The notes under the pieces are model-generated. The model was not told where the DNA came from and made no database searches. It saw only the letters and a list, made by a program, of their open reading frames with translations. A stretch of 64,000 bases of DNA, from the NCBI GenBank assembly GCA_902789665.1, contig CADAOY010000003.1, positions 62,001-126,000 of the forward strand. The letters run 5' to 3'. Source of the stretch: an uncultured Lachnospiraceae bacterium. GTDB lineage: Bacteria > Bacillota > Clostridia > Lachnospirales > Lachnospiraceae. The position numbers and the translations under genes are program-made. How positions within the stretch are numbered: the stretch's first letter is position 1; each line of letters opens with the position of its first letter. Positions 1-64,000 of the stretch are shown piece after piece.

Positions 1-957
1 CACGCTGGATTTCTTATTATAGCCCTGAAGTCGGTTATCATCAATGGCTTCAAGTCCAACCAGAACATAATAAAGCCCGATGTCCTTAAGTTCCTTCATT
101 AATTCTTCATGACCTACGATGAAACCGGCCCTGCCATAGCAGATATATTTCTTGCGGATATTTTTCTCACGAATTAATGAAATAAATTTCTGTAATCTTT
201 CTTCATCAAACAGAAAATCATCGTCCACGATATAAATATTATCAGACCTGATTCCTTCGATTTCTTCTACAACTTTTTCAATATCCCTTACGCTGTACTT
301 GCCCTGATTCATTCGGTTTCTTTCGCAGAACCTGCAGCGGTACGGGCAGGAATAGGCAGTCCTTACCCAGGCAGAATGCTCCATTTCAAGATATCTGTAA
401 TTGTCCGGATGCTCATAAAAGTAGCTTCTGTCCGGAAGTGGCAGCCTGTTGATGTCAAAGGCAACTGCCGCATTAGACTTCCACTCACCGCCTTCCTGGT
501 AACAGATTCCATCAAAAGAAGAGTGATCAAGCTTACCGTCAAAGAAACGGTAATTAATAATATCTACTAATTTAAAGACATCAAATGTGGTCAGAATATA
601 ATCCACATATTCCTTATACATTCTTTCATAACAGAGCTGTGCATGAAGTCCGCCGATGATGGTTAGAATGTCCTTATTATATTCCTTTGCATTTCGGCAG
701 TATTCCAGCATAAAATTCTCCTGCCTTGTTCTGCCGCAGACATAAACCACATCAGGATTATATTTCTTTAAAGCTGAAGGAACGCCGCCTCTTTCCACCT
801 GACCGTCATAAAGATAAACCTTGTGGCCTTCATTTTTCATAATAGCAGAAATATATTCAAGTTCCAGACACTCATTTTCTATAATTCCAACGAAATTATA
901 TTTGGTTCTCGATATCTCAGGATGGATAAGCAAAATTGTCAAAGCATCATTTCTCAT
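1..957 (-). CDS. B12-binding-type radical SAM protein (C-terminus outside window)
   Basis: Translation from the ATG at 957 gives 319 codons running off the left edge. An N-terminal Rossmann-like segment (residues 1-140, with an IIGGLHA turn near 101) looks like a cobalamin-binding domain. A radical SAM core begins with the cluster motif C204-PYR-C208-RF-C211. The PLPDR segment just before the core (residues 173-177) is typical of B12-type radical SAM proteins. The start overlaps the 3' end of the acyl-CoA ligase by 11 nt, so the two are translationally coupled. Such enzymes methylate or join unactivated carbons. The lipid-gene neighbours suggest a fatty-acyl or lipid substrate (inference). 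The full length and the C-terminal domain cannot be judged. Confidence 0.8.
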   Translation of the reverse strand, partial: MRNDALTILLIHPEISRTKYNFVGIIENECLELEYISAIMKNEGHKVYLYDGQVERGGVPSALKKYNPDVVYVCGRTRQENFMLEYCRNAKEYNKDILTIIGGLHAQLCYERMYKEYVDYILTTFDVFKLVDIINYRFFDGKLDHSSFDGICYQEGGEWKSNAAVAFDINRLPLPDRSYFYEHPDNYRYLEMEHSAWVRTAYSCPYRCRFCERNRMNQGKYSVRDIEKVVEEIEGIRSDNIYIVDDDFLFDEERLQKFISLIREKNIRKKYICYGRAGFIVGHEELMKELKDIGLYYVLVGLEAIDDNRLQGYNKKSSV

Positions 958-2656
958 TTTTTGCTTTCTCCTCTTTCTGAAGTTCATTAAAGGCAACTTT
1001 GCCGACTAATGTTTTAGGGAGTTCATCCCTGTATTCATATTCATACGGCCAGGAATATTTGGCCAGATTCTTCTCGCAGTGTTCCTTAATGGACGCTCTT
1101 GTCGCATCGTCTGCCACCCTGCCATTTTTAAGCACAATAAAAGCCTTGGCCACCTGCACCTTGTACGGATGGTCAATTCCAATGACGCAGGAAAGAAGAA
1201 CGTCAGGATGCGAATCAATTACATTCTCAATATACTGCGGATATATGCTGTAGCCGGAGCTCATGATGACTCTCTTTAATCTCTGCTTAAAATATATGAA
1301 GCCATCTTCATCCATATATCCAAGGTCTCCGGTATGCATCCACATAAGACCGTCAGCATGCTTCTTTATTATCTTTGCTGTCTCTTCTTCATCATTTAAG
1401 TAACCCTTCATAACGGAAGGACCATTGATTACGATTTCGCCTTCTTCGCCGTATGGAAGTTCGTCGATGGTTTCAGGCTTTACAATTTTATAATATGTAT
1501 CAGGATATGGAACGCCTATGCTGCCCTCTCTGTAATATTTCTCAGGTGTAAGACAGCTTCCCGTTACGCACTCTGTAAGACCATAACCCTCCCTGACCTG
1601 AATGTTTGCGCCGTGCTCTTTTAAGAAGGCGTCGATTTTGCGCTTCAGGCTTACTGAAAGAGAATCGCCTCCCGAGATTACGCACTTAAGGAAGGATAAA
1701 TCATAGCCCTCCAGCTTGTTATTCTTAAGTAAAGCCTCGTAGAGAGTCGGCACACCTGCAATGATATTAGGCTGGTATTTCTTAAGAAGTTTATCAAAGG
1801 TTTTGGCCGAAAACTGCGGCAAAATAATGCTTGTGCCGCCAAAATACTGAACCGTATGAATGCAGATTCCAAGGCCAAATCCATGAAAAATAGGCATAAT
1901 TGAAAGAACCTTGTCCTTCTCTTTAAGGCAGGCGCAGGCTTCGAAACTCTGCATCGCAAGAGCATTGAAATTAAGGTTTGTAAGTTCAATCCCCTTAGGA
2001 TAGCCCGAGGTTCCGCCGCTGTAAAGAATCGCTGCAGTTTCACTTCCTTCATAATGAGAAGGAATTTCTTCCTTAATATTTTTACCGCCTTCCATAAATT
2101 TTTTCCAAGGTATGCCAAGGCGGCTTTTCTCCAGTTTAATCTTTCTGCCCTTGGTTATCTGAAATAAAACCTTCATATGAAGAGGCATGGAATCCTTCAC
2201 GGAAACCACAATCACATCCTTAATTTCTGTCTCGGATGCGATGTGCGAAATCTTATTAAATGCAAGGTCTATGGTAATTACATATTTACTGTGGGATATA
2301 TTAAGATAATATTTAATCTCAGACTCTGCGGAGAGCGGATGAATCATGTTTGCCACTGCGCCGATTCTGTTAATGGCATAAAAACCAATCAGAGCCTCCG
2401 GAGTATTAGGCATACAGATGCTTATTACATCGCTTTTTCTTAAGCCAAGCGCGGTAAGCGCCCTCGCACATTTCTCTATCTGCGAAATAAATTCCTTATA
2501 TGTAACTTTATATCCAAAATAATTATAGCTGATATAATCCGGGTGTTTTGCCGCCGACTGCGCCAGAAGTTCATATACAGAAATATCCGGATAATCCAGA
2601 TGTTCCTTTACGCCGTCATAATATTTATACCAGGGTGTTTTAACCTTTGTTTCCAT
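947..2656 (-). CDS. Acyl-CoA synthetase (AMP-forming), long-chain fatty-acid ligase type
   Basis: This is a 569-aa adenylate-forming enzyme of normal family length. The phosphate-binding motif YSGGTSGYPKG is at 212-222, GYGLTE at 358-363, the HTGD motif with the hinge region at 441-460, and the C-terminal catalytic Lys553 sits in TLVGKV. It should activate a carboxylic acid, probably a fatty acid, to acyl-AMP and then acyl-CoA. There is no clear secretion signal, so it is cytosolic. It overlaps the upstream acyltransferase by 17 nt and the downstream radical SAM gene by 11 nt, so the three are one tightly coupled unit that may activate, modify and esterify an acyl chain. Chain-length preference cannot be read from the sequence. 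Confidence 0.88.
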   Translation of the reverse strand: METKVKTPWYKYYDGVKEHLDYPDISVYELLAQSAAKHPDYISYNYFGYKVTYKEFISQIEKCARALTALGLRKSDVISICMPNTPEALIGFYAINRIGAVANMIHPLSAESEIKYYLNISHSKYVITIDLAFNKISHIASETEIKDVIVVSVKDSMPLHMKVLFQITKGRKIKLEKSRLGIPWKKFMEGGKNIKEEIPSHYEGSETAAILYSGGTSGYPKGIELTNLNFNALAMQSFEACACLKEKDKVLSIMPIFHGFGLGICIHTVQYFGGTSIILPQFSAKTFDKLLKKYQPNIIAGVPTLYEALLKNNKLEGYDLSFLKCVISGGDSLSVSLKRKIDAFLKEHGANIQVREGYGLTECVTGSCLTPEKYYREGSIGVPYPDTYYKIVKPETIDELPYGEEGEIVINGPSVMKGYLNDEEETAKIIKKHADGLMWMHTGDLGYMDEDGFIYFKQRLKRVIMSSGYSIYPQYIENVIDSHPDVLLSCVIGIDHPYKVQVAKAFIVLKNGRVADDATRASIKEHCEKNLAKYSWPYEYEYRDELPKTLVGKVAFNELQKEEKAKNEK

Positions 2657-3251
2657 TTTCCTGCTCTCTGTTTTTTATTAGTAATTCTTTAATCGTATCA
2701 AACAATAACCGATTCGCTTCTTCCACTTCCATGTCCGAAATGTCCAGAGGCTCACCAAAACATATCTTTAAATTCTTACTTCTGAACTTATAATCTCCCG
2801 TTATGGAATAAGGCACAATTTTGCTTCCCGTCCTTTTCGCCATAACAACTGCACCAAATTTAAACGGCAGCAAAATCTCCGCCGTGTAATTTCTCTTCGC
2901 CTCCGGAGATATATTAATCAGCCGGCCTTCATTTAAATATTCCACAGCGCTTACAAGTGCATCTTTATTATGCTCGGCATGAAGGTCAACAGGAATGGTT
3001 CCAATGCTTTTAAAGAACCAGCCAAAAGGACCGTCGTGCAGGTCTTTTTTGGCAAGGGTATGCACAACTCTTTTTGTACATACGTCCACCAGTATCGGAT
3101 CCAGCGCATGCTTATGATTACCTGCAATTACGCAGCTTCCGCTTGTTGGAATATATTCTTTATTAACAATCTGGGGATGAAAATATACCTTGAAAATCAG
3201 GGTAAAAACAGGCTGCAATAACCTGTAAAAGAATTCGCTAGACTTATTCAT
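2640..3251 (-). CDS. 1-acyl-sn-glycerol-3-phosphate acyltransferase (PlsC family)
   Basis: The 203-aa protein has the acyltransferase signature NHKHALD (residues 45-51, the H-x4-D catalytic dyad) and a divergent block III, PEAKR at 116-120, where EGTR is usual. The N-terminus has one hydrophobic, membrane-associating segment (about 10-25). PlsC enzymes acylate lysophosphatidate at sn-2, and paralogues act on other acceptors. It is the first gene of an operon with an acyl-CoA ligase and a radical SAM protein, so a specialised paralogue rather than the housekeeping PlsC is likely (inference). An extended -10 element lies about 45 nt upstream. Confidence 0.85.
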   Translation of the reverse strand: MNKSSEFFYRLLQPVFTLIFKVYFHPQIVNKEYIPTSGSCVIAGNHKHALDPILVDVCTKRVVHTLAKKDLHDGPFGWFFKSIGTIPVDLHAEHNKDALVSAVEYLNEGRLINISPEAKRNYTAEILLPFKFGAVVMAKRTGSKIVPYSITGDYKFRSKNLKICFGEPLDISDMEVEEANRLLFDTIKELLIKNREQENGNKG

Positions 3252-3271
3252 TTATGCCACAACTTCCCCTC

Positions 3272-3301
3272 GTATTATAATACTCGCTCTCTATTATAGC
3301 A
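3272..3301 (-). promoter_or_regulatory. Extended -10 promoter and palindrome upstream of the acyltransferase operon
   Basis: On the minus strand TGCTATAAT (3293-3301) matches the extended -10 consensus. There is no good -35. A 12-nt perfect palindrome GTATTATAATAC (3272-3283) follows in the predicted 5' leader and could be an operator. The GAGGGG ribosome-binding site lies somewhat far (14 nt) from the ATG. Confidence 0.5.
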
Positions 3302-3317
3302 CATATTAAAATAATAA

Positions 3318-4217
3318 CTACTTTTTAAAGGGAGGAATAAAACTTTCCTTTGCCGTTTCACCTTCCTGAATGAAAACATTGGTCATGCCCTTATCGATAC
3401 AGTAGTCCACCACCTTTTCATATTCTCTTTTGGTCGTCCTTCTGTGAAGTTCCGGGAAAGCTTCAAGTCTCTTTCTCCCAGCATCACTTAAAACATCAGA
3501 ATCATAAAGAGGCGTATACTGATTCATAACAGAAACGTAGATTGAATCCCCGTAAGTCTCATATAAATAATCAATGACATCCTTCGCATTATGTACTCCA
3601 AGAGGCAGCACCAAATGCCTTACTATAATGCCTTTTCTCATTATGCCATCATCACCTATAACGCACTTTCCAACCTGCCTTACCATTTCTTCCAAGGCCT
3701 TCTTGGCGGTGTCAGGATAGTCCGGAGCATTGGAATAATCCTTTGCTTTTTTTGCATCCATATATTTAAAATCAGGCAGATAAATATCGATAAGCCCATC
3801 TAACATTTTAAGGCTTTCCACCTTTTCATATCCCGATGTATTGTAGACAAAAGGCAGATCAAAGCCTTTTTCTTTAGCCATAATAATGGCCTCTTTAATT
3901 TGCTTTATGAAATGAGTTGGCGTTACCAGATTAATGTTATTGGCGCCCTGATTTTGCAAATCAAAAAATATATCACACAGTTCTTCGGTTGTAATTTTCC
4001 TGCCCACACCGCCGTCAGATATGGCAGCATTCTGGCAGTATATGCATTTCAAATTACACCCGGTAAAGAAAACAGCTCCGCTCCCCTTATCTCCACTTAT
4101 GCACGGCTCCTCCCAGTAATGCAGAGCCGCTCTTGCAATACTGAGCATTTCACCTTCACCGCAAAATCCCGGCCTTGTAATATTACATTGTCTTGGGCAT
4201 AAATTACACTTTTCCAT
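3318..4217 (-). CDS. Radical SAM protein, PflA-like (AmrS/YgiQ-neighbour type)
   Basis: This is a 299-aa radical SAM protein if it starts at the ATG at 4217. An in-frame ATG at 4280 would add 21 residues that look non-conserved. From 4217 it opens with a Cys-rich segment (CNLCPRQC) and carries the cluster motif CNLKCIYC (Cys75, 79, 82 in the longer numbering), as in pyruvate formate-lyase activating enzyme homologues. The exact substrate protein is unknown; no glycyl-radical enzyme is adjacent. An extended -10 (TGCTATAAT, 4224-4232) ends only 6 nt before the 4217 ATG, so the mRNA may be leaderless. The divergent neighbour is an XRE regulator. Confidence 0.78.
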   Translation of the reverse strand: MEKCNLCPRQCNITRPGFCGEGEMLSIARAALHYWEEPCISGDKGSGAVFFTGCNLKCIYCQNAAISDGGVGRKITTEELCDIFFDLQNQGANNINLVTPTHFIKQIKEAIIMAKEKGFDLPFVYNTSGYEKVESLKMLDGLIDIYLPDFKYMDAKKAKDYSNAPDYPDTAKKALEEMVRQVGKCVIGDDGIMRKGIIVRHLVLPLGVHNAKDVIDYLYETYGDSIYVSVMNQYTPLYDSDVLSDAGRKRLEAFPELHRRTTKREYEKVVDYCIDKGMTNVFIQEGETAKESFIPPFKK

Positions 4218-4317
4218 GAACCTATTATAGCACATTTTTAATAACCTAATTAGATTATAACTCACACCACTTAGAGCCACATGTGATAAAATTTGAGCGT
4301 TAATAAGGAGAATGGAA

Positions 4318-4671
4318 ATGGCTCATTATAAACGAATTCGGGACCTTCGTGAAGATTCTGATTTAACACAAACTGAACTAGCGAACTACCTCAAGACTAC
4401 GCCTCAGTATTATGGCAAATATGAAAGTGGCGATCGGGAGATTCCATTTTACAGAGCCATAGAACTTGCAGATTATTATAAAGTAAGTCTGGATTATATC
4501 GCAGGAAGAACCAATATAAGGAACGTTGCCGGAGACATATCCACAAACAGACTTGATTTAAATGAAGATGAAATAAGACTTCTGGAATATTACAGGAAAC
4601 TAAAAGACAGTAATGAGGTAACGCTGGATTTATTCACAAATCAGTTATTTAATTCAAATAAGAAAAAATAA
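4318..4671 (+). CDS. XRE-family HTH transcriptional regulator
   Basis: The protein has 117 aa from the second ATG at 4318, chosen because AGGAG (4306-4310) is 7 nt upstream; the ATG at 4312 would be only 1 nt away. Residues about 4-62 form a Cro/C1-type helix-turn-helix (LREDSDLTQTELANYLKT, then YGKYESGDREIPF and LADYYKVSLDYIAGR). The C-terminal half is short, polar and without a known sensor domain. It is followed by a strong terminator, so it is monocistronic. The regulated genes are unknown. Confidence 0.85.
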   Translation: MAHYKRIRDLREDSDLTQTELANYLKTTPQYYGKYESGDREIPFYRAIELADYYKVSLDYIAGRTNIRNVAGDISTNRLDLNEDEIRLLEYYRKLKDSNEVTLDLFTNQLFNSNKKK

Positions 4672-4707
4672 AGATGACTAAAGCTTAGGCCAGCGTCATC
4701 TTTTTTT
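4671..4707 (+). terminator. Intrinsic terminator after the XRE gene
   Basis: AAGATGAC (4671-4678) pairs with GTCATCTT (from 4695), and a run of seven T follows. It overlaps the stop codon of the HTH gene and insulates the SOS promoter just downstream. Confidence 0.85.
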
Positions 4708-4712
4708 GTGCC

Positions 4713-4754
4713 TTGCAAACCCTTGTTAAAAATTGTATAATGAACATATGTTCG
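4713..4754 (+). promoter_or_regulatory. Sigma-A promoter with LexA (SOS) box
   Basis: The -35 is TTGCAA (4713-4718), the spacer is 17 nt and the -10 is TATAAT (4736-4741). Directly after it, 4742-4754 reads GAACATATGTTCG, a match to the Gram-positive LexA/DinR operator (CGAAC-N4-GTTCG) with one terminal base changed. The position over the transcription start is where LexA would block initiation. Confidence 0.85.
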
Positions 4755-4771
4755 TAGGTTAGGAGGTTAAA

Positions 4772-6085
4772 ATGGATAAAACATATATCTGCATAGATCT
4801 TAAATCATTTTATGCCTCCGTTGAATGTGTGGAAAGAGGTCTTGATCCCATGACCACCAATCTGGCAGTCTGCGACATGTCTCGTTCCGAGAAGACAATC
4901 TGTCTTGCAATAACTCCGGCAATGAAAGCCTTGGGAATAAAGAACAGATGTCGTGTCTTTGAGATTCCAAAAACAGTCAAATTCATAGCAGCTCCTCCAC
5001 GTATGCAGTTATACCTGGAATATTCTGCCAATATTTATGCCATCTATTTAAAATATATTTCCAAGGATGACATTCATGTTTATTCGGTTGATGAAGCCTT
5101 CATGGATGTAACAGATTACTTAAGTTTATATAAGATGACTGCAAGGGAATTAGGTCAGGCAATAATCGATGACATCTATACCACTTTAGGGATTAGGGCA
5201 ACCTGCGGAATAGGAACGAATTTATACTTAACCAAAATCGCTCTGGATATCACAGCAAAACACGCTAAGGATTTTATCGGAGAATTAAATGAAGAAAAAT
5301 ATATAGCAGAACTCTGGGACCATACTCCGTTAACTGACTTTTGGATGATAGGTCCGGGAACTGCGAAGAGACTTGCAGCCTATGGCATACATACCATGGG
5401 AGATATTGCACATACCAATGAAGATACTTTATATCATATGTTTGGTATTAATGCAGAACTTCTAATTGATCACGCTTACGGAAGAGAACCTGTCACAATA
5501 GCAGATATCAAAAAATATAAACCTTCCACCAGATCCCTTACATCAGGTCAGGTACTTATGAGAGATTATGATTATGAAGATGCACTTTTAATCTGTAAGG
5601 AAATGATGGACCTGCTTTGCCTTGATATGGTGGAAAAAGGAGTAGTAACTCAGTCGCTAACTTTGCACGTTTGCTATTCCAACACTCTTGATATTCCACC
5701 GGCTCATGGCAGCACTACCATTGAGACGCCAACCAACGCAGACATACTTTTAATACCTGCAATAAGCGAACTCTTTGCAAGGATTGTTGAGGATGTGTAT
5801 CCGGTAAGGCGGATTTTTATATACTGCAACAATCTTCAAAGGGAAGAATTCAGACAATATAATTTATTTATAGATGATGAAGCACTGCAGAAGAATCGAA
5901 AGATTCAGGAAGCGGTAATTTCCATCAAGAAAAAATATGGAAAGAACGCAATACTAAAAGGAATGAATCTTGAGAAGAATGCCACCACCATGTTAAGAAA
6001 TAATCAGATAGGTGGTCACAGCGCCGGCGGCATGGCCATGGGTGATGTGGAAGTAAATTCAGATTCAGATGTTCCTGACAGATAA
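4772..6085 (+). CDS. Y-family DNA polymerase (UmuC/DinB-like), SOS-controlled
   Basis: This 437-aa translesion polymerase has the palm motifs IDLKSFYASVE near the N-terminus, with the first metal-binding Asp, and SVDEAFMDVT with the Asp-Glu pair. A helix-hairpin-helix thumb region (WMIGPGTAKRLAAYGIHTMGDIA) and a little-finger domain follow. It resembles the UvrX/UmuC-like branch that is usually followed by a YolD-like gene, as here. The ribosome-binding site TTAGGAGG is strong. It should copy across damaged bases after SOS induction. The metal ligands appear intact, so activity is expected. Confidence 0.9.
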   Translation: MDKTYICIDLKSFYASVECVERGLDPMTTNLAVCDMSRSEKTICLAITPAMKALGIKNRCRVFEIPKTVKFIAAPPRMQLYLEYSANIYAIYLKYISKDDIHVYSVDEAFMDVTDYLSLYKMTARELGQAIIDDIYTTLGIRATCGIGTNLYLTKIALDITAKHAKDFIGELNEEKYIAELWDHTPLTDFWMIGPGTAKRLAAYGIHTMGDIAHTNEDTLYHMFGINAELLIDHAYGREPVTIADIKKYKPSTRSLTSGQVLMRDYDYEDALLICKEMMDLLCLDMVEKGVVTQSLTLHVCYSNTLDIPPAHGSTTIETPTNADILLIPAISELFARIVEDVYPVRRIFIYCNNLQREEFRQYNLFIDDEALQKNRKIQEAVISIKKKYGKNAILKGMNLEKNATTMLRNNQIGGHSAGGMAMGDVEVNSDSDVPDR

Positions 6086-6158
6086 CATGTTGAAAGTTAC
6101 GTCAAAATAGCAAAAATCAAAATGTGGTTTTAACCACAAATAAAAAAAGAGGCCCGTT

Positions 6159-6506
6159 ATGGAAAGACCTAAACAGAAAATGTCAGTCGAAGACAGAGCC
6201 AAACAGTTTGCTCCCTTCGCTGCACTAATTGGATTCGAAGATGAACTTCGTAAAAAAGAACATGTAGTTGTTCCAAAGATTTCTTTATCAGAAGAAGCAC
6301 TGGAAGAACTGGATAAGCAGATGCATCTTATTGATGCCGGCGATATGGTTAAGCTTGTATATTATAAGAGAGATGAATATATCGAAGTAATCGGTAAGGT
6401 ATCCATCATCGAACCTACAGCCAGATTAATAAGAGTCGTTAATACTGCAATTGAATTTGATGATATTAAGTCAGTTGAAATATTAAAGAAATTTTATGAC
6501 AAATAA
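6159..6506 (+). CDS. YolD-like protein
   Basis: The 115-aa protein has the YolD-like signature near its start (RAKQFAPFAALIGFEDELRK), followed by a small beta-rich domain. Members often follow Y-family polymerase genes in Bacillota, and an accessory role in mutagenesis is suspected but unproven. The gap to the polymerase is 73 nt and contains a GTGGTTTTAACCAC palindrome (about 6123-6136) but no terminator, so SOS co-transcription is likely. The ribosome-binding site is weak (AGAGG). Confidence 0.8.
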   Translation: MERPKQKMSVEDRAKQFAPFAALIGFEDELRKKEHVVVPKISLSEEALEELDKQMHLIDAGDMVKLVYYKRDEYIEVIGKVSIIEPTARLIRVVNTAIEFDDIKSVEILKKFYDK

Positions 6507-6507
6507 A

Positions 6508-6540
6508 AAGGCACTCAATAATGAGTGCCTTAATTATTAT
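6508..6540. terminator. Bidirectional terminator between yolD-like and histone-like genes
   Basis: AAGGCACTCA (6508-6517) and TGAGTGCCTT (6522-6531) form a perfect 10-bp stem with a 4-nt loop, with AT-rich flanks on both sides. It serves the convergent genes ending at 6506 and 6553. Confidence 0.85.
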
Positions 6541-6552
6541 TTGAAAGATCAA

Positions 6553-7095
6553 TTAGATTCCGAAGCTTCCGCTCTCTGTCTCGTTGATTACATAGTAAGC
6601 AACGTTCTCGAAAGGCTTAACATAGATTTCAACTGTCTTGAAATCTGCTAACTTCTTGCCTAAATCGTATACCCAAACGTCCTTAGCGATCTTAACTAAA
6701 TCTTCTGTGCTGTAGCTCTTCTCACCAAACTGAACGAAGATATTCTCTTTAGCTGCTGCAACTTTCTTAGGAGCTGCTGCCTTAGTAGCTGCCTTCTTAG
6801 CTGGAGCTTTCTTAGCTGCTGCTTTCTTAGGAGCTGCTGCTTTCTTAGCTGGAGCCTTCTTAGCTGCTTCCTTCTTTGCTGGAGCTGCTGCCTTCTTAGC
6901 TGGAGCCTTCTTAGCTGCTGCTTTCTTAGGAGCTGCTGCCTTCTTAGCTGGAGCTTTCTTAACTTCTTCCTTCTTAGCCTCAACTGCCTTTGGAGCCTCA
7001 ACTGCCTTAACTGCTTCTTTAGCTGCTTCTGCTTTAGCTACTGCTGCCTTTGCAACTGGCTTAACTGTAGCTGTTGTCTTTTTCTCTGTTGCCAT
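6553..7095 (-). CDS. Lysine/alanine-rich histone H1-like protein (DUF6465-like)
   Basis: The protein has 180 aa from the ATG at 7095, chosen because GGAG lies about 9 nt upstream; the ATG at 7137 has no such site. Residues about 30-115 are almost only Ala, Lys and Pro in repeats of the type KKAAAPKKAAAKKAPAKK, like histone H1 tails and bacterial Hc1/AlgP-type proteins. The last 65 residues form a compact, mixed-composition domain (ENIFVQFGEKSYSTEDL onward) seen in Lachnospiraceae proteins labelled DUF6465. A nucleic-acid-binding or nucleoid role is inferred from charge only. It is monocistronic, with its own promoter and terminator. Confidence 0.8.
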   Translation of the reverse strand: MATEKKTTATVKPVAKAAVAKAEAAKEAVKAVEAPKAVEAKKEEVKKAPAKKAAAPKKAAAKKAPAKKAAAPAKKEAAKKAPAKKAAAPKKAAAKKAPAKKAATKAAAPKKVAAAKENIFVQFGEKSYSTEDLVKIAKDVWVYDLGKKLADFKTVEIYVKPFENVAYYVINETESGSFGI

Positions 7096-7177
7096 GATCT
7101 TTACTCCTTTCACAACAAATTGAAAATCTGATTTCAAAATACACCGACAAATGTCTATTTATCACGTTTCTTCCTAA

Positions 7178-7206
7178 AGAATATAACAAATATAATGAAT
7201 TGTCAA
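7178..7206 (-). promoter_or_regulatory. Promoter of the histone-like gene
   Basis: On the minus strand there is a perfect -35 TTGACA (7201-7206), a 17-nt spacer and a weaker -10 TATTCT (7178-7183). The predicted leader is about 75 nt. Confidence 0.6.
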
Positions 7207-7286
7207 AGTTTTGTTATACATTTTTCTTTTTTGTATAATTTTCAGTTTATGTTTTTTATAAAAGTGTAAAAAATGCACAAGTCATT

Positions 7287-8471
7287 TTAGTACTCATTTT
7301 TAACAAATTTTCTAAGTGCATCTAATGACCTTTCAACTTTTTCTGTATTAATACAGTAAGCCATTCTGAAGAATCCATTCACACCAAAACTGTTTGAAGG
7401 TACTAAAATTAAATCATATTTTTTAGCTTTCTCGCTGAATGCAATTGCATCATCTTCAAGTGCTTTCGGGAAGATATAAAATGTTCCGCCCGGCTTAACA
7501 ACTTCAAATCCAAGACTGGCAAGTTCGTTATAAATGATGTTCATGTTTGTTTCATAAACTGACATGTCAGATGTTAAATCAATACATTTTGCAACTGCAA
7601 TCTGAATTAAAGATGCAGGACAGTTATGACCTGTTCCTCTTGAAATCTGACAGCACATTGGGACAATTTTTTTCGCCTCAGTTGCACGTGGATTAACTGC
7701 TACATAACCGAGACGCTCACCCGGAATGGACATTGATTTGGAATATGAATAACATGAAAGTGTATTGTCATAAAACTTTGAAACATATGGTGAATCAACA
7801 CCTTCAAAAACAATATCACGATAAGGTTCATCAGAGATGATGAAAATATCATGTCCATATTCTTTTTGTTTATCTGTCAAAATCTGTGCCAGTTTCTTAA
7901 TTGTTTCAGTTGAGTAAACAATACCTGATGGATTGTTTGGTGTATTGATTAAAACTGCATTAACCTTTGGATTAAGCATTTCCTCAAAAGCATCAAAGTT
8001 AATCTGGAAACTCTTTACATCTGCAGGAACAACTTTTAATACTGCACCTGTCTTATTAACATATGGATTATACTCAGGGAAGAATGGTGCAAATGTAAGC
8101 ACTTCATCTCCCGGTTTTGTTACACATCTTAATGCATGAGCAACTGCGCCTGCTGCACCCGATGTCATAAAAATATGTTCCATTGTATAGTCCATACCAT
8201 ACTTACGATTTAAGAAATCAGCAGTTACTTCTCTTGAAACAGGATTACCCGGATTAGGACTGTAACCGTGTAAGAAACTTGAGTCCTTAGTCTGTAATAA
8301 TTCGATCATTGTTTCAGTTAATTTTTCCGGAACAGGTACTGATGGATTTCCTAAAGAATAATCAAATACATTCTCATATCCAATCTCCTGTCCTCTTTTT
8401 CCTGCATATACTGCCAGCTCACGAATTACGCTGGGAGTCTTAATCATTTCCATAAATTCCTGATTAATCAT
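7287..8471 (-). CDS. PLP-dependent aminotransferase, class I/II
   Basis: This 394-aa fold-type I aminotransferase has Asp214 (IISDEPY) to bind the pyridine nitrogen and Lys245 (YSYSKSMSIPGERLGY) for the Schiff base, with an Arg near the C-terminus (FFRMAYC) for the substrate carboxylate. It resembles aspartate/aromatic aminotransferases; the amino donor is not determinable. The ribosome-binding site is GAGGAAA before the ATG. It lies 46 nt downstream of the beta-glucosidase on the same strand and could be co-transcribed, though no shared pathway is obvious. Confidence 0.87.
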   Translation of the reverse strand: MINQEFMEMIKTPSVIRELAVYAGKRGQEIGYENVFDYSLGNPSVPVPEKLTETMIELLQTKDSSFLHGYSPNPGNPVSREVTADFLNRKYGMDYTMEHIFMTSGAAGAVAHALRCVTKPGDEVLTFAPFFPEYNPYVNKTGAVLKVVPADVKSFQINFDAFEEMLNPKVNAVLINTPNNPSGIVYSTETIKKLAQILTDKQKEYGHDIFIISDEPYRDIVFEGVDSPYVSKFYDNTLSCYSYSKSMSIPGERLGYVAVNPRATEAKKIVPMCCQISRGTGHNCPASLIQIAVAKCIDLTSDMSVYETNMNIIYNELASLGFEVVKPGGTFYIFPKALEDDAIAFSEKAKKYDLILVPSNSFGVNGFFRMAYCINTEKVERSLDALRKFVKNEY

Positions 8472-8517
8472 TATGCTTTCCTCTTTTCCTTTATGTGTTT
8501 ATTTTTTACATGACCAA

Positions 8518-9900
8518 TTATAATTTCATACCATTATTAATTGCAAGTTTTGCTCCGTTACTTTCCATAATTTCTTTGTACCAGTAAGCAGAATCTTTTG
8601 GTATTCTTCTAAGGTCATTAAAGTCGATATAAACGATGCCGAATCTTCCGTGATATCCCTGTTCCCATTCAAAGTTATCTGTGAATGACCAAAGGAAATA
8701 TCCCTTAATATCTATGCCTTCATCATATGCTTTTTGAAGTTCTGATAAATATCTGTCCAGGTAATTAATTCTCTGCGGATCATGTACCTTTCCATCAAGA
8801 GAAATTACATCAGTATTTGCCATTCCATTTTCAGTTACGATGATTGGAAGTTTGTATCTTTCATAAGCAAATTTCATTCCATAATAAAGTGCTCTTGGAA
8901 GTACCGGCCAGTTAACACCCGTTTCCGGAAATCCAGGATAATATGGAACATCAACAGGATTACCATTCTCATCAGCTTTGATAAAATACCCGTGGTAAAT
9001 ATTCTGTCCTAAAAAGTCCAGTGGCTGGCAGATTAATTTCATGTCTTCATCTGTGATTTCAGGAAGATAATCTTTATAAACTTCCATACCCTGCTCAGGA
9101 TAATGGCCCAAAATAACCGGATCAGAAAACCATGATACATTCCAAGCCCAGTTACCAGGATTATATTCCATTGCAAAATATTTCTTTCTTGCGGCTTCCA
9201 CATCCTTAGGATCATCAGTTACAGGAACTGCAACAGTACATGTTGGCGCATATCCAACTTTGATATCCTGCTTTGCATGACCTCTTAATGCAATAACTGC
9301 TGCTCCATGTGCCTTCAAAAGATTATGTGCAATCTGGAAAGTATCCTTCATTGGTAATTTCTTACCCGGGGCTTTTCCGCCATTAACATATCCAAGACCT
9401 ACAACACACTGCGGCTCATTAATGGTAAAGAAGTATTTGGCAATATCTGAAAAATACTGAGACACAACTGCTGCATATTCAGAAAACCAGTTAACGATTT
9501 CAGGATTAAGCCAGCCACCCTTGTCTTCAAGAGCCTGTGGCAGTTCCCAGTGATATAAAGTAACATATGGTTCAATACCATTTTCCTTCATTGACTTTAT
9601 CATATCGCGATAAAGTTCAACGCCCTTCATATCAACCTCACCGGTTCCATTAGGAAGAATTCTGCACCAGTTAATTGAGAATCTGTAATTCTTAATTCCC
9701 AATTCCTTCATCAGGGCATAGTCTTCTTTATATTTATGAATATGGTCACATGCTACCTTCGCATCATGACCTGATGTTCTTGCTTTATTCTCCTCAATAT
9801 AGGTATCCCAGATGCATAATCCTCTTGGAACATCATCTCTGTCACCTTCAAACTGATAAGAGCTTGTACCAACTCCCCACACAAAATCGTCTCTAAACAT
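8518..9900 (-). CDS. Glycoside hydrolase family 1 beta-glucosidase
   Basis: This 460-aa GH1 enzyme of standard length has the acid/base Glu162 in FFTINEPQ and the nucleophile Glu357 in IIVTENGM. The N-terminal DDFVWGVGTSSYQFEG motif and the C-terminal FLWSFTDNFEWEQGY motif are both present. No signal peptide is visible, so it is cytoplasmic and acts on imported beta-glucosides such as cellobiose. It starts 8 nt after the cellobiose 2-epimerase gene, so the two form a cello- or manno-oligosaccharide module. Confidence 0.92.
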   Translation of the reverse strand: MFRDDFVWGVGTSSYQFEGDRDDVPRGLCIWDTYIEENKARTSGHDAKVACDHIHKYKEDYALMKELGIKNYRFSINWCRILPNGTGEVDMKGVELYRDMIKSMKENGIEPYVTLYHWELPQALEDKGGWLNPEIVNWFSEYAAVVSQYFSDIAKYFFTINEPQCVVGLGYVNGGKAPGKKLPMKDTFQIAHNLLKAHGAAVIALRGHAKQDIKVGYAPTCTVAVPVTDDPKDVEAARKKYFAMEYNPGNWAWNVSWFSDPVILGHYPEQGMEVYKDYLPEITDEDMKLICQPLDFLGQNIYHGYFIKADENGNPVDVPYYPGFPETGVNWPVLPRALYYGMKFAYERYKLPIIVTENGMANTDVISLDGKVHDPQRINYLDRYLSELQKAYDEGIDIKGYFLWSFTDNFEWEQGYHGRFGIVYIDFNDLRRIPKDSAYWYKEIMESNGAKLAINNGMKL

Positions 9901-9908
9901 AAACCCTC

Positions 9909-11078
9909 CTAACCGAGTCTTTTAATCATCTCTATGCACATACGTCCATTATGATATGGACACTTCCATTCATCCACAATTGGTTTTGTGGTTATAACCA
10001 CATTTTCTCCCGTAAGTTCAGAATGCCATTCAGCACCTTTTCTTTTATCGATTATATATTCATTTGTAAATTTCCAGATACTCTTTGCAGCATCAAGATA
10101 TTTCTCATCCTTTGTTGCCTGATACATATTTGTAAATCCGATTATGGACTCACACTGTACCCACCAGATTCTTCTGTGATCTATTTTGCCATTCTCAGCT
10201 TCATTATATAAAGCATTACCATCAAATGCCCTGTCAAGAATATTCTCACCGATGGTATGAAGAATCGGTCTTACCTTATCTGTATATTCCTTTTCATTAA
10301 GTACATCCAGGGTTCTGTCCAAAAGCCAGGATGTTTCAATATCATGTCCGTAGGAATATAAATCAATGAGAGTATTGTAATCATGATCAAAGAATACTTC
10401 CTGTCTTCCCAAATCATAATTAACCATATGCTTTGTAAAAATCCCCAGCATCTCTTCAATTTTATCCTTAACATTTAAGGCCTGATCTACTCTGTAAAGT
10501 TCTGTATAAGCTTCGAGCACATGAAGAAGAGTATTCATGGTTCTGGTTGCCATTACTCCGTTTTCTGATAATTTCTCATTGGATGCAGGAGTAAAATCTT
10601 TATTGAAAGCTTCTAAGTATCCGCCTTCGTCCCTCATTCTTTTTTCTATTACATCAAAGAGTTCATATGCAAGATATAAAACATCTTCATCCTCATCAGT
10701 GATTGCATAATAAGATGCAAGGCCATATATTGCAAAGGCCTGGCAGTATGTATGCTTGCTATCATCCACCGGATTACCTTCTCTGTCAACAGACCAGTAT
10801 ACTCCGCCTTCCTTTTCATCAAGAAAATGATCTCTTAAAAATTCATAAGCATGACGTGCATTATCTTTAAGTTTCTCATCTTTTAAAAGAGCATAAGCAT
10901 TGGAATAAAACCATAATATTCTGCTGTTTAATATGCACCCCTTTGGATAATCCTTATTTAATTCAATGTTTTCAGAAAGAAATCCGTAGTAACCACCACA
11001 CTCGTCATCTCTCATTGAATTCCAGAAAGGAATCATGTGATTAACAAGTTCATTTTTGATTTCATTAACAAATTCCAT
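9909..11078 (-). CDS. Cellobiose 2-epimerase (AGE family)
   Basis: This 389-aa N-acylglucosamine-2-epimerase-fold protein matches the cellobiose-epimerase branch: HDIETSWLL with His245 and Glu248, RRIWWVQCES with Trp305, Trp306 and Glu310, and a C-terminal CPYHNGR histidine. The (alpha/alpha)6 barrel length is normal. It interconverts cellobiose and glucosyl-mannose (and similar beta-1,4 disaccharides). Coupling to a GH1 enzyme suggests intracellular use of cellobiose, or of mannan-derived disaccharides after epimerisation. No phosphorylase or transporter is adjacent. Confidence 0.85.
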   Translation of the reverse strand: MEFVNEIKNELVNHMIPFWNSMRDDECGGYYGFLSENIELNKDYPKGCILNSRILWFYSNAYALLKDEKLKDNARHAYEFLRDHFLDEKEGGVYWSVDREGNPVDDSKHTYCQAFAIYGLASYYAITDEDEDVLYLAYELFDVIEKRMRDEGGYLEAFNKDFTPASNEKLSENGVMATRTMNTLLHVLEAYTELYRVDQALNVKDKIEEMLGIFTKHMVNYDLGRQEVFFDHDYNTLIDLYSYGHDIETSWLLDRTLDVLNEKEYTDKVRPILHTIGENILDRAFDGNALYNEAENGKIDHRRIWWVQCESIIGFTNMYQATKDEKYLDAAKSIWKFTNEYIIDKRKGAEWHSELTGENVVITTKPIVDEWKCPYHNGRMCIEMIKRLG

Positions 11079-11150
11079 GCATTATCTCCTTTGCATATCC
11101 CCGCACAAAGTAATTATAATTATTGATTTTTCCAAATACAAGAAAGGATT

Positions 11151-11891
11151 CTAGAGATGGTCAACATTAATATTAAGCTTTGATGCAAGTCTTATTGAAG
11201 CTTTATTATCTCCATAGATTCTTGCTCTGACTTCCACCTTGTCGCCAAGAAGTTTCTTAACATGTTCTAGTACTAAGAGAGAACTCTTGTATGCATAACC
11301 GTGGTGGCGGTGATTTTTCATAATCCAGAATCCAAGATACATGACTTTCTTGTCTTCTTTCTTAACGTCTTCTATGCCATTTAATCCCACAAGTTCTCCC
11401 GCTTTATTGCAGACAGCATATACTCCCACATCGTAGATGGCATACTTGTCTATCTCATGTTTAATCCAGAGCCTGAAGCCTTCTTCATCTTCCGGAAAAC
11501 CGATAAGAGCTTTGTCTTCTCCTTCAGCCGGGATGTGCGAATAGAGAATATCCACATCATCAAGGCACAACTCTCTTAAATAAATTTCATCATCAGAGCC
11601 TATGGTCATCGGCTTACCTGCAAGTCTGTAATATGCAGTTTCCAGGTAGTCCTTATCGACTTCCTTTAATGATTCCTCGCTTAATGGCTTGTCTGCTTCA
11701 TAGACATAGCGGTACTTCCAGATATTCTTATCCGTGAGCTCCTCGCATTTCCACAGAAGCACCGGCAGCCTCATTTTTTCCAGGTTCTCTGCCACACTTA
11801 AGTTATCAGTTACGCATAAAACATCTTCATCAAGAAGACCAAGCACTGAGTCTGTTTTGGATAAAAAATTTTTAACTATTTTAACGTACAT
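11151..11891 (-). CDS. GNAT family N-acetyltransferase
   Basis: The 246-aa protein has a C-terminal acetyltransferase domain (about 105-246), with the acetyl-CoA-binding strand and turn around VMYLGFWIMKNHRHHGYAYKS and the trailing NKASIRLASKL helix. The first about 90 residues are an unrecognised alpha/beta segment. The closest style is RimJ/RimL-type N-acetyltransferases, but the substrate is unknown. An unusually G-rich ribosome-binding site (GGTGGGGGG) precedes the ATG. It is divergent from the cyclophilin gene. Confidence 0.75.
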   Translation of the reverse strand: MYVKIVKNFLSKTDSVLGLLDEDVLCVTDNLSVAENLEKMRLPVLLWKCEELTDKNIWKYRYVYEADKPLSEESLKEVDKDYLETAYYRLAGKPMTIGSDDEIYLRELCLDDVDILYSHIPAEGEDKALIGFPEDEEGFRLWIKHEIDKYAIYDVGVYAVCNKAGELVGLNGIEDVKKEDKKVMYLGFWIMKNHRHHGYAYKSSLLVLEHVKKLLGDKVEVRARIYGDNKASIRLASKLNINVDHL

Positions 11892-11909
11892 CCAAGTATT
11901 CCCCCCACC

Positions 11910-11938
11910 TTGTTAGCCGTAATAAAATATGTTATCAT
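11910..11938 (+). promoter_or_regulatory. Promoter of the cyclophilin gene
   Basis: The -35 is TTGTTA (11910-11915), the spacer is 17 nt and the -10 is TATCAT (11933-11938), giving a leader of about 55 nt. Confidence 0.6.
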
Positions 11939-11998
11939 TCCTATATATATTTATATATGAAAATACTTATAAATTCAACATTAGAACGGAGGAAAACA

Positions 11999-12520
11999 AT
12001 GGCTAATCCAATAGTAACCATCACTATGGATAACGGTGACGTTATCAAAGCAGAGTTATATCCTGAAATCGCTCCAGAATCAGTTAATAACTTTGTTTCA
12101 CTTATCAACAGGAATTTCTACGACGGACTTACATTCCACAGAATCATTCCTGGATTTATGATTCAGGGCGGCGATCCTGACGGAAGAGGAACAGGCGGAC
12201 CTGGTTATAATATCAAGGGCGAATTTGCTTCTAACGGATTTGAGAATAATCTGAAGCACACAAGAGGTGTTTTATCAATGGCTCGTTCAATGATGCCTGA
12301 CAGCGCAGGAAGCCAGTTTTTTATCATGCATGCTGACGCTCCACACTTAGATGGTGAATATGCAGCATTCGGTATGGTAACAGAGGGAATCGAAGCAGTC
12401 GACAGAATTGCAGAAGTTCAGACCAATATGTTTACAGATGCCCCTGTAGTTCCAGTTGTTATCAAATCAATGACAGTTGATACATTCGGTGAAACCTATC
12501 CGGAACCAAAGCACATGTAA
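11999..12520 (+). CDS. Cyclophilin-type peptidyl-prolyl cis-trans isomerase
   Basis: The protein has 173 aa from the ATG at 11999, preceded by CGGAGG; the in-frame ATG at 11957 lacks a site. Cyclophilin motifs include FHRIIPGFMIQGGDPDG with the catalytic Arg, SAGSQFFIM and LDGEYAAFGMV. There is no signal peptide, so it is cytoplasmic and assists proline isomerisation during folding. It has its own promoter, and a hairpin lies about 145 nt downstream. Confidence 0.93.
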   Translation: MANPIVTITMDNGDVIKAELYPEIAPESVNNFVSLINRNFYDGLTFHRIIPGFMIQGGDPDGRGTGGPGYNIKGEFASNGFENNLKHTRGVLSMARSMMPDSAGSQFFIMHADAPHLDGEYAAFGMVTEGIEAVDRIAEVQTNMFTDAPVVPVVIKSMTVDTFGETYPEPKHM

Positions 12521-12663
12521 TTCATAATTTGTTCACAATTGTTTTACAGATTGTTGCCTTTATCAACATTGATTTGCAAAATTTATTTGTTATCATAAGT
12601 ACATAGGATGAGAACGATCCTATACTTTGGATAACAACAATAATAATAATGACTTTTAAGTTC

Positions 12664-12695
12664 AAGCCCGATGTTTAGCACTAAGCATCGGGCTT
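12664..12695 (+). terminator. Hairpin downstream of the cyclophilin gene
   Basis: AAGCCCGATG (12664-12673) pairs perfectly with CATCGGGCTT (12686-12695). The tail is T-poor (TTCCTCCCG), so termination may be weak. Nothing else is recognised between 12521 and 12663. Confidence 0.5.
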
Positions 12696-12716
12696 CCTCC
12701 CGTTTATAGGCCATTT

Positions 12717-12800
12717 GTGCCAGTAGGGACGGGGGAATGTGCATCTTTTGTGCCACCTGGGACGGAGTGTCACTAGGGACGGGGGAATGTGCATCTTTTT
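12717..12800 (+). repeat. REP-like repeats, left cluster (three copies)
   Basis: Copies at 12717-12749 and 12770-12800 share the core TAGGGACGGGGGAATGTGC followed by ATCTTTT. A divergent partial copy with GCCACCTGGGACGGAGTG lies between them. The same unit recurs at 13721-13749 and, inverted, at 14673-14738, and it surrounds the RAYT transposase gene. Short imperfect hairpins (CACT/AGTG arms with a G-rich loop) can form. Confidence 0.8.
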
Positions 12801-12812
12801 GGGGAGTATTCT

Positions 12813-13709
12813 ATGGCAAAATGTGAAGTATGTTTCAGACATTGCGAAATTAAAGATGGCAACCTCGGTTTTTGCATGGGAAGAACCTGCAAAAACGGCC
12901 AGGTTATACCATCCAACTACGGACGTGTTACATCTATTGCCTTAGATCCGATTGAGAAAAAACCACTCTATCATTTTTATCCCGGCTCATACATCCTTTC
13001 TGTTGGAAGTTACGGCTGTAATTTAAGATGCCCTTTCTGCCAGAATGATTCAATATCCTGGGGCGAAGAAGTTAATGCCATGTCAGAATTGGCTACAGAA
13101 TCAACGCATCACTCCCAACATTTCCAATATTTCGAATACATATCACCAGAAGAACTAGTTCAAATTGCATTAAAATACAGACCACAGGGTAACATCGGTA
13201 TTGCTTTCACATATAACGAACCCCTTATCGAATATGAATATATTAAAGACGTTGCATCCCTTGCCCACAAAGCAGGCCTTAAAAACGTGCTTGTAAGTAA
13301 TGGCACCGCGGAATTATCAGTTCTTGAAAAAATCATTCCTTATATTGATGCAATGAATATTGACCTAAAGTGCTTTACCGAAGAAGGATATAAATCTCTC
13401 GGCGGGGATTTTGACATGACGAAGGATTTCATCAATGAGGCAGCCAGGCATTGCCACATTGAAATCACCACTCTGGTGGTTCCGGGTCTCAACGATAACG
13501 AGGAAGAAATTGCCTCCCTTTCAGCCTGGATTGCATCCCTTAAGGGTGCGAACGACGCTGTCATCGGTCCTGAGATTCCATATCATCTCTCTCGCTTCTT
13601 TCCGCGTTTTCATCTCACCGACCGTGAACCAACCGATATAAAGCTTCTTCACAAATTAAAAAAAGTCGCCGAGGCAAACCTTCATCACGTTTACCTTGGC
13701 AACTGCTGA
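12813..13709 (+). CDS. amrS: AmmeMemoRadiSam-type radical SAM enzyme (AmrS-like)
   Basis: The protein has 298 aa from the ATG at 12813, which has GGGGAG 8 nt upstream. The N-terminus is a Cys-rich MAKCEVCFRHC segment and the cluster motif is GCNLRCPFC (Cys69, 73, 76), followed by QNDSISW. The TYNEPL segment is typical of the PflA/AmrS branch. In other genomes AmrS accompanies AMMECR1 and Memo proteins; neither is visible here, so it is an orphan. It sits between REP-like repeats, and its ribosome-binding site lies only 2 nt past a repeat copy, so its expression may have been shaped by the repeat insertion. Confidence 0.82.
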   Translation: MAKCEVCFRHCEIKDGNLGFCMGRTCKNGQVIPSNYGRVTSIALDPIEKKPLYHFYPGSYILSVGSYGCNLRCPFCQNDSISWGEEVNAMSELATESTHHSQHFQYFEYISPEELVQIALKYRPQGNIGIAFTYNEPLIEYEYIKDVASLAHKAGLKNVLVSNGTAELSVLEKIIPYIDAMNIDLKCFTEEGYKSLGGDFDMTKDFINEAARHCHIEITTLVVPGLNDNEEEIASLSAWIASLKGANDAVIGPEIPYHLSRFFPRFHLTDREPTDIKLLHKLKKVAEANLHHVYLGNC

Positions 13710-13720
13710 GCCAGCTGCGA

Positions 13721-13749
13721 TGCCACCTGGGACGGGGTAATGTGCATCT
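13721..13749 (+). repeat. REP-like repeat, divergent copy
   Basis: TGCCACCTGGGACGGGGTAA followed by TGTGCATCT, just after the AmrS stop codon. It has the same CCACCTGGGACGG variant as the middle copy of the left cluster. Confidence 0.7.
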
Positions 13750-13904
13750 AAATTCCCATTCAATTATTAAACTAAATCTTGAAATGCCCATAAATATGGT
13801 TTATATTGTTCATAGTTAATCTTAATCTTTTTAGAAATTCAAAATTTTCAGCAATTCTTTAATAATCCATTTTTGTTATTTTATTATTTACCAGGAGGAT
13901 TTTT

Positions 13905-14645
13905 ATGCCCAGAAACAGAAGAATTTTTAGCTCTTCCGGTTATATGCATATAATTTCAAGAGGCAACGGACGCCAAATAATTTTTGAGGGCGACAGCGAT
14001 TACAATTTTTATCTTATGCTCTTAAAAAAATACAGCCTTGAATACGATATTTCAATAATTGCTTATTGCCTGATGAGCAACCACGTTCATATTTTAGTCC
14101 ACGACAGAAAAAAGAACATTTCAAAAATGATGCTCATTATCAATTCGGTGTATTCCCGATATTTTAACAAGAAATACGAAAGATTCGGTTACCTGTTTCA
14201 GGACCGATTTTTGAATGAGAATATTGAATCCGAGCAAAATCTGCTGGGAGTTTTCAGATACATTTTAAACAACCCGGCTAAAGCATGTATCGCCCCATCA
14301 AGCGAGTACAAATGGAACAGTTATCACCTTTACTGCCAAAGCAATAGTTTTGTAGATACTTCCTATATTTCATCTCTCATCGGAGATTGGCATAATTATG
14401 TTGCGTTTATCGATTCGGCCAACAACGACAATTTCCTGGAATACAATCCAGAGCTGAAAAACGACACGTGGGCGGCCGGGATTTTGCATGATATTTTAGG
14501 AATACCAAACGGACTGGAAATTAAAAATTATCCCAAGCCTAAAAGAGATAAAACTATATTGCTTCTTAAAGAAAATGGCTTGTCGGGCAGGCAAATTGAG
14601 CGATTGACAGGGATTAGTCGCGGGGTAATACAAAAAATTAAATGA
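13905..14645 (+). CDS. REP-associated tyrosine transposase (RAYT, Y1/HUH family)
   Basis: The 246-aa protein has the IS200-like Y1 domain: the HUH motif in MSNHVHILV (His60, His62) and tyrosines in SVYSRYFNKKY (83-90) followed by FGYLFQDRF. It also has the RYILNNP motif diagnostic of RAYTs. A C-terminal HTH (LSGRQIERLTGISRGVIQKIK) extends the core. RAYTs bind and cleave REP hairpins in single-stranded DNA and are domesticated relatives of IS200/IS605 transposases. Six matching repeats flank it within 2 kb and no separate insertion-sequence ends are seen. The ribosome-binding site is CAGGAGG. Confidence 0.9.
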   Translation: MPRNRRIFSSSGYMHIISRGNGRQIIFEGDSDYNFYLMLLKKYSLEYDISIIAYCLMSNHVHILVHDRKKNISKMMLIINSVYSRYFNKKYERFGYLFQDRFLNENIESEQNLLGVFRYILNNPAKACIAPSSEYKWNSYHLYCQSNSFVDTSYISSLIGDWHNYVAFIDSANNDNFLEYNPELKNDTWAAGILHDILGIPNGLEIKNYPKPKRDKTILLLKENGLSGRQIERLTGISRGVIQKIK

Positions 14646-14672
14646 GCCAAAATAAGCCCCGCCAAACGCACT

Positions 14673-14738
14673 AAAAGATGCACTTTCCCCCGTCCCTAGT
14701 GGCACAAAAGATGCACTTTCCCCCGTCCCTAGTGGCAC
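14673..14738 (-). repeat. REP-like repeats, right cluster: perfect tandem pair
   Basis: Two identical 33-nt units (14673-14705 and 14706-14738) sit head to tail, inverted relative to the left cluster, with the core CTTTCCCCCGTCCCTAGTGG. GCACT...AGTGGC arms can form a bulged hairpin. The stop codon of the XRE-AbrB gene (14729-14731) lies inside the second unit. Confidence 0.85.
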
Positions 14739-15148
14739 TTTCTGATCATGTTGGCAAGATTTAAGAAGTCCTGAGCCTTTACTATGGCTATGCCCTGGCC
14801 TTCATCTCCAAGCACAACCACTTTTTCGCCCGGGTTTATGTTGAAAATCTTACGCGCCTTTGCAGGAATCACTATCTGGCCTTTATCTCCAACAGTCACA
14901 ATTCCAAAAAGATGTTTTCCTCTTGGTGGAGCATCGAGACCTAAGTTCTCGTCATTTTCCCAGTTAACCAGATCGTCCAAAGACACTCCAAAAATCTCCG
15001 CCAGAACAACACATGCATTAATGTCAGGCGAAGTCTCTCCAGACTCCCACTTGGCAACAGCCTGCCTTGAGACTCCAACTTTTTCTGCTACATCTTCCTG
15101 TGTCATCTGGTTAAGTTTTCGAAGCTGAACCAAATTTTCATTAAACAT
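14729..15148 (-). CDS. XRE HTH - SpoVT/AbrB fusion regulator
   Basis: This 139-aa two-domain DNA-binding protein has residues 5-62 as a Cro/C1 helix-turn-helix (MTQEDVAEKVGVSRQAVAKWESG) and about 78-125 as an AbrB swapped-hairpin domain (GIVTVGDKGQIVIPAKARKIF). The last residues (RKCH) and the stop are provided by a REP-like repeat, so the native C-terminus may have been cut. Its start overlaps the end of the upstream membrane acyltransferase by 8 nt, so the two are co-expressed. Targets are unknown. Confidence 0.85.
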   Translation of the reverse strand: MFNENLVQLRKLNQMTQEDVAEKVGVSRQAVAKWESGETSPDINACVVLAEIFGVSLDDLVNWENDENLGLDAPPRGKHLFGIVTVGDKGQIVIPAKARKIFNINPGEKVVVLGDEGQGIAIVKAQDFLNLANMIRKCH

Positions 15149-16241
15149 TTTTCTTCTCCTTCTTTATACCAAGTACAAACCATCTGTATATCGGAATGCG
15201 TGAAATAATTTCATATAAAATATATCCGAAAGCAAAGCCTGCAATTAAACTAAGCAGGTAACTTACAGCAGGCGGAACAAGTCCCGGCTTTGCTACAAAT
15301 AATGCTACTGAAGAAATGCCAAGATAGTGGAATACATATAATCCAAAGCTGTGAGCACTCATCCATTTGGTAAATTTATTCTGCTTATCCCAGTATTTAG
15401 CTGCCACTGCGAGGAGTCCCAATGATCCGAAATATGAGCAGGCTGAATATAAGAATAATCTGTTTACCGGCTTATCTGCATAATTGGCTCCGCCTTTAAC
15501 TACAAAATAATATATTGCAAATATGATGCAAAATACTGCTCCCGTGACGGCAAAAGGAATGGCGTATTTTTTAAGTTTTTCCATTATCTCATCATTTGAG
15601 AATACGTAATAGCCAAGCATGAAGAAAAGGAAATAAAATCCGATTCTGTATACTGATATGATTGGTGTATTAAGAATCTGCGCAAATAACCATACCGGTA
15701 ATATAAAGAGGATGATGAGCCACATTGGTGTTTTGGCTCCTGCCTTTAAGAGTTTTCCTTTTTCAATTACTCTGAATAAAAGTAAAATCATGGAGTAGAG
15801 CCAAAGAAGATGCACAAACCACAGAACGCCGCTACCGGAGAGCACCATAATAAAATATATTATGATTTTAGGAACTCCCATTGCTGCAAGTTCAGCACCA
15901 CCTTCTGATAAATGCATACTTACATAGCCTTGTAGAAAATAAAATACAAAGAGTCCCAGCGTTGATGGCACCAGGAGTTTTCTGGTTCTTGACTTAACAA
16001 ACTGCTTAACTCCGTATTTCTCTAAGGACAGTCTTGAGCTAATGCCAGCAACTATAAATAATACCGGCATAATCCACGGAAATACCAGATATGCAAAAAT
16101 ATCATAAGGCTGGACGCTTAAGGTTGTAATCCTTCCAAGGCCGCCCAATATATCTTCGGCATTATACATATAAATTACATGATATAAAAGAACTACAACT
16201 ACTGTTAACCATCTGACGTTGTCCAAGTAATACTTTCTCAT
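15141..16241 (-). CDS. Acyltransferase 3 family membrane protein
   Basis: The 366-aa protein has about ten hydrophobic segments and the family start YLDNVRWLTVVVVLLYHV, whose His is the presumed catalytic residue. This family O-acylates envelope sugars, peptidoglycan or small molecules at the cytoplasmic membrane; the substrate here is unknown. There is no extracytoplasmic SGNH domain. It is transcribed leftward and overlaps the XRE-AbrB gene, which may regulate it. Confidence 0.82.
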   Translation of the reverse strand: MRKYYLDNVRWLTVVVVLLYHVIYMYNAEDILGGLGRITTLSVQPYDIFAYLVFPWIMPVLFIVAGISSRLSLEKYGVKQFVKSRTRKLLVPSTLGLFVFYFLQGYVSMHLSEGGAELAAMGVPKIIIYFIMVLSGSGVLWFVHLLWLYSMILLLFRVIEKGKLLKAGAKTPMWLIILFILPVWLFAQILNTPIISVYRIGFYFLFFMLGYYVFSNDEIMEKLKKYAIPFAVTGAVFCIIFAIYYFVVKGGANYADKPVNRLFLYSACSYFGSLGLLAVAAKYWDKQNKFTKWMSAHSFGLYVFHYLGISSVALFVAKPGLVPPAVSYLLSLIAGFAFGYILYEIISRIPIYRWFVLGIKKEKKNV

Positions 16242-16346
16242 ATATTTACCACCTTTGCAATTAATGTTAACATCATTTTAGTTTTCCTACAATATAAAGT
16301 CTACCAACCAAAGTTCACATTTGAGGTTAAATAATGTTAATATTTG

Positions 16347-16431
16347 TTGCGCCTGGGCCGGGCGGCGGAGCGGTGGTTGTGGCGTCGGGCGCGCCGGGAA
16401 CGCGGGCGGACGGCCGAGCCGGGCGACGGAG
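16347..16431. other. Very GC-rich island in AT-rich DNA
   Basis: About 84% G+C by hand count over 82 nt, while the flanks are strongly AT-rich. The 14-mer GCCGGGCGGCGGAG (16357-16370) recurs with one change at 16418-16431, near the two ends. GGCGCGCC and CGGCCG palindromes lie inside. It sits between the aldolase terminator and the start of the membrane acyltransferase gene. No protein or RNA family is recognised. The rest of 16242-16505 holds only the aldolase terminator and AT-rich DNA. Confidence 0.7.
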
Positions 16432-16444
16432 TTTTTACATATGA

Positions 16445-16474
16445 AAAGGGCAACACCAATTGGCGTCGCCCTTT
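16445..16474 (-). terminator. Terminator of the aldolase gene
   Basis: On the minus strand AAAGGGCGACGCC pairs with GGTGTTGCCCTTT around an AATT loop (with G-U pairs), followed by TTCATATG. The stem is G-U perfect only in the minus direction, consistent with serving the leftward gene. Confidence 0.75.
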
Positions 16475-16505
16475 ATATAATTAATGACTTTTATTTTTAT
16501 TTAAA

Positions 16506-17372
16506 TTAGTTAGCCTTACCAGCTGCACCGAAAGCCTTGCAAAGTTCTTCAGCCTTAGCAACGATTGCTTCGCAACCTGGCTTAAGAAGCTTACGTGGGT
16601 CATAACCCTTACCTTCAAGGTCCTTACCAGCTTCGATGTACTTACGTGTAGCATCAGCAAATACTAACTGAAGCTCTGTATTGATGTTGATCTTTGATAC
16701 ACCAAGTGAAACAGCCTTTGATGTCTGCTCGAAAGGAATACCACTACCACCATGAAGAACCATTGGCTTACCATTGATAGCTGCCTGGATCTCACCAAGA
16801 CGCTCAAAGTTAAGACCAGCCCAGTCTGCTGGATATTTACCATGGATGTTACCGATACCAGCTGCAAGGAAGTCTACACCAAGATCAGCGATAGCCTTAC
16901 ACTCTGCAGGATCAGCAAGTTCACCAGCTGATGTAACACCATCTTCTGTACCACCGATACCACCAACTTCACACTCTACTGAAACGCCCTTTGAATGAGC
17001 AAGTGCGATGATTTCTTTTGACTTCTCGATATTCTCTTCGATTGAGTAATGTGAACCATCGAACATAACTGATGAGTAACCAGCTTCGATACAAGCCTTA
17101 GCTCCGTCATATGTACCATGATCTAAGTGAAGAGCAACAGGAACTGTAATTCCCATAGAATCGATAAGGTCGTTAACCATATCTACTACCATCTTGTAGC
17201 CACCCATGTACTTAGCAGCACTTTCAGATGTCTGAATCATTACAGGAGTCTGTGTCTCCTGAACTGCCTTAAGAATACACTGTGTCCACTCAAGGTTGTT
17301 TGTGTTGAATGCAGGAATGGCATAATGGCCTTCATGCGCTTTGTTAATCATCTCTGTTGCAGAAACTAACAT
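16506..17372 (-). CDS. fba: Fructose-bisphosphate aldolase, class II
   Basis: This 288-aa zinc aldolase has the metal-binding HLDHG motif and the following EAGYSSVMFDGSHY, GNIHGKYP and the phosphate-binding VLHGGSGIP loop. It cleaves fructose-1,6-bisphosphate to DHAP and glyceraldehyde-3-phosphate in glycolysis; tagatose-bisphosphate activity cannot be excluded. It has a strong GGAGG ribosome-binding site and its own terminator. The 205-nt gap upstream (17373-17577) holds its leader, a small AATGC-ATAA-GCATT hairpin and the HPr terminator. Confidence 0.92.
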   Translation of the reverse strand: MLVSATEMINKAHEGHYAIPAFNTNNLEWTQCILKAVQETQTPVMIQTSESAAKYMGGYKMVVDMVNDLIDSMGITVPVALHLDHGTYDGAKACIEAGYSSVMFDGSHYSIEENIEKSKEIIALAHSKGVSVECEVGGIGGTEDGVTSAGELADPAECKAIADLGVDFLAAGIGNIHGKYPADWAGLNFERLGEIQAAINGKPMVLHGGSGIPFEQTSKAVSLGVSKININTELQLVFADATRKYIEAGKDLEGKGYDPRKLLKPGCEAIVAKAEELCKAFGAAGKAN

Positions 17373-17520
17373 TATTAATACCTCCGTTAAATTATAATAT
17401 ATAAGTTATGAAACAAGAGTTAGCAAATGCTTATGCATTGTCGCACCCTTGAAAAACAAAACTGCTAGGGTTAATTATATCTTATTTTCTCGTAAAAGAA
17501 AAGTGTTAATCTCAACAAAA

Positions 17521-17566
17521 ATACCTTTTAAGTATATGCATCTTAAAACACATACTTAAAAGGTAT
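17521..17566 (-). terminator. Terminator of the ftsH-to-HPr gene run
   Basis: Two 18-nt arms (17521-17538 and 17549-17566) pair with a single G-U around a 10-nt loop, and the minus-strand product continues into TTTTGTT. It is placed 12 nt after the HPr stop codon. Confidence 0.85.
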
Positions 17567-17577
17567 TATTCATCACA

Positions 17578-17835
17578 TTATTTGCCTTCTTTAAGATATC
17601 TCTCAATATCAGCTGATGCTTCCGATTCGTCAGCACCATCACAGGAAACCATAACCTTATCTCCTGCATCAAGACCAAGACTCATCATCCCCATAATGCT
17701 CTTGGCATTTACTTTTTTGTTGCCTACCTGAATATAGATTGAGCTGTCATACTGACTTGCAACCTGTACAAGCATAGCAACCGGACGTGGTTCCATTCCT
17801 CCCGAAAGTTCGACTACCATTTCCTTCGAAATCAT
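17578..17835 (-). CDS. HPr-family protein lacking His15 (Crh-like)
   Basis: The 85-aa protein has a full-length HPr fold. At the position of the PEP-dependent phosphorylation site it reads GGME15PRP instead of GLHARP, so His15 is replaced by Glu (codon GAA). The regulatory Ser46 and its context (VNAKS46IMGMMSLG) are intact. By analogy with Bacillus Crh (Gln15), it should be unable to carry PTS phosphate but be a substrate of HPr kinase, acting in CcpA-type catabolite control. hprK is encoded in the same gene run. It may be a regulator only, with a true ptsH elsewhere (inference). Confidence 0.85.
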   Translation of the reverse strand: MISKEMVVELSGGMEPRPVAMLVQVASQYDSSIYIQVGNKKVNAKSIMGMMSLGLDAGDKVMVSCDGADESEASADIERYLKEGK

Positions 17836-17860
17836 TGGTTTTTCCTCCTTATTTAGCTAC

Positions 17861-18793
17861 CTACGAATTCTGTGTTCCCCGTAACTCATCTGCTATCTTT
17901 GTAATCTTGCGCAGTCTGTGATTAACTCCGCTTTTCCCAATAGCAGGCGTTAAGTAGCCCCCAAGTTCGGCCAGAGGTGCATCCCCATGCTCCAATCTGA
18001 CTATAGCCATCTGACGAAGGTCATCCGGCAAAGAATCAAGACCTAATCTCTCTTCTATTAATTCAATATCCATAATCTGCTTAGTCGCCGTATTGATGCT
18101 CTTAACCAGGTTGGCTGTTTCAAAATTAACCCTCCTGTTGGTATCATTGGCTATTTCCTTAATGATTCTCTCGTTCTCAAGATTCATAAGTGAAACATAA
18201 GCTGATATGACATTTAAGAATTCAACTATTACTGTGCCGTCCTTAATATAAACCAGATGCTGATTCTTGCGAAGAGTGGAACCTGCACTTATTTCAAAGG
18301 CTTCCAGCACTTCCTTAACCTGCTCACTTTCTTTTTCAGAAGAAGTAACTATCTCTAAATGATAGCTCTTGGCAGGATCCGTAATCTGTCCCTGGCATAA
18401 AAATAAAGCACTTAAATACGCTCTTTTACAGCACATCTTCGGGATAAGCAGTGATGATATAACTCCGTCTTTTGGAATATCCGGCTTATTATCATGCCAC
18501 ATCTTCATTCCCTGAAGAATAGTCTGAATGGTGATTTCATCTGAAATTTCTATATAAAAACTATTCCCCTTTGACAAAACACCAATATCTATATTATATA
18601 TTTTTTTCAGCATTGTAAAGCATTTTCTTATAATGTCTTCATTATCCGAAGATATTACAAGGCTTTTTTGACCTGAATTTTCAACGATTCGTCCGTAGTT
18701 TTTAATCAGTACAGACATAAATGCCATGTTACAATGTCTGGATTTAAGAGTATTTTTTAGAACCTCTTTTTTAACTTCCTTGGCAAATGACAT
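17861..18793 (-). CDS. whiA: DNA-binding protein WhiA
   Basis: This 310-aa WhiA has an N-terminal LAGLIDADG-like half beginning MSFAKEVKKEVLKN and a C-terminal helix-turn-helix (RLEHGDAPLAELGGYLTPAIGKSGVNHRLRKI). In Gram-positive bacteria WhiA affects cell division and chromosome segregation. It lies in the conserved order murB-rapZ-whiA-HPr, with short spacings of 30 nt and 25 nt. Confidence 0.94.
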   Translation of the reverse strand: MSFAKEVKKEVLKNTLKSRHCNMAFMSVLIKNYGRIVENSGQKSLVISSDNEDIIRKCFTMLKKIYNIDIGVLSKGNSFYIEISDEITIQTILQGMKMWHDNKPDIPKDGVISSLLIPKMCCKRAYLSALFLCQGQITDPAKSYHLEIVTSSEKESEQVKEVLEAFEISAGSTLRKNQHLVYIKDGTVIVEFLNVISAYVSLMNLENERIIKEIANDTNRRVNFETANLVKSINTATKQIMDIELIEERLGLDSLPDDLRQMAIVRLEHGDAPLAELGGYLTPAIGKSGVNHRLRKITKIADELRGTQNS

Positions 18794-18823
18794 ATAATCT
18801 CCCTTTGTCCGTCAATCTGCTTT

Positions 18824-19681
18824 TTACTTACCGGCGTCCCTGTGAGTTATGGTAAGACCATAACTTCCCTTATCCTTAAGCGCTGCATATAATTCGTTGG
18901 CAAGAGTCACCGAACGGTGCCTGCCACCGGTACAGCCTATGCCGATAACCAGCTGATACTTACCTTCCTTCACATAGTTCGGTATCAGGAAATTAATCAT
19001 ATCTGTCAGTTTATCCAGAAATTCCTTAGCCTCCGGAAAACTCATAACATAATCATGAACCGGAGCATCATTACCTGTTAAAGGTTTTAATTCTTCTATA
19101 TAAAATGGATTTGGAAGGAATCTTACATCGAAAACCAGATCCACATCTGCAGGCATTCCATGCTTAAAACCAAAGGAAACGATATTCACCATCAGGGAAT
19201 TATAATTCTCATTATTAATGAAAATCTTATCCAGTTCTTCCTTAAGTTCACGGGTTAAAAGATTGGAAGTATCGATAACATAGTCTGCTTCCTTCTTGAA
19301 ATTCTCAAGAATCTCCCTCTCCTTCTTAATGCCGTCCGCAACTCTCTTACCCATGGCAAGAGGATGATTACGTCTGGATTCCTTATATCTCTTAAGAAGA
19401 GTTTCATCGCTGGCATCCATAAATAAAACTTCATATGGAATGCCTTTTTCCTTAAGTTTTTCAAGTTCCGCAACGGCTTCCTCAAAAGGCTGATCTGCTC
19501 TCACATCAAGGCCAAGCACAACCTTCTCCATCTCACGGTTCGGCTCTCTCATTAAGTCAACGAATACGCCGATCAGTGGAACCGGCAGATTGTCAACGCA
19601 GTAAAAGCCCATATCTTCAAGCATTTTCTGAGCAGTGAGCTTACCACCGCCACTCATACCCGTAACAATTACAAATCTCAT
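18824..19681 (-). CDS. rapZ: RapZ-like nucleotide-binding protein with altered Walker A
   Basis: The 285-aa RapZ/YvcJ family protein has GLDVRADQPF, FMDASDETLLKRY, RRNHPLA and the C-terminal GIGCTGGRHRSV motif that binds an RNA or metabolite ligand. The P-loop reads GMSGGGKLT, so the Ser/Thr that normally follows the Lys is Leu, which may weaken Mg-nucleotide binding. In Bacillota the family influences cell-wall precursor metabolism. It overlaps murB by 4 nt. Confidence 0.9.
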   Translation of the reverse strand: MRFVIVTGMSGGGKLTAQKMLEDMGFYCVDNLPVPLIGVFVDLMREPNREMEKVVLGLDVRADQPFEEAVAELEKLKEKGIPYEVLFMDASDETLLKRYKESRRNHPLAMGKRVADGIKKEREILENFKKEADYVIDTSNLLTRELKEELDKIFINNENYNSLMVNIVSFGFKHGMPADVDLVFDVRFLPNPFYIEELKPLTGNDAPVHDYVMSFPEAKEFLDKLTDMINFLIPNYVKEGKYQLVIGIGCTGGRHRSVTLANELYAALKDKGSYGLTITHRDAGK

Positions 19682-20589
19682 TCGAACTCACCTACATATA
19701 TAACTTCTTCCTCAAGCATAACGCCCTGGGACGAATAAACTTTTTCCTTAACATCTTTTATCAGCTTCGCCACATCGGAAGCTGTTGCTCCACTTAAATT
19801 AACCACAAAGCCGTTGTGTTTGACAGACACCTGAGCCTGTCCCACCTGATAGCCCGACAACCCGGAATCTGTAATAAGCTTTCCGGCAAAATACCCCTCC
19901 GGTCTTTTGAAAGTACTACCCGCACTCGGCATATTGTAAGGCTGCTTATCTTTCCTTGCCTTCATATGCTCTTCCATCTTTGCTTCTATTTCATCATGAG
20001 AGCCCGGCACTAATTCCATATTCGCCTTAAGCACCACGATGTCCCGCCTCTTGCAGATACTCGTTCTGTAGCCAAAATCCATGTCCTTAGCCTCAATGGT
20101 TACCACATTTCCTTCTTCATCCAGAACCTCTACAGATGTGATTACATCCTTCATCTCTCCGCCATAGGCGCCGGCATTCATATATACAGCGCCTCCCACA
20201 GAGCCCGGAATACCATAGGCAAATTCGAGTCCCGAAAGACTGGCATTAAGCACTTCCTTTGTTAAAGCCATAAGTGTAACACCCGCTCCGGCAATAACCT
20301 TGTTACCCTCAATAACAACACTTCTAAAATCCCCGCCGAGCCTTATCATAACCCCGCGGTATCCCTTGTCAGAAACCAGGATATTGCTTCCGTTACCAAG
20401 TATCATAAAGGCAACTTTATTTTCTTTAAGATATTTAATTAATGAAGATAATTCACTGCTATTCGATACAGATACCATATAGTCTGCCGGGCCGCCGATT
20501 TTAAAAGAGGTGAAACCTGTCATATAAACATCTTTGGCCACATTCTCAGCTGGAATTATTTTAATTAAATCATCATAAATATCAAACAT
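19678..20589 (-). CDS. murB: UDP-N-acetylenolpyruvoylglucosamine reductase
   Basis: This 303-aa FAD enzyme of peptidoglycan precursor synthesis has the FAD-binding motifs TSFKIGGPADYMV, LGNGSNILVSDKGYRG and GIPGSVGGAVYMNAGAYGGEM, and the catalytic Ser in AGSTFKRPEG. The length fits the short type II form common in Bacillota. It reduces UDP-GlcNAc-enolpyruvate to UDP-MurNAc with NADPH. It lies 8 nt after the glucokinase gene and overlaps rapZ by 4 nt. Confidence 0.95.
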   Translation of the reverse strand: MFDIYDDLIKIIPAENVAKDVYMTGFTSFKIGGPADYMVSVSNSSELSSLIKYLKENKVAFMILGNGSNILVSDKGYRGVMIRLGGDFRSVVIEGNKVIAGAGVTLMALTKEVLNASLSGLEFAYGIPGSVGGAVYMNAGAYGGEMKDVITSVEVLDEEGNVVTIEAKDMDFGYRTSICKRRDIVVLKANMELVPGSHDEIEAKMEEHMKARKDKQPYNMPSAGSTFKRPEGYFAGKLITDSGLSGYQVGQAQVSVKHNGFVVNLSGATASDVAKLIKDVKEKVYSSQGVMLEEEVIYVGEFE

Positions 20590-20597
20590 ATTTATCC

Positions 20598-21533
20598 TTA
20601 TTCCATAATTAATTTGGCAGCTCCATAGATACCTGCATCATTACCTAAAGATGCAAGTTTGAAATCTGTATTTCTGCATCCGTTAAAAGTATATGTAACA
20701 AAATTCTTCTGAATAAATGTAAGAAGAATTTCTCCTGCCTTACTTACTCCGCCGCCGATAACAAAGGCTTCAGGATTAACTACACATGCAACCTGAGCAA
20801 GAGCCTTGCCTAAAATATATCCGAACTTTTCAGCAACTTCGATGGAAAGTTCATCCCCTTCCTTAACTGCATCAAAAACATCCTTACATGTAAGATTCTT
20901 AATATTTCTGATTGAGCTTGCCTTATCATCTGCAGCAAGTCTTCTCTTTGCAAGTCTTACAACACCTGTAGCTGATGTATACTGCTCAAGGCAGCCTTTG
21001 TTGCCACAACCACAAACTTCGGTTTCATCATCATCAACATGAATATGTCCGATTTCTCCGCCTGCACCGTTGGCACCGCAAACAATCTTACCGTCGATTA
21101 CAACGCCGCCACCAACACCTGTACCAAGTGTAACTGCAACGATGCTGTTATATCCTTTACCGCCACCTGCATACATCTCGCCAAGAGCTGCAACATTGGC
21201 ATCATTACCTACTTTAACCTTAAGACCTGTAAGACCTTCAAGAGTTTCTTTTACATTGAATGTACCCCATCCAAGATTAGCTGCTCCAAGTATATCTCCA
21301 TTATCTCTTACAGCACCCGGAACACCGATTCCAACACCTGCCACATCAGAATCCTTGATTGACTTCTCGGTCATTTTGCCTCTGATACTTGCCGCGATAT
21401 CCGGAAGGATATGTGATCCCTGATCTTCTTTATTTGTATCAATTTCCCATTTCTCAAGAAGATTGCCTGCTGTTTCAAACAATCCCATCTTAACTGTTGT
21501 TCCACCTAAATCAACTGCAAAAATATAAGCCAT
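20598..21533 (-). CDS. ROK-family glucokinase
   Basis: The 311-aa protein has the N-terminal ATP motif DLGGTTVKMGLF, a GVGIGVPGAV segment, the sugar-binding EIGHIHVD and the ROK zinc motif CGCGNKGCLEQY. It should phosphorylate glucose to glucose-6-phosphate in the cytosol. It is placed 2 nt after hprK, tying glucose entry to catabolite control in the same transcript. Confidence 0.9.
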   Translation of the reverse strand: MAYIFAVDLGGTTVKMGLFETAGNLLEKWEIDTNKEDQGSHILPDIAASIRGKMTEKSIKDSDVAGVGIGVPGAVRDNGDILGAANLGWGTFNVKETLEGLTGLKVKVGNDANVAALGEMYAGGGKGYNSIVAVTLGTGVGGGVVIDGKIVCGANGAGGEIGHIHVDDDETEVCGCGNKGCLEQYTSATGVVRLAKRRLAADDKASSIRNIKNLTCKDVFDAVKEGDELSIEVAEKFGYILGKALAQVACVVNPEAFVIGGGVSKAGEILLTFIQKNFVTYTFNGCRNTDFKLASLGNDAGIYGAAKLIME

Positions 21534-21535
21534 AA

Positions 21536-22492
21536 TTAATCTTCGTCCTCCTCATCTTCTCCATTTTCTCTCTTACGAGCCAGTGATTCCTGAATCTTTT
21601 GATATAATTCCTGAGCTGCATTGTAGCCCATTTTCTTCTGTCTGTGGTTAACTGCTGCCGACTCAACAATAATCGCCAGGTTTCGACCAGGTCTGATTGG
21701 AATATTATGACATACAACCTTGTTGCCAAGATATTCTGTATATTCTTCCTCCAGGCCGAAACGGTCATATTCGGTATCCTTGTTCCACTCAGAAAGTTTA
21801 ATTACAAGGTCGATACTCTGTGACTCCTTAACGGATGATACACCGAACAGAGTCTTAACATTGATAATACCTATACCTCTAAGTTCAATGAAATGCTTGG
21901 TTATTTCAGGTGATGTACCAATCAGGGTCTCATCACTAACCTTTCTAATTTCAACACAGTCATCAGTAACCAGACGATGACCTCTCTTGATAAGCTCAAG
22001 AGCAGCCTCACTCTTACCGATACCGCTTTCACCAACTATCAGTACACCTTCACCGTAAACATCTACAAGCACGCCGTGAATTGAAATACATGGAGCAAGT
22101 TTAACATTCAGCCATCTGATTAATTCAGCCATGAATGCTGATGTATTCTTCTTGGTCTTGTAAAGAGGAATTCCTGCCTCAACAGCCTTCTTTCTAAAAA
22201 GCGGATCCGGCTCAAGTTCCCTGCAGAAAACGATACATGGAATCGGATAACTGAGAAGTTTTGAATAAATCTCTTCCTTACGTTCATCCGACAAACTCAG
22301 CATATATTTATATTCAACGAAACCAATAATCTGAAGACGTGTTGCTTCATAATGTTCAAAGAAGCCTGCCATCTGAAGCGCCGGTCTGTTGATATCCGGC
22401 TGGCGAATTTTGATATGCTTAATATCAATCTCCGGAGTAATTGGCTCGAGTTTCATTTTTTCAACAATTCTAGCTAAACTGATACTGGACAT
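21536..22492 (-). CDS. hprK: HPr kinase/phosphorylase
   Basis: This 318-aa bifunctional enzyme has a Walker A GESGIGKSEAALELIKRGH, the TDDCVEI strand and the HprK signature IELRGIGIINVKTLFG. It phosphorylates and dephosphorylates Ser46 of HPr/Crh in response to glycolytic state. The gene run also encodes the His15-less HPr, a likely partner. The tail is acidic (GEDEEDED). Confidence 0.95.
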   Translation of the reverse strand: MSSISLARIVEKMKLEPITPEIDIKHIKIRQPDINRPALQMAGFFEHYEATRLQIIGFVEYKYMLSLSDERKEEIYSKLLSYPIPCIVFCRELEPDPLFRKKAVEAGIPLYKTKKNTSAFMAELIRWLNVKLAPCISIHGVLVDVYGEGVLIVGESGIGKSEAALELIKRGHRLVTDDCVEIRKVSDETLIGTSPEITKHFIELRGIGIINVKTLFGVSSVKESQSIDLVIKLSEWNKDTEYDRFGLEEEYTEYLGNKVVCHNIPIRPGRNLAIIVESAAVNHRQKKMGYNAAQELYQKIQESLARKRENGEDEEDED

Positions 22493-22553
22493 ATATAACC
22501 CTCCTATATTTTAATACCACTTTTAAGTGTATCATATTCACCGTGCCATTTCA

Positions 22554-24383
22554 TTAAATATCTTCATTATTTTCACTTTGTCTGAAGAATTCATATATGG
22601 CCTCGGCGGCATTCTTAGGAATGCCATCAATCTGGCACAGCCTCTCAACTGACGCCTCTTTTAATTCATCAATCGAACTGAATTCCTTCATAAGAAGTCT
22701 TCTTCTTGACGGTCCAACGCCCGGTATGTCATCAAGCACCGAATGCACCTGGGCCTTGGTTCTTAACAATCTGTGATACTCTATTGCGAAGCGGTGCGCC
22801 TCATCCTGAATCCTGGTTACCAGCTTAAATCCGTTTGACGAGGTATCAATCGGAAGCTCCACATTATTGTAAAATACGCCCCTCGTCCTGTGCTTATCAT
22901 CCTTAACCATACCGCATACCGGCACATCAATTCCTAATTTTTCCAGCACCTTCAGGCAGATATTAACCTGTCCTCTTCCACCATCCATCAAAATTAAATC
23001 AGGCAAAATCTCCGCATGGTTTTCAAATCTTCTCGTCAGCACTTCTTCCATGCAGGCATAATCATTAGGTCCTGCCACGGACTTGATTCTGAACTTTCTG
23101 TAATCACTCTTCTTAGGTTTTCCATCCACAAAAACTACCATGGAACCTACGTTGGCAAAACCACTGATATTGGAAATATCATAAGCTTCCATTCTTGATA
23201 CTATAGGAAGACCGAGTAAGTCTCCAATCTCACGGGCCGCTCCAACCGATCTTGCTTCCTGAAGTTTAATCTTCTCGCTGTCTCTGTCTAATATTAACTG
23301 CGCATTTTCTCTTGCAAGGGAAAGCATCTTCTCTTTCTGACCTTTAAGCGGCGTAATAAGTGATACGGCGCCTTCTCTTTTGGATGCCAGAAAGCGCTCC
23401 AGTAATTCCTTGTCTTCCAGAGTTACCGGTATATAAATCTCCCTTGGAATATAAGGTGTTCCCTGATAGAACTGCTTTATGAATTCATCAATTATTTCCT
23501 CATCAGTATCCAAAAGGGCATGCTTCATATAATGATGCTCTCTTCCAAGAAGCTTACCTTCTCTTACAAAGAATACCGACACAATAACATCCATGTCATT
23601 TCTTGCAAGAGCAATATAATCCTTATCCTCATCATTGGTAAGAGTAATCTTCTGTTTCTGAGTAACAGCCTTAATATCTTCTATCTGTTCTTTAATTTCT
23701 GCCGCTTTCTCGAATTCCAGATTATCGGAATACTCCATCATTCGGCTTTCCAGTTCTTTAATATCTTCCCCTGTCTTACCCCCAAGAAATTCCAGAACCT
23801 TTGACACATTTGCATCATATTCTTCTTTACTTACAAGTCCTCTGCATGGAGCACCACACAACTTGATATCATAGCTTATGCAGGCTCTGTCCATCTCACC
23901 TTTGCTTAAGTTATAATTACAGTTTCTTATGTGATATTTCTTCTGGAGATATTCCACAGTAGTCTTAACTGCACCATTCGAGGTAAAAGGTCCAAAGTAT
24001 TTGGCCTTGTCTCTTTTGACAATTCTTGTGGACATCACTCTCGGATATTCCTCACCCAGCGTAACCTTAATATAAGGATAAGTTTTGTCATCCTTGAGCA
24101 TGGTGTTGTATTTTGGCGAATGCTCTTTGATAAGATTATTCTCTAAGACAAGAGCTTCCAGTTCCGAATCAGTTACGATATATTCGAAGTAATCGATGAG
24201 AGATATCATCTTATTTATCTTCGCCGTATGCGGGGTACTCTCACGAAAATAAGACCGCACCCTCTTACGCAGGGAAACGGCCTTACCAACATAGATAATA
24301 TTATCATGGGCATCATGCATTATATATACTCCCGGATTATCCGGGAGTTTCTTCAGTTCTTCCTTTATATCAAAACCTTCCAT
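22554..24383 (-). CDS. uvrC: UvrABC excinuclease subunit C
   Basis: This 609-aa protein has all UvrC parts: an N-terminal GIY-YIG nuclease (PGVYIMHDAHDNIIYVGKA), a central UvrBC-binding region (about 200-235), an RNase H-like endonuclease with YDISNISG and MDGGRGQ, and C-terminal helix-hairpin-helix motifs (DDIPGVGPSRRRLL). It makes both incisions in nucleotide excision repair. It follows ftsH by 17 nt. Confidence 0.96.
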   Translation of the reverse strand: MEGFDIKEELKKLPDNPGVYIMHDAHDNIIYVGKAVSLRKRVRSYFRESTPHTAKINKMISLIDYFEYIVTDSELEALVLENNLIKEHSPKYNTMLKDDKTYPYIKVTLGEEYPRVMSTRIVKRDKAKYFGPFTSNGAVKTTVEYLQKKYHIRNCNYNLSKGEMDRACISYDIKLCGAPCRGLVSKEEYDANVSKVLEFLGGKTGEDIKELESRMMEYSDNLEFEKAAEIKEQIEDIKAVTQKQKITLTNDEDKDYIALARNDMDVIVSVFFVREGKLLGREHHYMKHALLDTDEEIIDEFIKQFYQGTPYIPREIYIPVTLEDKELLERFLASKREGAVSLITPLKGQKEKMLSLARENAQLILDRDSEKIKLQEARSVGAAREIGDLLGLPIVSRMEAYDISNISGFANVGSMVVFVDGKPKKSDYRKFRIKSVAGPNDYACMEEVLTRRFENHAEILPDLILMDGGRGQVNICLKVLEKLGIDVPVCGMVKDDKHRTRGVFYNNVELPIDTSSNGFKLVTRIQDEAHRFAIEYHRLLRTKAQVHSVLDDIPGVGPSRRRLLMKEFSSIDELKEASVERLCQIDGIPKNAAEAIYEFFRQSENNEDI

Positions 24384-24400
24384 GCAAACACCCTTATTAA

Positions 24401-26782
24401 TTATTTATTATCATCAGTATATATTCTGTTATTTAATAAATCATCCAGATCATCAGATGATTTATTCTCTGAATTATTTTCTACACTTTCTTCAGAAGCA
24501 CTTTCACTTGTGGCATCATTATTGCTCTCTTCAATATATTCTCCCGAAGACCATCTTTCATTTTCTTCCTCAGCAAGTTCAGCAGCAAGTTCTTCATCAG
24601 ATACAGTCTCTGCTTCATCATTTTCAGAAAGCACATCATCTTCCACTTCCCTGAAATCGAAAACTGCATTTGGATTAACATCATCTATTTCTCTGTAATC
24701 CTCAGCATTGGAAGCATTTCCGTATGAATTAGGAAAATCCTTGGCCAGATCTTCTTCTACTGACTTATCAAGTTCTTCTTCTGAAAGTTCAGATGCAGGA
24801 ACTGTATTATCATCTACAGTAATATCCACGCTTCTGCCTGTGGTCTTACTATCCTTGAAGAAATCTTCCTTACTCTTAGGTTCCGGAACAGGAATACCTT
24901 TTTCCTTACAGTAAATCTCCATGAATTCACGGCCTGTAATGGTTTCTTTTTCAATAAGATATCCCGCAAGTTTATCCATAATGTCACGGTTCTTCTTAAG
25001 AAGTTTAAGTGACTCTTTATAGCACTCTTTAATAATGGCAATAACTTCAGCATCCACATCAGCTGCAGTTCTGTCTGCACAGTTCATAACCACTCTGCCA
25101 TCAAGATATCTGCTCTCAACACTTTCAAGTCCAACCATGCCGAACTTCTTACTCATACCATACTGAGTAACCATGGAGCGGGCAATTGATGTTGCCTTCT
25201 CAATATCATTTGAAGCACCGGTTGTTACTGAACCAAATACAATTCTCTCAGCAGCTCTGCCACCTAAGAGACCAACAATCATATCATGTAATTCTTCTTC
25301 AGTATTAAGATATTTTTCCTCTTCAGGAACCTGCATAACATAGCCCAGAGCACCCATGGTTCTTGGCACGATTGTGATTTTCTGAACAGGCTCTGAATTC
25401 TTCTGAAGGGCACTTATTAAAGCATGTCCCACCTCATGATAGGATACAATCTGACGCTCCTTCTCGCTTAATACCCTGTCCTTCTTTTCCTTACCTACAA
25501 GCACGATTTCAACAGCGCCAAACAAATCCTGCTGGTTAACAAGCTGTCTTCCGTTCTTAACCGCATTGATGGCTGCCTCGTTAATCATGTTGGCTAAATC
25601 TGAACCTACAGCGCCCGATGTAGCCAAAGCGATTTCGTTAAAATCAACGCTTTCATCCAATTTAACATCCTTGGCATGTACCTTAAGAATATTTACTCTG
25701 CCCTTAAGATCAGGCTTCTCTACAATAATTCTTCTGTCAAAACGACCCGGTCTTAAAAGTGCTTTATCAAGAATCTCTGGTCTGTTGGTAGCCGCAAGAA
25801 TAATGATACCCTTCTTACCATCAAAACCATCCATCTCTGAAAGCAGCTGATTCAATGTCTGCTCTCTTTCTTCGTTACCACCACCGTACTTGGAATCACG
25901 GCTTCTACCGATGGCATCAATCTCATCAATAAATATGATACAAGGAGCATTCTTGGATGCTTCCTTAAATAAATCCCTTACTCTGGACGCACCAACACCA
26001 ACATATAATTCCACGAAATCAGAACCTGTCAGTGAGAAAAATGGTACATTGGCTTCACCGGCAACCGCCTTGGCAAGCAGTGTCTTACCTGTACCCGGAG
26101 GGCCTACCAAAAGTGCGCCCTTAGGAAGTCTTGCACCGATATCTGCATACTTCTTCGGATTATGCAGGAAATCAACCACTTCCTGCAGCGACTCAATCGC
26201 TTCATCCTCACCTGCCACATCCTTAAATGTGATACCGGTTTCTTTTTGTACATAAACCTTGGCGTTGCTTTTGCCCACGTTCATGAAACCGCCGACTCCG
26301 TCGCTTCTTGCGATTCGTCTGTATATCATATATCCGAATATTACAATAATTACCACAGGCAGCACGTAGGCAAATACGAAGTACCAGATTTCCGAAGAAT
26401 TATCAGGAATCTCGCCGTCCACCTCAACACCTTTTTCAAGAAGTCTGGCTGTCAGCGTATCATCTGACTCAACCTTGCCTGTATATAATTCATCTCCTGA
26501 TGAGCCCATAAAAAATGAACTTACCTGATTTCCCTCTTCATCCTCGATTGGATAAATTGTAAGCCTGTCAGGGGAGATAACAACCTTCTCAACCTGCTGT
26601 TCCTCAAGCATCTGAAGGAACTCATCATACTGAATCTCGTTGTCTTTATTGGAATTAATCAGTCTCACAATAAAGGAAACAAACATAAAGGCCATTACTG
26701 TAAATAACAGCAGGGAAAAAATCCCCGACCCTTTTTTCGGTGTATTATTATTACCATTATTATTTTGATTATTGTTTTCCAT
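24401..26782 (-). CDS. ftsH: ATP-dependent zinc metalloprotease FtsH with long acidic tail
   Basis: The 793-aa protein has TM helices at about 19-42 and 128-150, an AAA+ domain with Walker A GPPGTGKTLLAKA and the SRH region, and the zinc motif HEVGH. It degrades membrane and regulatory proteins. Typical FtsH ends near 610-660. Here about 150 extra residues follow, very rich in Glu, Asp and Ser, with no recognised domain. The N-terminus is Asn-rich. It is the first gene of the run to HPr, with a good sigma-A promoter. Confidence 0.95.
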   Translation of the reverse strand: MENNNQNNNGNNNTPKKGSGIFSLLLFTVMAFMFVSFIVRLINSNKDNEIQYDEFLQMLEEQQVEKVVISPDRLTIYPIEDEEGNQVSSFFMGSSGDELYTGKVESDDTLTARLLEKGVEVDGEIPDNSSEIWYFVFAYVLPVVIIVIFGYMIYRRIARSDGVGGFMNVGKSNAKVYVQKETGITFKDVAGEDEAIESLQEVVDFLHNPKKYADIGARLPKGALLVGPPGTGKTLLAKAVAGEANVPFFSLTGSDFVELYVGVGASRVRDLFKEASKNAPCIIFIDEIDAIGRSRDSKYGGGNEEREQTLNQLLSEMDGFDGKKGIIILAATNRPEILDKALLRPGRFDRRIIVEKPDLKGRVNILKVHAKDVKLDESVDFNEIALATSGAVGSDLANMINEAAINAVKNGRQLVNQQDLFGAVEIVLVGKEKKDRVLSEKERQIVSYHEVGHALISALQKNSEPVQKITIVPRTMGALGYVMQVPEEEKYLNTEEELHDMIVGLLGGRAAERIVFGSVTTGASNDIEKATSIARSMVTQYGMSKKFGMVGLESVESRYLDGRVVMNCADRTAADVDAEVIAIIKECYKESLKLLKKNRDIMDKLAGYLIEKETITGREFMEIYCKEKGIPVPEPKSKEDFFKDSKTTGRSVDITVDDNTVPASELSEEELDKSVEEDLAKDFPNSYGNASNAEDYREIDDVNPNAVFDFREVEDDVLSENDEAETVSDEELAAELAEEENERWSSGEYIEESNNDATSESASEESVENNSENKSSDDLDDLLNNRIYTDDNK

Positions 26783-26838
26783 TTTTCACTCTTTCCATAT
26801 CATCCGTTAGATTTTATCTAATCAAACACAATACAGTA

Positions 26839-26867
26839 ATTATATGATAATTTCACTTATAATTCAA
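26839..26867 (-). promoter_or_regulatory. Promoter of ftsH
   Basis: On the minus strand: -35 TTGAAT (26862-26867), 17-nt spacer, -10 TATAAT (26839-26844). It lies back to back with the HAD gene promoter. Confidence 0.75.
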
Positions 26868-26888
26868 CATAGCAGACAGTCCATAAAC

Positions 26889-26917
26889 TTGCATTTAATT
26901 CAATTCTTTAATACAAT
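26889..26917 (+). promoter_or_regulatory. Promoter of the HAD phosphatase gene
   Basis: -35 TTGCAT (26889-26894), 17-nt spacer, -10 TACAAT (26912-26917). Confidence 0.65.
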
Positions 26918-26957
26918 ATGACCTGTATTTATTATTTATAAAGGAAGGCTTATATAT

Positions 26958-27617
26958 ATGAAATTAAAAGCATTACTTTGGGACATGGATGGAGTTTTAC
27001 TGGATTCAGAACCACTTCATGATGTAGTGCTGAGCAAAGTACTGGCCCATTATGGCAAAGAATGTACCGACGAGGACAGAATTCGTTTCATGGGAACCAC
27101 ATCCATAAAGATGTGGGCAACCTTCAAAGAAGAATATGATATGGATGCTCCACTGGAAGAACTTGTAAACATGCAGTGGGAATATTTAATTAAAATGCTA
27201 CCGGATAGTGGCATTCCCGCAAGTTCAGGACTTAAGGATGTGCTTAAGTATGCAAAGGAAAACAATATAGCATGCGCCATTGTTTCATCTTCAAGAAGAG
27301 ACTTCATCAAAACAGTTTTGAATTATCTTGATGTTGCTGAATACTTTGATTATATAGTGGATGGTTTCAAGGTTGAGAAGGGCAAACCTGCTCCTGATAT
27401 TTATAATCTGGCAATGGAAACCGGCGGTTTTAAACCGGAAGAATGCCTGATTATTGAAGATTCCACCAACGGAGTTGGTGCCGCAGTTAATGCAGGAGTC
27501 AAATGCATTGGCTACGATAATCCAACCTCCGAAGGACAGGATATTTCACCTGCCAATTATGTCGTTAAAAATCTTGGAGAAATAGTAGATATTTTAAAAT
27601 CAGATTTTAATTCATAA
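26958..27617 (+). CDS. HAD-superfamily hydrolase, beta-phosphoglucomutase-like
   Basis: This 219-aa HAD subfamily IA protein has motif I DMDGVLLDSEP (both Asp), motif II SSSRRDF and motif III KPAPDIYNLA then IIEDSTNGVGAA, with an alpha-helical cap. It is probably a sugar-phosphate phosphatase or beta-phosphoglucomutase; the cap residues do not decide which. It is monocistronic, with its own promoter and a terminator. Confidence 0.85.
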   Translation: MKLKALLWDMDGVLLDSEPLHDVVLSKVLAHYGKECTDEDRIRFMGTTSIKMWATFKEEYDMDAPLEELVNMQWEYLIKMLPDSGIPASSGLKDVLKYAKENNIACAIVSSSRRDFIKTVLNYLDVAEYFDYIVDGFKVEKGKPAPDIYNLAMETGGFKPEECLIIEDSTNGVGAAVNAGVKCIGYDNPTSEGQDISPANYVVKNLGEIVDILKSDFNS

Positions 27618-27631
27618 AAATACTCATCAGA

Positions 27632-27666
27632 TAAGAAAAAGGCAGTTGTTACACTGCCTTTTCTTA
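27632..27666. terminator. Bidirectional terminator between the HAD and EAL genes
   Basis: AAAAGGCAG (27637-27645) and CTGCCTTTT (27654-27662) pair, with A-runs on one side and T-rich sequence on the other. It ends at the stop codon of the leftward EAL gene. Confidence 0.85.
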
Positions 27667-30600
27667 TTTCTTAATCATATCAAGTTTCCATGCTCCGTTT
27701 AATACGGTAATATTTTCCTTTGGAGCAAAGGTAATGTCATCATATGAAGTTTCAACAGTTGCCTTAAAGTTTACGTGGTCAAGTACTACACTGGTATTAC
27801 CTGTTTTGCCACCAAATACCAGAGCCTCAGTGCCTTCTTCAGTTACATATAATCCGGCGTGGTTAATAACCACATCTGTATCACCCTCTAAGGAACCGAT
27901 AACTGTAGTAGTCTTAGGACCGTTAACATTAATATGCATATCTGCTTCTTCGCACTTGAAATCTGTATATCCTTTTTCAACACATCCGATTACAACTGTA
28001 TTTATGCCACCAGTATCGCAGCGGAAACATGACTTGTGAATGAAGACTTTATTGCTTCCTCTAAGTGAACCCACACATGCGCAGTTGGATAAGCTGCAGG
28101 ATATCGTCATATCACAGCAGTCTATTGATACATCTGTTTTACCTTCAACGCTTCCAATTACAACGCCTTCATCACCACTGTGAGTAAGCTCATATTTACC
28201 TCTTCTGATATCAATCTTACCTCCAAGGCCGGAACCGATAGCGGCACCGATTCTTCCGTTAGCTTCGATTGAAACTGAGCCGTCCTGTTCAAATACAAGT
28301 TCTCCATGTCGATGATTAATGTCATGACCGATTCCGTAATAATTAATCTCATTAACGGCAATGTCAATATTTCCTTCTCCTTCAAATGTAAGTTTGGAAG
28401 ATTCAGGAACCTGGATACCACCACCTCTTATGAAATTATCACCTTTAAGTACGAGGTTTACATCGCAGTTTTCACCAATTTCGATACTTGGTCTGTTCTT
28501 AATATTTGAGAATCCTACATTATCAAGGGAAATCTGACCTTTGTAATTATCCTCAATTTCCACATGAATATCTGTATTAAGACCAGGTGTACCAACTATT
28601 GTTATATCCCTGTGGGTTGAACCTGCTGCGCCAACCTTGATTGTGTTGGCTCCGTCTTTAATAAGATTCATTAAGGATACTCTGTTGGTTCTGCCGGCTG
28701 TATAAATCTGCTGATCTACTCCGTCTTCTTTTTCTCTTCTGTAACGAAGTATCTCTTTAACAACGCTTCTGTCTATCTCGTTGACAGGCTCGTAGGAAGG
28801 TCTTGCTGTATAGAATCCCTGAATGAGATCCACACCCATCTTTATAACTGTTGCCAGTTCTTCCTTGGTCTCAACGCCTTCTGCCAAAGCCATGATATTA
28901 TTCTCATGGGAGAATTCCACGATTTCCCTTACGAAATGCTGCTTCTGCATATCATCCTGGATATCGCTAAGGAGCGCTCTGTCAATCTTCACATATTTTG
29001 GCATGTATCTTAAAAGATTGCTGACATTGGAATAACCTGTTCCATAATCATCAACTGCCATTTCCACGCCATCAGCCTTATATTCTGCCTTAATTGAAGC
29101 CAGTTCTTCATCATCAAGTTCTGCCTTCTCGGTAAGTTCCACTACGACCCTGCCGGATATCTTCCTGAGTTCCTGGCTAATCTTAAGATGAGTTGCATCA
29201 TCAACTTTAACACCAGGAATACTGTTTATGAAAATCATCTTGCCCTCAAAAGCTTCTTCTTTCTTTTTGAAGATTTCAAGGACATTAACAAATGTTGCTT
29301 TCTCGATATCGGAAAGACGGCCTAACATCTCGGCATATTTGACAATAGTAAGAGGCTCTATCTTCTTGCCCCTGCTTCTCATCAGTGCTTCATAAGCATA
29401 TATCTGTCCGTCCCTGGCACTTACTATAGGCTGGAACTTATAATCGAATGCATTATTATCAAGGATACTCTTAACCTGTTCTATTAATTCACTTTCCTCA
29501 TAGGAAACAGGATTTACAGCACCTGCTATTGCCTCGGCTGCCGCTTCCTTAACTTCCTCAATAATAATATTTCCGCACTCAACTCTTCTTATGAGTTCAA
29601 GTCCTCTTGAAACCAGCTTAATCCACATGCGGTAGATTCCATCATAACTCACCGTCGGATCTGTATATCCCAATGCTGCATATCCGAATATTTTATTATG
29701 ATGATACATTGGTGTAAAGAAATATGTTACCGGCTCATCATCATACCAGGCATCCGCCGGAAGGAGGTGATTCTTATCAAACATTACTCCGAATCCAACC
29801 TTGTCAGGACGACTCAAATCGCTGTTGGCATCTATAACCGCTATCATTCTGTCCGTAAAACCTTTGTGTCTGATAGTATTATCTTTAAGTTTCTCAGGTG
29901 TGAGCCAGTCGTCATTAAGACATAAATAGAAATTCTTATAATCACCTATCTGATAGAGATAGGAATAAACCGAATTAATATAATCCTCTAATTTCTCCTG
30001 CTCAAATAAATCATCCATCATGTAATTATATGGAGATTCAAAACCTATACGGGACTTCTCTGTATCCCAGTTCTTTCTTCTGATATCCACAAAATGACAC
30101 TGCTTATTAGAACATCCGCAGCTTTCACCCATAAACATTTCTGCTTCAGGTTCTTCCTGATGAAGTTCTCCGCCATTTAATAATGCAAAAATATTCTTGG
30201 CTGCCAGTGTGCCCGAATAACCTGCCTGAATATAAGCTGATGTAATCGGCACAGGACTTCTTCTTCCTTCATCCGAACAGTCATAACTTACAACTGCCAC
30301 ATCCTTTGGAACATCAATTCCTCTCTTCTCAAAAGCCTTGCATACACCAATTGCCATACAGTCATTGGCACACAGAATCGCTTCAGGAAGCTTGCCACCC
30401 TTCCTTAATAATTTCTCTACCATGGTCTCGCCACTGTTGTACCAGAAGTCGCCATAATAAACCTTGCTGTCATCATATTCGATGCCAAGCGCCTCAAGAC
30501 CTGCCTTGTAATCATCAAGTCTGTTCTTGGAGAAAGGATGCTCGATTCGTCCATTTAAAAATGCTATATCCTTGTATCCGTGAGAAATTGTCAGATGTTT

Positions 30601-30969
30601 AAGAAGAGCTAAGATAGATTTACTGCTCTTTGAATTCTGGGTAGGAAAGTCAAAATTCCCGTCCACATCCAGTACCGGCCCCTTGAAATTCTTCTTAATC
30701 TCACCAATAAGAGTTTCAATACTTCCCGGAGACTGAATGGTATCGCACAATACCACAATGGCATCCATGTAAGCATAAGGAACAAGGCTGAATATATTAA
30801 AATCACCCTGATCCTCTTCTTTGGTATTCTGATATTTATATAACATGGAAAAAACGGCAACGTTGTAGCCTATGCTATGTGCCTCAGTTAAGAAACCATT
30901 TATGAAATTGCTCTGATATTCTTCATCTGCCTGTCCTACAAGCAGAGCAATTGTTTTTTTACCACCCAT
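27664..30969 (-). CDS. LacI-type sensor - EAL - beta-helix fusion (putative c-di-GMP phosphodiesterase)
   Basis: This 1101-aa soluble protein has no signal peptide or TM segment. Residues about 4-270 are a periplasmic-binding/LacI ligand domain without the HTH. 300-460 is an unassigned sensor-like region. 505-740 is an EAL domain with the expected residues: Glu527 (YEALMR), Asn582, Glu611 (ELTE), Asp640-Asp641 (DDYGTGYS), Lys661, Glu697 and QGF. 770-1095 has beta-helix-type repeats such as VIGSVEGKTDV, VIGSLEGDTDV and VFGGKTGNTSV, about 30 residues apart. It should hydrolyse c-di-GMP in response to a sugar-like ligand (inference). The beta-helix role is unknown. Confidence 0.82.
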   Translation of the reverse strand: MGGKKTIALLVGQADEEYQSNFINGFLTEAHSIGYNVAVFSMLYKYQNTKEEDQGDFNIFSLVPYAYMDAIVVLCDTIQSPGSIETLIGEIKKNFKGPVLDVDGNFDFPTQNSKSSKSILALLKHLTISHGYKDIAFLNGRIEHPFSKNRLDDYKAGLEALGIEYDDSKVYYGDFWYNSGETMVEKLLRKGGKLPEAILCANDCMAIGVCKAFEKRGIDVPKDVAVVSYDCSDEGRRSPVPITSAYIQAGYSGTLAAKNIFALLNGGELHQEEPEAEMFMGESCGCSNKQCHFVDIRRKNWDTEKSRIGFESPYNYMMDDLFEQEKLEDYINSVYSYLYQIGDYKNFYLCLNDDWLTPEKLKDNTIRHKGFTDRMIAVIDANSDLSRPDKVGFGVMFDKNHLLPADAWYDDEPVTYFFTPMYHHNKIFGYAALGYTDPTVSYDGIYRMWIKLVSRGLELIRRVECGNIIIEEVKEAAAEAIAGAVNPVSYEESELIEQVKSILDNNAFDYKFQPIVSARDGQIYAYEALMRSRGKKIEPLTIVKYAEMLGRLSDIEKATFVNVLEIFKKKEEAFEGKMIFINSIPGVKVDDATHLKISQELRKISGRVVVELTEKAELDDEELASIKAEYKADGVEMAVDDYGTGYSNVSNLLRYMPKYVKIDRALLSDIQDDMQKQHFVREIVEFSHENNIMALAEGVETKEELATVIKMGVDLIQGFYTARPSYEPVNEIDRSVVKEILRYRREKEDGVDQQIYTAGRTNRVSLMNLIKDGANTIKVGAAGSTHRDITIVGTPGLNTDIHVEIEDNYKGQISLDNVGFSNIKNRPSIEIGENCDVNLVLKGDNFIRGGGIQVPESSKLTFEGEGNIDIAVNEINYYGIGHDINHRHGELVFEQDGSVSIEANGRIGAAIGSGLGGKIDIRRGKYELTHSGDEGVVIGSVEGKTDVSIDCCDMTISCSLSNCACVGSLRGSNKVFIHKSCFRCDTGGINTVVIGCVEKGYTDFKCEEADMHINVNGPKTTTVIGSLEGDTDVVINHAGLYVTEEGTEALVFGGKTGNTSVVLDHVNFKATVETSYDDITFAPKENITVLNGAWKLDMIKK

Positions 30970-31003
30970 AAATACACTCCCCTTAGTGCCTCAATACCTT
31001 AAA

Positions 31004-31012
31004 ATTATATCA
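31004..31012 (-). promoter_or_regulatory. Extended -10 of the EAL fusion gene
   Basis: TGATATAAT on the minus strand, about 35 nt before the ATG. The -35 is poor (TAGAAT at 17 nt). The gap 30970-31205 otherwise holds AT-rich DNA and the divergent promoter. Confidence 0.5.
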
Positions 31013-31129
31013 TATAAATGTATATTATTCTATAATTTGGCTCTATTTATAAATATTTAAGTTTATTTTTTTTTAATAATTTAACTGCTTAAAAAAGTAT
31101 AAATTTTATAAAAAATGTCATAAGTTTGA

Positions 31130-31158
31130 TTGTGTGCAATTAAAAAATCATTTATAAT
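31130..31158 (+). promoter_or_regulatory. Promoter of the DUF58-type pair
   Basis: Weak -35 TTGTGT (31130-31135), 17-nt spacer, perfect -10 TATAAT (31153-31158). Confidence 0.55.
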
Positions 31159-31205
31159 GCAAATTAGGGGGATGACGACAATAATTGAGATGTTGAGGGT
31201 TACTT

Positions 31206-32195
31206 ATGATTGTTGTTATTTTAGGAGTTACAGCCATTGTTTTCTTTTGGCTAATTAATCTGTACTTTTCTTCAGTCTGGGACAAGAAGTTAAGTATTTC
31301 TCTTGATGTTGACAAATCCATTGTCAGCGAGGGTGATTCACTGATTCTTACGGAAACCATTACTAATGATAAGGCTATGGTCATTCCGTCTATCGAGATC
31401 AAGTATAATGTTCCCGCAAGTTTTCAATTCATTGACAACCTTTCGGTGTCCACAGGCGACAATGCATATCGTAAGGATAATTTTGCATTGCTGGGAAGGA
31501 AACGTATCAGCCGTTCCTATATGTTTAATGCCACCAAAAGAGGTTATTATCATTTAACAGGTTTTGATGTGGTTGCAAGAGACTATCTTGCCAAGAAGAA
31601 ATACATCAGAAGAGCTTCCAACGAGTGTGAACTGTGTGTGCTTCCAAAGCCAACGGACTGCGCATCATTTATGCCCCTGTATGATGTTATTCGCGCCAAC
31701 GCGGGTTACAAAAACATCAATATCATTTTAGACGGCAATACCATCATTAACAGAAGCAGGGCCGAACTTCAGGAGCATTTAATCAGCATCGTATCCTCAA
31801 TTGGAAACATGATATTGACTGAAGGCTACGGCTTATCCGTATACAGCAATTATAAACTTAATAATGATATGTATCTCTCCCTTCACGGACTTAAAGGACT
31901 GGGAGAACTCGAGAAATTAAACAAGTGTCTTGCATCAATCAACACATCATCAGATACAAGAGCAATTACTGAGACTGTGGAGAAGTCAGTCAATCCGGAA
32001 GATAAGGAAACTGCAACACTACTTATCTCCGCCAACAGACTTGAAACAATAGAGAAATTCAAAGCTGATATGGCAGAAAAGAATATTGACCTTTATACTG
32101 CAGTTATCTATACCAAGTATGAAACCAAGAACATACTTAAAGACAAAGAAGCCTCGGAAGATGAAAGAATACTTCTTTGGGAGGTGGACGCATGA
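31206..32195 (+). CDS. DUF58-like protein, divergent
   Basis: The 329-aa protein has one N-terminal TM helix (about 2-22), then a beta-rich domain (LSISLDVDKSIVSEGDSLILTETITND... RGYYHLTGFDVVARDYLA) as in DUF58 proteins. The vWA-like DUF58 core (about 170-320) is degenerate and lacks the usual GD-x-R-x-I-x-W motif. DUF58 genes normally follow a MoxR AAA+ ATPase and precede a transglutaminase-like gene. Here neither is present, only a multipass membrane partner. It might be a membrane-anchored scaffold; the function is unproven. Confidence 0.7.
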   Translation: MIVVILGVTAIVFFWLINLYFSSVWDKKLSISLDVDKSIVSEGDSLILTETITNDKAMVIPSIEIKYNVPASFQFIDNLSVSTGDNAYRKDNFALLGRKRISRSYMFNATKRGYYHLTGFDVVARDYLAKKKYIRRASNECELCVLPKPTDCASFMPLYDVIRANAGYKNINIILDGNTIINRSRAELQEHLISIVSSIGNMILTEGYGLSVYSNYKLNNDMYLSLHGLKGLGELEKLNKCLASINTSSDTRAITETVEKSVNPEDKETATLLISANRLETIEKFKADMAEKNIDLYTAVIYTKYETKNILKDKEASEDERILLWEVDA

Positions 32196-32995
32196 CACGT
32201 AATAATGCCGAAGCATTCGCTGAAAAACTAAATACAAGATTGCAGATTTTCTTAAACACCATGATTATTATGGCATGGATTTGCCTCTATATTATTCTTG
32301 AATCCATACCGGGCTGGACCTTTATTTCATTCTTTAAGGCCATCGCCATTTTGCCTGTATATTTTATTACACTTTTTATTAAGGCAAAATTAAGGGACAA
32401 GACTCAGGCAACCATCTGTTATGCGCTTATGATGGCCGCGATAGTTGTATGTTATATATTTGTTCCTCATGCCAAGGGCGCGATTTCATTTACCTGTCTT
32501 GGTATTACCATTGTAGGACTTGTATCCAACTTAAGTTTAATCCAGAGCGGTTTCAAAAGACCCGAGTACTCACTTAAGTGGTACCTTGTATTAACTCCAT
32601 TTGCCTTAAGCGCTGCAAGTTTTTATTTTAAGACTGACCTTCTTAATATCCTGGCAGCCTATATCGCTGTTATCTTCTTTGTAGGTCACCTTCAGTGTAC
32701 TTACCTTGAAGGCTCATATAATTATTTAAGAGTTAACAGGGATATTCCGACGGCGGATTTTACGGACTATATAAGAATCGGTGGAAGCATTGCAGATTTC
32801 CTTTCACTTTGTCTTATGTTCATACTTGTTACAATTACAGCTTTCTTCATCGAGAATACCATAGTTGGCTTCGGTGAAGCCATTGTAATCGGAGTTATTA
32901 TGGTTATCTTCTTTATCAGAATGATAATCTGCACAACCAAGTACAAGGACAGAAAAGATAAAGTATATCTGGATAAAGTTGAGAAGATTAAATAG
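32192..32995 (+). CDS. Multipass membrane protein, partner of the DUF58-like protein
   Basis: The protein has 267 aa from the ATG at 32192, which overlaps the stop of the previous gene (ATGA) and has GGAGG 7 nt upstream. About six to seven hydrophobic segments are visible (for example 18-40, 100-120, 225-250). I do not recognise the family. Translational coupling indicates that it works with the DUF58-like protein in the membrane. Confidence 0.75.
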   Translation: MTRNNAEAFAEKLNTRLQIFLNTMIIMAWICLYIILESIPGWTFISFFKAIAILPVYFITLFIKAKLRDKTQATICYALMMAAIVVCYIFVPHAKGAISFTCLGITIVGLVSNLSLIQSGFKRPEYSLKWYLVLTPFALSAASFYFKTDLLNILAAYIAVIFFVGHLQCTYLEGSYNYLRVNRDIPTADFTDYIRIGGSIADFLSLCLMFILVTITAFFIENTIVGFGEAIVIGVIMVIFFIRMIICTTKYKDRKDKVYLDKVEKIK

Positions 32996-33014
32996 AATAA
33001 CAGTTAATTAAACT

Positions 33015-33050
33015 AAAAAGAGCAGGACATTTCATCAGTCCTGCTCTAAT
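33015..33050. terminator. Bidirectional terminator
   Basis: AGAGCAGGAC (33019-33028) pairs with GTCCTGCTCT (33038-33047), followed by AATTTTG on the plus strand and preceded by AAAAA. It serves the convergent genes ending at 32995 and 33073. Confidence 0.85.
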
Positions 33051-33072
33051 TTTGTCTGTGTTATTTAAAGCA

Positions 33073-34662
33073 TCAAACTACATCATCCTCTTCATCAGCA
33101 GTCTTGGCCAATTCTTCCTGAGCCTTCTGAATCTCAGGATCAAAGGAAAACATAGGTTTAACATCGGTCTTGTGCTTAAGATGTCTGTCCACATAATTCC
33201 TGGTAATCTTCATAACAAGTGGTGAAAGGAAGACAACACCAATAAGGTTTGGAATCATCATAAGACCATTAAATGTATCTGAGATATCCCAGGCAAGTGA
33301 TGTGGTCATAAGCGCGCCCGAGAGAATCATGACTATGAATACGATTTTGTAAATAATAGTTACAGTTTTGGCTTCCTCACTCGTAGCAAGATATTCCACA
33401 GCCTTTGTTCCATAATGGGACCATCCAAGTACAGTTGTGAAAGCAAACAGTAAAATTGCAATGGCAATGAAATATTTACCAAAATGGAAATTGCCAATAC
33501 TAAAGACTGTATTAAAAGCTTCTGCTACCAGTGTTGAATCATTATTTGTTACTGCTACACCGGTTTCAAGATTAATAACACCGCTGGTAAGAATTGTAAA
33601 TGCTGTAAGAGTACATACAACCATGGTATCCATGAAAACTTCGAAGATACCCCACATACCCTGTCTTACAGGCTCAATAACATTGGAGTTTGAATGAACC
33701 ATAACTGAAGATCCAAGACCTGCCTCATTGGAGAACACACCTCTCTTGCAGCCGATGGTGATAACCTCTTTTAAGGATACACCTACTGCAGCTCCCCATA
33801 CTGCTCTTCCCGTGAAAGCGTCACCAAGGATTGCACCAAATACCGGAATTATCTGACCTGCATTTACCACTATTACTGTAATTGAACCCAGCATGAAAGC
33901 TACAACCATGAAAGGAATAATCGTCTCAGCAACTTCTGCGATTCTTTTGATACCACCAAGAATAACACTGGCTACAACTATCAAAAGTGCTACGCCTACA
34001 AGCAGCATATATAAAGTAACCTTGGCATCACCATCTCCATAAAGAACAATTCCTGATAAAAATTTAATATCAAATGCGTTTGTAATGTTTATTACAATCT
34101 TGTTAACCTGGCCCATATTTCCTATACCAAAGGAGGCAAGGAGTGCACAAATGGAGAATACAACCGCAAGGAATTTACCAAAGCCTTTTCTGAATCCTTC
34201 TCCTTTTCCAAGGCCATCCTGAAGGTAATACATAGGACCTCCGGACCATTCTCCTTCTGTATTCTTACGTCTGAAATATATACCTAAAACATTCTCGGAA
34301 TAGTTAGTCATCATACCAAAGAAAGCAGCAACCCACATCCAGAATATTGCACCAGGTCCACCTGACATAATGGCTGCTGATACACCTGCAATATTACCAA
34401 CACCTACTGTGGCTGCAAGGGCTGTACACAGTGCCTGAAACTGGGAGATAGAAGCTTGTTCCTTGGAATGCGCAGTAACCTTCTTATCAAAAAGACGCCC
34501 GAGTGTCATCTTCATCCAGTGTGCAAAATGCGTAACCTGGAAAACCTTTGTCATACAGGTCATGATAATACCTACAATAAGAAGGAGCCATACACCAACT
34601 GTTCCCCACACGAATCCGTTAATGGAATTATTAACCGATGCTATAATGTCATAATACTTCAT
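33073..34662 (-). CDS. AGCS-family sodium:alanine (amino acid) symporter
   Basis: The 529-aa protein has about eleven TM segments and AGCS signatures: GPGAIFWMWVAAFFGMMTNYSENVLG, the EAGLGSSVMVHS region and WGIFEVFMDTMVVCT. It takes up alanine or glycine with sodium at the cytoplasmic membrane. The C-terminal tail is charged. It is monocistronic, with a terminator on its 3' side. Confidence 0.9.
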   Translation of the reverse strand: MKYYDIIASVNNSINGFVWGTVGVWLLLIVGIIMTCMTKVFQVTHFAHWMKMTLGRLFDKKVTAHSKEQASISQFQALCTALAATVGVGNIAGVSAAIMSGGPGAIFWMWVAAFFGMMTNYSENVLGIYFRRKNTEGEWSGGPMYYLQDGLGKGEGFRKGFGKFLAVVFSICALLASFGIGNMGQVNKIVINITNAFDIKFLSGIVLYGDGDAKVTLYMLLVGVALLIVVASVILGGIKRIAEVAETIIPFMVVAFMLGSITVIVVNAGQIIPVFGAILGDAFTGRAVWGAAVGVSLKEVITIGCKRGVFSNEAGLGSSVMVHSNSNVIEPVRQGMWGIFEVFMDTMVVCTLTAFTILTSGVINLETGVAVTNNDSTLVAEAFNTVFSIGNFHFGKYFIAIAILLFAFTTVLGWSHYGTKAVEYLATSEEAKTVTIIYKIVFIVMILSGALMTTSLAWDISDTFNGLMMIPNLIGVVFLSPLVMKITRNYVDRHLKHKTDVKPMFSFDPEIQKAQEELAKTADEEDDVV

Positions 34663-34694
34663 ATGTAATCCTTTCTGGCCCTATATACACAAAG

Positions 34695-34732
34695 ATAGGG
34701 ACAAAACATTTTAACATATATTTTGTCCCTAT
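34695..34732 (-). terminator. Hairpin after the adhE / APH-like operon
   Basis: 12-nt perfect inverted arms ATAGGGACAAAA (34695-34706) and its complement (34721-34732) with a 14-nt loop. The minus-strand tail CTTTGTG is only modestly T-rich. Confidence 0.6.
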
Positions 34733-34756
34733 GTCATCACATTTACAAAATAAATC

Positions 34757-35506
34757 TTATTCGTAATCTACTACGTCAACCCACTTAAGCAGGAATTCTC
34801 TTTCCTTTGCATTACCCTTAACTGACTGAGAAGCAGCAACAATTGGCATCCATTTCTGAACATACTGTTTTGCTGTATCGCTTAAGTGGCAGAATAAATC
34901 AAGATATCTGTCAGCTATTTCAGTCTGTCCTGCAAGTGAGAATAAAAGATATGTTCTTGCAACATCGGCTGATGCATTACCCTGAGTTACGTGAGCCCAG
35001 TCAAGAATATATAATTCCTTGTCAGGTGTAACAATAATATTGGATGGATTGTAATCACCGTGGCAAACCTTGTTATGAACCGGAAGTCCGTCAAGTCTGG
35101 TATGAAGTTCGTAACGTGTTGTGGCATCAAGATCGGTTTCGGAGATTTTGCGGTTCATCTTATCTTTTAACTTGTTAAGATTATGAACTCTCTTGGAATG
35201 AATCTCCATCTGAAGACGAACGAAAGTATCAAGATACTCATCCATTTTCTTAGGATTCTTCTCCATAAGTGCTGCAAGTGTTTCGCCTTCCACGAACTCT
35301 GTAGCGATGGCCCACTTGCCATCAATCTTGCATACTTCCCTGATTCTTGGAATATTAAGTCCGCAGTCCTCAACTCTTGCCTGGTTGCAGGCTTCATTAA
35401 GGATATCAGCCTTGGAATAATCATTGCTGAAAACCTTGATTGCAAGGTTGCCGTCTCTGTAAACAGTTTTATTAGTTCTCTTCGCAATTACCTTATCTAA
35501 TTTCAT
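34757..35506 (-). CDS. Aminoglycoside/choline phosphotransferase-like kinase
   Basis: This 249-aa protein has an APH-type kinase fold: catalytic loop CHGDYNPSNII (the catalytic Asp is the D of HGD) and metal-binding DW in LYILDWAHV. The N-lobe lysine is probably in NLAIKVF. These kinases phosphorylate choline, sugars or antibiotics; here the substrate is unknown, and resistance should not be assumed. It lies 11 nt downstream of adhE with its own GGAGG site, so it is in the adhE transcript, an unusual pairing. Confidence 0.8.
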   Translation of the reverse strand: MKLDKVIAKRTNKTVYRDGNLAIKVFSNDYSKADILNEACNQARVEDCGLNIPRIREVCKIDGKWAIATEFVEGETLAALMEKNPKKMDEYLDTFVRLQMEIHSKRVHNLNKLKDKMNRKISETDLDATTRYELHTRLDGLPVHNKVCHGDYNPSNIIVTPDKELYILDWAHVTQGNASADVARTYLLFSLAGQTEIADRYLDLFCHLSDTAKQYVQKWMPIVAASQSVKGNAKEREFLLKWVDVVDYE

Positions 35507-35517
35507 ACACGCCCCTC

Positions 35518-38133
35518 CTATACTTCTTCATGTTTGCCATAATAAGCATTTAAGTACATCTTCTTAAGTTCCTCAACAAGTGGATAACGTGGGTTAGCAC
35601 CTGTACACTGATCATCGAAAGCATCGAGTGCCATCTGATCAAGTGAAGCTAAGAAGTCTTCTTCCTTAATACCATAATCTTTAATGGAAGGTTTGATTTC
35701 AATTGCTTCCTGTAATTCACGAATCTTCTTAATGAGATTTTCTACTTTCTTCTTGTCATCCTTGCCATCGCAGCCAAGTGCTTCAGCAATTTCAGCATAT
35801 CTTCTTAATGTATGAGGATGATCATACTGTGGGAAGGTACCCATCTTAACCGGTTTCTCAACCATGTTAAATCTGATAACTTCTTCCATTAACAATGCAT
35901 TGCAGATACCATGTGGTAAGTGATGATATGCACCAAGCTTATGAGCCATTGAGTGCATTACACCAAGGAATGCATTACCGAAGGCCATACCTGCAAGTGT
36001 TGCAGCGTTAGCCATCTTCTCTCTTGCTTCCATATCATTAGGACCATCATTGTAGCATCTTGGTAAGTATTCAAATGTAAGCTGAAGTGACTTAATTGCA
36101 AGACCATCTGTATAATCTGTAGCCATCATTGAAGCATAAGCCTCTAAGCAGTGTGATACAGCATCGATACCGGAGGCTGCTGTAAGTCCCTTAGGAGCGC
36201 TCATATGGAAGTCAACATCAACGATTGCCATATTAGGAAGTAATTCATAATCGGCAAGTGGATACTTGGCACCTGTTTCATTATCTGTAATAACTGCGAA
36301 TGGTGTTGCCTCTGAACCTGTACCTGCAGATGTTGGAATTGCTACGAAGTAAGCCTTCTCGCCCATCTTAGGGAATGGATAAATTCTCTTACGGATATCT
36401 GAGAATCTCATTGCCATATCCTTGAAGTCTGCCTCCGGATGCTCATATAATACCCACATAATCTTTGCTGCGTCCATTGCGCTGCCGCCACCAAGTGCGA
36501 TGATAACATCAGGATTAAATGATCTCATAAGTTCTGCACCGGCCTTGGCACTTGCAAGACTTGGATCCGGTTCAACATCAAAGAATGTTGTATGAACGAT
36601 TCCAAGACCGTCTAAAATATCTTCAATTGGCTTACTGTTGCCATTATGATATAAGAAATTATCAGTTACAATGAAGGCTCTCTTCTTGCCCATGTACTCT
36701 TTAAGTTCTGTAAGAGCCGGACGCAGGCAGCCTCTCTTAATATATACTTTCTCAGGTACTCTTAACCACAACATATTCTCTCTCCTTTTAGCAACGGTTT
36801 TAATATTAAGCAGATGCTTAACTCCAACGTTCTCAGATACTGAGTTGCCACCCCATGAACCACAGCCAAGGGTAAGTGATGGGAGAAGTCTGAAGTTGTA
36901 AAGATCACCGATACCACCATGCGAAGATGGTGTATTCACTAAGATTCTGCAGGTTCTCATTCTTGCAGCAAACTTATCGATAAGATCTTTCTTTGTATGC
37001 TCATCAAGATAAATTGAAGATGTGTGGCCAAGACCACCATCATTAACAAGCTTGTCTGCCTTGTTAATTGCATCATCAATATCTTTAGCCTTGTACATTG
37101 CAAGAACCGGTGAAAGTTTCTCATGAGCAAACTCTTCAGAAAGTTCAACTGACTCAACTTCACCAATAAGAATCTTGGCATCTTCAGGGACCTCAACGCC
37201 TGCAAGTGCTGCGATTGTATGTGCCTTCTGACCAACAATCTTGGCATTAAGTGAACCATTAATAATAATTGTATGTCTTACCTTATCAAGTTCTTCGCCC
37301 TTAAGGAAGTATGCTCCTCTGTAAGCGAATTCTTTCTTAACTTCAGCATAGATTGATTTTGGAACGATAACTGACTGCTCGGAAGCACAAATCATACCGT
37401 TATCGAAAGTCTTGGAATGAATAATTGAGTTAACTGCAAGCTTAATGTCTGCAGACTCATCTATAATTGCAGGAGTATTACCGGCGCCAACGCCAAGTGC
37501 AGGCTTACCGCTTGAATAAGCAGCCTTAACCATACCAGGTCCGCCTGTAGCAAGAATAATATCTGATTCCTTCATAAGAAGATTTGTCATATCAAGTGAT
37601 GGAACATCAATCCATGCAATGATATTCTTTGGTGCACCGGCTTCAACAGCAGCCTCATATACGATTCTGGCAGCTTCAATTGTTGAATTCTTGGCACGTG
37701 GATGTGGGCTGATTATAATACCGTTTCTTGTCTTAAGAGCAATAAGAGTTTTAAAAATCGCCGTCGATGTAGGATTGGTAGTAGGAATAACTGCACCAAT
37801 AACACCGATAGGCTCAGCAATCTTAACCATACCTGATGATTCATCTTCTTCTATAACTCCACAGGTCTTGACATTTCTGTAAGCATTGTAGATATATTCG
37901 GAAGCGAAATGATTCTTAATAACCTTATCTTCCATGATACCCATGCCTGTTTCTTCCACTGCCATCTTGGCTAATGGAATACGCATCTGGTTAGCCTTTG
38001 TTGCTGCGGCCAAAAAGATTTTGTCCACCTGCTCCTGAGAAAAACCGGCGAATTCCTTGCATGCCTGTCTTACCTGGGCAATTGCTTCCTCCAGTTTTTC
38101 TACACTGTCAACGATAATTCTTTCGTCTGCCAT
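35518..38133 (-). CDS. adhE: Bifunctional acetaldehyde-CoA / alcohol dehydrogenase
   Basis: The protein has 871 aa from the ATG at 38133, with AGGAGG upstream; the ATG at 38181 has none. The N-terminal half is an aldehyde dehydrogenase with the catalytic Cys in NGMICASEQS. After a linker near 450 comes an iron-type alcohol dehydrogenase with GGGSAMDAAK and HSMAHKLGAYHHLPHG as iron ligands. It converts acetyl-CoA to ethanol with two NADH, the main redox sink in such fermenters, and forms spirosomes in relatives. Confidence 0.96.
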   Translation of the reverse strand: MADERIIVDSVEKLEEAIAQVRQACKEFAGFSQEQVDKIFLAAATKANQMRIPLAKMAVEETGMGIMEDKVIKNHFASEYIYNAYRNVKTCGVIEEDESSGMVKIAEPIGVIGAVIPTTNPTSTAIFKTLIALKTRNGIIISPHPRAKNSTIEAARIVYEAAVEAGAPKNIIAWIDVPSLDMTNLLMKESDIILATGGPGMVKAAYSSGKPALGVGAGNTPAIIDESADIKLAVNSIIHSKTFDNGMICASEQSVIVPKSIYAEVKKEFAYRGAYFLKGEELDKVRHTIIINGSLNAKIVGQKAHTIAALAGVEVPEDAKILIGEVESVELSEEFAHEKLSPVLAMYKAKDIDDAINKADKLVNDGGLGHTSSIYLDEHTKKDLIDKFAARMRTCRILVNTPSSHGGIGDLYNFRLLPSLTLGCGSWGGNSVSENVGVKHLLNIKTVAKRRENMLWLRVPEKVYIKRGCLRPALTELKEYMGKKRAFIVTDNFLYHNGNSKPIEDILDGLGIVHTTFFDVEPDPSLASAKAGAELMRSFNPDVIIALGGGSAMDAAKIMWVLYEHPEADFKDMAMRFSDIRKRIYPFPKMGEKAYFVAIPTSAGTGSEATPFAVITDNETGAKYPLADYELLPNMAIVDVDFHMSAPKGLTAASGIDAVSHCLEAYASMMATDYTDGLAIKSLQLTFEYLPRCYNDGPNDMEAREKMANAATLAGMAFGNAFLGVMHSMAHKLGAYHHLPHGICNALLMEEVIRFNMVEKPVKMGTFPQYDHPHTLRRYAEIAEALGCDGKDDKKKVENLIKKIRELQEAIEIKPSIKDYGIKEEDFLASLDQMALDAFDDQCTGANPRYPLVEELKKMYLNAYYGKHEEV

Positions 38134-38222
38134 AATAATTCCTCCTAATTCTTTGCCAAAAAGCCCAAAAATATAAGCCAAATCAAAATGACCTGTGATA
38201 GGGCTACTCTTAGGTTGATTTC

Positions 38223-38276
38223 ATTGTAACACCTGCACAAGTCATTTGCAATAGAAGATTGATATTTTTTTAACAA
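38223..38276 (-). promoter_or_regulatory. adhE promoter with candidate Rex operator
   Basis: On the minus strand: -35 TTGCAA (38246-38251), 17-nt spacer, -10 TACAAT (38223-38228). At 38259-38276 the plus strand reads TTGATATTTTTTTAACAA, a 7-4-7 match to the Rex site TTGTTAANNNNTTAACAA with two changes. It lies just upstream of the -35, so repression there would be less direct than usual. Confidence 0.55.
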
Positions 38277-38291
38277 AGTTTTAAATTTTAA

Positions 38292-39053
38292 TTATTCCCT
38301 CTCAAATTCAAAGGTTTTAAGGAACTTTGCAGCCCTTTCAGTTTCAGGTTTTTCAAAGAATTCTTCAGGGTTGGCACTCTCTTCCACAATCACGCCATTT
38401 TCAAGGAAAATCACCCTGTCGGCTATGGCTCTTGCGAAAGCCATCTCGTGAGTTACGATAAGCATTGTACTTCCCTGTTTGGCAAGATTAAGTACAACAT
38501 CCAAAACCTCTCTTACCATTTCAGGATCAAGGGCTGCCGTAATCTCATCAAGAAGCAAAATCTCCGGGTGCATACAAAGCGCTCTTACTATGGCAACCCT
38601 TTGTTTCTGACCGCCTGACAACTGTCTTGGATAATCATTTCCCCTGTCTTCAAGGCCTACTTTCTTAAGAAGTTCAAGTGCCTCTTTCTCAGCATCTTTC
38701 TTATCTCTTTTCTGCACCTTTATTGGAGCTAAAGTAATATTCTGAAGCACGGTTTTATGAGGAAATAAATCATAGCTTTGAAATACCATTCCGATACGCT
38801 GGCGCATCTGGGATATATTCTTCGCATCCTTCCTAACCTTCTCTCCATCAAGCAGTACCTCTCCGCCCTGAATATCTTCAAGGGCATTGATACATCTTAG
38901 GAAGGTGCTTTTGCCACAGCCGGATGGACCGATGACAACAATAACCTCACCCTTATGTACCTCAAGACTTATATCATCAAGCACTACCTTCTCGCCGAAG
39001 GTCTTATGCAAATTATTTATTGTAAGTAATGTTTCGCTCAATTTTGTGACCAC
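38292..39053 (-). CDS. Polar amino acid ABC transporter ATP-binding protein (GlnQ type)
   Basis: The 253-aa ATPase has Walker A GPSGCGKST, signature LSGGQKQR and Walker B LLLDEIT. The family is that of GlnQ/HisP. It overlaps the upstream permease by 16 nt. With the two HisM-type permeases it forms one importer. The cognate binding domain is probably the N-terminal half of the fused lipoprotein at 42045. Confidence 0.88.
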   Translation of the reverse strand: MVTKLSETLLTINNLHKTFGEKVVLDDISLEVHKGEVIVVIGPSGCGKSTFLRCINALEDIQGGEVLLDGEKVRKDAKNISQMRQRIGMVFQSYDLFPHKTVLQNITLAPIKVQKRDKKDAEKEALELLKKVGLEDRGNDYPRQLSGGQKQRVAIVRALCMHPEILLLDEITAALDPEMVREVLDVVLNLAKQGSTMLIVTHEMAFARAIADRVIFLENGVIVEESANPEEFFEKPETERAAKFLKTFEFERE

Positions 39054-39718
39054 CTTTTCTCAAGATCCATGGACAGTCTGCTTATTGGAAAGCAGATGAT
39101 AAAATACATAAGCATAACTATTAGGAACACACCGAAGGCTGCATTAGGCGAAGTCTTGCGGTTTGCCTCAATTATCTGCTGTGCAACTTTCAAAACCTCA
39201 ACAATACCTATCATCATAACCAGTGATGTGGTTTTAATCATTCTGGTTATAAGATTGATGGAAAGAGGTATCATTCTTCTAATTGTCTGTGGCAGAATAA
39301 CCTGAGTATAAAGCACATAATCATTCATGCCAAGCGCCCTTGCGCTTTCATACTGAACTACCGGCACGCTCTGAAGCGCTCCTCTTACCAGGTCTCCCAT
39401 TTCTGCAATTCCCCAGAAGCTGAATACTATTATCGCTGAAAGTTCTGCAGATATATTTATTCCAAAAACTCTTGTTGTTCCAAAATATACGATGAAAAGC
39501 AATACCATCTGCGGCATTATTCTGACGATTTCAAGATATACATGACAGATGGCCTCGGCTACCCGGTTTTTACTTGCCATGATAACACCCATCACAACGC
39601 CAAACACTATACTGATGGCAACGGAGATAAGACTGATTCTTACTGCTACCCACAGGCCGCCAAGGAGTCTTACCATATTGGTTCCTTTTAATAAAACATC
39701 AATCCCCAAACTCTGCAT
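39038..39718 (-). CDS. Polar amino acid ABC transporter permease (HisM/GlnP type), second
   Basis: The 226-aa permease has about five TM helices and the EAA loop containing SARALGMNDYVLYTQVILPQTIRRM. It overlaps the first permease by 20 nt and the ATPase by 16 nt, giving a heterodimeric channel. Confidence 0.86.
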   Translation of the reverse strand: MQSLGIDVLLKGTNMVRLLGGLWVAVRISLISVAISIVFGVVMGVIMASKNRVAEAICHVYLEIVRIMPQMVLLFIVYFGTTRVFGINISAELSAIIVFSFWGIAEMGDLVRGALQSVPVVQYESARALGMNDYVLYTQVILPQTIRRMIPLSINLITRMIKTTSLVMMIGIVEVLKVAQQIIEANRKTSPNAAFGVFLIVMLMYFIICFPISRLSMDLEKRWSQN

Positions 39719-40358
39719 ATCTCATCCTCCTTTCCACAACTCTTCCAATTAAAGAAACAGGAAGGAGCATAATAAGATAGAAAATAACCAGCAGCGTGAG
39801 GCACTCGATGGTTTTGGCATACATGCCTATAAGGTCTTTTGCCGTAAACATTAAGTCCATAAGGCTGATGGTGGAGAATACCGATGTTTCCTTAAGTAAG
39901 AAAATCAGATTCGCCATAAGTCCCGGGATACTTGAGCGTACCGCCTGAGGGAGTATGACATGAATAATAGTCTGCCATCTTGTCATGCCAAGACTTAATG
40001 CGCTGTCTGTCTGAATTGCTGCTATATTATCAAGACCGCTTCTGAAACTCTCAGTCATATAGGCTCCGCCTAAGAGAGCAAGGCCTAATACGCCGCAGAA
40101 TTCCGGACTTAATCTGATGCCTATTTTGGGCAGGGCAAAATATATGAAGAATAACTGTATTAAAAGTGGAGTATTACGAAATACTTCAATATATATAGTT
40201 ACAATATGTCTTAATACAGGTATTCGAAGATGTATGATTATAACACATAGAAGTCCTATCAGTATCGCAAGCACTATGCCTTCCCAGCCAATTCTCATGG
40301 TGAGCCAGAGCGCATCCACAAAAAGCGGAAGATAGGACTGCATAACTCCAAAATCCAT
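39699..40358 (-). CDS. Polar amino acid ABC transporter permease (HisM/GlnP type), first
   Basis: The 219-aa permease has the typical EVFRNTPLLIQLFFIYFALP segment and the EAA loop (DSALSLGMTRWQTIIHVILPQAVRSS). It pairs with the permease at 39038. The gene follows the MetI-like permease by 29 nt, so both transporters share one transcript. Confidence 0.86.
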   Translation of the reverse strand: MDFGVMQSYLPLFVDALWLTMRIGWEGIVLAILIGLLCVIIIHLRIPVLRHIVTIYIEVFRNTPLLIQLFFIYFALPKIGIRLSPEFCGVLGLALLGGAYMTESFRSGLDNIAAIQTDSALSLGMTRWQTIIHVILPQAVRSSIPGLMANLIFLLKETSVFSTISLMDLMFTAKDLIGMYAKTIECLTLLVIFYLIMLLPVSLIGRVVERRMRYAEFGD

Positions 40359-40387
40359 TTATCTATTCCTTTACATTAATCTAATTA

Positions 40388-41077
40388 TCAGGTCCTTCTG
40401 TGATCTGACTTCTTGGCTACAAGCATACCCAGACCCTGAAGAATCTGTACAATTGCAACGATAAAAATCACCGTTATCAGAGTAATGCCTGTTTCAAATC
40501 TGTAATAGCCGTAACGGATTGCTATATCACCCAGTCCGCCACCGCCTACAACTCCGGCCATGGCCGAATAACCCAAAACTGTACCAAGTACAATTGTGGT
40601 TCCAACCACCAGTGAGGTTTTGGCTTCGCCAAGAAGTACATTAATGATAATTCTGAATTTGCTTGCTCCCATACTTGTAGCAGCTTCTATTACTCCCTTA
40701 TTAACCTCCTTTAAGGAAGACTCAACCATTCTGGCGATAAGTGGAGCTGCTGCAACGGTAAGTGGAACTATGGTTGCTGTGGAGCCGTAGCTTTTGCCAA
40801 CCAGAGCCTTGGTTACCGGAACAAGAAGGATAAGCAGAATCAGGAAAGGAATACTTCTTGTTATATTAATGATTACATCAAGTATTGTATAAATAATTCG
40901 ATTTGGAGATATACCCTCCTTATCTGTTAATGTAAGGACAATTCCCATTGGAAGTCCTATTATATATCCGAAGAATGTGGATAAAAGTGTCATATATAAA
41001 GTATCTCTGATACCTTCTAAAAGAAGTACACCATATTCCTCATAAAAAGCCTGGAGAGCGATTAATAAATCATGCAT
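40388..41077 (-). CDS. metI: Methionine-type ABC transporter permease (MetI-like)
   Basis: The 229-aa permease of the D-/L-methionine class has five TM helices, the ITRSIPFLILLILLVP segment and the EAA loop AATSMGASKFRIIINVLLGEA, with GYSAMAGVVGGGGLGDIAIRYGY near the end. It overlaps metN by 8 nt. Methionine or a related sulfur compound is the expected substrate. Confidence 0.9.
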   Translation of the reverse strand: MHDLLIALQAFYEEYGVLLLEGIRDTLYMTLLSTFFGYIIGLPMGIVLTLTDKEGISPNRIIYTILDVIINITRSIPFLILLILLVPVTKALVGKSYGSTATIVPLTVAAAPLIARMVESSLKEVNKGVIEAATSMGASKFRIIINVLLGEAKTSLVVGTTIVLGTVLGYSAMAGVVGGGGLGDIAIRYGYYRFETGITLITVIFIVAIVQILQGLGMLVAKKSDHRRT

Positions 41078-41888
41078 TTATTTCTTCCTCCTCTCCTGCT
41101 TTTTCTGCATTTTCTTCAATTTCTTCACTTTGTTCTTCTGTATTTTTAATTAACAGAAGTCTCTTTGTTGCAGCGCTTGTCGGATTGTTAAATACTTCAT
41201 CCACACTGCCTGTTTCTTTAAGTACTCCTTTATCAAGTACCGCTACCTTTGAACATATCTGGCTGATTACTTTCATTTCATGAGTGATAATTACAACAGT
41301 AATATCTGATGTATCATGTATATCTTTCAAAAGCGCCAGTATTGTCTGTGTTGTCTGCGGATCAAGAGCGCTGGTCGCCTCATCGCAGAGAATTATATCA
41401 GGGTCGCTTGCAAGTACTCTTGCAATGGCAACTCTCTGTTTCTGACCACCTGATAACTGGGAAGGATAAGCTTTGGCCTTATCTTCAAGACCAACTCTCC
41501 TTAAGAGTTCCAGGGCTTTTTCCTTTCTTTCAGATGCCGGAACATGCTGAATCTCCATAGGAAAACAAACATTGGCAAGAACTGATCTTTGCTCTAAAAG
41601 ATTAAAGTTCTGGAATATCATTCCTATTTTCTGTCTTTTAAATCTTAAGTCCTTACCCTTAAGACTTTGAATATCCACACCGTCAATCAGTATCTCACCT
41701 GATGTAGGTTTCTCTAAAAGATTAAGACATCTGACGAAGGTGCTTTTGCCGGCTCCCGATAAGCCGATAACGCCAAAAATATCACGCTTTTCAATTGAAA
41801 GATTAAGGTCTTTAATCGCTTCCACGCTGCCATTTTTGGCTATGAAATTTTTGTTTAGATTCTTCACCTCGATGTAAGACATAATCAC
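41070..41888 (-). CDS. metN: Methionine-type ABC transporter ATPase (MetN-like)
   Basis: The 272-aa ATPase has Walker A GLSGAGKSTFVR, signature LSGGQKQR and Walker B IILCDEATSALD. It is shorter than the about 340-aa MetN with the C-terminal ACT-like regulatory domain: after residue about 245 there is only an acidic Glu-rich tail, so methionine trans-inhibition through that domain is probably absent. It follows the fused binding protein across three hairpins. Confidence 0.88.
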   Translation of the reverse strand: MIMSYIEVKNLNKNFIAKNGSVEAIKDLNLSIEKRDIFGVIGLSGAGKSTFVRCLNLLEKPTSGEILIDGVDIQSLKGKDLRFKRQKIGMIFQNFNLLEQRSVLANVCFPMEIQHVPASERKEKALELLRRVGLEDKAKAYPSQLSGGQKQRVAIARVLASDPDIILCDEATSALDPQTTQTILALLKDIHDTSDITVVIITHEMKVISQICSKVAVLDKGVLKETGSVDEVFNNPTSAATKRLLLIKNTEEQSEEIEENAEKAGEEEEINA

Positions 41889-41913
41889 ACTTTACCTTTC
41901 ACCTTTATTACAC

Positions 41914-41986
41914 CATCGAGTAGGGGTCCCTACTCGATGTCCGTTAGGTGCAAATGCAGACTTGCAAGCAAGTCTGCACTTGCACC
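41914..41986. repeat. Two strong hairpins between the binding protein gene and metN
   Basis: Hairpin A (41914-41939) has an 11-bp perfect stem CATCGAGTAGG with a GGTC loop. Hairpin B (41947-41986) has GGTGCAA/TTGCACC outside and a perfect 10-bp GCAGACTTGC stem with a 2-nt loop inside. Neither has a T-tract, so these look like mRNA-stabilising or processing structures rather than terminators. Confidence 0.7.
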
Positions 41987-41994
41987 CTCTTCGC

Positions 41995-42023
41995 ACAAAA
42001 AGGGCAGCCATAATGCTGCCCTT
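41995..42023 (-). terminator. Intrinsic terminator after the fused binding protein gene
   Basis: AAGGGCAGC (42000-42008) and GCTGCCCTT (42015-42023) pair, followed on the minus strand by TTTTTGTG. Partial read-through would make more binding protein than transporter. Confidence 0.85.
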
Positions 42024-42044
42024 ACATATGGGATTGTTACTTTT

Positions 42045-43697
42045 TTATTCAAAAGGCACTACTGCACCATCATAAGTATTATTGATATACTCTTTAATTG
42101 CATCTGACTTAAGAACATCTGCTAAAGCCTGAATGCCTTCGTTCTCCTCATTGCCTTCCTTAACAACAAGTACATTTACGTATGTCTTAGCTGCTTCTGA
42201 ATCGCTCTTCTCGTATGCAACTGCATCCTTACCAACTGAGAAGCCTGCCTCTAATGCATAGTTACCGTTTAATACTACGAATGCTACCTCATCCTTAACT
42301 CTTGAAACCTGGGCTGCTTCTAATTCTTTGATTTCAATGTTGTTAGGATTTTCAACGATATCCTTAACTGTTGCTGTAAGACCTGCACCTTCCTTAAGAG
42401 TAATTACACCGTTATCCTGAAGAAGGAGAAGTGCTCTTGCTTCATTTGTTGTATCATTTGGTACTGCAATTACATCACCGTCTGAAAGTTCATCAAGTGC
42501 TGTTTTCTGTCCCGGATAAATTCCGAATGGCTCATAGTGGATACCTGCTACTGATACTAAAGCTGTACCATTTTCTTCATTGAAGTTATCAAGGTATGGA
42601 ACATGCTGGAAGTAGTTAGCATCGATCTCACCGCTGTCTACTACTAAGTTTGGCTGTACATAGTCTTCAAATTCGATTACATCAAGTGTCCAGCCTTCTT
42701 TTTCAAGAACCTTTGATGCCTCAGCAAGAATCTCAGCATGAGGTGTTGGTGAAGCTGCTACTGTGATTGTTCCCTTAGGTTCTGCTGGAACAGCTGCATC
42801 TTCTTCTGCTGCCTGTCCGCCTACTACACCACCTTCAACTACAAGTGTATCTTCATAATCCTTACCATATGTATCAAGTAATGTTGCTTCATAATCTGCA
42901 TGGAAGAAATTCTCATTTCCTAATGCTACGATTTCGTCATTGATCCAGTTAAGTAATGTTTCGTTACCCTTTGATACAGCAGGAGCGATTGTATCAGCGC
43001 TTCCTAATGATGGAATTCCTACTGTGTAACCTTCGTTTTCTAATGAGAAAGCGATTACTTCTGTATTATCATTTGCCCATGCAACACCATTTCTGTTTTC
43101 AAAAGCTGTCTTTGCTTCTGCATATGTGTCATATTTCTGTAAAGCTATATTTGGATACTCTTTAGCAAGATATGTCTCAGCTGTTGTACCTGAAATAACG
43201 ATCACCTGCTCGCCATCCTTAACATCATCAAGGCTTGTTAAAACTGCATCATCAGGTGATACAACGCCAAGTGCTACGTTCATATATGGAAGTGCAAAAT
43301 CAACTTCCTGTGCTCTTTCTTCTGTTACAGTAAAGTTTGCTAAGATGATATCAACCTTTCCTGTCTGAAGATATTCAATTCTGCTTGCAGCTTCAGTTGA
43401 TACGTAATTTATATCTACACCCAGGTCCTGACCAAGTCTTTCAGCAAGATATACATCATATCCCTGATACTTACCATTCTCATCTACATAACCGAATGGG
43501 CTCTTGTCTGAGAATACTCCGATATTAATTGAACCTGCTTCCTTGATCTCATCAAGTGTTCTGTATATTGCATCTCCCTCAGCAGCTGCTCCACCGTTTT
43601 CAACATTAGCACCGTTGCAGCCTGTAAGCGCCGCCGCTATTGTTAATGTTCCAAGAGCTACTGCTGCGGCTCTTTTTAAATACTTTTTGAATAACAT
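42045..43697 (-). CDS. Fused substrate-binding lipoprotein: SBP family 3 + MetQ/NlpA
   Basis: The 550-aa protein has a lipoprotein signal with lipobox LTGC (Cys27). Residues about 45-285 are a polar-amino-acid binding domain (IGVFSDKSPFGYVDENGKYQGYDVYLAERLG). 286-308 is an Ala/Glu linker. 309-550 is a methionine-binding MetQ/NlpA domain (PHAEILAEASKVL, DANYFQHVPYLDNFN, PNDTTNEARALLLL). One membrane-anchored protein thus feeds two substrate types, matching the two ABC transporters encoded just downstream. It is preceded by a Cys/Met-rich leader ORF. Fusion by assembly error is unlikely because the frame is clean. Confidence 0.9.
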   Translation of the reverse strand: MLFKKYLKRAAAVALGTLTIAAALTGCNGANVENGGAAAEGDAIYRTLDEIKEAGSINIGVFSDKSPFGYVDENGKYQGYDVYLAERLGQDLGVDINYVSTEAASRIEYLQTGKVDIILANFTVTEERAQEVDFALPYMNVALGVVSPDDAVLTSLDDVKDGEQVIVISGTTAETYLAKEYPNIALQKYDTYAEAKTAFENRNGVAWANDNTEVIAFSLENEGYTVGIPSLGSADTIAPAVSKGNETLLNWINDEIVALGNENFFHADYEATLLDTYGKDYEDTLVVEGGVVGGQAAEEDAAVPAEPKGTITVAASPTPHAEILAEASKVLEKEGWTLDVIEFEDYVQPNLVVDSGEIDANYFQHVPYLDNFNEENGTALVSVAGIHYEPFGIYPGQKTALDELSDGDVIAVPNDTTNEARALLLLQDNGVITLKEGAGLTATVKDIVENPNNIEIKELEAAQVSRVKDEVAFVVLNGNYALEAGFSVGKDAVAYEKSDSEAAKTYVNVLVVKEGNEENEGIQALADVLKSDAIKEYINNTYDGAVVPFE

Positions 43698-43800
43698 TTT
43701 TATTTTCCTCCGTTTGTTTTATAACTTTTAAGTTTTTATTTTAAGTGAAAAAGTTTTGATTTTTGTGTTTTTTATATACCCTTATAGGTTAAAGTTTCAA

Positions 43801-43869
43801 TTACATACACATTCGGTTGTATGCCAACATTACCTCGCGGCAACAACATCGTTTTAAATTGTCTCTCAT
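43801..43869 (-). CDS. 22-residue Cys/Met-rich leader peptide (uORF)
   Basis: ATG at 43869, stop TAA at 43801-43803, with a strong AAAGGAGG site 8 nt upstream. The peptide starts MRDNLKR, has Cys-Cys-Cys at codons 8-10, Met14 and ends Met-Cys-Met-stop: four Cys and four Met in 22 residues. It lies 104 nt before the lipoprotein gene, downstream of a good promoter. The SD-proximal GGCAAC can pair with GTTGCC inside the Cys codons. Leader peptides rich in the regulated amino acid are classic sensors; here Cys and Met match the transporter. The mechanism is not visible: no clear terminator follows. Confidence 0.75.
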   Translation of the reverse strand: MRDNLKRCCCREVMLAYNRMCM

Positions 43870-43907
43870 ATTGGTTGCCTCCTTTCTGTTTCCCCTGCAA
43901 TGACCTT

Positions 43908-43936
43908 ATAATAAAACGTCGTTCTTCTTTTGTCTA
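43908..43936 (-). promoter_or_regulatory. Promoter of the leader peptide / amino acid uptake operon
   Basis: On the minus strand: -35 TAGACA (43931-43936), 17-nt spacer, -10 TATTAT (43908-43913). The leader RNA to the lipoprotein ATG is about 200 nt. No SAM (S-box) or T-box consensus was recognised in it. Apart from this, the uORF and the divergent promoter, the 43698-44066 gap is AT-rich. Confidence 0.65.
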
Positions 43937-43994
43937 ATACAGGAAAACAATATTTAGTTATAAGTTTTGCTTATGGCGCCTTTTATATAGTCCA

Positions 43995-44024
43995 TTGCAT
44001 TTTGTGCCTGAAATATAGTAAAAT
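43995..44024 (+). promoter_or_regulatory. Promoter of the flavodoxin-SCP2 gene
   Basis: -35 TTGCAT (43995-44000), 18-nt spacer, -10 TAAAAT (44019-44024), divergent from the uptake operon promoter. Confidence 0.55.
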
Positions 44025-44066
44025 CAATATATGTACTGTTTAGGGGAATAAACGGAGGATTATTCT

Positions 44067-45074
44067 ATGAAAATCAACATATACTATGGAGGCAGAAAAT
44101 TAATTGGTGATCCAACTTTGTATGCCTTAAAAGTAATAGAAAATGTTTTATCTGAATTAAATGTAGAATATGAAAGAATTGAATTATCAGAAAAGAAGAA
44201 TGTAATCTCCACTCTTCCTAATACACTTAAGGATGCAGACGGAATTATCTTAGCGTCCACAGTTGAGTGGTTCTCAGTTGGCGGTTATATGCTTCAGTTC
44301 CTGGATGCCTGCTGGCTCTATGCTGATAAGGATGTAATATCAAAGATATACATGATGCCTGTTGTTTTAAGTACAACCTACGGAGAAAAGGAAGGACTCA
44401 ACTTCTTATCTTCTGCATGGGAAGTACTTGGCGGTAATGTGACACAGGGCGTAAGCGGGTATTTTGCAGAGCTTTCTTCTTTTGAAAATAATGATAATTA
44501 TAAGCGTCTTATCGAGAAGTCAACAGAAGGCTTATACAGAACCATCAATCAGAAGACTGCCTCACTTCCGTCAAGTAATAAGGTCATCATTAATAAGGCG
44601 ACCAAGATTCAGAACGTGGATTTAACACCTCAGGAGACCGAGCAGTTATCCAAGTATGCTTCTGATGATGAATATGTTAAGAGGCAGAAAGAAGACATCA
44701 TGGAACTCTCCCAGTTATTCAAGCACAGACTTGATGGGGAGCCGGTGGTTGAAGAGACTAAGTACATCAGTGATTTTAAGCGCATCTTTAAGCCGGTACC
44801 GGGAGTTAACGGAGTATACAAGTTCAAGATTACTGAGTATGCCAAGCCGCTTATCGTTACAGTAAATGGAACTAAGATTGACTGTGCATACAAGGAATCG
44901 GAATATGCTGATGCGGAGATTCAGCTTAAGGAAGAAATCCTTAAGGAAGTTATCGCAAGCAAGACTTCATTCCAGAGAAGTTTTATGAACGGAAAGATTA
45001 AGATAAAGGGTGACTTTAGTCAGATTAATAACCTGGATAAAATGTTCCCTTTCTATGATTATAATGAAATGTAA
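44067..45074 (+). CDS. Flavodoxin-like NAD(P)H oxidoreductase fused to SCP2 domain
   Basis: In this 335-aa protein, residues 1-170 resemble an FMN-dependent NAD(P)H oxidoreductase (MKINIYYGGRK, DADGIILASTVEWFSVGGYMLQFLDACW). A linker of about 60 residues follows. 235-335 looks like an SCP2/sterol-carrier lipid-binding domain (VNGVYKFKITEYAKPLIVTVNG... FMNGKIKIKGDFSQI). A redox domain joined to a hydrophobic-ligand domain suggests action on a lipid-like or quinone substrate (inference). Strong CGGAGG site; a HIT gene follows after 14 nt. Confidence 0.72.
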   Translation: MKINIYYGGRKLIGDPTLYALKVIENVLSELNVEYERIELSEKKNVISTLPNTLKDADGIILASTVEWFSVGGYMLQFLDACWLYADKDVISKIYMMPVVLSTTYGEKEGLNFLSSAWEVLGGNVTQGVSGYFAELSSFENNDNYKRLIEKSTEGLYRTINQKTASLPSSNKVIINKATKIQNVDLTPQETEQLSKYASDDEYVKRQKEDIMELSQLFKHRLDGEPVVEETKYISDFKRIFKPVPGVNGVYKFKITEYAKPLIVTVNGTKIDCAYKESEYADAEIQLKEEILKEVIASKTSFQRSFMNGKIKIKGDFSQINNLDKMFPFYDYNEM

Positions 45075-45088
45075 CAAGGAGGCCGGTC

Positions 45089-45499
45089 ATGGTTAAAGAC
45101 GATTGTATTTTTTGTAAATTAGCTAATGGAGTTATTCCTACCAATACCATCTATGAGGATGATTCTTTCAGGGTAATACTTGATTTGGGTCCTGCAACAA
45201 AGGGACATGCACTTATCCTTCCTAAGAATCATTACGCCAACATCTATGAGATTCCTGAAGATGTTGCAGGCGATGTTATGAAGCTTGCAAAGAAAATGGC
45301 AACTCATATGACAGAGAAATTAAACTGCGATGGATTTAATCTGGTACAGAATAATGGTGAAGCTGCAGGTCAGACTGTATTCCACTTCCATTATCATTTA
45401 ATTCCAAGATATAAGGACGACAACCAGCATATTCTCTGGGAGCCAACCTCTCCAAGTGCTGAAGAATTAGAGGAACTTAAAGATCTTCTTAAGATGTAA
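45089..45499 (+). CDS. HIT-family nucleotide hydrolase/transferase
   Basis: This 136-aa HINT-like protein has an N-terminal zinc-ligand Cys pair (CIFC), HALILPKNHYANIYE and the catalytic triad HFHYHLIPRY. HINT enzymes hydrolyse nucleoside phosphoramidates. It sits in a short rightward operon between the flavodoxin fusion and a MATE exporter (6-nt gap). Confidence 0.92.
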   Translation: MVKDDCIFCKLANGVIPTNTIYEDDSFRVILDLGPATKGHALILPKNHYANIYEIPEDVAGDVMKLAKKMATHMTEKLNCDGFNLVQNNGEAAGQTVFHFHYHLIPRYKDDNQHILWEPTSPSAEELEELKDLLKM

Positions 45500-45505
45500 T
45501 TACCT

Positions 45506-46927
45506 ATGACACAAAAGACGAATAAAAGAGACCTTTTGGCCGATGTAAGAAACGGAGTCAACTTAAAGCTTGATGAGAAAATCAAACTTGTGTTGGCTCT
45601 TAGTTTTCCTGCCATAATGGCCCAGATCTCTACAATTATAATGGAATATATAGATGCTTCCATGGTGGGAAGTTTAGGTGCCAATGCATCAGCCGCCATC
45701 GGTGTGGTATCCAGTACAACCTGGCTGGTTGGGAGCTTATGTACCTCCATGGGCATTGGTTTTACCGTAGGCATTGCCCACAGAGTCGGAGCTAATGAAG
45801 ATGAGGACGCAAGAAGATATGTTAAAACAGGACTTCTTACCGTCCTTAGTTTTTCATTCCTTCTTATGACGCTGGCTGTTTTAGTACACAAAGCGCTTCC
45901 CGGATGGATGGGAGCAGATGAAAGCATAATTAAAGATGCATCCCTTTACTTTCTTTATTTCGGGCTGACTCTTCCTCTTATGCAGATTAATTACACGGGA
46001 GCCGGCATGCTGGAGTGCAGCGGCAATATGAAAGTGCCAAGTATTCTCAATGTAGCCATGTGCTTTCTTGATGTATTATTCAATGCATTTTTCATATATC
46101 CTACAAGGGAGATTGCCTTAACCTGGCCTGTGTCAGTTAATTTCACCATGCCGGGAGCCGGACTTGGAGTTGCAGGTGCAGCCATAGGAACCATGTGTGC
46201 TGAAGCCTGCGGAGCTGTGGCAACTTTGATATTCTTACTTGTTGTTTCTGATAAACTTCATTTAAGAAAACATGAACATAAACTATTAAATAAAGAAGAA
46301 TGGTTTGGTGCTCTTAAGATATCTCTTCCTGTTATGCTTAGTTCTGCTGTAATGGGCTCAGCTTATGTGGTATCTACCAAGATAGTTTCACCTCTTGGCA
46401 AAATAGCTATTTCAGCTAATTCATTCGCCATAACTGCAGAGAGCCTTTGCTATATGCCGGGATATGGAATATCTCATGCGGCAACCACCCTGGTTGGTCA
46501 GGCCAAGGGAGCAAAGCGAAGGGAACTTGAATTCTCATTTGCCCACCTTGCCATTGCAATCGGTATGATATTAATGGCAGGCACATCTGTTTTAATGTTT
46601 ATTTTTGCACCGGAAATGATTGGAATCATGTCTCCTGTTCAGGAGATAAGAGAACTTGGAACAAAGATACTTCGTATTGAAGCCTTTGCTGAGATTATGT
46701 TTGGAGCCTCGATAGTAACTGAAGGTGTATTCAGAGGTATGGGCAGAACCAAGATATCCACTGCCCTTAATCTTATAAGCATGTGGCTTGTAAGGCTTCC
46801 ACTCTCTGCCTTTGCTGCAAGCCGCTACGGACTTACGGGAGTCTGGTATGTAATGTGCCTAGAGCTTTGCTTTAGAGGTTTAATATTCTTAATATCTTTA
46901 TACTGGATACAGAAAAAGGGAAGATGA
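45506..46927 (+). CDS. MATE family efflux transporter
   Basis: The 473-aa protein has twelve hydrophobic segments and the MATE pattern (LALSFPAIMAQISTIIMEYIDASMVGSLG near the start, and a second half-repeat from about 255). It exports cationic drugs or metabolites using sodium or proton gradients; the substrate is unknown. The start 6 nt after the HIT gene has little Shine-Dalgarno sequence, so translation is probably coupled. Confidence 0.92.
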   Translation: MTQKTNKRDLLADVRNGVNLKLDEKIKLVLALSFPAIMAQISTIIMEYIDASMVGSLGANASAAIGVVSSTTWLVGSLCTSMGIGFTVGIAHRVGANEDEDARRYVKTGLLTVLSFSFLLMTLAVLVHKALPGWMGADESIIKDASLYFLYFGLTLPLMQINYTGAGMLECSGNMKVPSILNVAMCFLDVLFNAFFIYPTREIALTWPVSVNFTMPGAGLGVAGAAIGTMCAEACGAVATLIFLLVVSDKLHLRKHEHKLLNKEEWFGALKISLPVMLSSAVMGSAYVVSTKIVSPLGKIAISANSFAITAESLCYMPGYGISHAATTLVGQAKGAKRRELEFSFAHLAIAIGMILMAGTSVLMFIFAPEMIGIMSPVQEIRELGTKILRIEAFAEIMFGASIVTEGVFRGMGRTKISTALNLISMWLVRLPLSAFAASRYGLTGVWYVMCLELCFRGLIFLISLYWIQKKGR

Positions 46928-46957
46928 TGAGGCGCCCCTCACAGCAATCTTCCCTTT
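46915..46957 (+). terminator. Terminator overlapping the MATE stop codon
   Basis: AAAGGGAAGA (46915-46924) pairs with TCTTCCCTTT (46948-46957), with an inner TGAGG-CGCC-CCTCA hairpin. A small second hairpin (CAGGC-ATTC-GCCTG, about 46991-47004) is followed by TTTTATTTTT. Confidence 0.8.
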
Positions 46958-47018
46958 ATTATATATGCAATTTTATTTTTCTAAATTACACCAGGCATTC
47001 GCCTGTTTTATTTTTATC

Positions 47019-48095
47019 TTACTTATCCTTAAGCTGTTCTTCAATAAGATTAACTATCATATCAATGGCATTGGTTTCATTGGCTGCTGCCATCTTACTA
47101 ATGAAATCCTGTCTGTGATCATAAAGATACTTAACATTCATAATCATTGTATCAGGATCTATATCATCCTCATCAAGTACCATTGAGAATCCCTGTTTTC
47201 TAAAGGACTCTGCATTAAGAATCTGGTCACCCCTGCTTGCCTTTGATGGAAGTGGAATAATAAGATTTGGTTTATTAAGTGCCTTAAGTTCGCAGATGGC
47301 ATTGGCGCCGCCTCTTGTTATTACAACATCAGCAAGTGCCAGAACATCCTTAAGTTCTCCCTTAAGATATTCAAACTGCTTATATCCTTCACTCTCCTTA
47401 ACAAGCAACAGATTATCAACCTTGCCTGCGCCGCAAAGATGAACAATATTAAATTCAGGAAGAAGTTTAGGAAGTGCATCCCTTACTGCTTCATTAACTG
47501 CTACTGAACCCTGGCTTCCACCCATAACCATAATTACAGGCTTATCGTTGGTAAAGCCACATAATTCCTTAGCCTTCTCCTTATTGCCTGTAAGTAATTC
47601 CTGTCTTATAGGAGAACCTGTTACAACAGCCTTTCCTTCTGGAAGTTTGCTTGCAGTCTCAGGGAAGTTACAGCATACCTTGGTTGCTGCAGGAATACAA
47701 AGTTTATTGGCAAGACCCGGTGTCATATCTGATTCATGTATAATACAAGGAATCTTTAATGCCTTAGCCGCTCTTACAACCGGCACTGATACGAATCCAC
47801 CTTTTGAGAATACGATATCAGGATTAATCTGTTTTAATAATTTCTTGGCTTCCTCATAACCCTTAACTACCTTAAAAGGATCTGTGAGGTTCTTAGGATC
47901 TACATATCTTCTAAGTTTACCTGTTGCTACTCCGTAATATGGAATCTCCATATCGGTAATAAGTTTCTTCTCGATTCCTTCATAAGAACCGATATAAAAA
48001 ATATCAAACTCACGCTCTCTAAGTGTAGGAATGATGGCAATGTTCGGAGTTACATGCCCAGCAGTTCCTCCACCTGTCAAAACTATTTTCTTCAT
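47019..48095 (-). CDS. murG: MurG N-acetylglucosaminyltransferase
   Basis: This 358-aa GT28 enzyme has GGGTAGHVTPNIAI at the N-terminus, GGSQGSVAVNEAV and the C-terminal donor loop TRGGANAICELKALNKPNLIIPLP. It adds GlcNAc to undecaprenyl-PP-MurNAc-pentapeptide to form lipid II on the inner membrane face. Here it is a solitary gene away from a dcw cluster. It is convergent with the MATE gene. Confidence 0.95.
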   Translation of the reverse strand: MKKIVLTGGGTAGHVTPNIAIIPTLREREFDIFYIGSYEGIEKKLITDMEIPYYGVATGKLRRYVDPKNLTDPFKVVKGYEEAKKLLKQINPDIVFSKGGFVSVPVVRAAKALKIPCIIHESDMTPGLANKLCIPAATKVCCNFPETASKLPEGKAVVTGSPIRQELLTGNKEKAKELCGFTNDKPVIMVMGGSQGSVAVNEAVRDALPKLLPEFNIVHLCGAGKVDNLLLVKESEGYKQFEYLKGELKDVLALADVVITRGGANAICELKALNKPNLIIPLPSKASRGDQILNAESFRKQGFSMVLDEDDIDPDTMIMNVKYLYDHRQDFISKMAAANETNAIDMIVNLIEEQLKDK

Positions 48096-48163
48096 CTCTA
48101 TCTACAGCCCAAGGCTTACTCCTTATTAATAATAAATATATTATAACAGATTTAATACAAAAT

Positions 48164-48409
48164 CTAAACTGCTAATATACTCTTATTACTTGGCTTTTTA
48201 AAATCAGGATAGGTATCATAGAATCCTGTTTCATTTATCATATACAACAGCACATCAGATGAATTTGCTTCCGGATGACTATTGATAAAATTCTCTATCA
48301 ACTGTTTTTTATCTGCATTACCAGGCATCTTTATATATGATACTACTGCCTGTTCAAAGCCTTCGTAGTAGCGATCAACTTTTCTCAGCAATAATACAAA
48401 TTCTTCCAT
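48164..48409 (-). CDS. Small hypothetical protein, 81 aa
   Basis: Strong AAGGAG site before the ATG at 48409. The protein is helical and acidic, with no TM segment and no recognised motif. It follows the 64-aa gene upstream by 21 nt, so the two probably form a two-gene unit. Confidence 0.6.
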   Translation of the reverse strand: MEEFVLLLRKVDRYYEGFEQAVVSYIKMPGNADKKQLIENFINSHPEANSSDVLLYMINETGFYDTYPDFKKPSNKSILAV

Positions 48410-48430
48410 AATAATTCTCCTTGTGTCTCA

Positions 48431-48625
48431 TCAGTGCAAATTTTGAGCACGCCCCAACAGGTTATAATTATCAAAGCCAAAATTCTCGACATAATATATA
48501 TAATATATGTTATCCAGCCCAACAGACGGATGTGCAATCACTCTCAATCCTTTATATTTGATATAATTAGTATTGATTTCATGTCTGATTTTTTCCATTT
48601 CAAGCCAAGGTATATCCCTGTCCAA
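48431..48625 (-). CDS. Small hypothetical protein, 64 aa, TTG start
   Basis: Start codon TTG at 48625 with AGGAG 8 nt upstream. Tyr-rich beta-type sequence (YIKYKGLRVIAHPS, NIYYIYYVENFGF), perhaps a small SH3-like or beta-barrel domain. No family recognised. Confidence 0.5.
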   Translation of the reverse strand: MDRDIPWLEMEKIRHEINTNYIKYKGLRVIAHPSVGLDNIYYIYYVENFGFDNYNLLGRAQNLH

Positions 48626-48692
48626 TTATATTACTCCTATCATTATATTAAACATATATTGTCCTTGCAATCACAAACAGCATAAAGCTTTA

Positions 48693-49862
48693 TTATTCAT
48701 ACACATACTGAACTCCTGCAAAGGAGATTTCATCGCCGGGAGATACGCTGACCATTTCGTTGGCATCAAGCCTGAGACCATTTTTGAAGGTTCCGTTTTG
48801 AGAATTTAAATCCTGCATAAATACTGTATTGCCATCTTCTGAGAGAATAAATCTTGCATGGATACGACTTATGGTTTTATGATCAATAATCTCGTCAACC
48901 ATATCCGGTATTTTCCCGATTACAAACGGGAACCTGGTAAGTTCTATATCCTTATATTTCTTCGTCCTGGCTTTAAGGATTTTTTCTGCATTGGAAGCAC
49001 TGTATACTAATTCGGTTTTACCATAGAATTCCTCTTCATCCGTTTTCCTGTCATTTATCACCTCTTTCTTTCCGGTTTCTTTTGCAAGTTCATCCATATA
49101 ATCATATTCTTCATATGATGAAGGACTTGGTATATTATATAAATCCTTATTAAGTTCATCTTCCTTATGAAGAATTGCATCAAATTTCTTTTTGATGCTT
49201 TCCGTCATTTTCTCTAAGTCCAGACCTTTGCCATTCTTTTTGGGAACATCTACATCCTCTTTTATCCTCGAAGAAACAGTCTCATAACTTTTCCGCCTTT
49301 CCTCTTTCTCCGACTTTTCCTTCATCTCAAGTTGACTGTACATCGTCTCTAAAAAATCAATCACTTCAGAAAAAACAAAATTATCGCTCTTTGCCTTCTT
49401 ATATATGTAAAAAGCCCCCTCAACCGCCTCTGAATCCCTGTGATTAACATGCTCAAGCATATATTCCGCAATAGGCAGAAAACTCCCTGTATCTCCAATT
49501 GGGTAAAATACCCACTCCACTTTTCCGCTTTCCAAATCCATATAGCAAAAGTCCGGATCATACAGGCAGTTGGCGCTGTCCAAAAGATACTTACAAAGCT
49601 GGGTATTAAGCATATCAAGGGAGCGAAATACATTTCTTATATCTTCAAAATTCATGTTTTTCTTCATAAAAACCCGGGATAGCGGCTGCCTGGAACTGAT
49701 GTTGTAATAAATCTTTTCCTCCCCATTTATCTCCCTGATTTCTCCTTTTAAGAGCCCCGGGATTCTGTTTTCAATAAACATTCTAAGCTGATAATCCCTG
49801 CACCCATCCGCGGGAAGAATCATATAATTCTTATTCATATCCCTTATATATTCTTCATTCAT
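48693..49862 (-). CDS. FHA-domain protein of the Tad locus (DUF6382-like N-terminus)
   Basis: The protein has 389 aa from the ATG at 49862, which has CAGGAGGAG upstream and overlaps the pseudopilin gene by 8 nt. Residues 1-160 resemble the DUF6382 domain that precedes FHA domains in Lachnospiraceae. The middle is charged and disordered. 310-389 is an FHA phosphothreonine-binding domain (FPFVIGK, HKTISRIHARF, DLNSQNGTFKNGLRL). A signalling input into pilus assembly by a Ser/Thr kinase is plausible; no kinase is in the window. Confidence 0.82.
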   Translation of the reverse strand: MNEEYIRDMNKNYMILPADGCRDYQLRMFIENRIPGLLKGEIREINGEEKIYYNISSRQPLSRVFMKKNMNFEDIRNVFRSLDMLNTQLCKYLLDSANCLYDPDFCYMDLESGKVEWVFYPIGDTGSFLPIAEYMLEHVNHRDSEAVEGAFYIYKKAKSDNFVFSEVIDFLETMYSQLEMKEKSEKEERRKSYETVSSRIKEDVDVPKKNGKGLDLEKMTESIKKKFDAILHKEDELNKDLYNIPSPSSYEEYDYMDELAKETGKKEVINDRKTDEEEFYGKTELVYSASNAEKILKARTKKYKDIELTRFPFVIGKIPDMVDEIIDHKTISRIHARFILSEDGNTVFMQDLNSQNGTFKNGLRLDANEMVSVSPGDEISFAGVQYVYE

Positions 49863-50337
49863 CCTTAGTCTCCTCCTGAGAATACTTCTCAATTAATTCC
49901 TTATAGACGTTATATTTATTTACATCTCTTAGAACTGAAGCCGGATTAATCTGCATAACCTTAAAGTCATGATGAATGTCAAAAGCATCTCTTAGTTCAT
50001 TACCTATAAAAGGCACCGCATATGGCAGATTCATATTCATGTCTACACAGCTTTCCACATAAATGGGATTAGCCTTTACTTCAACTTTCACAGAGTCTTC
50101 TCCCACTAATTTATTATCTAAAAGAAGTATTGCCTCATCCTCTGCCGCCTTCACAATGTCCCCGTTAGAATCATTAATTATATAAAGACCTGCCATTGCA
50201 CTATTAATGCATGCGCAGGATACAACTGTATCATTATACATATATAAAGCGAGTATCATTATTAGAATAATTGCTGACAGAATAACCGGCATAACCATCG
50301 TGCATTCTATAGTAAGGCTCCCTCTTAAGTCATCCAT
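49855..50337 (-). CDS. TadE-like pseudopilin
   Basis: The 160-aa protein has a type IV prepilin-like start, RGSLTIECTMVMPVI: a Gly before the cleavage point and a Glu five residues into the mature part, followed by one TM helix (about 15-35). The rest is an extracytoplasmic domain. It is a likely substrate of a prepilin peptidase at this locus. It overlaps the second prepilin peptidase gene by 13 nt. Confidence 0.78.
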   Translation of the reverse strand: MDDLRGSLTIECTMVMPVILSAIILIMILALYMYNDTVVSCACINSAMAGLYIINDSNGDIVKAAEDEAILLLDNKLVGEDSVKVEVKANPIYVESCVDMNMNLPYAVPFIGNELRDAFDIHHDFKVMQINPASVLRDVNKYNVYKELIEKYSQEETKDE

Positions 50338-50768
50338 CTTATCACCCCCATACTTATAAATGAAAGCAGAACAAATGGAACAAAAGGCAGCTCTGTTTTT
50401 TTATCAGCCTTTCGGATAATAAGTAGGGCAAGCCCTACCAGGGCTGAATAAATCAAAGCACCCAGAAGTAATGCCATATTATTTCTAAAGCCAAGCAGTA
50501 TCCCGGTCACTATCATGACAAAACCATCGCCGTATCCTATCTGCTGCCTTGAGAAAAATGAAACCAGCAGCACCGAAAGTCCCACTACCATTCCAAGAAA
50601 AACTGATATAAAATCAGTTTTTACAAAAGGCATATATGTAATCATTCCCATAATTCCAATTATTGATACAAAGGTAATGGAAATTTGATGAGTCTTAATA
50701 TCCCTGATACTCTCTGTAATAATAAGAATCAGAAACATAATAATCCTGACTGTTTCAAACTTGTCCAT
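50325..50768 (-). CDS. Prepilin peptidase (A24), second copy of the locus
   Basis: The 147-aa protein has five or so TM helices and both catalytic aspartates: ESIRDIKTHQI and the GYGDG motif. It is small like TadV/CpaA. The locus already has another A24 peptidase at 57137; this one is embedded between two pseudopilin genes and may be dedicated to them (inference). Confidence 0.85.
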   Translation of the reverse strand: MDKFETVRIIMFLILIITESIRDIKTHQISITFVSIIGIMGMITYMPFVKTDFISVFLGMVVGLSVLLVSFFSRQQIGYGDGFVMIVTGILLGFRNNMALLLGALIYSALVGLALLIIRKADKKTELPFVPFVLLSFISMGVIRWMT

Positions 50769-50769
50769 T

Positions 50770-51570
50770 TTATTCTCCTTCCCGAATCATTCCCTGAATG
50801 TAGGATGCGCATCTCTGGCACATAGGCTTACCTCCAACTTCACTTAGGTGGATCTCATATATGGTTCTTTTAAGACCACTACAACTTATAAGCGAATGAT
50901 ATCTGTCACCTTCTTCAGTTATATATACACAAGGTCCATTGGATGAATCATAGCAAACCTCGCAAGGGTAATACTTTCCACCATTTTCATTTCTTAAACC
51001 AGGAACCTCTTCAATTGTTGTTGATGATATTGATAAACTAAGGTGAGTACACGTAGGGCTTGTATGATAAACCGTTCCGTTTTCCGCCACATAAACTATT
51101 GGATCTGATTCATTCTCATCCTTATCTCTTACATATCCTATCCAGCTGTGAACCATACAGTGATTAACCAGCCTTACATCAGTTCCATAGCTTAAAGCAA
51201 AATACGGCCTTAAAGTATATGTCATTATCAGATTTATATTGCCCTTTTCATCATATACATCACTTCTTATTAAGCTGATTCCAAGAGCATCCCAGACTAT
51301 CATGGAATCCTTCCCTGCATCTGCTCCCATAATGGACATTACCCTTGCTCTAACATAGGTTTCTGTCATGGCAAGTCCCATCTCATCTCCCTTATTTTCA
51401 AGCACATATCCCATTACAGACAGTTCCCTTCCCGCCTGAGAAAGTGCTCCTTCCATACGTGCATAAATGCTCATCATATGAATAAGGGAAATAAGAGTTA
51501 TGGATGCAAACATAAAAACCGGAAGTACCAGAGCGGTTTCAACTGTTACGGACGCTTTAAGTTTTTTCAT
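50770..51570 (-). CDS. TadE/TadG-like pseudopilin with tandem Cys/His repeats
   Basis: The 266-aa protein has a prepilin-like start (KLKASVTVETALVLPVFM) and a TM helix at about 12-33. The C-terminal 110 residues contain two copies of a YH...C...C-x2-C unit: His169, Cys174, Cys203, Cys206 and His225, Cys230, Cys251, Cys254. These resemble small zinc or redox modules also found attached to secreted nucleases. A surface-exposed metal- or disulfide-stabilised tip is possible. Confidence 0.78.
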   Translation of the reverse strand: MKKLKASVTVETALVLPVFMFASITLISLIHMMSIYARMEGALSQAGRELSVMGYVLENKGDEMGLAMTETYVRARVMSIMGADAGKDSMIVWDALGISLIRSDVYDEKGNINLIMTYTLRPYFALSYGTDVRLVNHCMVHSWIGYVRDKDENESDPIVYVAENGTVYHTSPTCTHLSLSISSTTIEEVPGLRNENGGKYYPCEVCYDSSNGPCVYITEEGDRYHSLISCSGLKRTIYEIHLSEVGGKPMCQRCASYIQGMIREGE

Positions 51571-51583
51571 AATTATTCTCCTA

Positions 51584-51752
51584 AATTAAGTACTTATATA
51601 TAAGCTGCTCTAAAGAGTCATGTTACAAAGAAAACCAAAGACAATAAAACAAAATGTCTCTAGTAAGCAGAAAAATAGATTTTGTACTTTGTGATTATTT
51701 CATTCATTTTGTCGGTATAGGAGTAAAGAGCAGCTTATATACAAATACTTAA
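51584..51752. mobile_element. MITE-like element with 26-bp terminal inverted repeats
   Basis: The left arm 51586-51611 is the reverse complement of 51727-51752 with two mismatches (TTAAGTA...AAGCTGCTCT), extending two more bases outward. About 115 bp of non-coding, A/T-rich DNA lies between. It fills exactly the gap between the DUF5702-like stop (51753) and the next pseudopilin start. It could also act as a giant mRNA hairpin. No second copy is seen in the window. Confidence 0.55.
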
Positions 51753-53255
51753 TTAAAAGTAAGAATACTTACGTTTTGCGCTGTAAATAACATCATCCAT
51801 TGTAATAACAGAGGCTTCCACGGCTATCCTTGATACCAGGGCATTCATGGTAAAATACTCGTTGCCATCAGTTTGCCTCATATTAAGTTCAATCAAATCC
51901 ATGGTACGAAATATCCTTAAGGGCCTTGGCGTCATATATAAAAGCAGTCTTAAATATTCCTCATAACCAATTTCCATGCCCATCAGATCTTTTAAAGTCC
52001 CTTCATCCAGGGCAGTCCCATCCATTGCGTTCTCAGATTCAATCCCAACCGTTCCTTCCGCTTTGGAAATAATTAAATTAATTATTCCCTTTAATGATGT
52101 GGTGAAATCATCACCGTCTTTTATTATTGGAACCTTTTCAGAGTTAAGCACAATTTTCCTTGTATCCACAATGCCTTCGAGACCTCCCCATGCAAGCACA
52201 AGAACCGTTTGCCACGCTTCAGGAGGCGCCTTTGTTACAGCACTTAATACTTCTGATGCACCTTTAATTAAATCCATTTTTTCCTTATCCATATAAACGG
52301 AAATGCTGTTACACCCGGCCCGTATTAAGAAGATATAATTGGTAACTGCACACATATTATTGCCATCATTACCGCTTCCGTGAATTATATATTCTGCCTC
52401 ATACAAGAGCGGCGAGTCTGCATCCACACTGGTATAATTATTAAATTTATTCATCACATATTCGTTAAAATACACATCATCAAGAAGGCCGGTTTCATTT
52501 CCATCCCACCCCATGTTTCCGGACTCTTTAAAAATATTGTGAGATGATAAATTAAGCAGCTGAACCCGGTTAAAACTCAATTTATAATAGTCAGCCCCAA
52601 GCACAACCATACCCATGGGAGAGACTGCCGCATCTTCCATATTCGGAACAAGTTCAGGGAAAAAGTTCGTTACGTCAAAATCATCGCCCAGCACCTCCCC
52701 TTCTCTTACACTGTCATTAACATTGCTTACAGCTTCCTCATATCTCTCTCCATAATCAGAATGCATATAATCATAAACAGATGAAGCCGAAATAAGATTA
52801 TTCATGTTATTCACAACATCCGTTTCTGTTACATCCTTGGCATAAGAACAGACCTGATCAAAAAATACATCACCCCATCTGTCAGTGGCATATTCAATAT
52901 CAGTTACAACCACATTACCTTCTGTTATCCCAAGTAAGTCCTTAACAAAAATAAACTTCTCATCTTCCGGAACAAAAAGATTGCCCTTAAAATAATTATT
53001 TATTCTTCCCTCCAGATTGGAAACAGACGGAGAGTTGGACTCGTAGGAAATATCTATGTAAAGAAGGTTATACTTATCCCACAACCCTCTGTTATATTCA
53101 GCAAATACACTATTTAAACTGTTCTCTAAGGCACATTCAGCCTTAACCTTTACTGCTGCCATAGATGCGCCGTGAATCAGTGTAACTATCAGCGAAAGCA
53201 GCACAGCCCAGGTAACAGATAAATATACAGTTATTACTCCTTTATAATCCTTCAT
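51753..53255 (-). CDS. DUF5702-like TadG-type pilus protein
   Basis: The protein has 500 aa from the ATG at 53255 (GAGG 6 nt upstream); the longer ORF from 53312 adds residues read through a GC-rich hairpin. MKDYKGVITVYLSVTWAVLLSLIVTLIHGASMAAVK is a prepilin-like TM start, then a large extracytoplasmic domain as in DUF5702 proteins of clostridial Tad loci. It probably acts as a minor pilin or anchor. The stop codon abuts the inverted-repeat element. Confidence 0.75.
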   Translation of the reverse strand: MKDYKGVITVYLSVTWAVLLSLIVTLIHGASMAAVKVKAECALENSLNSVFAEYNRGLWDKYNLLYIDISYESNSPSVSNLEGRINNYFKGNLFVPEDEKFIFVKDLLGITEGNVVVTDIEYATDRWGDVFFDQVCSYAKDVTETDVVNNMNNLISASSVYDYMHSDYGERYEEAVSNVNDSVREGEVLGDDFDVTNFFPELVPNMEDAAVSPMGMVVLGADYYKLSFNRVQLLNLSSHNIFKESGNMGWDGNETGLLDDVYFNEYVMNKFNNYTSVDADSPLLYEAEYIIHGSGNDGNNMCAVTNYIFLIRAGCNSISVYMDKEKMDLIKGASEVLSAVTKAPPEAWQTVLVLAWGGLEGIVDTRKIVLNSEKVPIIKDGDDFTTSLKGIINLIISKAEGTVGIESENAMDGTALDEGTLKDLMGMEIGYEEYLRLLLYMTPRPLRIFRTMDLIELNMRQTDGNEYFTMNALVSRIAVEASVITMDDVIYSAKRKYSYF

Positions 53256-53271
53256 ACACATCCTCAATATG

Positions 53272-53296
53272 GAGGCGGCCAAATGACCTGACCGCC
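53272..53296 (-). terminator. GC-rich hairpin between the Flp pilin and DUF5702-like genes
   Basis: GGCGGCCA and TGACCGCC arms (one mismatch) around a short loop, without a T-tract. It is probably an attenuator or processing site that lets the pilin be made in excess. A second small hairpin, TATTCA-GTAA-TGAATA, lies just upstream (about 53320-53335). Confidence 0.45.
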
Positions 53297-53398
53297 CACC
53301 ACTGCAAATCAAATTAAGTATTCAGTAATGAATATTAATCTATCTGTTAAAATTCAATTCAACAATTTCTAATGATCCATAATCTTTTAAATAATCCC

Positions 53399-53566
53399 TT
53401 AAAACTTATTCACGGAGTTAGTAATCTTCTTGAATATTGTCTCAACAATATTGGTCATCTCCTCTCTGAAAATAAATACAAGAGCTATCAAACATACCAA
53501 AATCAAAATTATTTCTACTGTACTAAGACCATCTTCTTCTCGAATAAATCTACTTACTAAATCCAT
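53399..53566 (-). CDS. flp: Flp-type IVb pilin, 55 aa
   Basis: ATG at 53566 with AAAGGAGG upstream; too short for a 60-aa cut-off. The leader ends in EEDG, and the mature part begins LSTVEIILILVCLIALVFIF, with Glu at the fifth mature position and one TM helix, then a short charged tail (REEMTNIVETIFKKITNSVNKF). It is the major subunit expected for the Tad pilus. It sits between tadC and the DUF5702-like gene. Confidence 0.88.
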   Translation of the reverse strand: MDLVSRFIREEDGLSTVEIILILVCLIALVFIFREEMTNIVETIFKKITNSVNKF

Positions 53567-53581
53567 TACTTGCCTCCTTTC

Positions 53582-54202
53582 TCAAATGTTTGTAAGAAGA
53601 GAAAATGCCGGGACCATAATAATAATCAAAACAATACACAGCATCAGCATCGTAGGCACAAGCAGTTTCGTGGCGGCGGATTCGCCTCTTAACATGGCAT
53701 TGGCCCTCTCTTCTTTTAGAGCACTTATGGTTTCCTCCTTAAGTGCATTTATTAAATCAGCAGATCCTTTTTTGATATTCTGGGTAATCAGACCGGCCCA
53801 TCTTCTATATGCGCGCAAATTACATCTAACAGCCAGGTTTTCATACGCCTTAATCTCTCCGGTTCCGCTGTTTAATTCATTCCTGCAAATTAACAGTTCC
53901 TCTTTTAAATATTTATTTCTTCCACTCTTCTCAAGATTCTTAATTATTCTCTCTATTGCGGCTCTTGCTGTTAAGGAGCAGCTTAGAAACATATAAAACT
54001 GCATGGCAAAATCAGGATATACTTTTTCCAGTTCTTCTTTCCTTTCTTTCTCTTTAACTGAAGCATCCAGTTTTTCCTTACTTAACAGATAAAAACCTAT
54101 TATGAAACTTAAGAATAAAACACCCTTGGATTTATCATTATGGAGCATAGCTGCCATAACGCTTCCCACTATTAAAATTAAAATGGCAATTATTTTCTTC
54201 AT
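53582..54202 (-). CDS. tadC: Tad pilus assembly membrane protein TadC (T2SS-F family)
   Basis: The 206-aa protein has TM helices at both ends and a cytoplasmic GspF-type helical core (YPDFAMQFYMFLSCSLTARAAIERI, RRWAGLITQNIKKGSADLINAL). It is shorter than TadB and pairs with it to form the inner-membrane platform driven by the CpaF ATPase. Confidence 0.88.
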   Translation of the reverse strand: MKKIIAILILIVGSVMAAMLHNDKSKGVLFLSFIIGFYLLSKEKLDASVKEKERKEELEKVYPDFAMQFYMFLSCSLTARAAIERIIKNLEKSGRNKYLKEELLICRNELNSGTGEIKAYENLAVRCNLRAYRRWAGLITQNIKKGSADLINALKEETISALKEERANAMLRGESAATKLLVPTMLMLCIVLIIIMVPAFSLLTNI

Positions 54203-54203
54203 C

Positions 54204-54950
54204 TTACTTCCCCAACGAACTGATTATTTTTTCACTCCACAAAATGGAAATAATATATAACAACAGACACCCTGTCATAACTGCATATCCAAAAAGATTA
54301 TGATATAAACTATCCAGGTATCCCGGGGACGTAATCTGGATATAAAGAATTATTCCCATGGGAACAATACACATAATTCTGTGCTGAAGCCTCTCCCCTG
54401 CTATCATCACATCTATATCTCTTTTAATGTCTATCTTCTCCTCTATACAGTTGTTACACTCACTGATAATTTCCCTCAGGTTTCCACCACTTCTCTTTGC
54501 CAGGGCCAAAATCGCCGCGAAGTCCATTATCTCTTCAACCCCTGATCTTTCTCCTAAGTCATAAAACAATTCTTCAAGAGTAAGATTATTATTAAGACCA
54601 GTAATAATACCCCTTATCTCTTTTGTCATATATCCATCCTTTGTATATAAAGAAACCATATCTTCATACGAGCCTAAAACCGCATTCTCTATACTGTTTC
54701 CCGAATATATTCCCACCTGTACTGCGCTTAAAAAATCCTGAAATTCGAGCATAAGTTCCCACTGCCGCTTAAAGACATAACCGGCTCTTCTAAACTTTAT
54801 GAATAATGGGAAAAACAGTAATAGAATTATGAAAATTAGTAATGACCTATAAAAGAAATATGCGATAAGTCCTGAAAAAGCTATCCACATCAGCGCATTA
54901 ATCAGAATATCTTTGGAAGAATATTTATACTTTTTGTAATCCAGTATCAA
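54204..54950 (-). CDS. tadB: Tad pilus assembly membrane protein TadB (T2SS-F family)
   Basis: The 248-aa protein has two N-terminal and two C-terminal TM segments around a GspF core (LEFQDFLSAVQVGIYSGNSIENAVLGSYEDM, AILALAKRSGGNLREII). It overlaps cpaF by 26 nt and precedes tadC by 1 nt. Confidence 0.88.
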   Translation of the reverse strand: MILDYKKYKYSSKDILINALMWIAFSGLIAYFFYRSLLIFIILLLFFPLFIKFRRAGYVFKRQWELMLEFQDFLSAVQVGIYSGNSIENAVLGSYEDMVSLYTKDGYMTKEIRGIITGLNNNLTLEELFYDLGERSGVEEIMDFAAILALAKRSGGNLREIISECNNCIEEKIDIKRDIDVMIAGERLQHRIMCIVPMGIILYIQITSPGYLDSLYHNLFGYAVMTGCLLLYIISILWSEKIISSLGK

Positions 54951-56142
54951 ACACCCCTCTTCTTTGAAGTTTTTCTTTATGAATCAGATTTCCTTTTCTT
55001 TTAATTTCATATCTGCCATTTTCTGATTCAAGATTAAAAAGCTCATTCATTATAATTTCTCCTTTTTCCAAACCCACGATTTCAGAAATCTGTGTGATCC
55101 TTCTGCTTCTGTCCGGAAGTCTTTCCAGGTGAACTACTATATCCACTGCCGATGCAATCTGCCTTCTAATTGCATCAATCGGCAAATCTACAGCCATTAA
55201 TACCATGGCCTCCAGTCTTAAGAGCATATCTTTGGCGCTGTTTGCATGGGCAGTTGTCAGACTTCCGTCATGACCTGTATTCATAGCCTGCAGCATGTCG
55301 AAAGCTTCGGCTCCCCTGCACTCACCCACAATAATTCTGTCCGGTCTCATTCGAAGGGCAGTTTTAATTAAGTCTCTAATGGTAATGTCCCTGGATTCAT
55401 CATATAACTGTCTTCTGGTTTCCAATGTTACAAGATTATCCACACCGATAATTCTCAGTTCTGCATTATCTTCTATGGTAATTATTCTTTCATCTCTTGG
55501 AATATAATTGGACAATGCATTAAGCAGTGTGGTTTTCCCCGAAGATGTTCCGCCTGATATTACCATGTTGTATCCTGCCACAATTAATCTGTTCAGAAAG
55601 TCCGCCACATCCTTTGATACTATTTCCATATCCACCATATCTTCCATGGTAAGAACATGCTTCCCGAATCTTCTTATTGTAACAATGGGACCATTTAGTG
55701 CAATTGGATATAAAACAATATTTACTCTCGAACCGTCAGCTAATCTGGCATCCGCAATAGGATAGGTTTCATTAACTGATTTGTTGCATCCTGCCACAAT
55801 TCTTTGAACCACATCCTCCAGTTTTTCTTTCGATTCAAAAGTCTTATCGCTTCTATGTATGACTCCCTTTTTTTCATAATAAATATTGTCATATCCATTA
55901 ATCATGACTTCTGAAATATCCGGATCATCAATGAATTCCTGAAGTAAGTCCAGTTTAAGAATGGAATTATAAACCCTTAATGACAACTCTTCCTTATCCG
56001 CTAAAGAAAGATATGACTCTTTAGTTATATTTTCCATTCCACTTATAATTAATTCTCTTAATTTTTTCTCATCTACCTCACTGGTCAAATCCAGATTATT
56101 TCTTACATAGGACGATAATTTGTTATAATCATCTTTTCTCAT
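54925..56142 (-). CDS. cpaF: Tad secretion ATPase CpaF/TadA
   Basis: This 405-aa VirB11/PulE-type ATPase has Walker [16 protein letters not shown], Asp box ITIEDNAEL, Walker B-type [19 protein letters not shown] and the His box [12 protein letters not shown]. It powers pilus extension at the cytoplasmic face. It lies 2 nt after the TadZ-like gene. Confidence 0.94.
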
Positions 56143-56144
56143 TA

Positions 56145-57125
56145 CTATGACAAATCCTCTTTTGCAATTTTCTTTGCTATCTCGCCGATATCCGTATATA
56201 TTATTTCTTCCGGTGCCACATCTCTTAATTTAGTTCCGGGCACATTAACATTACCTGACTTCTTTAATACATCCTCATATCCAGCCTCACTAAGAATATC
56301 CTCATACTGCTTTAATTTGGATCTTGCCACTCCATCATCCCTGATAAGGGTATATACTTTTGTGCAGCGCCTCATAATATCCCACAAACCTGACACATTA
56401 TCAGATAAATCCATAATTAGAGCATCATATATGTTCCAGGATGATATTATGTCCAGAATCTCCAGCCACTCCTCAGGCTTTACCTGGGTTATATCCATAT
56501 AAAGCCTTGCAGGATATATATAATCAACATTGTTAAAGGTATCTTTGATTTCATTAAATTTCTGAAGAAGATTCTCTTTTAGATTTCTGTAGTAATAAAT
56601 AAAGTCGCATAAATCCCCTCTTCTTTTCTCACCAACATAGTAATTGAAACCTGAATATGTTTCGAAGTTTAAATATAAAACCTTCTTCTCCATGGCAAGA
56701 TACTGAGCCATTGATAATGCAAAAGTAGTTTTATATACTCTGCCAATAGGTGAATAAATTCCAGCCATTTTAATTTCATATTCATCTTTTCTAATAACCG
56801 ACTCCTCTATATTAAGGAGTTCCCTGGCTCTTTTAATAAAATATTCCGCCGACTTGTATCTGTATATATTTCCATCACTTTCACTCTCCAAATCCTCACA
56901 GATATAGATGATTCTTAAATCTTCAAGTTCCTCTAAAGCTTCTCTTGCCTGTTCCTCGGCAATCACGATCTTAATATCATTTTCGCCAATGTAACTTTTC
57001 ATTTTCTTCATGTTACTGAAGACTGATACTCTTACCTTTGAAACCTTGTTGCTTTGAATGAAATTTAATAATCTGTACAGATACATCTCATCCCTGTCAT
57101 ATATTAAAACCTGGTCATATTCCAT
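56145..57125 (-). CDS. tadZ: TadZ/CpaE-like pilus localisation protein
   Basis: The 326-aa protein has an N-terminal receiver-like pseudo-domain (1-110) and a ParA/MinD-like domain with an atypical P-loop, YSPIGRVYKTTFAL, where the usual GGxGKT glycines are mostly lost. The CpaE/TadZ family marks the pole and recruits the Tad machine; atypical P-loops are known in the family. It is placed 11 nt after the prepilin peptidase gene. Confidence 0.8.
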   Translation of the reverse strand: MEYDQVLIYDRDEMYLYRLLNFIQSNKVSKVRVSVFSNMKKMKSYIGENDIKIVIAEEQAREALEELEDLRIIYICEDLESESDGNIYRYKSAEYFIKRARELLNIEESVIRKDEYEIKMAGIYSPIGRVYKTTFALSMAQYLAMEKKVLYLNFETYSGFNYYVGEKRRGDLCDFIYYYRNLKENLLQKFNEIKDTFNNVDYIYPARLYMDITQVKPEEWLEILDIISSWNIYDALIMDLSDNVSGLWDIMRRCTKVYTLIRDDGVARSKLKQYEDILSEAGYEDVLKKSGNVNVPGTKLRDVAPEEIIYTDIGEIAKKIAKEDLS

Positions 57126-57136
57126 ATATTCTCCTT

Positions 57137-57640
57137 CTATATGACTTTACAAAAGTAACTGATAATAACTCCAAGAGTAATCCAGATACTTAAGTGTATG
57201 TTATAATTCTTACTGTTTTCCTTATCTTCTTCTTTTATATATCCATCTACGTCTCCGCCCATCGCCAGAGAAAAAATATAATCTGACAGATACCTTATCC
57301 TCTCCTTAATTCCCTTATCCATAAGCAATCTTATAACTGAATAAATCACCGCCGCCCCAAGTCCTGTAAGCAGGCTAAGAAGCAGATCTTTAAAATCAAG
57401 GAATAAGGAAATCATTATCATAAGCTTAATATCTCCGGCTCCCATAGCTTTTATTACAAACATTGGAATTGTAATTATGAGAATAATCAGACATACGGCC
57501 ATATGCTTAATCAGATTATCCGGGGGATAAATAAGCATATAAATAAAACCAATTCCAATTCCCGTTAATGTTATATAATTTGGTATTTTGGATTTGCGTA
57601 GATCGGTAATACTTGCCAGGAGAAGAATTCCTATAAGCAA
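57137..57640 (-). CDS. tadV: Prepilin peptidase TadV/CpaA
   Basis: The 167-aa A24 peptidase has catalytic Asp residues in SITDLRKSKIPN and the GAGDIK motif and several TM helices. The start is uncertain: TTG at 57640 lies 13 nt from the AGGGAGG site, while an in-frame ATT two codons upstream has ideal 7-nt spacing but is a rare start. It is the first gene of the Tad operon. Confidence 0.85.
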   Translation of the reverse strand: MLIGILLLASITDLRKSKIPNYITLTGIGIGFIYMLIYPPDNLIKHMAVCLIILIITIPMFVIKAMGAGDIKLMIMISLFLDFKDLLLSLLTGLGAAVIYSVIRLLMDKGIKERIRYLSDYIFSLAMGGDVDGYIKEEDKENSKNYNIHLSIWITLGVIISYFCKVI

Positions 57641-57706
57641 TAAAATATTATTACCTCCCTATAAAACTTTTGAACCTTTTTAGAATTGAATCTTTGAATT
57701 TCTGAT

Positions 57707-57755
57707 TACGCCTTAAGCGTACATGTAATATAACACCCAAATTTTTATTTGTAAA
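57707..57755 (-). promoter_or_regulatory. Tad operon promoter with inverted repeat at the start site
   Basis: On the minus strand: -35 TTTACA (57750-57755), 17-nt spacer, -10 TATATT (57727-57732). TACGC-CTTAA-GCGTA (57707-57721) covers the predicted +1 and could be an operator. The rest of 57641-57977 holds an AAAGCC/GGCTTT hairpin (about 57834-57857) and AT-rich DNA; no riboswitch consensus was matched. Confidence 0.6.
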
Positions 57756-57916
57756 TAGACAAAAGACAAGTTTTTCATTTTTGGTAGTATTGTATAATAA
57801 ATTTCAATTTTTTCACTACCCCGAACCCGAAAAGCCCTTATAAATCAAGGCTTTGAGCCATTGGTAAAAATTACCATAAATTTTCAACACCCCATCCAAG
57901 TAAGATTAATTCGCAT

Positions 57917-57951
57917 ATAAAAATGACACAACCCTTTCGGATTGTGCCATA
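57917..57951 (-). terminator. Terminator of the flagellin-fliS genes
   Basis: On the minus strand GGCACAATCC-GAAA-GGGTTGTGTC forms a 10-bp stem (with G-U pairs) followed by ATTTTTATA. Confidence 0.85.
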
Positions 57952-57977
57952 ATTTTTAGGCGGTTATTTTACGTGTT

Positions 57978-58454
57978 TTATATGTAGAAACCTCTGGATG
58001 CGCTGTGGTCATTCACATGAGTTTCCACATCAGTTTTTCCATATGTCATGCCAGTTACAACTGTCTGGGTGTTGCCCATAACAGGACCTGCAGGATTCTT
58101 CTTCGCAACTTCCATATAGGAATCCCTAAGTGGAAGAATTACATTCTTAATGTTCTGAAGTTCCATATCTGAAAGTCTTAACTCTGCCTTAACAAGTTCG
58201 CGAAGACAGAATCTGTAAAGACTCATAAGGTTGCCGCTTATCTCATATTCAAGATTAAGCGAATTCATAAGTTCTGTAATGCAGGCGCGAATCTTGGCTG
58301 CATAGGTCTTAACCTCGTTATGGTCCTTTGCCCCGATACTCTTTTGCATGTCATCGATGTAGGCAAGGGTGATATCATACAGAACTACCACCATCTCTGT
58401 CGGGTTGGCAGTTGTTATTCTTATTGTAAAAGCCTGTCTCTGATCGTCAGTCAT
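57978..58454 (-). CDS. fliS: Flagellar chaperone FliS
   Basis: This 158-aa FliS has a helical core with AYIDDMQKSIGAKD, IRACITELMNSLNLEYEISGNLMSLYRFCLREL, plus a roughly 35-residue flexible tail (VVTGMTYGKTDVETHVNDHSA) beyond the usual length. It binds the C-terminus of flagellin and prevents its polymerisation in the cytosol. It is 16 nt downstream of the flagellin gene. Confidence 0.92.
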   Translation of the reverse strand: MTDDQRQAFTIRITTANPTEMVVVLYDITLAYIDDMQKSIGAKDHNEVKTYAAKIRACITELMNSLNLEYEISGNLMSLYRFCLRELVKAELRLSDMELQNIKNVILPLRDSYMEVAKKNPAGPVMGNTQTVVTGMTYGKTDVETHVNDHSASRGFYI

Positions 58455-58470
58455 ATAGCCTCCACATTAA

Positions 58471-59577
58471 TTACTGAAGTAATGTAAGAATCTGCTGTGG
58501 TCTTTCATTAGCCTGTGCAAGCATTGATGTGCCGGCCTGTGAAAGTACGGTTGCTGTTGAATATTCAGTCATTTCTGTTGCCATATCAACATCCATGATT
58601 CTTGAGTAGGATGCTGTCATCTTCTCAGATGTTGTATCAAGGCTGGCTGCTGCTCTCTCAAGTCTGTTCTGATATGCGCCCAGTCTTGAACGCGCCTTGG
58701 ATACATATTCAAGTGCATTCTTAATGCTGTCGATTGCCTTCCTGGAATCTTCAGCTGTATCTATCTTCATGTCTTCGATACCCATTAACTTGGTGGATAT
58801 CTCAGGAATTCTCATCTCAAGTACCTGACCTTCGTTGGCACCAATCTGCATACGCATAGCTCCGATGCCTGTGATATCAAGGTCTACTGCACCAACGTTT
58901 CCTTTAATTTCGAGTTTAACTTCGAATCCGTTGTCACCTTTAATTGTTGCAATATTACCATCAGCTCCGGCAAAATAAGCCCCTGCAGGGAAATCCGTAT
59001 CACCGGTTCCTGTCGTGAATGTTACATCATCAACGATTAGCTTTCCGTCAGCATCTGTATGTGTTGTTGCACCGGAAATAGCATAATGCTTTGCAGGTGT
59101 TTCATCTGAATAATATCTTACCTTAACATCTGTATTATCTGTATAACCCTTAAGATCGAAGTCGCCGCCCAAGATATTCTTTCCGTTGAACTCGGTGCTC
59201 TTGGCGATTCTTCCGATTTCTTCCTTAAGCTGCTTCATCTCTATATCAATGGCTTCTCTGTCACTGGTGGTATTAACGCCATTGGCTGACTGAACCGCAA
59301 GTTCATTCATTCTCTGTAATATTGCATGAATCTCTGAGAGTGCGCCGTCTGCAGTTTCAACAATTGAAATACCGTCATTGGAATTATCTCTTGCCATTCC
59401 AAGACCTGTAATCTGAGCATTCATTCTTTTGGCAATTGCAATACCTGCAGGATTGTCCTTGGCATGATTAACTTTAAGACCTGATGATAATTTCTCAAGA
59501 GAGTCTGCCAATCTATTGTCTGTTCTTTTAAGTTCTCTGTTAGCAATCATTGCTGAAAGGTTAGTTGATACGTTCAT
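58471..59577 (-). CDS. Flagellin
   Basis: This 368-aa flagellin has a conserved N-terminal D0/D1 (MNVSTNLSAMIANRELKRTDNRLADSLEKLSSG) and C-terminal D1/D0 (NALEYVSKARSRLGAYQNRLERAAASLDTTSEKM... SMLAQANERPQQILTLLQ), with a small variable middle of about 120 residues. It is exported by the flagellar type III system to form the filament. It has a canonical sigma-28 promoter and a fliS gene after it. Confidence 0.96.
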   Translation of the reverse strand: MNVSTNLSAMIANRELKRTDNRLADSLEKLSSGLKVNHAKDNPAGIAIAKRMNAQITGLGMARDNSNDGISIVETADGALSEIHAILQRMNELAVQSANGVNTTSDREAIDIEMKQLKEEIGRIAKSTEFNGKNILGGDFDLKGYTDNTDVKVRYYSDETPAKHYAISGATTHTDADGKLIVDDVTFTTGTGDTDFPAGAYFAGADGNIATIKGDNGFEVKLEIKGNVGAVDLDITGIGAMRMQIGANEGQVLEMRIPEISTKLMGIEDMKIDTAEDSRKAIDSIKNALEYVSKARSRLGAYQNRLERAAASLDTTSEKMTASYSRIMDVDMATEMTEYSTATVLSQAGTSMLAQANERPQQILTLLQ

Positions 59578-59617
59578 AAGCTACTCCTTTTCTAATTCGA
59601 ATCATTCGTTGTTTTAA

Positions 59618-59642
59618 CCACATTTTTATCCGTTGTGGTTCC
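59618..59642 (-). other. Hairpin in the flagellin 5' leader
   Basis: AACCACA and TGTGGTT arms (7 bp) around an 11-nt loop lie between the sigma-28 promoter and the flagellin ATG. Probably an mRNA stabiliser, as the product must be abundant. Confidence 0.45.
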
Positions 59643-59653
59643 TTACTCTTTAT

Positions 59654-59680
59654 ATATCGGCATTTGTGGCGGAGATTTTA
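59654..59680 (-). promoter_or_regulatory. Sigma-28 (SigD/FliA) promoter of flagellin
   Basis: On the minus strand TAAA (59677-59680), exactly 15 nt, then GCCGATAT (59654-59661): a near-perfect sigma-28 site. Its -35 overlaps the stop of the upstream gene. Confidence 0.92.
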
Positions 59681-62656
59681 ACTATTCGAGATAACTCTTA
59701 TGAATGTGGTTGCCACATCATATAATGCCCTGGTGCTGACCTCGTCGGATGCAGGGGTGTGTCCCTTGTAGAAGAAGGACATATCCAGGTTTTCGCTGTA
59801 TGCGTAGGTGATGTTGACATTTCCATATTCGTCGCTTAAGTATGCGCCTGCCATGTCGATTTCCTTTAATTTGCCAAGTCCTTTTTCGCTGTTTGATGCC
59901 ACAAGGGCGTTGAGCTCGCCGTTTTGGATTCTGAACTGCGCCATTACCCTGCCGTAATCTTCAGTTTCGAAGGCTGCGATGACATTTCTCTCACCCTGAT
60001 TTCTGTGCTGAATCTTAACTCTGATGCCTGTAAGTTTGTCGCCTATCATTACAGGTACCTGATAATTCTCTTCGCTTGAGAGTCTGCCCATTATGCTAAG
60101 CTGCTTGTATGCCACGCTAAGTTGCTTTATATCAAGGGTTGTAATGCTTTCAGCCATCGGCATGTCCTTAAGCACGTCCCCTGCCTTATCGATAACTTCT
60201 TTCATGGTATCCATCATGGATGCCTTGTCTGTCATGGATTCAGGAAGTTTTGCCAAAGCCTCATCAAGAGCCGTAAGTCCATCACTCTCGCCTGCCTCCT
60301 TGTTTGAAGCGTTGCCTAAAGCCTCTTCGCCCTTTCTGATTCTCTTATCCATGGATTTAAGTGCTTCCCAAGGATTTGAGTTAAGCGCACCTTCCATTAA
60401 AGCCTTCATACCTTCGATATTATCAGGAGAAACCTTCTCATTAAGCGCGACTAGTTCAGTAACTGCTTCCTGCGAATCCTTAAGGATTTCCTTAATGTCT
60501 TCTCTTACATTTGCGGCATCTTTCTTAAGGTCTGCTTCATTGCCGTTAAGCACGTTGTTAAAGCCCTTAAGAATCTGCTCTGAAATGCTTAAATTATATC
60601 CGGCTTCCCTGGCAAGTGTTCCAAGATCATCACTAATCTTCGCATCGATTCCTGTATTCTTTGATGATCTGACAGCAGATAAAATATTCTTAAAATTCAT
60701 TTCAGAGCCGGTATTAACCACAGCTCCAACTGCTGCCATATCGCCCTTCTCAATCTGATGAAGGAGTCTGTAAATACCTATATAACTCTCTCTTTCATTC
60801 TCAGTAATCTCGCCGTGATTCTGAAGATGAACAAGAAATCTGCTGTAATCTGATGCAGCCTTTAAAGGCTCACTTTCATAGCTGTCCAGCGCCTTCTCAA
60901 TATCTTCCAAAGACGCATCAAGCGGATTAATATTATCTCTTATTAACTTAAGCACCGCCCCCGGTGTCATCTTATCAATAACTCTTTGAAGGTCCTCATC
61001 TGCCTTAGCCACCTTCTCAATATTCTCGCGGCTTATCTCCATACGGTTGTAGCCAAGGATTCGTACAGCCCTTCTGTACTCGTCGCTTTGCTCCATATTA
61101 TTCTCAGAAAGAAGTTCGTCCACATTGCCAAAAGCCTTCTTAATTGAGTCTCCAAGGTCAGCTCTTACTTCAGTTCCAACTGCCTCGTAGGTCTGGCCCA
61201 TTTTATCGAACTGAGCCTTCATAGCAAGGCCTGCCTTATAAACATACCCTACCGTCAAATACCCGCCTTCACTCAACGCTTCCCCGATTGAAGCTGCCGG
61301 AAAGAATGGTATCTCAAGTACTGCCTGCTTACTCTGAACATATAATTCACTCTTGGCTTTAACTGTATCTATGTCATCTTCACTGCCAAATAATGTTCTT
61401 GCTGTATCATCTTCCAATGCCTTTTGAACATTAACAAGTTCATTAATTGCAATGCTCTTAACATCAATTCCAAGTTTCAGCATACGATAATTGCTGGTAA
61501 TACTCATGGATATTCTGATCTGCTCCATGGTAGCCTGAGCCTTTACTATCTCATCACCATATTCGCTTCCTGCTATGCCTGTTCCATCAATCCTGGCAGC
61601 TGCAAGCACGGAATTAATGGTAACATTTCTGTCTATTACTACTGCCTTTGCTACTGCATCATCAGTAATATTATTTACATCTTCCTGGATTTCCTTAGCC
61701 TTACTTATAAGATTTCCATCCACCTTAATTGGTGCATTAATCGGAGACATTCCGTTAAGAATTGCCTTGGCGGAAATCTCTACACTTTCTGCCACCGTTA
61801 CAGGTGTCTCAATGCTTTTAAGTTCATGTAACTTGGCAAGATTATCGCTGTTATAAAGAATGCCTGATTCAACCAGCCACTTACTCTCCATAACTGTTCT
61901 TTCATTTATTTCAAGACCTGCCTCGATGATGGTATTCTTAAATCTTTCATCCAGGCCTTCCCAGTTATAATCTCCGGACTCTTTGGCAAGATAGCCATTA
62001 TCATTATAATAACCGCCTGCACTCATAGGATGCTCAGTACCTGAGAATCTTACTCTGTAAAGGTTTTCTATACTTGGCTCTATGCCGTTTCTAAGTACAT
62101 AATCACACATGCCATCTGTAATCTCTTCAATTTCAGAGGCATAATTAACTGCATCCAAAGTTGCAATGGCATTCTCTCTGGTTAATGGAATGTCATTCTC
62201 CCTGAATGTTCTTTCTATTTCACTTGCAATAGCAGCATTGCCTGTTATCTCTCTAAGAGTATTTGAATCAATGTCATCATTGTAACCTTCAATAATGATG
62301 CCGGCCTCGGCCATTTTGACCTTGATCTCATCAAGAATGGTTACACTTTCCTTAATGTCTGCGCTGTAAACATCCTCGCCGTCCCTAAGCATCTTGCCAT
62401 AATCTTCATCTGACACGCTGTGAGCCATAACAGTCATATAATTGCTGTTTAATTTAACGTCCATTGCTCCGGCAAGGCTCATTACGTCCTCAAAGCCCAT
62501 TTTCTGATTATCATATCTGCTCATCGGGCTGTTAACGCTGTCTATTGTAGCCAGACATTCTGACGTTTTGACAATATTGTAATTAGTTCTGGTTTCCGGG
62601 ACTGATACTCCCATATTTGAATGTATATCATTAGAATTATTAATCAAATTAATCAT
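59678..62656 (-). CDS. Large DUF6240-like protein next to flagellin
   Basis: This 992-aa soluble, largely helical protein is rich in Glu, Asn and Ile, with no signal peptide or TM helix. It resembles Lachnospiraceae proteins labelled DUF6240. The final about 140 residues (YQVPVMIGDKLTGIRVKIQHR... FETEDYGRVMAQFRIQNGELNALVAS) resemble in pattern the C-terminal domain of hook-length protein FliK, so an exported ruler or motility-related role is conceivable (inference). A weak sigma-28-like GCCGAAAT lies upstream (about 62688-62695). It is placed directly before the flagellin gene. Confidence 0.6.
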   Translation of the reverse strand: MINLINNSNDIHSNMGVSVPETRTNYNIVKTSECLATIDSVNSPMSRYDNQKMGFEDVMSLAGAMDVKLNSNYMTVMAHSVSDEDYGKMLRDGEDVYSADIKESVTILDEIKVKMAEAGIIIEGYNDDIDSNTLREITGNAAIASEIERTFRENDIPLTRENAIATLDAVNYASEIEEITDGMCDYVLRNGIEPSIENLYRVRFSGTEHPMSAGGYYNDNGYLAKESGDYNWEGLDERFKNTIIEAGLEINERTVMESKWLVESGILYNSDNLAKLHELKSIETPVTVAESVEISAKAILNGMSPINAPIKVDGNLISKAKEIQEDVNNITDDAVAKAVVIDRNVTINSVLAAARIDGTGIAGSEYGDEIVKAQATMEQIRISMSITSNYRMLKLGIDVKSIAINELVNVQKALEDDTARTLFGSEDDIDTVKAKSELYVQSKQAVLEIPFFPAASIGEALSEGGYLTVGYVYKAGLAMKAQFDKMGQTYEAVGTEVRADLGDSIKKAFGNVDELLSENNMEQSDEYRRAVRILGYNRMEISRENIEKVAKADEDLQRVIDKMTPGAVLKLIRDNINPLDASLEDIEKALDSYESEPLKAASDYSRFLVHLQNHGEITENERESYIGIYRLLHQIEKGDMAAVGAVVNTGSEMNFKNILSAVRSSKNTGIDAKISDDLGTLAREAGYNLSISEQILKGFNNVLNGNEADLKKDAANVREDIKEILKDSQEAVTELVALNEKVSPDNIEGMKALMEGALNSNPWEALKSMDKRIRKGEEALGNASNKEAGESDGLTALDEALAKLPESMTDKASMMDTMKEVIDKAGDVLKDMPMAESITTLDIKQLSVAYKQLSIMGRLSSEENYQVPVMIGDKLTGIRVKIQHRNQGERNVIAAFETEDYGRVMAQFRIQNGELNALVASNSEKGLGKLKEIDMAGAYLSDEYGNVNITYAYSENLDMSFFYKGHTPASDEVSTRALYDVATTFIRVISNS

Positions 62657-62714
62657 TGTAAACCCTCGCTATAAAACTTTCATCTTATATTTCGGCTATT
62701 TTGCCCAAAAAAAT

Positions 62715-62736
62715 AAGAGGTGATTATCACCTCTTA
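62715..62736 (-). terminator. Terminator overlapping the PilZ stop codon
   Basis: AAGAGGTGAT pairs with ATCACCTCTT across a one-base centre, followed on the minus strand by ATTTTTTT. The stop codon is inside the stem. Confidence 0.85.
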
Positions 62737-63345
62737 CTTTGCTTTTCCTTCTAATTTCTTCTTTTCAAGTAACTGCATTATATCAAATGGCATAGCCGCC
62801 ACCTTACATCCTATTGCCGCCTTGCCTTTTACTTCGAAGTACCTTACTATCTCGGCTTCGATAACATATGAATGGAAGCCCTGTCCGTCCCTGAATCTGA
62901 TGGTTACAATGTCTCCCACCTTGCCGATATTCGGGACTCCCGTAATAACAGCAACTCCTCTCATGGACATGTCATATATTATCACATTCCCCGTAAAATC
63001 CCGGTGCGCCATGGTTCCCATACACAGGATGTCATATCTCTCAGCCTTACGTCTGCATAAACCTTCCCCTTCTTCATCGCTCTTTATCATATAGACAAGA
63101 CCGTACTGAGTGTCCATCGGGGATATGCTTAGGCGATTGAAAACATAGCTTCTGTCATCCTTTTTATTATGAATGGTAAGCCTCAGCTGTCCCTGTACAT
63201 CCATGGAACCTTCCGAAGGTTTCTTAACAAGAAGGCCTCCTCCCATTGGAAAAAGCGCCTCCGTCTTAATATAGGTCGGCTCAGGTCCACTTCCCTGTAC
63301 TTCAATTACTATTGCAGATCCACTACTCATCTGCGATATCTTCAT
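62734..63345 (-). CDS. PilZ-domain c-di-GMP receptor (YcgR-like)
   Basis: The protein has 203 aa from the ATG at 63345, preceded by AAAGGGAG; the ORF start at 63381 lacks a site. The N-terminal half is a YcgR-type domain. The C-terminal half is PilZ, with the c-di-GMP loop RRKAER and DMSMRGVAV (D-x-S-x2-G). It probably slows the flagellar motor or changes surface behaviour when c-di-GMP is high, working against the EAL protein at 27664. Confidence 0.85.
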   Translation of the reverse strand: MKISQMSSGSAIVIEVQGSGPEPTYIKTEALFPMGGGLLVKKPSEGSMDVQGQLRLTIHNKKDDRSYVFNRLSISPMDTQYGLVYMIKSDEEGEGLCRRKAERYDILCMGTMAHRDFTGNVIIYDMSMRGVAVITGVPNIGKVGDIVTIRFRDGQGFHSYVIEAEIVRYFEVKGKAAIGCKVAAMPFDIMQLLEKKKLEGKAK

Positions 63346-63418
63346 TACTAATCTCCCTTTTAAGGCAGCCACGCTACCCAAAAATCACGATTTTTACACA
63401 ATATTCATTTTACTCTCA

Positions 63419-63742
63419 TTATCCCTTAAGGTCTCTGGACTGTCTGTCCATATCCTCTACAACAATATCATATATTTCTCCAAGACTTCTGCAGTACTCA
63501 AGTACCAGCCACGGTTCGTTGGTGTGATAGTGAAGTTTAAGGATGGCTTTCTCACCAAACTCATCTTCACCGCTGTCTCCCGCAACCACCATGCTGTCGC
63601 CCTTAAAGGTTGCAAGAATATGATCTCTGACCTCATCAACCAGGTCATCTGCTACATCGTCTGCATCTTCTCCATCTTCAATATACTTATCCAATAATAA
63701 CTGAGTATCATAACGAAATTCAATTGACTGTTCTGGCATCAT
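63419..63742 (-). CDS. Acidic hypothetical protein, 107 aa
   Basis: Two consecutive ATGs with TAGGAGGA upstream. Rich in Asp and Glu, with a helical first half and a possible small beta sheet (KAILKLHYHTNEPWLVLEYCRSL). No recognised domain. It is placed 73 nt upstream of the PilZ gene, same strand, so possibly co-transcribed. Confidence 0.6.
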   Translation of the reverse strand: MMPEQSIEFRYDTQLLLDKYIEDGEDADDVADDLVDEVRDHILATFKGDSMVVAGDSGEDEFGEKAILKLHYHTNEPWLVLEYCRSLGEIYDIVVEDMDRQSRDLKG

Positions 63743-63787
63743 AAATAATATCCTCCTAAATTTCTGATTAGCCTTCGCTAATCACAA

Positions 63788-64000
63788 TTATATCACACCT
63801 GTAAGTCTGAGTGGAATAGCAATTATAAATAAAACCGGAATAAGTAAAGGCACACCCTTCATATAAATCTTAATATCCGCGCCACTCATTGTCATATGGA
63901 AAAACATGGATACACCCAGATATCCAAGAAGCACCTTGGCTACAATCAAGTACCATGCACCTCCCGGAATGGTTACCATCCAGTAGAATGCACCATAAAC
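63788..64000 (-). CDS. Membrane protein, N-terminus outside window
   Basis: The open frame continues through the right edge (71 codons visible). Two or three hydrophobic segments are seen (TIPGGAWYLIVAKVLLGYLGVSMFF and VPLLIPVLFIIAIPLRLTGVI). The internal ATG at 63979 is unlikely to be the start. Family not recognised. Confidence 0.6.
   Translation of the reverse strand, partial: VYGAFYWMVTIPGGAWYLIVAKVLLGYLGVSMFFHMTMSGADIKIYMKGVPLLIPVLFIIAIPLRLTGVI

Follow-up and report, generated by a model that had tools for sequence, protein, structure and literature searches.

For sulfur amino-acid genes of the Firmicutes, control is usually attributed to SAM riboswitches, T-boxes or CymR-type regulators, and the S-box (SAM) and T-box riboswitches place these same pathways under terminator/antiterminator control. 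Polycysteine ORFs of a leaderless kind were reportedly described in mycobacteria by Canestrari in 2020, a study cited in PMC13236596. Where a leader peptide serves as the sensor, the accessible text of one source treats the His leader of hisS/hisZ in bacilli as a ribosome-mediated attenuator of the trp/his type (PMC2965389). For cysteine, the available portion of a second source places the uORFC-8-2 motif before cysS in Rhodobacterales, with tandem Cys codons, an intrinsic terminator and a proposed attenuation by Cys-tRNA (PMC8632094), while the corresponding part of a third reports Cys-codon runs before sulfur genes, with no terminator, in the leaders of actinobacterial cys/cbs operons (PMC1262725). 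Cysteine and methionine are not mentioned in the accessible part of a fourth (PMC4833913). The literature searched, to which most subscription papers did not belong, yielded no description of Met/Cys leaders in Clostridia, and within that scope the statement of the first-pass annotation that no case had been described in the setting considered here holds.

That setting is a stretch of 64,000 nucleotides from an uncultured Lachnospiraceae bacterium, hereafter the window, in which all features given below lie on the minus strand unless stated otherwise. The leader is a 22-codon ORF with an ATG start (MRDNLKRCCCREVMLAYNRMCM; 43801..43869, stop codon at 43803-43801), preceded by a Shine-Dalgarno (SD) sequence (AAAGGAGG; 43878..43885). 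It carries three consecutive Cys codons (CCC), TGT TGT TGC, as codons 8-10 of 22 (43848-43840) and ends in Met-Cys-Met (MCM; 43812-43804). These features, the strong SD included, are as the first-pass annotation had described them, and the leader ORF is confirmed as genuine. Among the 94 SD-led short ORFs of the 64-kb window (ATG start, 12-50 aa, both strands), it is the only one that contains CCC. It lies 103 nt upstream of a fused binding-protein gene, a placement shared with the leaders of orthologous loci, and it has the regulatory-codon run in a short SD-led ORF that is a trait of ribosome-mediated attenuators. The Cys run is situated in the middle of the ORF, MCM alone occupying the 3' end, and no intrinsic terminator was found between the leader and the binding-protein gene. 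Searches of NCBIfam returned no match for the window leader or for six representative leaders, and a whole-genome pattern of rigidly spaced SD, ATG and CCC gave 0 matches with a spacing that also misses the window's own leader.

The operon behind the leader opens with a gene for a fused substrate-binding lipoprotein (SBP) of 550 aa (42045..43697), in which domain matches identify SBP_bac_3 (polar amino acid/cystine type) and NlpA/Lipoprotein_9 (MetQ-type). It continues with a MetN-like ABC ATPase (41070..41888; best match TIGR02314, below its cut-off), a MetI-like permease (40388..41077; best match NF008049, below its cut-off) and a HEAAP-type amino-acid permease (39699..40358; TIGR01726, above cut-off), followed by ORFs assigned by eye to a second amino-acid permease (39038..39718) and a second ABC ATPase (38292..39053). 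The earlier description of a MetNI-type transporter, a second transporter and a fused binding protein agrees with these domain matches and ORFs, and the predicted substrates of the Met-type and polar amino acid/cystine-type parts fit the amino acids of the leader. Rfam models, S-box and T-box included, found no match in the window. The divergent neighbour on the plus strand (44067-45074) encodes a C-terminal SCP2 domain behind an N-terminus that appears flavodoxin-like by eye, and it has no NCBIfam match.

The leader takes a far clearer form in relatives than in the window. A search for the SBP over 200 genomes of the family led to the retrieval of 60 regions, in which SD-led short ORFs such as MKNVLLTSSSNMCMCMCRMLFSQASEMTGCMAHLSCSRK precede operons of this kind. 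A second, named set was drawn from the best 80 of 192 loci, of which 75 were used, five with less than 300 nt of upstream sequence being left out. Within 450 nt upstream, a Met/Cys-rich leader is present in 54 of these 75 orthologous loci, compared with 0/75 for the antisense of the same stretches and 7/1337 for other segments of the same loci; three of the seven control positives are themselves leaders of the same family, belonging to metY (L176, L191, L197). By these counts, the original proposal survives the refutation test that was named with it, conservation of a CCC-type leader in relatives. Among the 21 loci with no leader within 450 nt, six have one farther upstream (L152, where it is weak, L153, L155, L161, L163 and L177), and the remainder have none that fits. 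One locus (L158) has two leaders, 255 and 65 nt upstream of the SBP gene, the tandem second being MKKTVYLVYEHWCCKRMPACRQCRKG.

The order of Met and Cys within the runs varies freely from leader to leader, and sensing of Met is less well supported than sensing of Cys, since some leaders (L143, L133) carry runs of Cys alone. In most leaders, the Met/Cys run is followed by R-M-x-x-S-[RQ]-A. The R-M pair is spelled CGAATG in 76 of 79 unique leaders, which were chosen because their peptides contain Cys followed by R/C/Q-M/I-x-x-[SPF][RQ], a selection that accounts in part for the conservation of R-M and S-R/Q but not for that of the codons or of the terminator side. Some relatives from the genus carry S-D-P codons (TCGGATCC) against GGGGATCCGA-type terminators, and a third, Met-richer type (MMMCSCGNMCMMM) precedes metNIQ together with GCAGGTACA-type terminators. 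Met-rich leaders of the MMMCSCGNMCMMMHM type, with the same metNIQ context and terminator type, were observed at L061, L067, L071 and L076, where they may constitute a second type of attenuator in which the run itself pairs with the terminator arm.

A terminator lies downstream of the leader in 47 of the 54 loci, with energies ranging from -2.0 to -20.6 kcal/mol and weak examples in L144 (-2.0), L143 (-4.5) and L150 (-4.9 kcal/mol). Three of the seven leaders recorded as having none (L160, L165, L201) gain one with a stricter perfect-stem finder, and at another of the seven (L159) the second leader was the one scored. Isolates with an intact attenuator include Lachnospiraceae bacterium YSD2013 (L190), XBB2008 (L191) and AB2028 (L209). 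Complementarity exists between the S-R-A codons (TCCCGGGC) and the terminator's 5' arm, and substitutions on the two sides go together: TCCCAGGC is accompanied by GCCTGGGA in 15/79 leaders, and further co-varying pairs include TCCCGGAC/GTCCGGGA and TCCCGAGC/GCTCGGGA, with others besides. At the central position, 61 of the 79 unique leaders have G-C, 15 have A-T, 2 have G-T and 1 has A-C, and their own pairing score is 1732, as against at most 1658 in 3000 permutations. For alignment, the 67 of 79 leaders with a terminator were thinned to 48, of which 43 were aligned, five (L050, L133, L147, L158, L163) being left out by choice; antiterminator pairing is poor in L133. RNAalifold, given these 43 leaders and no structure, returned a 10-bp helix that is exactly the antiterminator, in which 98.8% of cells are paired, 7 of 10 pairs are changed on both sides, and doubly changed cells number 25 vs 3.4 in shuffles. 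The competing terminator helix is 83.9% paired, compared with 60.6% in its best slid version.

The distance from the last Cys codon to the S codon is usually 12 nt, which would match the forward reach of a stalled ribosome as generally understood. An inner helix, CGAAUG/YRUUYG, occurs in 44 of the 73 leaders considered out of 79, vs 13.7 expected from mononucleotide shuffles, and has 80.5% of its cells paired vs at most 47.9% when slid; it displays no covariation, and a role as a protector hairpin is plausible, not proven. For a separate hairpin in the middle of the leader, covariation gave no support beyond that of shuffles. At 14 loci (L140-L146, L148-L151, L154, L206, L211), which were picked after being noticed by eye, the presumed 5' end of the mRNA, GAATYTGAGCA, can pair with the sequence after the U-tract of the terminator. 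Counting G-U, 10 or 11 of the 11 positions match in all 14, T-A/C-G and G-U changes are seen across loci, and the pairing could close the leader in readthrough transcripts only. This 5' element is absent from the window.

Judged by its anatomy, the element of the relatives appears to be a ribosome-mediated attenuator that reads Cys and probably Met codons. The sequences themselves show the leader, its run, the terminator, the covarying antiterminator and the gene context, and from these we infer ribosome stalling, the amino acids sensed and the direction of control. The leader peptide would carry the run of Cys and Met codons, on which the ribosome would stall during a shortage of charged tRNA-Cys or tRNA-Met. 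The S-R-A codons (RNA CUCCCGGGCA), positioned just past the leading edge of the ribosome, would then form base pairs with the terminator's 5' arm, and transcription would continue. With Cys and Met plentiful, the ribosome would reach the stop codon and disrupt this pairing, the terminator would form and transcription would end. We consider it probable that this element is a ribosome-mediated attenuator for the uptake and synthesis of sulfur amino acids in Lachnospiraceae and some other families of Clostridia, and that the window leader is a derivative of it, most likely a remnant.

The original reading of the Cys/Met leader as an amino-acid attenuator is supported in kind for the relatives, with their terminator and covarying antiterminator, and does not extend to the window copy, which is not filed as an attenuator because both parts were tested for there and not found. 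Within the genus of the window, a covariance model (R1) built from the 43 leaders matches 20 of 31 genomes; the window's own genome, where 102 of 245 first-look candidates were scored, yielded no hit, and no R1 match marks an antiterminator at the window leader. The sole R1 hit in the window (8.5 bits, E 1.7) falls at 17297-17346, far from the leader. Elsewhere in the genus, 16 genomes contain a fused-SBP match spanning 430 residues or more, and in every one a Met/Cys leader stands in front of it (16/16). In ten of these, L003 among them, a terminator was detected by a strict finder, and in L096, L098, L100, L102, L103 and L106, for which the finder failed, the evidence is a full-length R1 match.

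In the window leader, GGCAAC (43879-43874) is predicted to pair with GTTGCC (43844-43839), five pairs having a probability of 0.98-0.995 and the sixth a probability of 0.50, and the resulting hairpin (43839..43879) would cover the edge of the SD and the leader start codon, whose first two bases are also predicted to be paired. The complementarity remarked on in the first-pass annotation is therefore predicted to form, but as a local hairpin that covers the start codon of the leader itself. The accompanying idea that ribosome position could change the RNA fold found no support in the window, where no alternative structure affecting the operon was found. As a conserved switch, GGCAAC/GTTGCC was rejected because relatives pair their S-R-A codons with the terminator arm instead. 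The full 213-nt leader is no more stable than shuffles (z +0.51), and the observed spelling of the three Cys codons has the lowest fold energy among the 8 synonymous sets, a comparison that is weak in its statistics; shuffles used in the same analysis were mononucleotide.

Upstream of the leader, a candidate sigma-70 promoter, TAGACA-17-TATTAT (43908..43936; 10-of-12 match), ends 39 nt before the start codon. A promoter of the leader's own had been claimed; one 10-of-12 site does exist, but it is weak evidence, because the shuffled region yields 3.0 such sigma-70-like sites on average vs the one observed. A 23-bp box (ATAAGCAAAACTTATAACTAAAT; 43952..43974) with an ATAAG-N5-CTTAT palindrome is a candidate regulator site with two exact copies in the genome. 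The second lies at G000:C5:35611-35633, upstream of a metY-type gene (L221) of the same genome, and no third copy within 3 mismatches was found in the genome sequence searched. With at most 1 mismatch allowed, the palindrome precedes 5 of the 54 leaders of relatives, where 0.5 would be expected; it may be the site of a DNA-binding regulator, perhaps of the LysR type. Relatives in which box and attenuator occur together include L178, L208 and L209. Upstream of L221, no Met/Cys leader was found. A box common to this gene and the SBP operon suggests that the window operon may be under promoter-level control. The simplest story would begin with an ancestor that had both controls, of which the species of the window kept the promoter-level one. 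Its leader would then have derived from the attenuator, now without terminator and antiterminator, and would most likely persist as a remnant in front of an operon controlled from its promoter through the shared box.

A less likely account, which still deserves weight, is that the window leader remains functional without a terminator, with stalling at Cys or Met altering translation, Rho access or RNA decay. Its counterpart would be a second leader (MRTKDIHLNYSTRMCKPERCCK type) that lies between attenuator and gene in all six tandem-leader genomes (L003, L092-L095 and L109, the last with a partial SBP). This second leader is always 22 codons in length, contains RMC plus RCC or RCH and has many silent changes, and no terminator was found for it in those six genomes. 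The window leader also has 22 codons, with RMC in frame, although the two peptides give no full-length alignment and the form seen in the window occurs in no sister genome. The sequence ahead of the window leader is similar to that preceding the second leader of L003 (6/100 mononucleotide shuffles score as high), but the rumen S-R-A clade aligns with it better than the tandem clade does (34 vs 32; 0/100 shuffles), again over the SD/start region. The pairing of the start codon with Cys codons in their lowest-energy spelling would suit a working leader, as would the terminator-less Cys leaders in the accessible account of Actinobacteria (PMC1262725), while the unexceptional overall fold and the weak statistics of a best-of-8 comparison count against it. 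A stretch CCGRCGGGACGGCAYCAT..GCGGGAAGGYCGG was observed between the second leader and the SBP gene in L092, L094, L095 and L003, its outer stem changing by eye; it is more changed in L003 and was not seen in L093 or L109.

At the DNA level, the window leader can be aligned with those of relatives for only a short way past the SD/start region, and the case for its descent is therefore made mainly by its position, its SD and its Cys codons. This limited likeness, with 34/100 shuffles scoring as high against the leaders of the closest SBP relatives, and the failure of R1 to recognize the ORF are what would be expected of a chance ORF at the position of the relatives' leader. Such an accident is improbable for the sole CCC among 94 SD-led short ORFs, found at the expected place and distance before the one relevant operon. 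It is very improbable that, instead of reporting tRNA charging, the Met/Cys-rich peptides respond to copper or another thiophilic metal, or work through nascent-chain arrest: some MetNIQ leaders do have MMMCSCGNMCMMMHM-like sequences, which could bind Cu(I), but most genes downstream of the leaders have to do with sulfur amino acids, Met and Cys follow no fixed order, the residues conserved after the run are explained by the pairing of S-R-A codons with the terminator arm, and the usual spacing of 12 nt from the end of the run to the antiterminator fits a stalled ribosome. The best reading of the window copy is that it has been eroded or rewired, the case for a remnant being the parts missing in one genome; it may be what erosion has left of the main leader, or it may descend from the terminator-less second leader.

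The leader element is also found in front of genes of the metY, cysK and cystathionine-synthase/lyase types. Across 397 genomes of the family, the pattern C-R-M-L-x-S-[RQ]-A occurs 20 times, in 18 genomes, vs once for the reversed pattern, and a stricter DNA pattern has 8 matches in 7 of 391 genomes of the class, again vs 1 when reversed, these seven genomes belonging to three other families. Ten proteins were compared with NCBIfam, nine encoded behind leaders and the tenth being that of L221 from the window's own genome. Cut-offs were exceeded by L127 (O-acetylhomoserine sulfhydrylase, metY type), L120 (cysK) and L221 (metY type). L126, L236 and L258 are members of the same Cys/Met PLP superfamily that miss the cut-offs of the individual enzymes, and L237 (MetQ-like) and L230 (amino-acid permease) were placed below cut-off or at the domain level. 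For L131 there was no NCBIfam family, and L255 is a PepT-like peptidase, not a sulfur gene by name. A leader MKKSMSCLYLNKDSMCCCLCRMRNLGQVN was seen 795 nt upstream of the SBP gene in L212, and in L259 it precedes a gene that is hydrolase-like by eye and not a sulfur gene. Among 15 loci scanned, Rfam found tRNAs only.

On balance, we lean toward the broader view that a widespread and undescribed switch reading Cys and Met codons governs a sulfur regulon (import, metY, cysK and cystathionine enzymes) in Lachnospiraceae and other Clostridia, that the composition of the run may tune which shortage is read, and that the lineage of the window is replacing the switch with a promoter-level regulator while the leader peptide survives. 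If so, a translation-based Cys/Met sensor over a regulon of common gut and rumen bacteria would be an additional mechanism and would aid the annotation of many operons, and the window would offer a natural case of attenuator decay or rewiring in one species whose relatives retain the attenuator.

Compared with described systems, the leaders considered here differ from S-box and T-box elements in that codons would serve as the sensor, rather than binding of a ligand or tRNA by RNA, and no Rfam match was found in the window or, tRNAs aside, in the 15 loci scanned. The SD directly upstream of the window ORF is strong, unlike the leaderless start of the mycobacterial polycysteine type. Actinobacterial cys leaders, in the accessible text, resemble the window copy in having a Cys run before sulfur genes without a terminator, but they belong to another phylum and carry the run near the stop codon, whereas the Cys codons of the window lie mid-ORF. 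The uORFC-8-2 motif, so far as the available part of its description goes, shares with the relatives tandem Cys codons in an upstream ORF followed by an intrinsic terminator; that description sets it apart by another phylum, an occurrence only before cysS, Cys codons at positions 14-15 and no mention of a Met run. The window differs from that setting also in its transport operon, for which the closest named SBP matches come from Lachnospiraceae and other Clostridia. Another parallel is with trp/his-type attenuators, from which the window copy departs in having no terminator. The relatives share with them an SD-led peptide with a codon run, mutually exclusive antiterminator and terminator structures and a matching downstream metabolism, and differ in their mixed run of Cys and Met codons, in an antiterminator strand that is the coding sequence right after the run, and in their association with sulfur genes of Clostridia.
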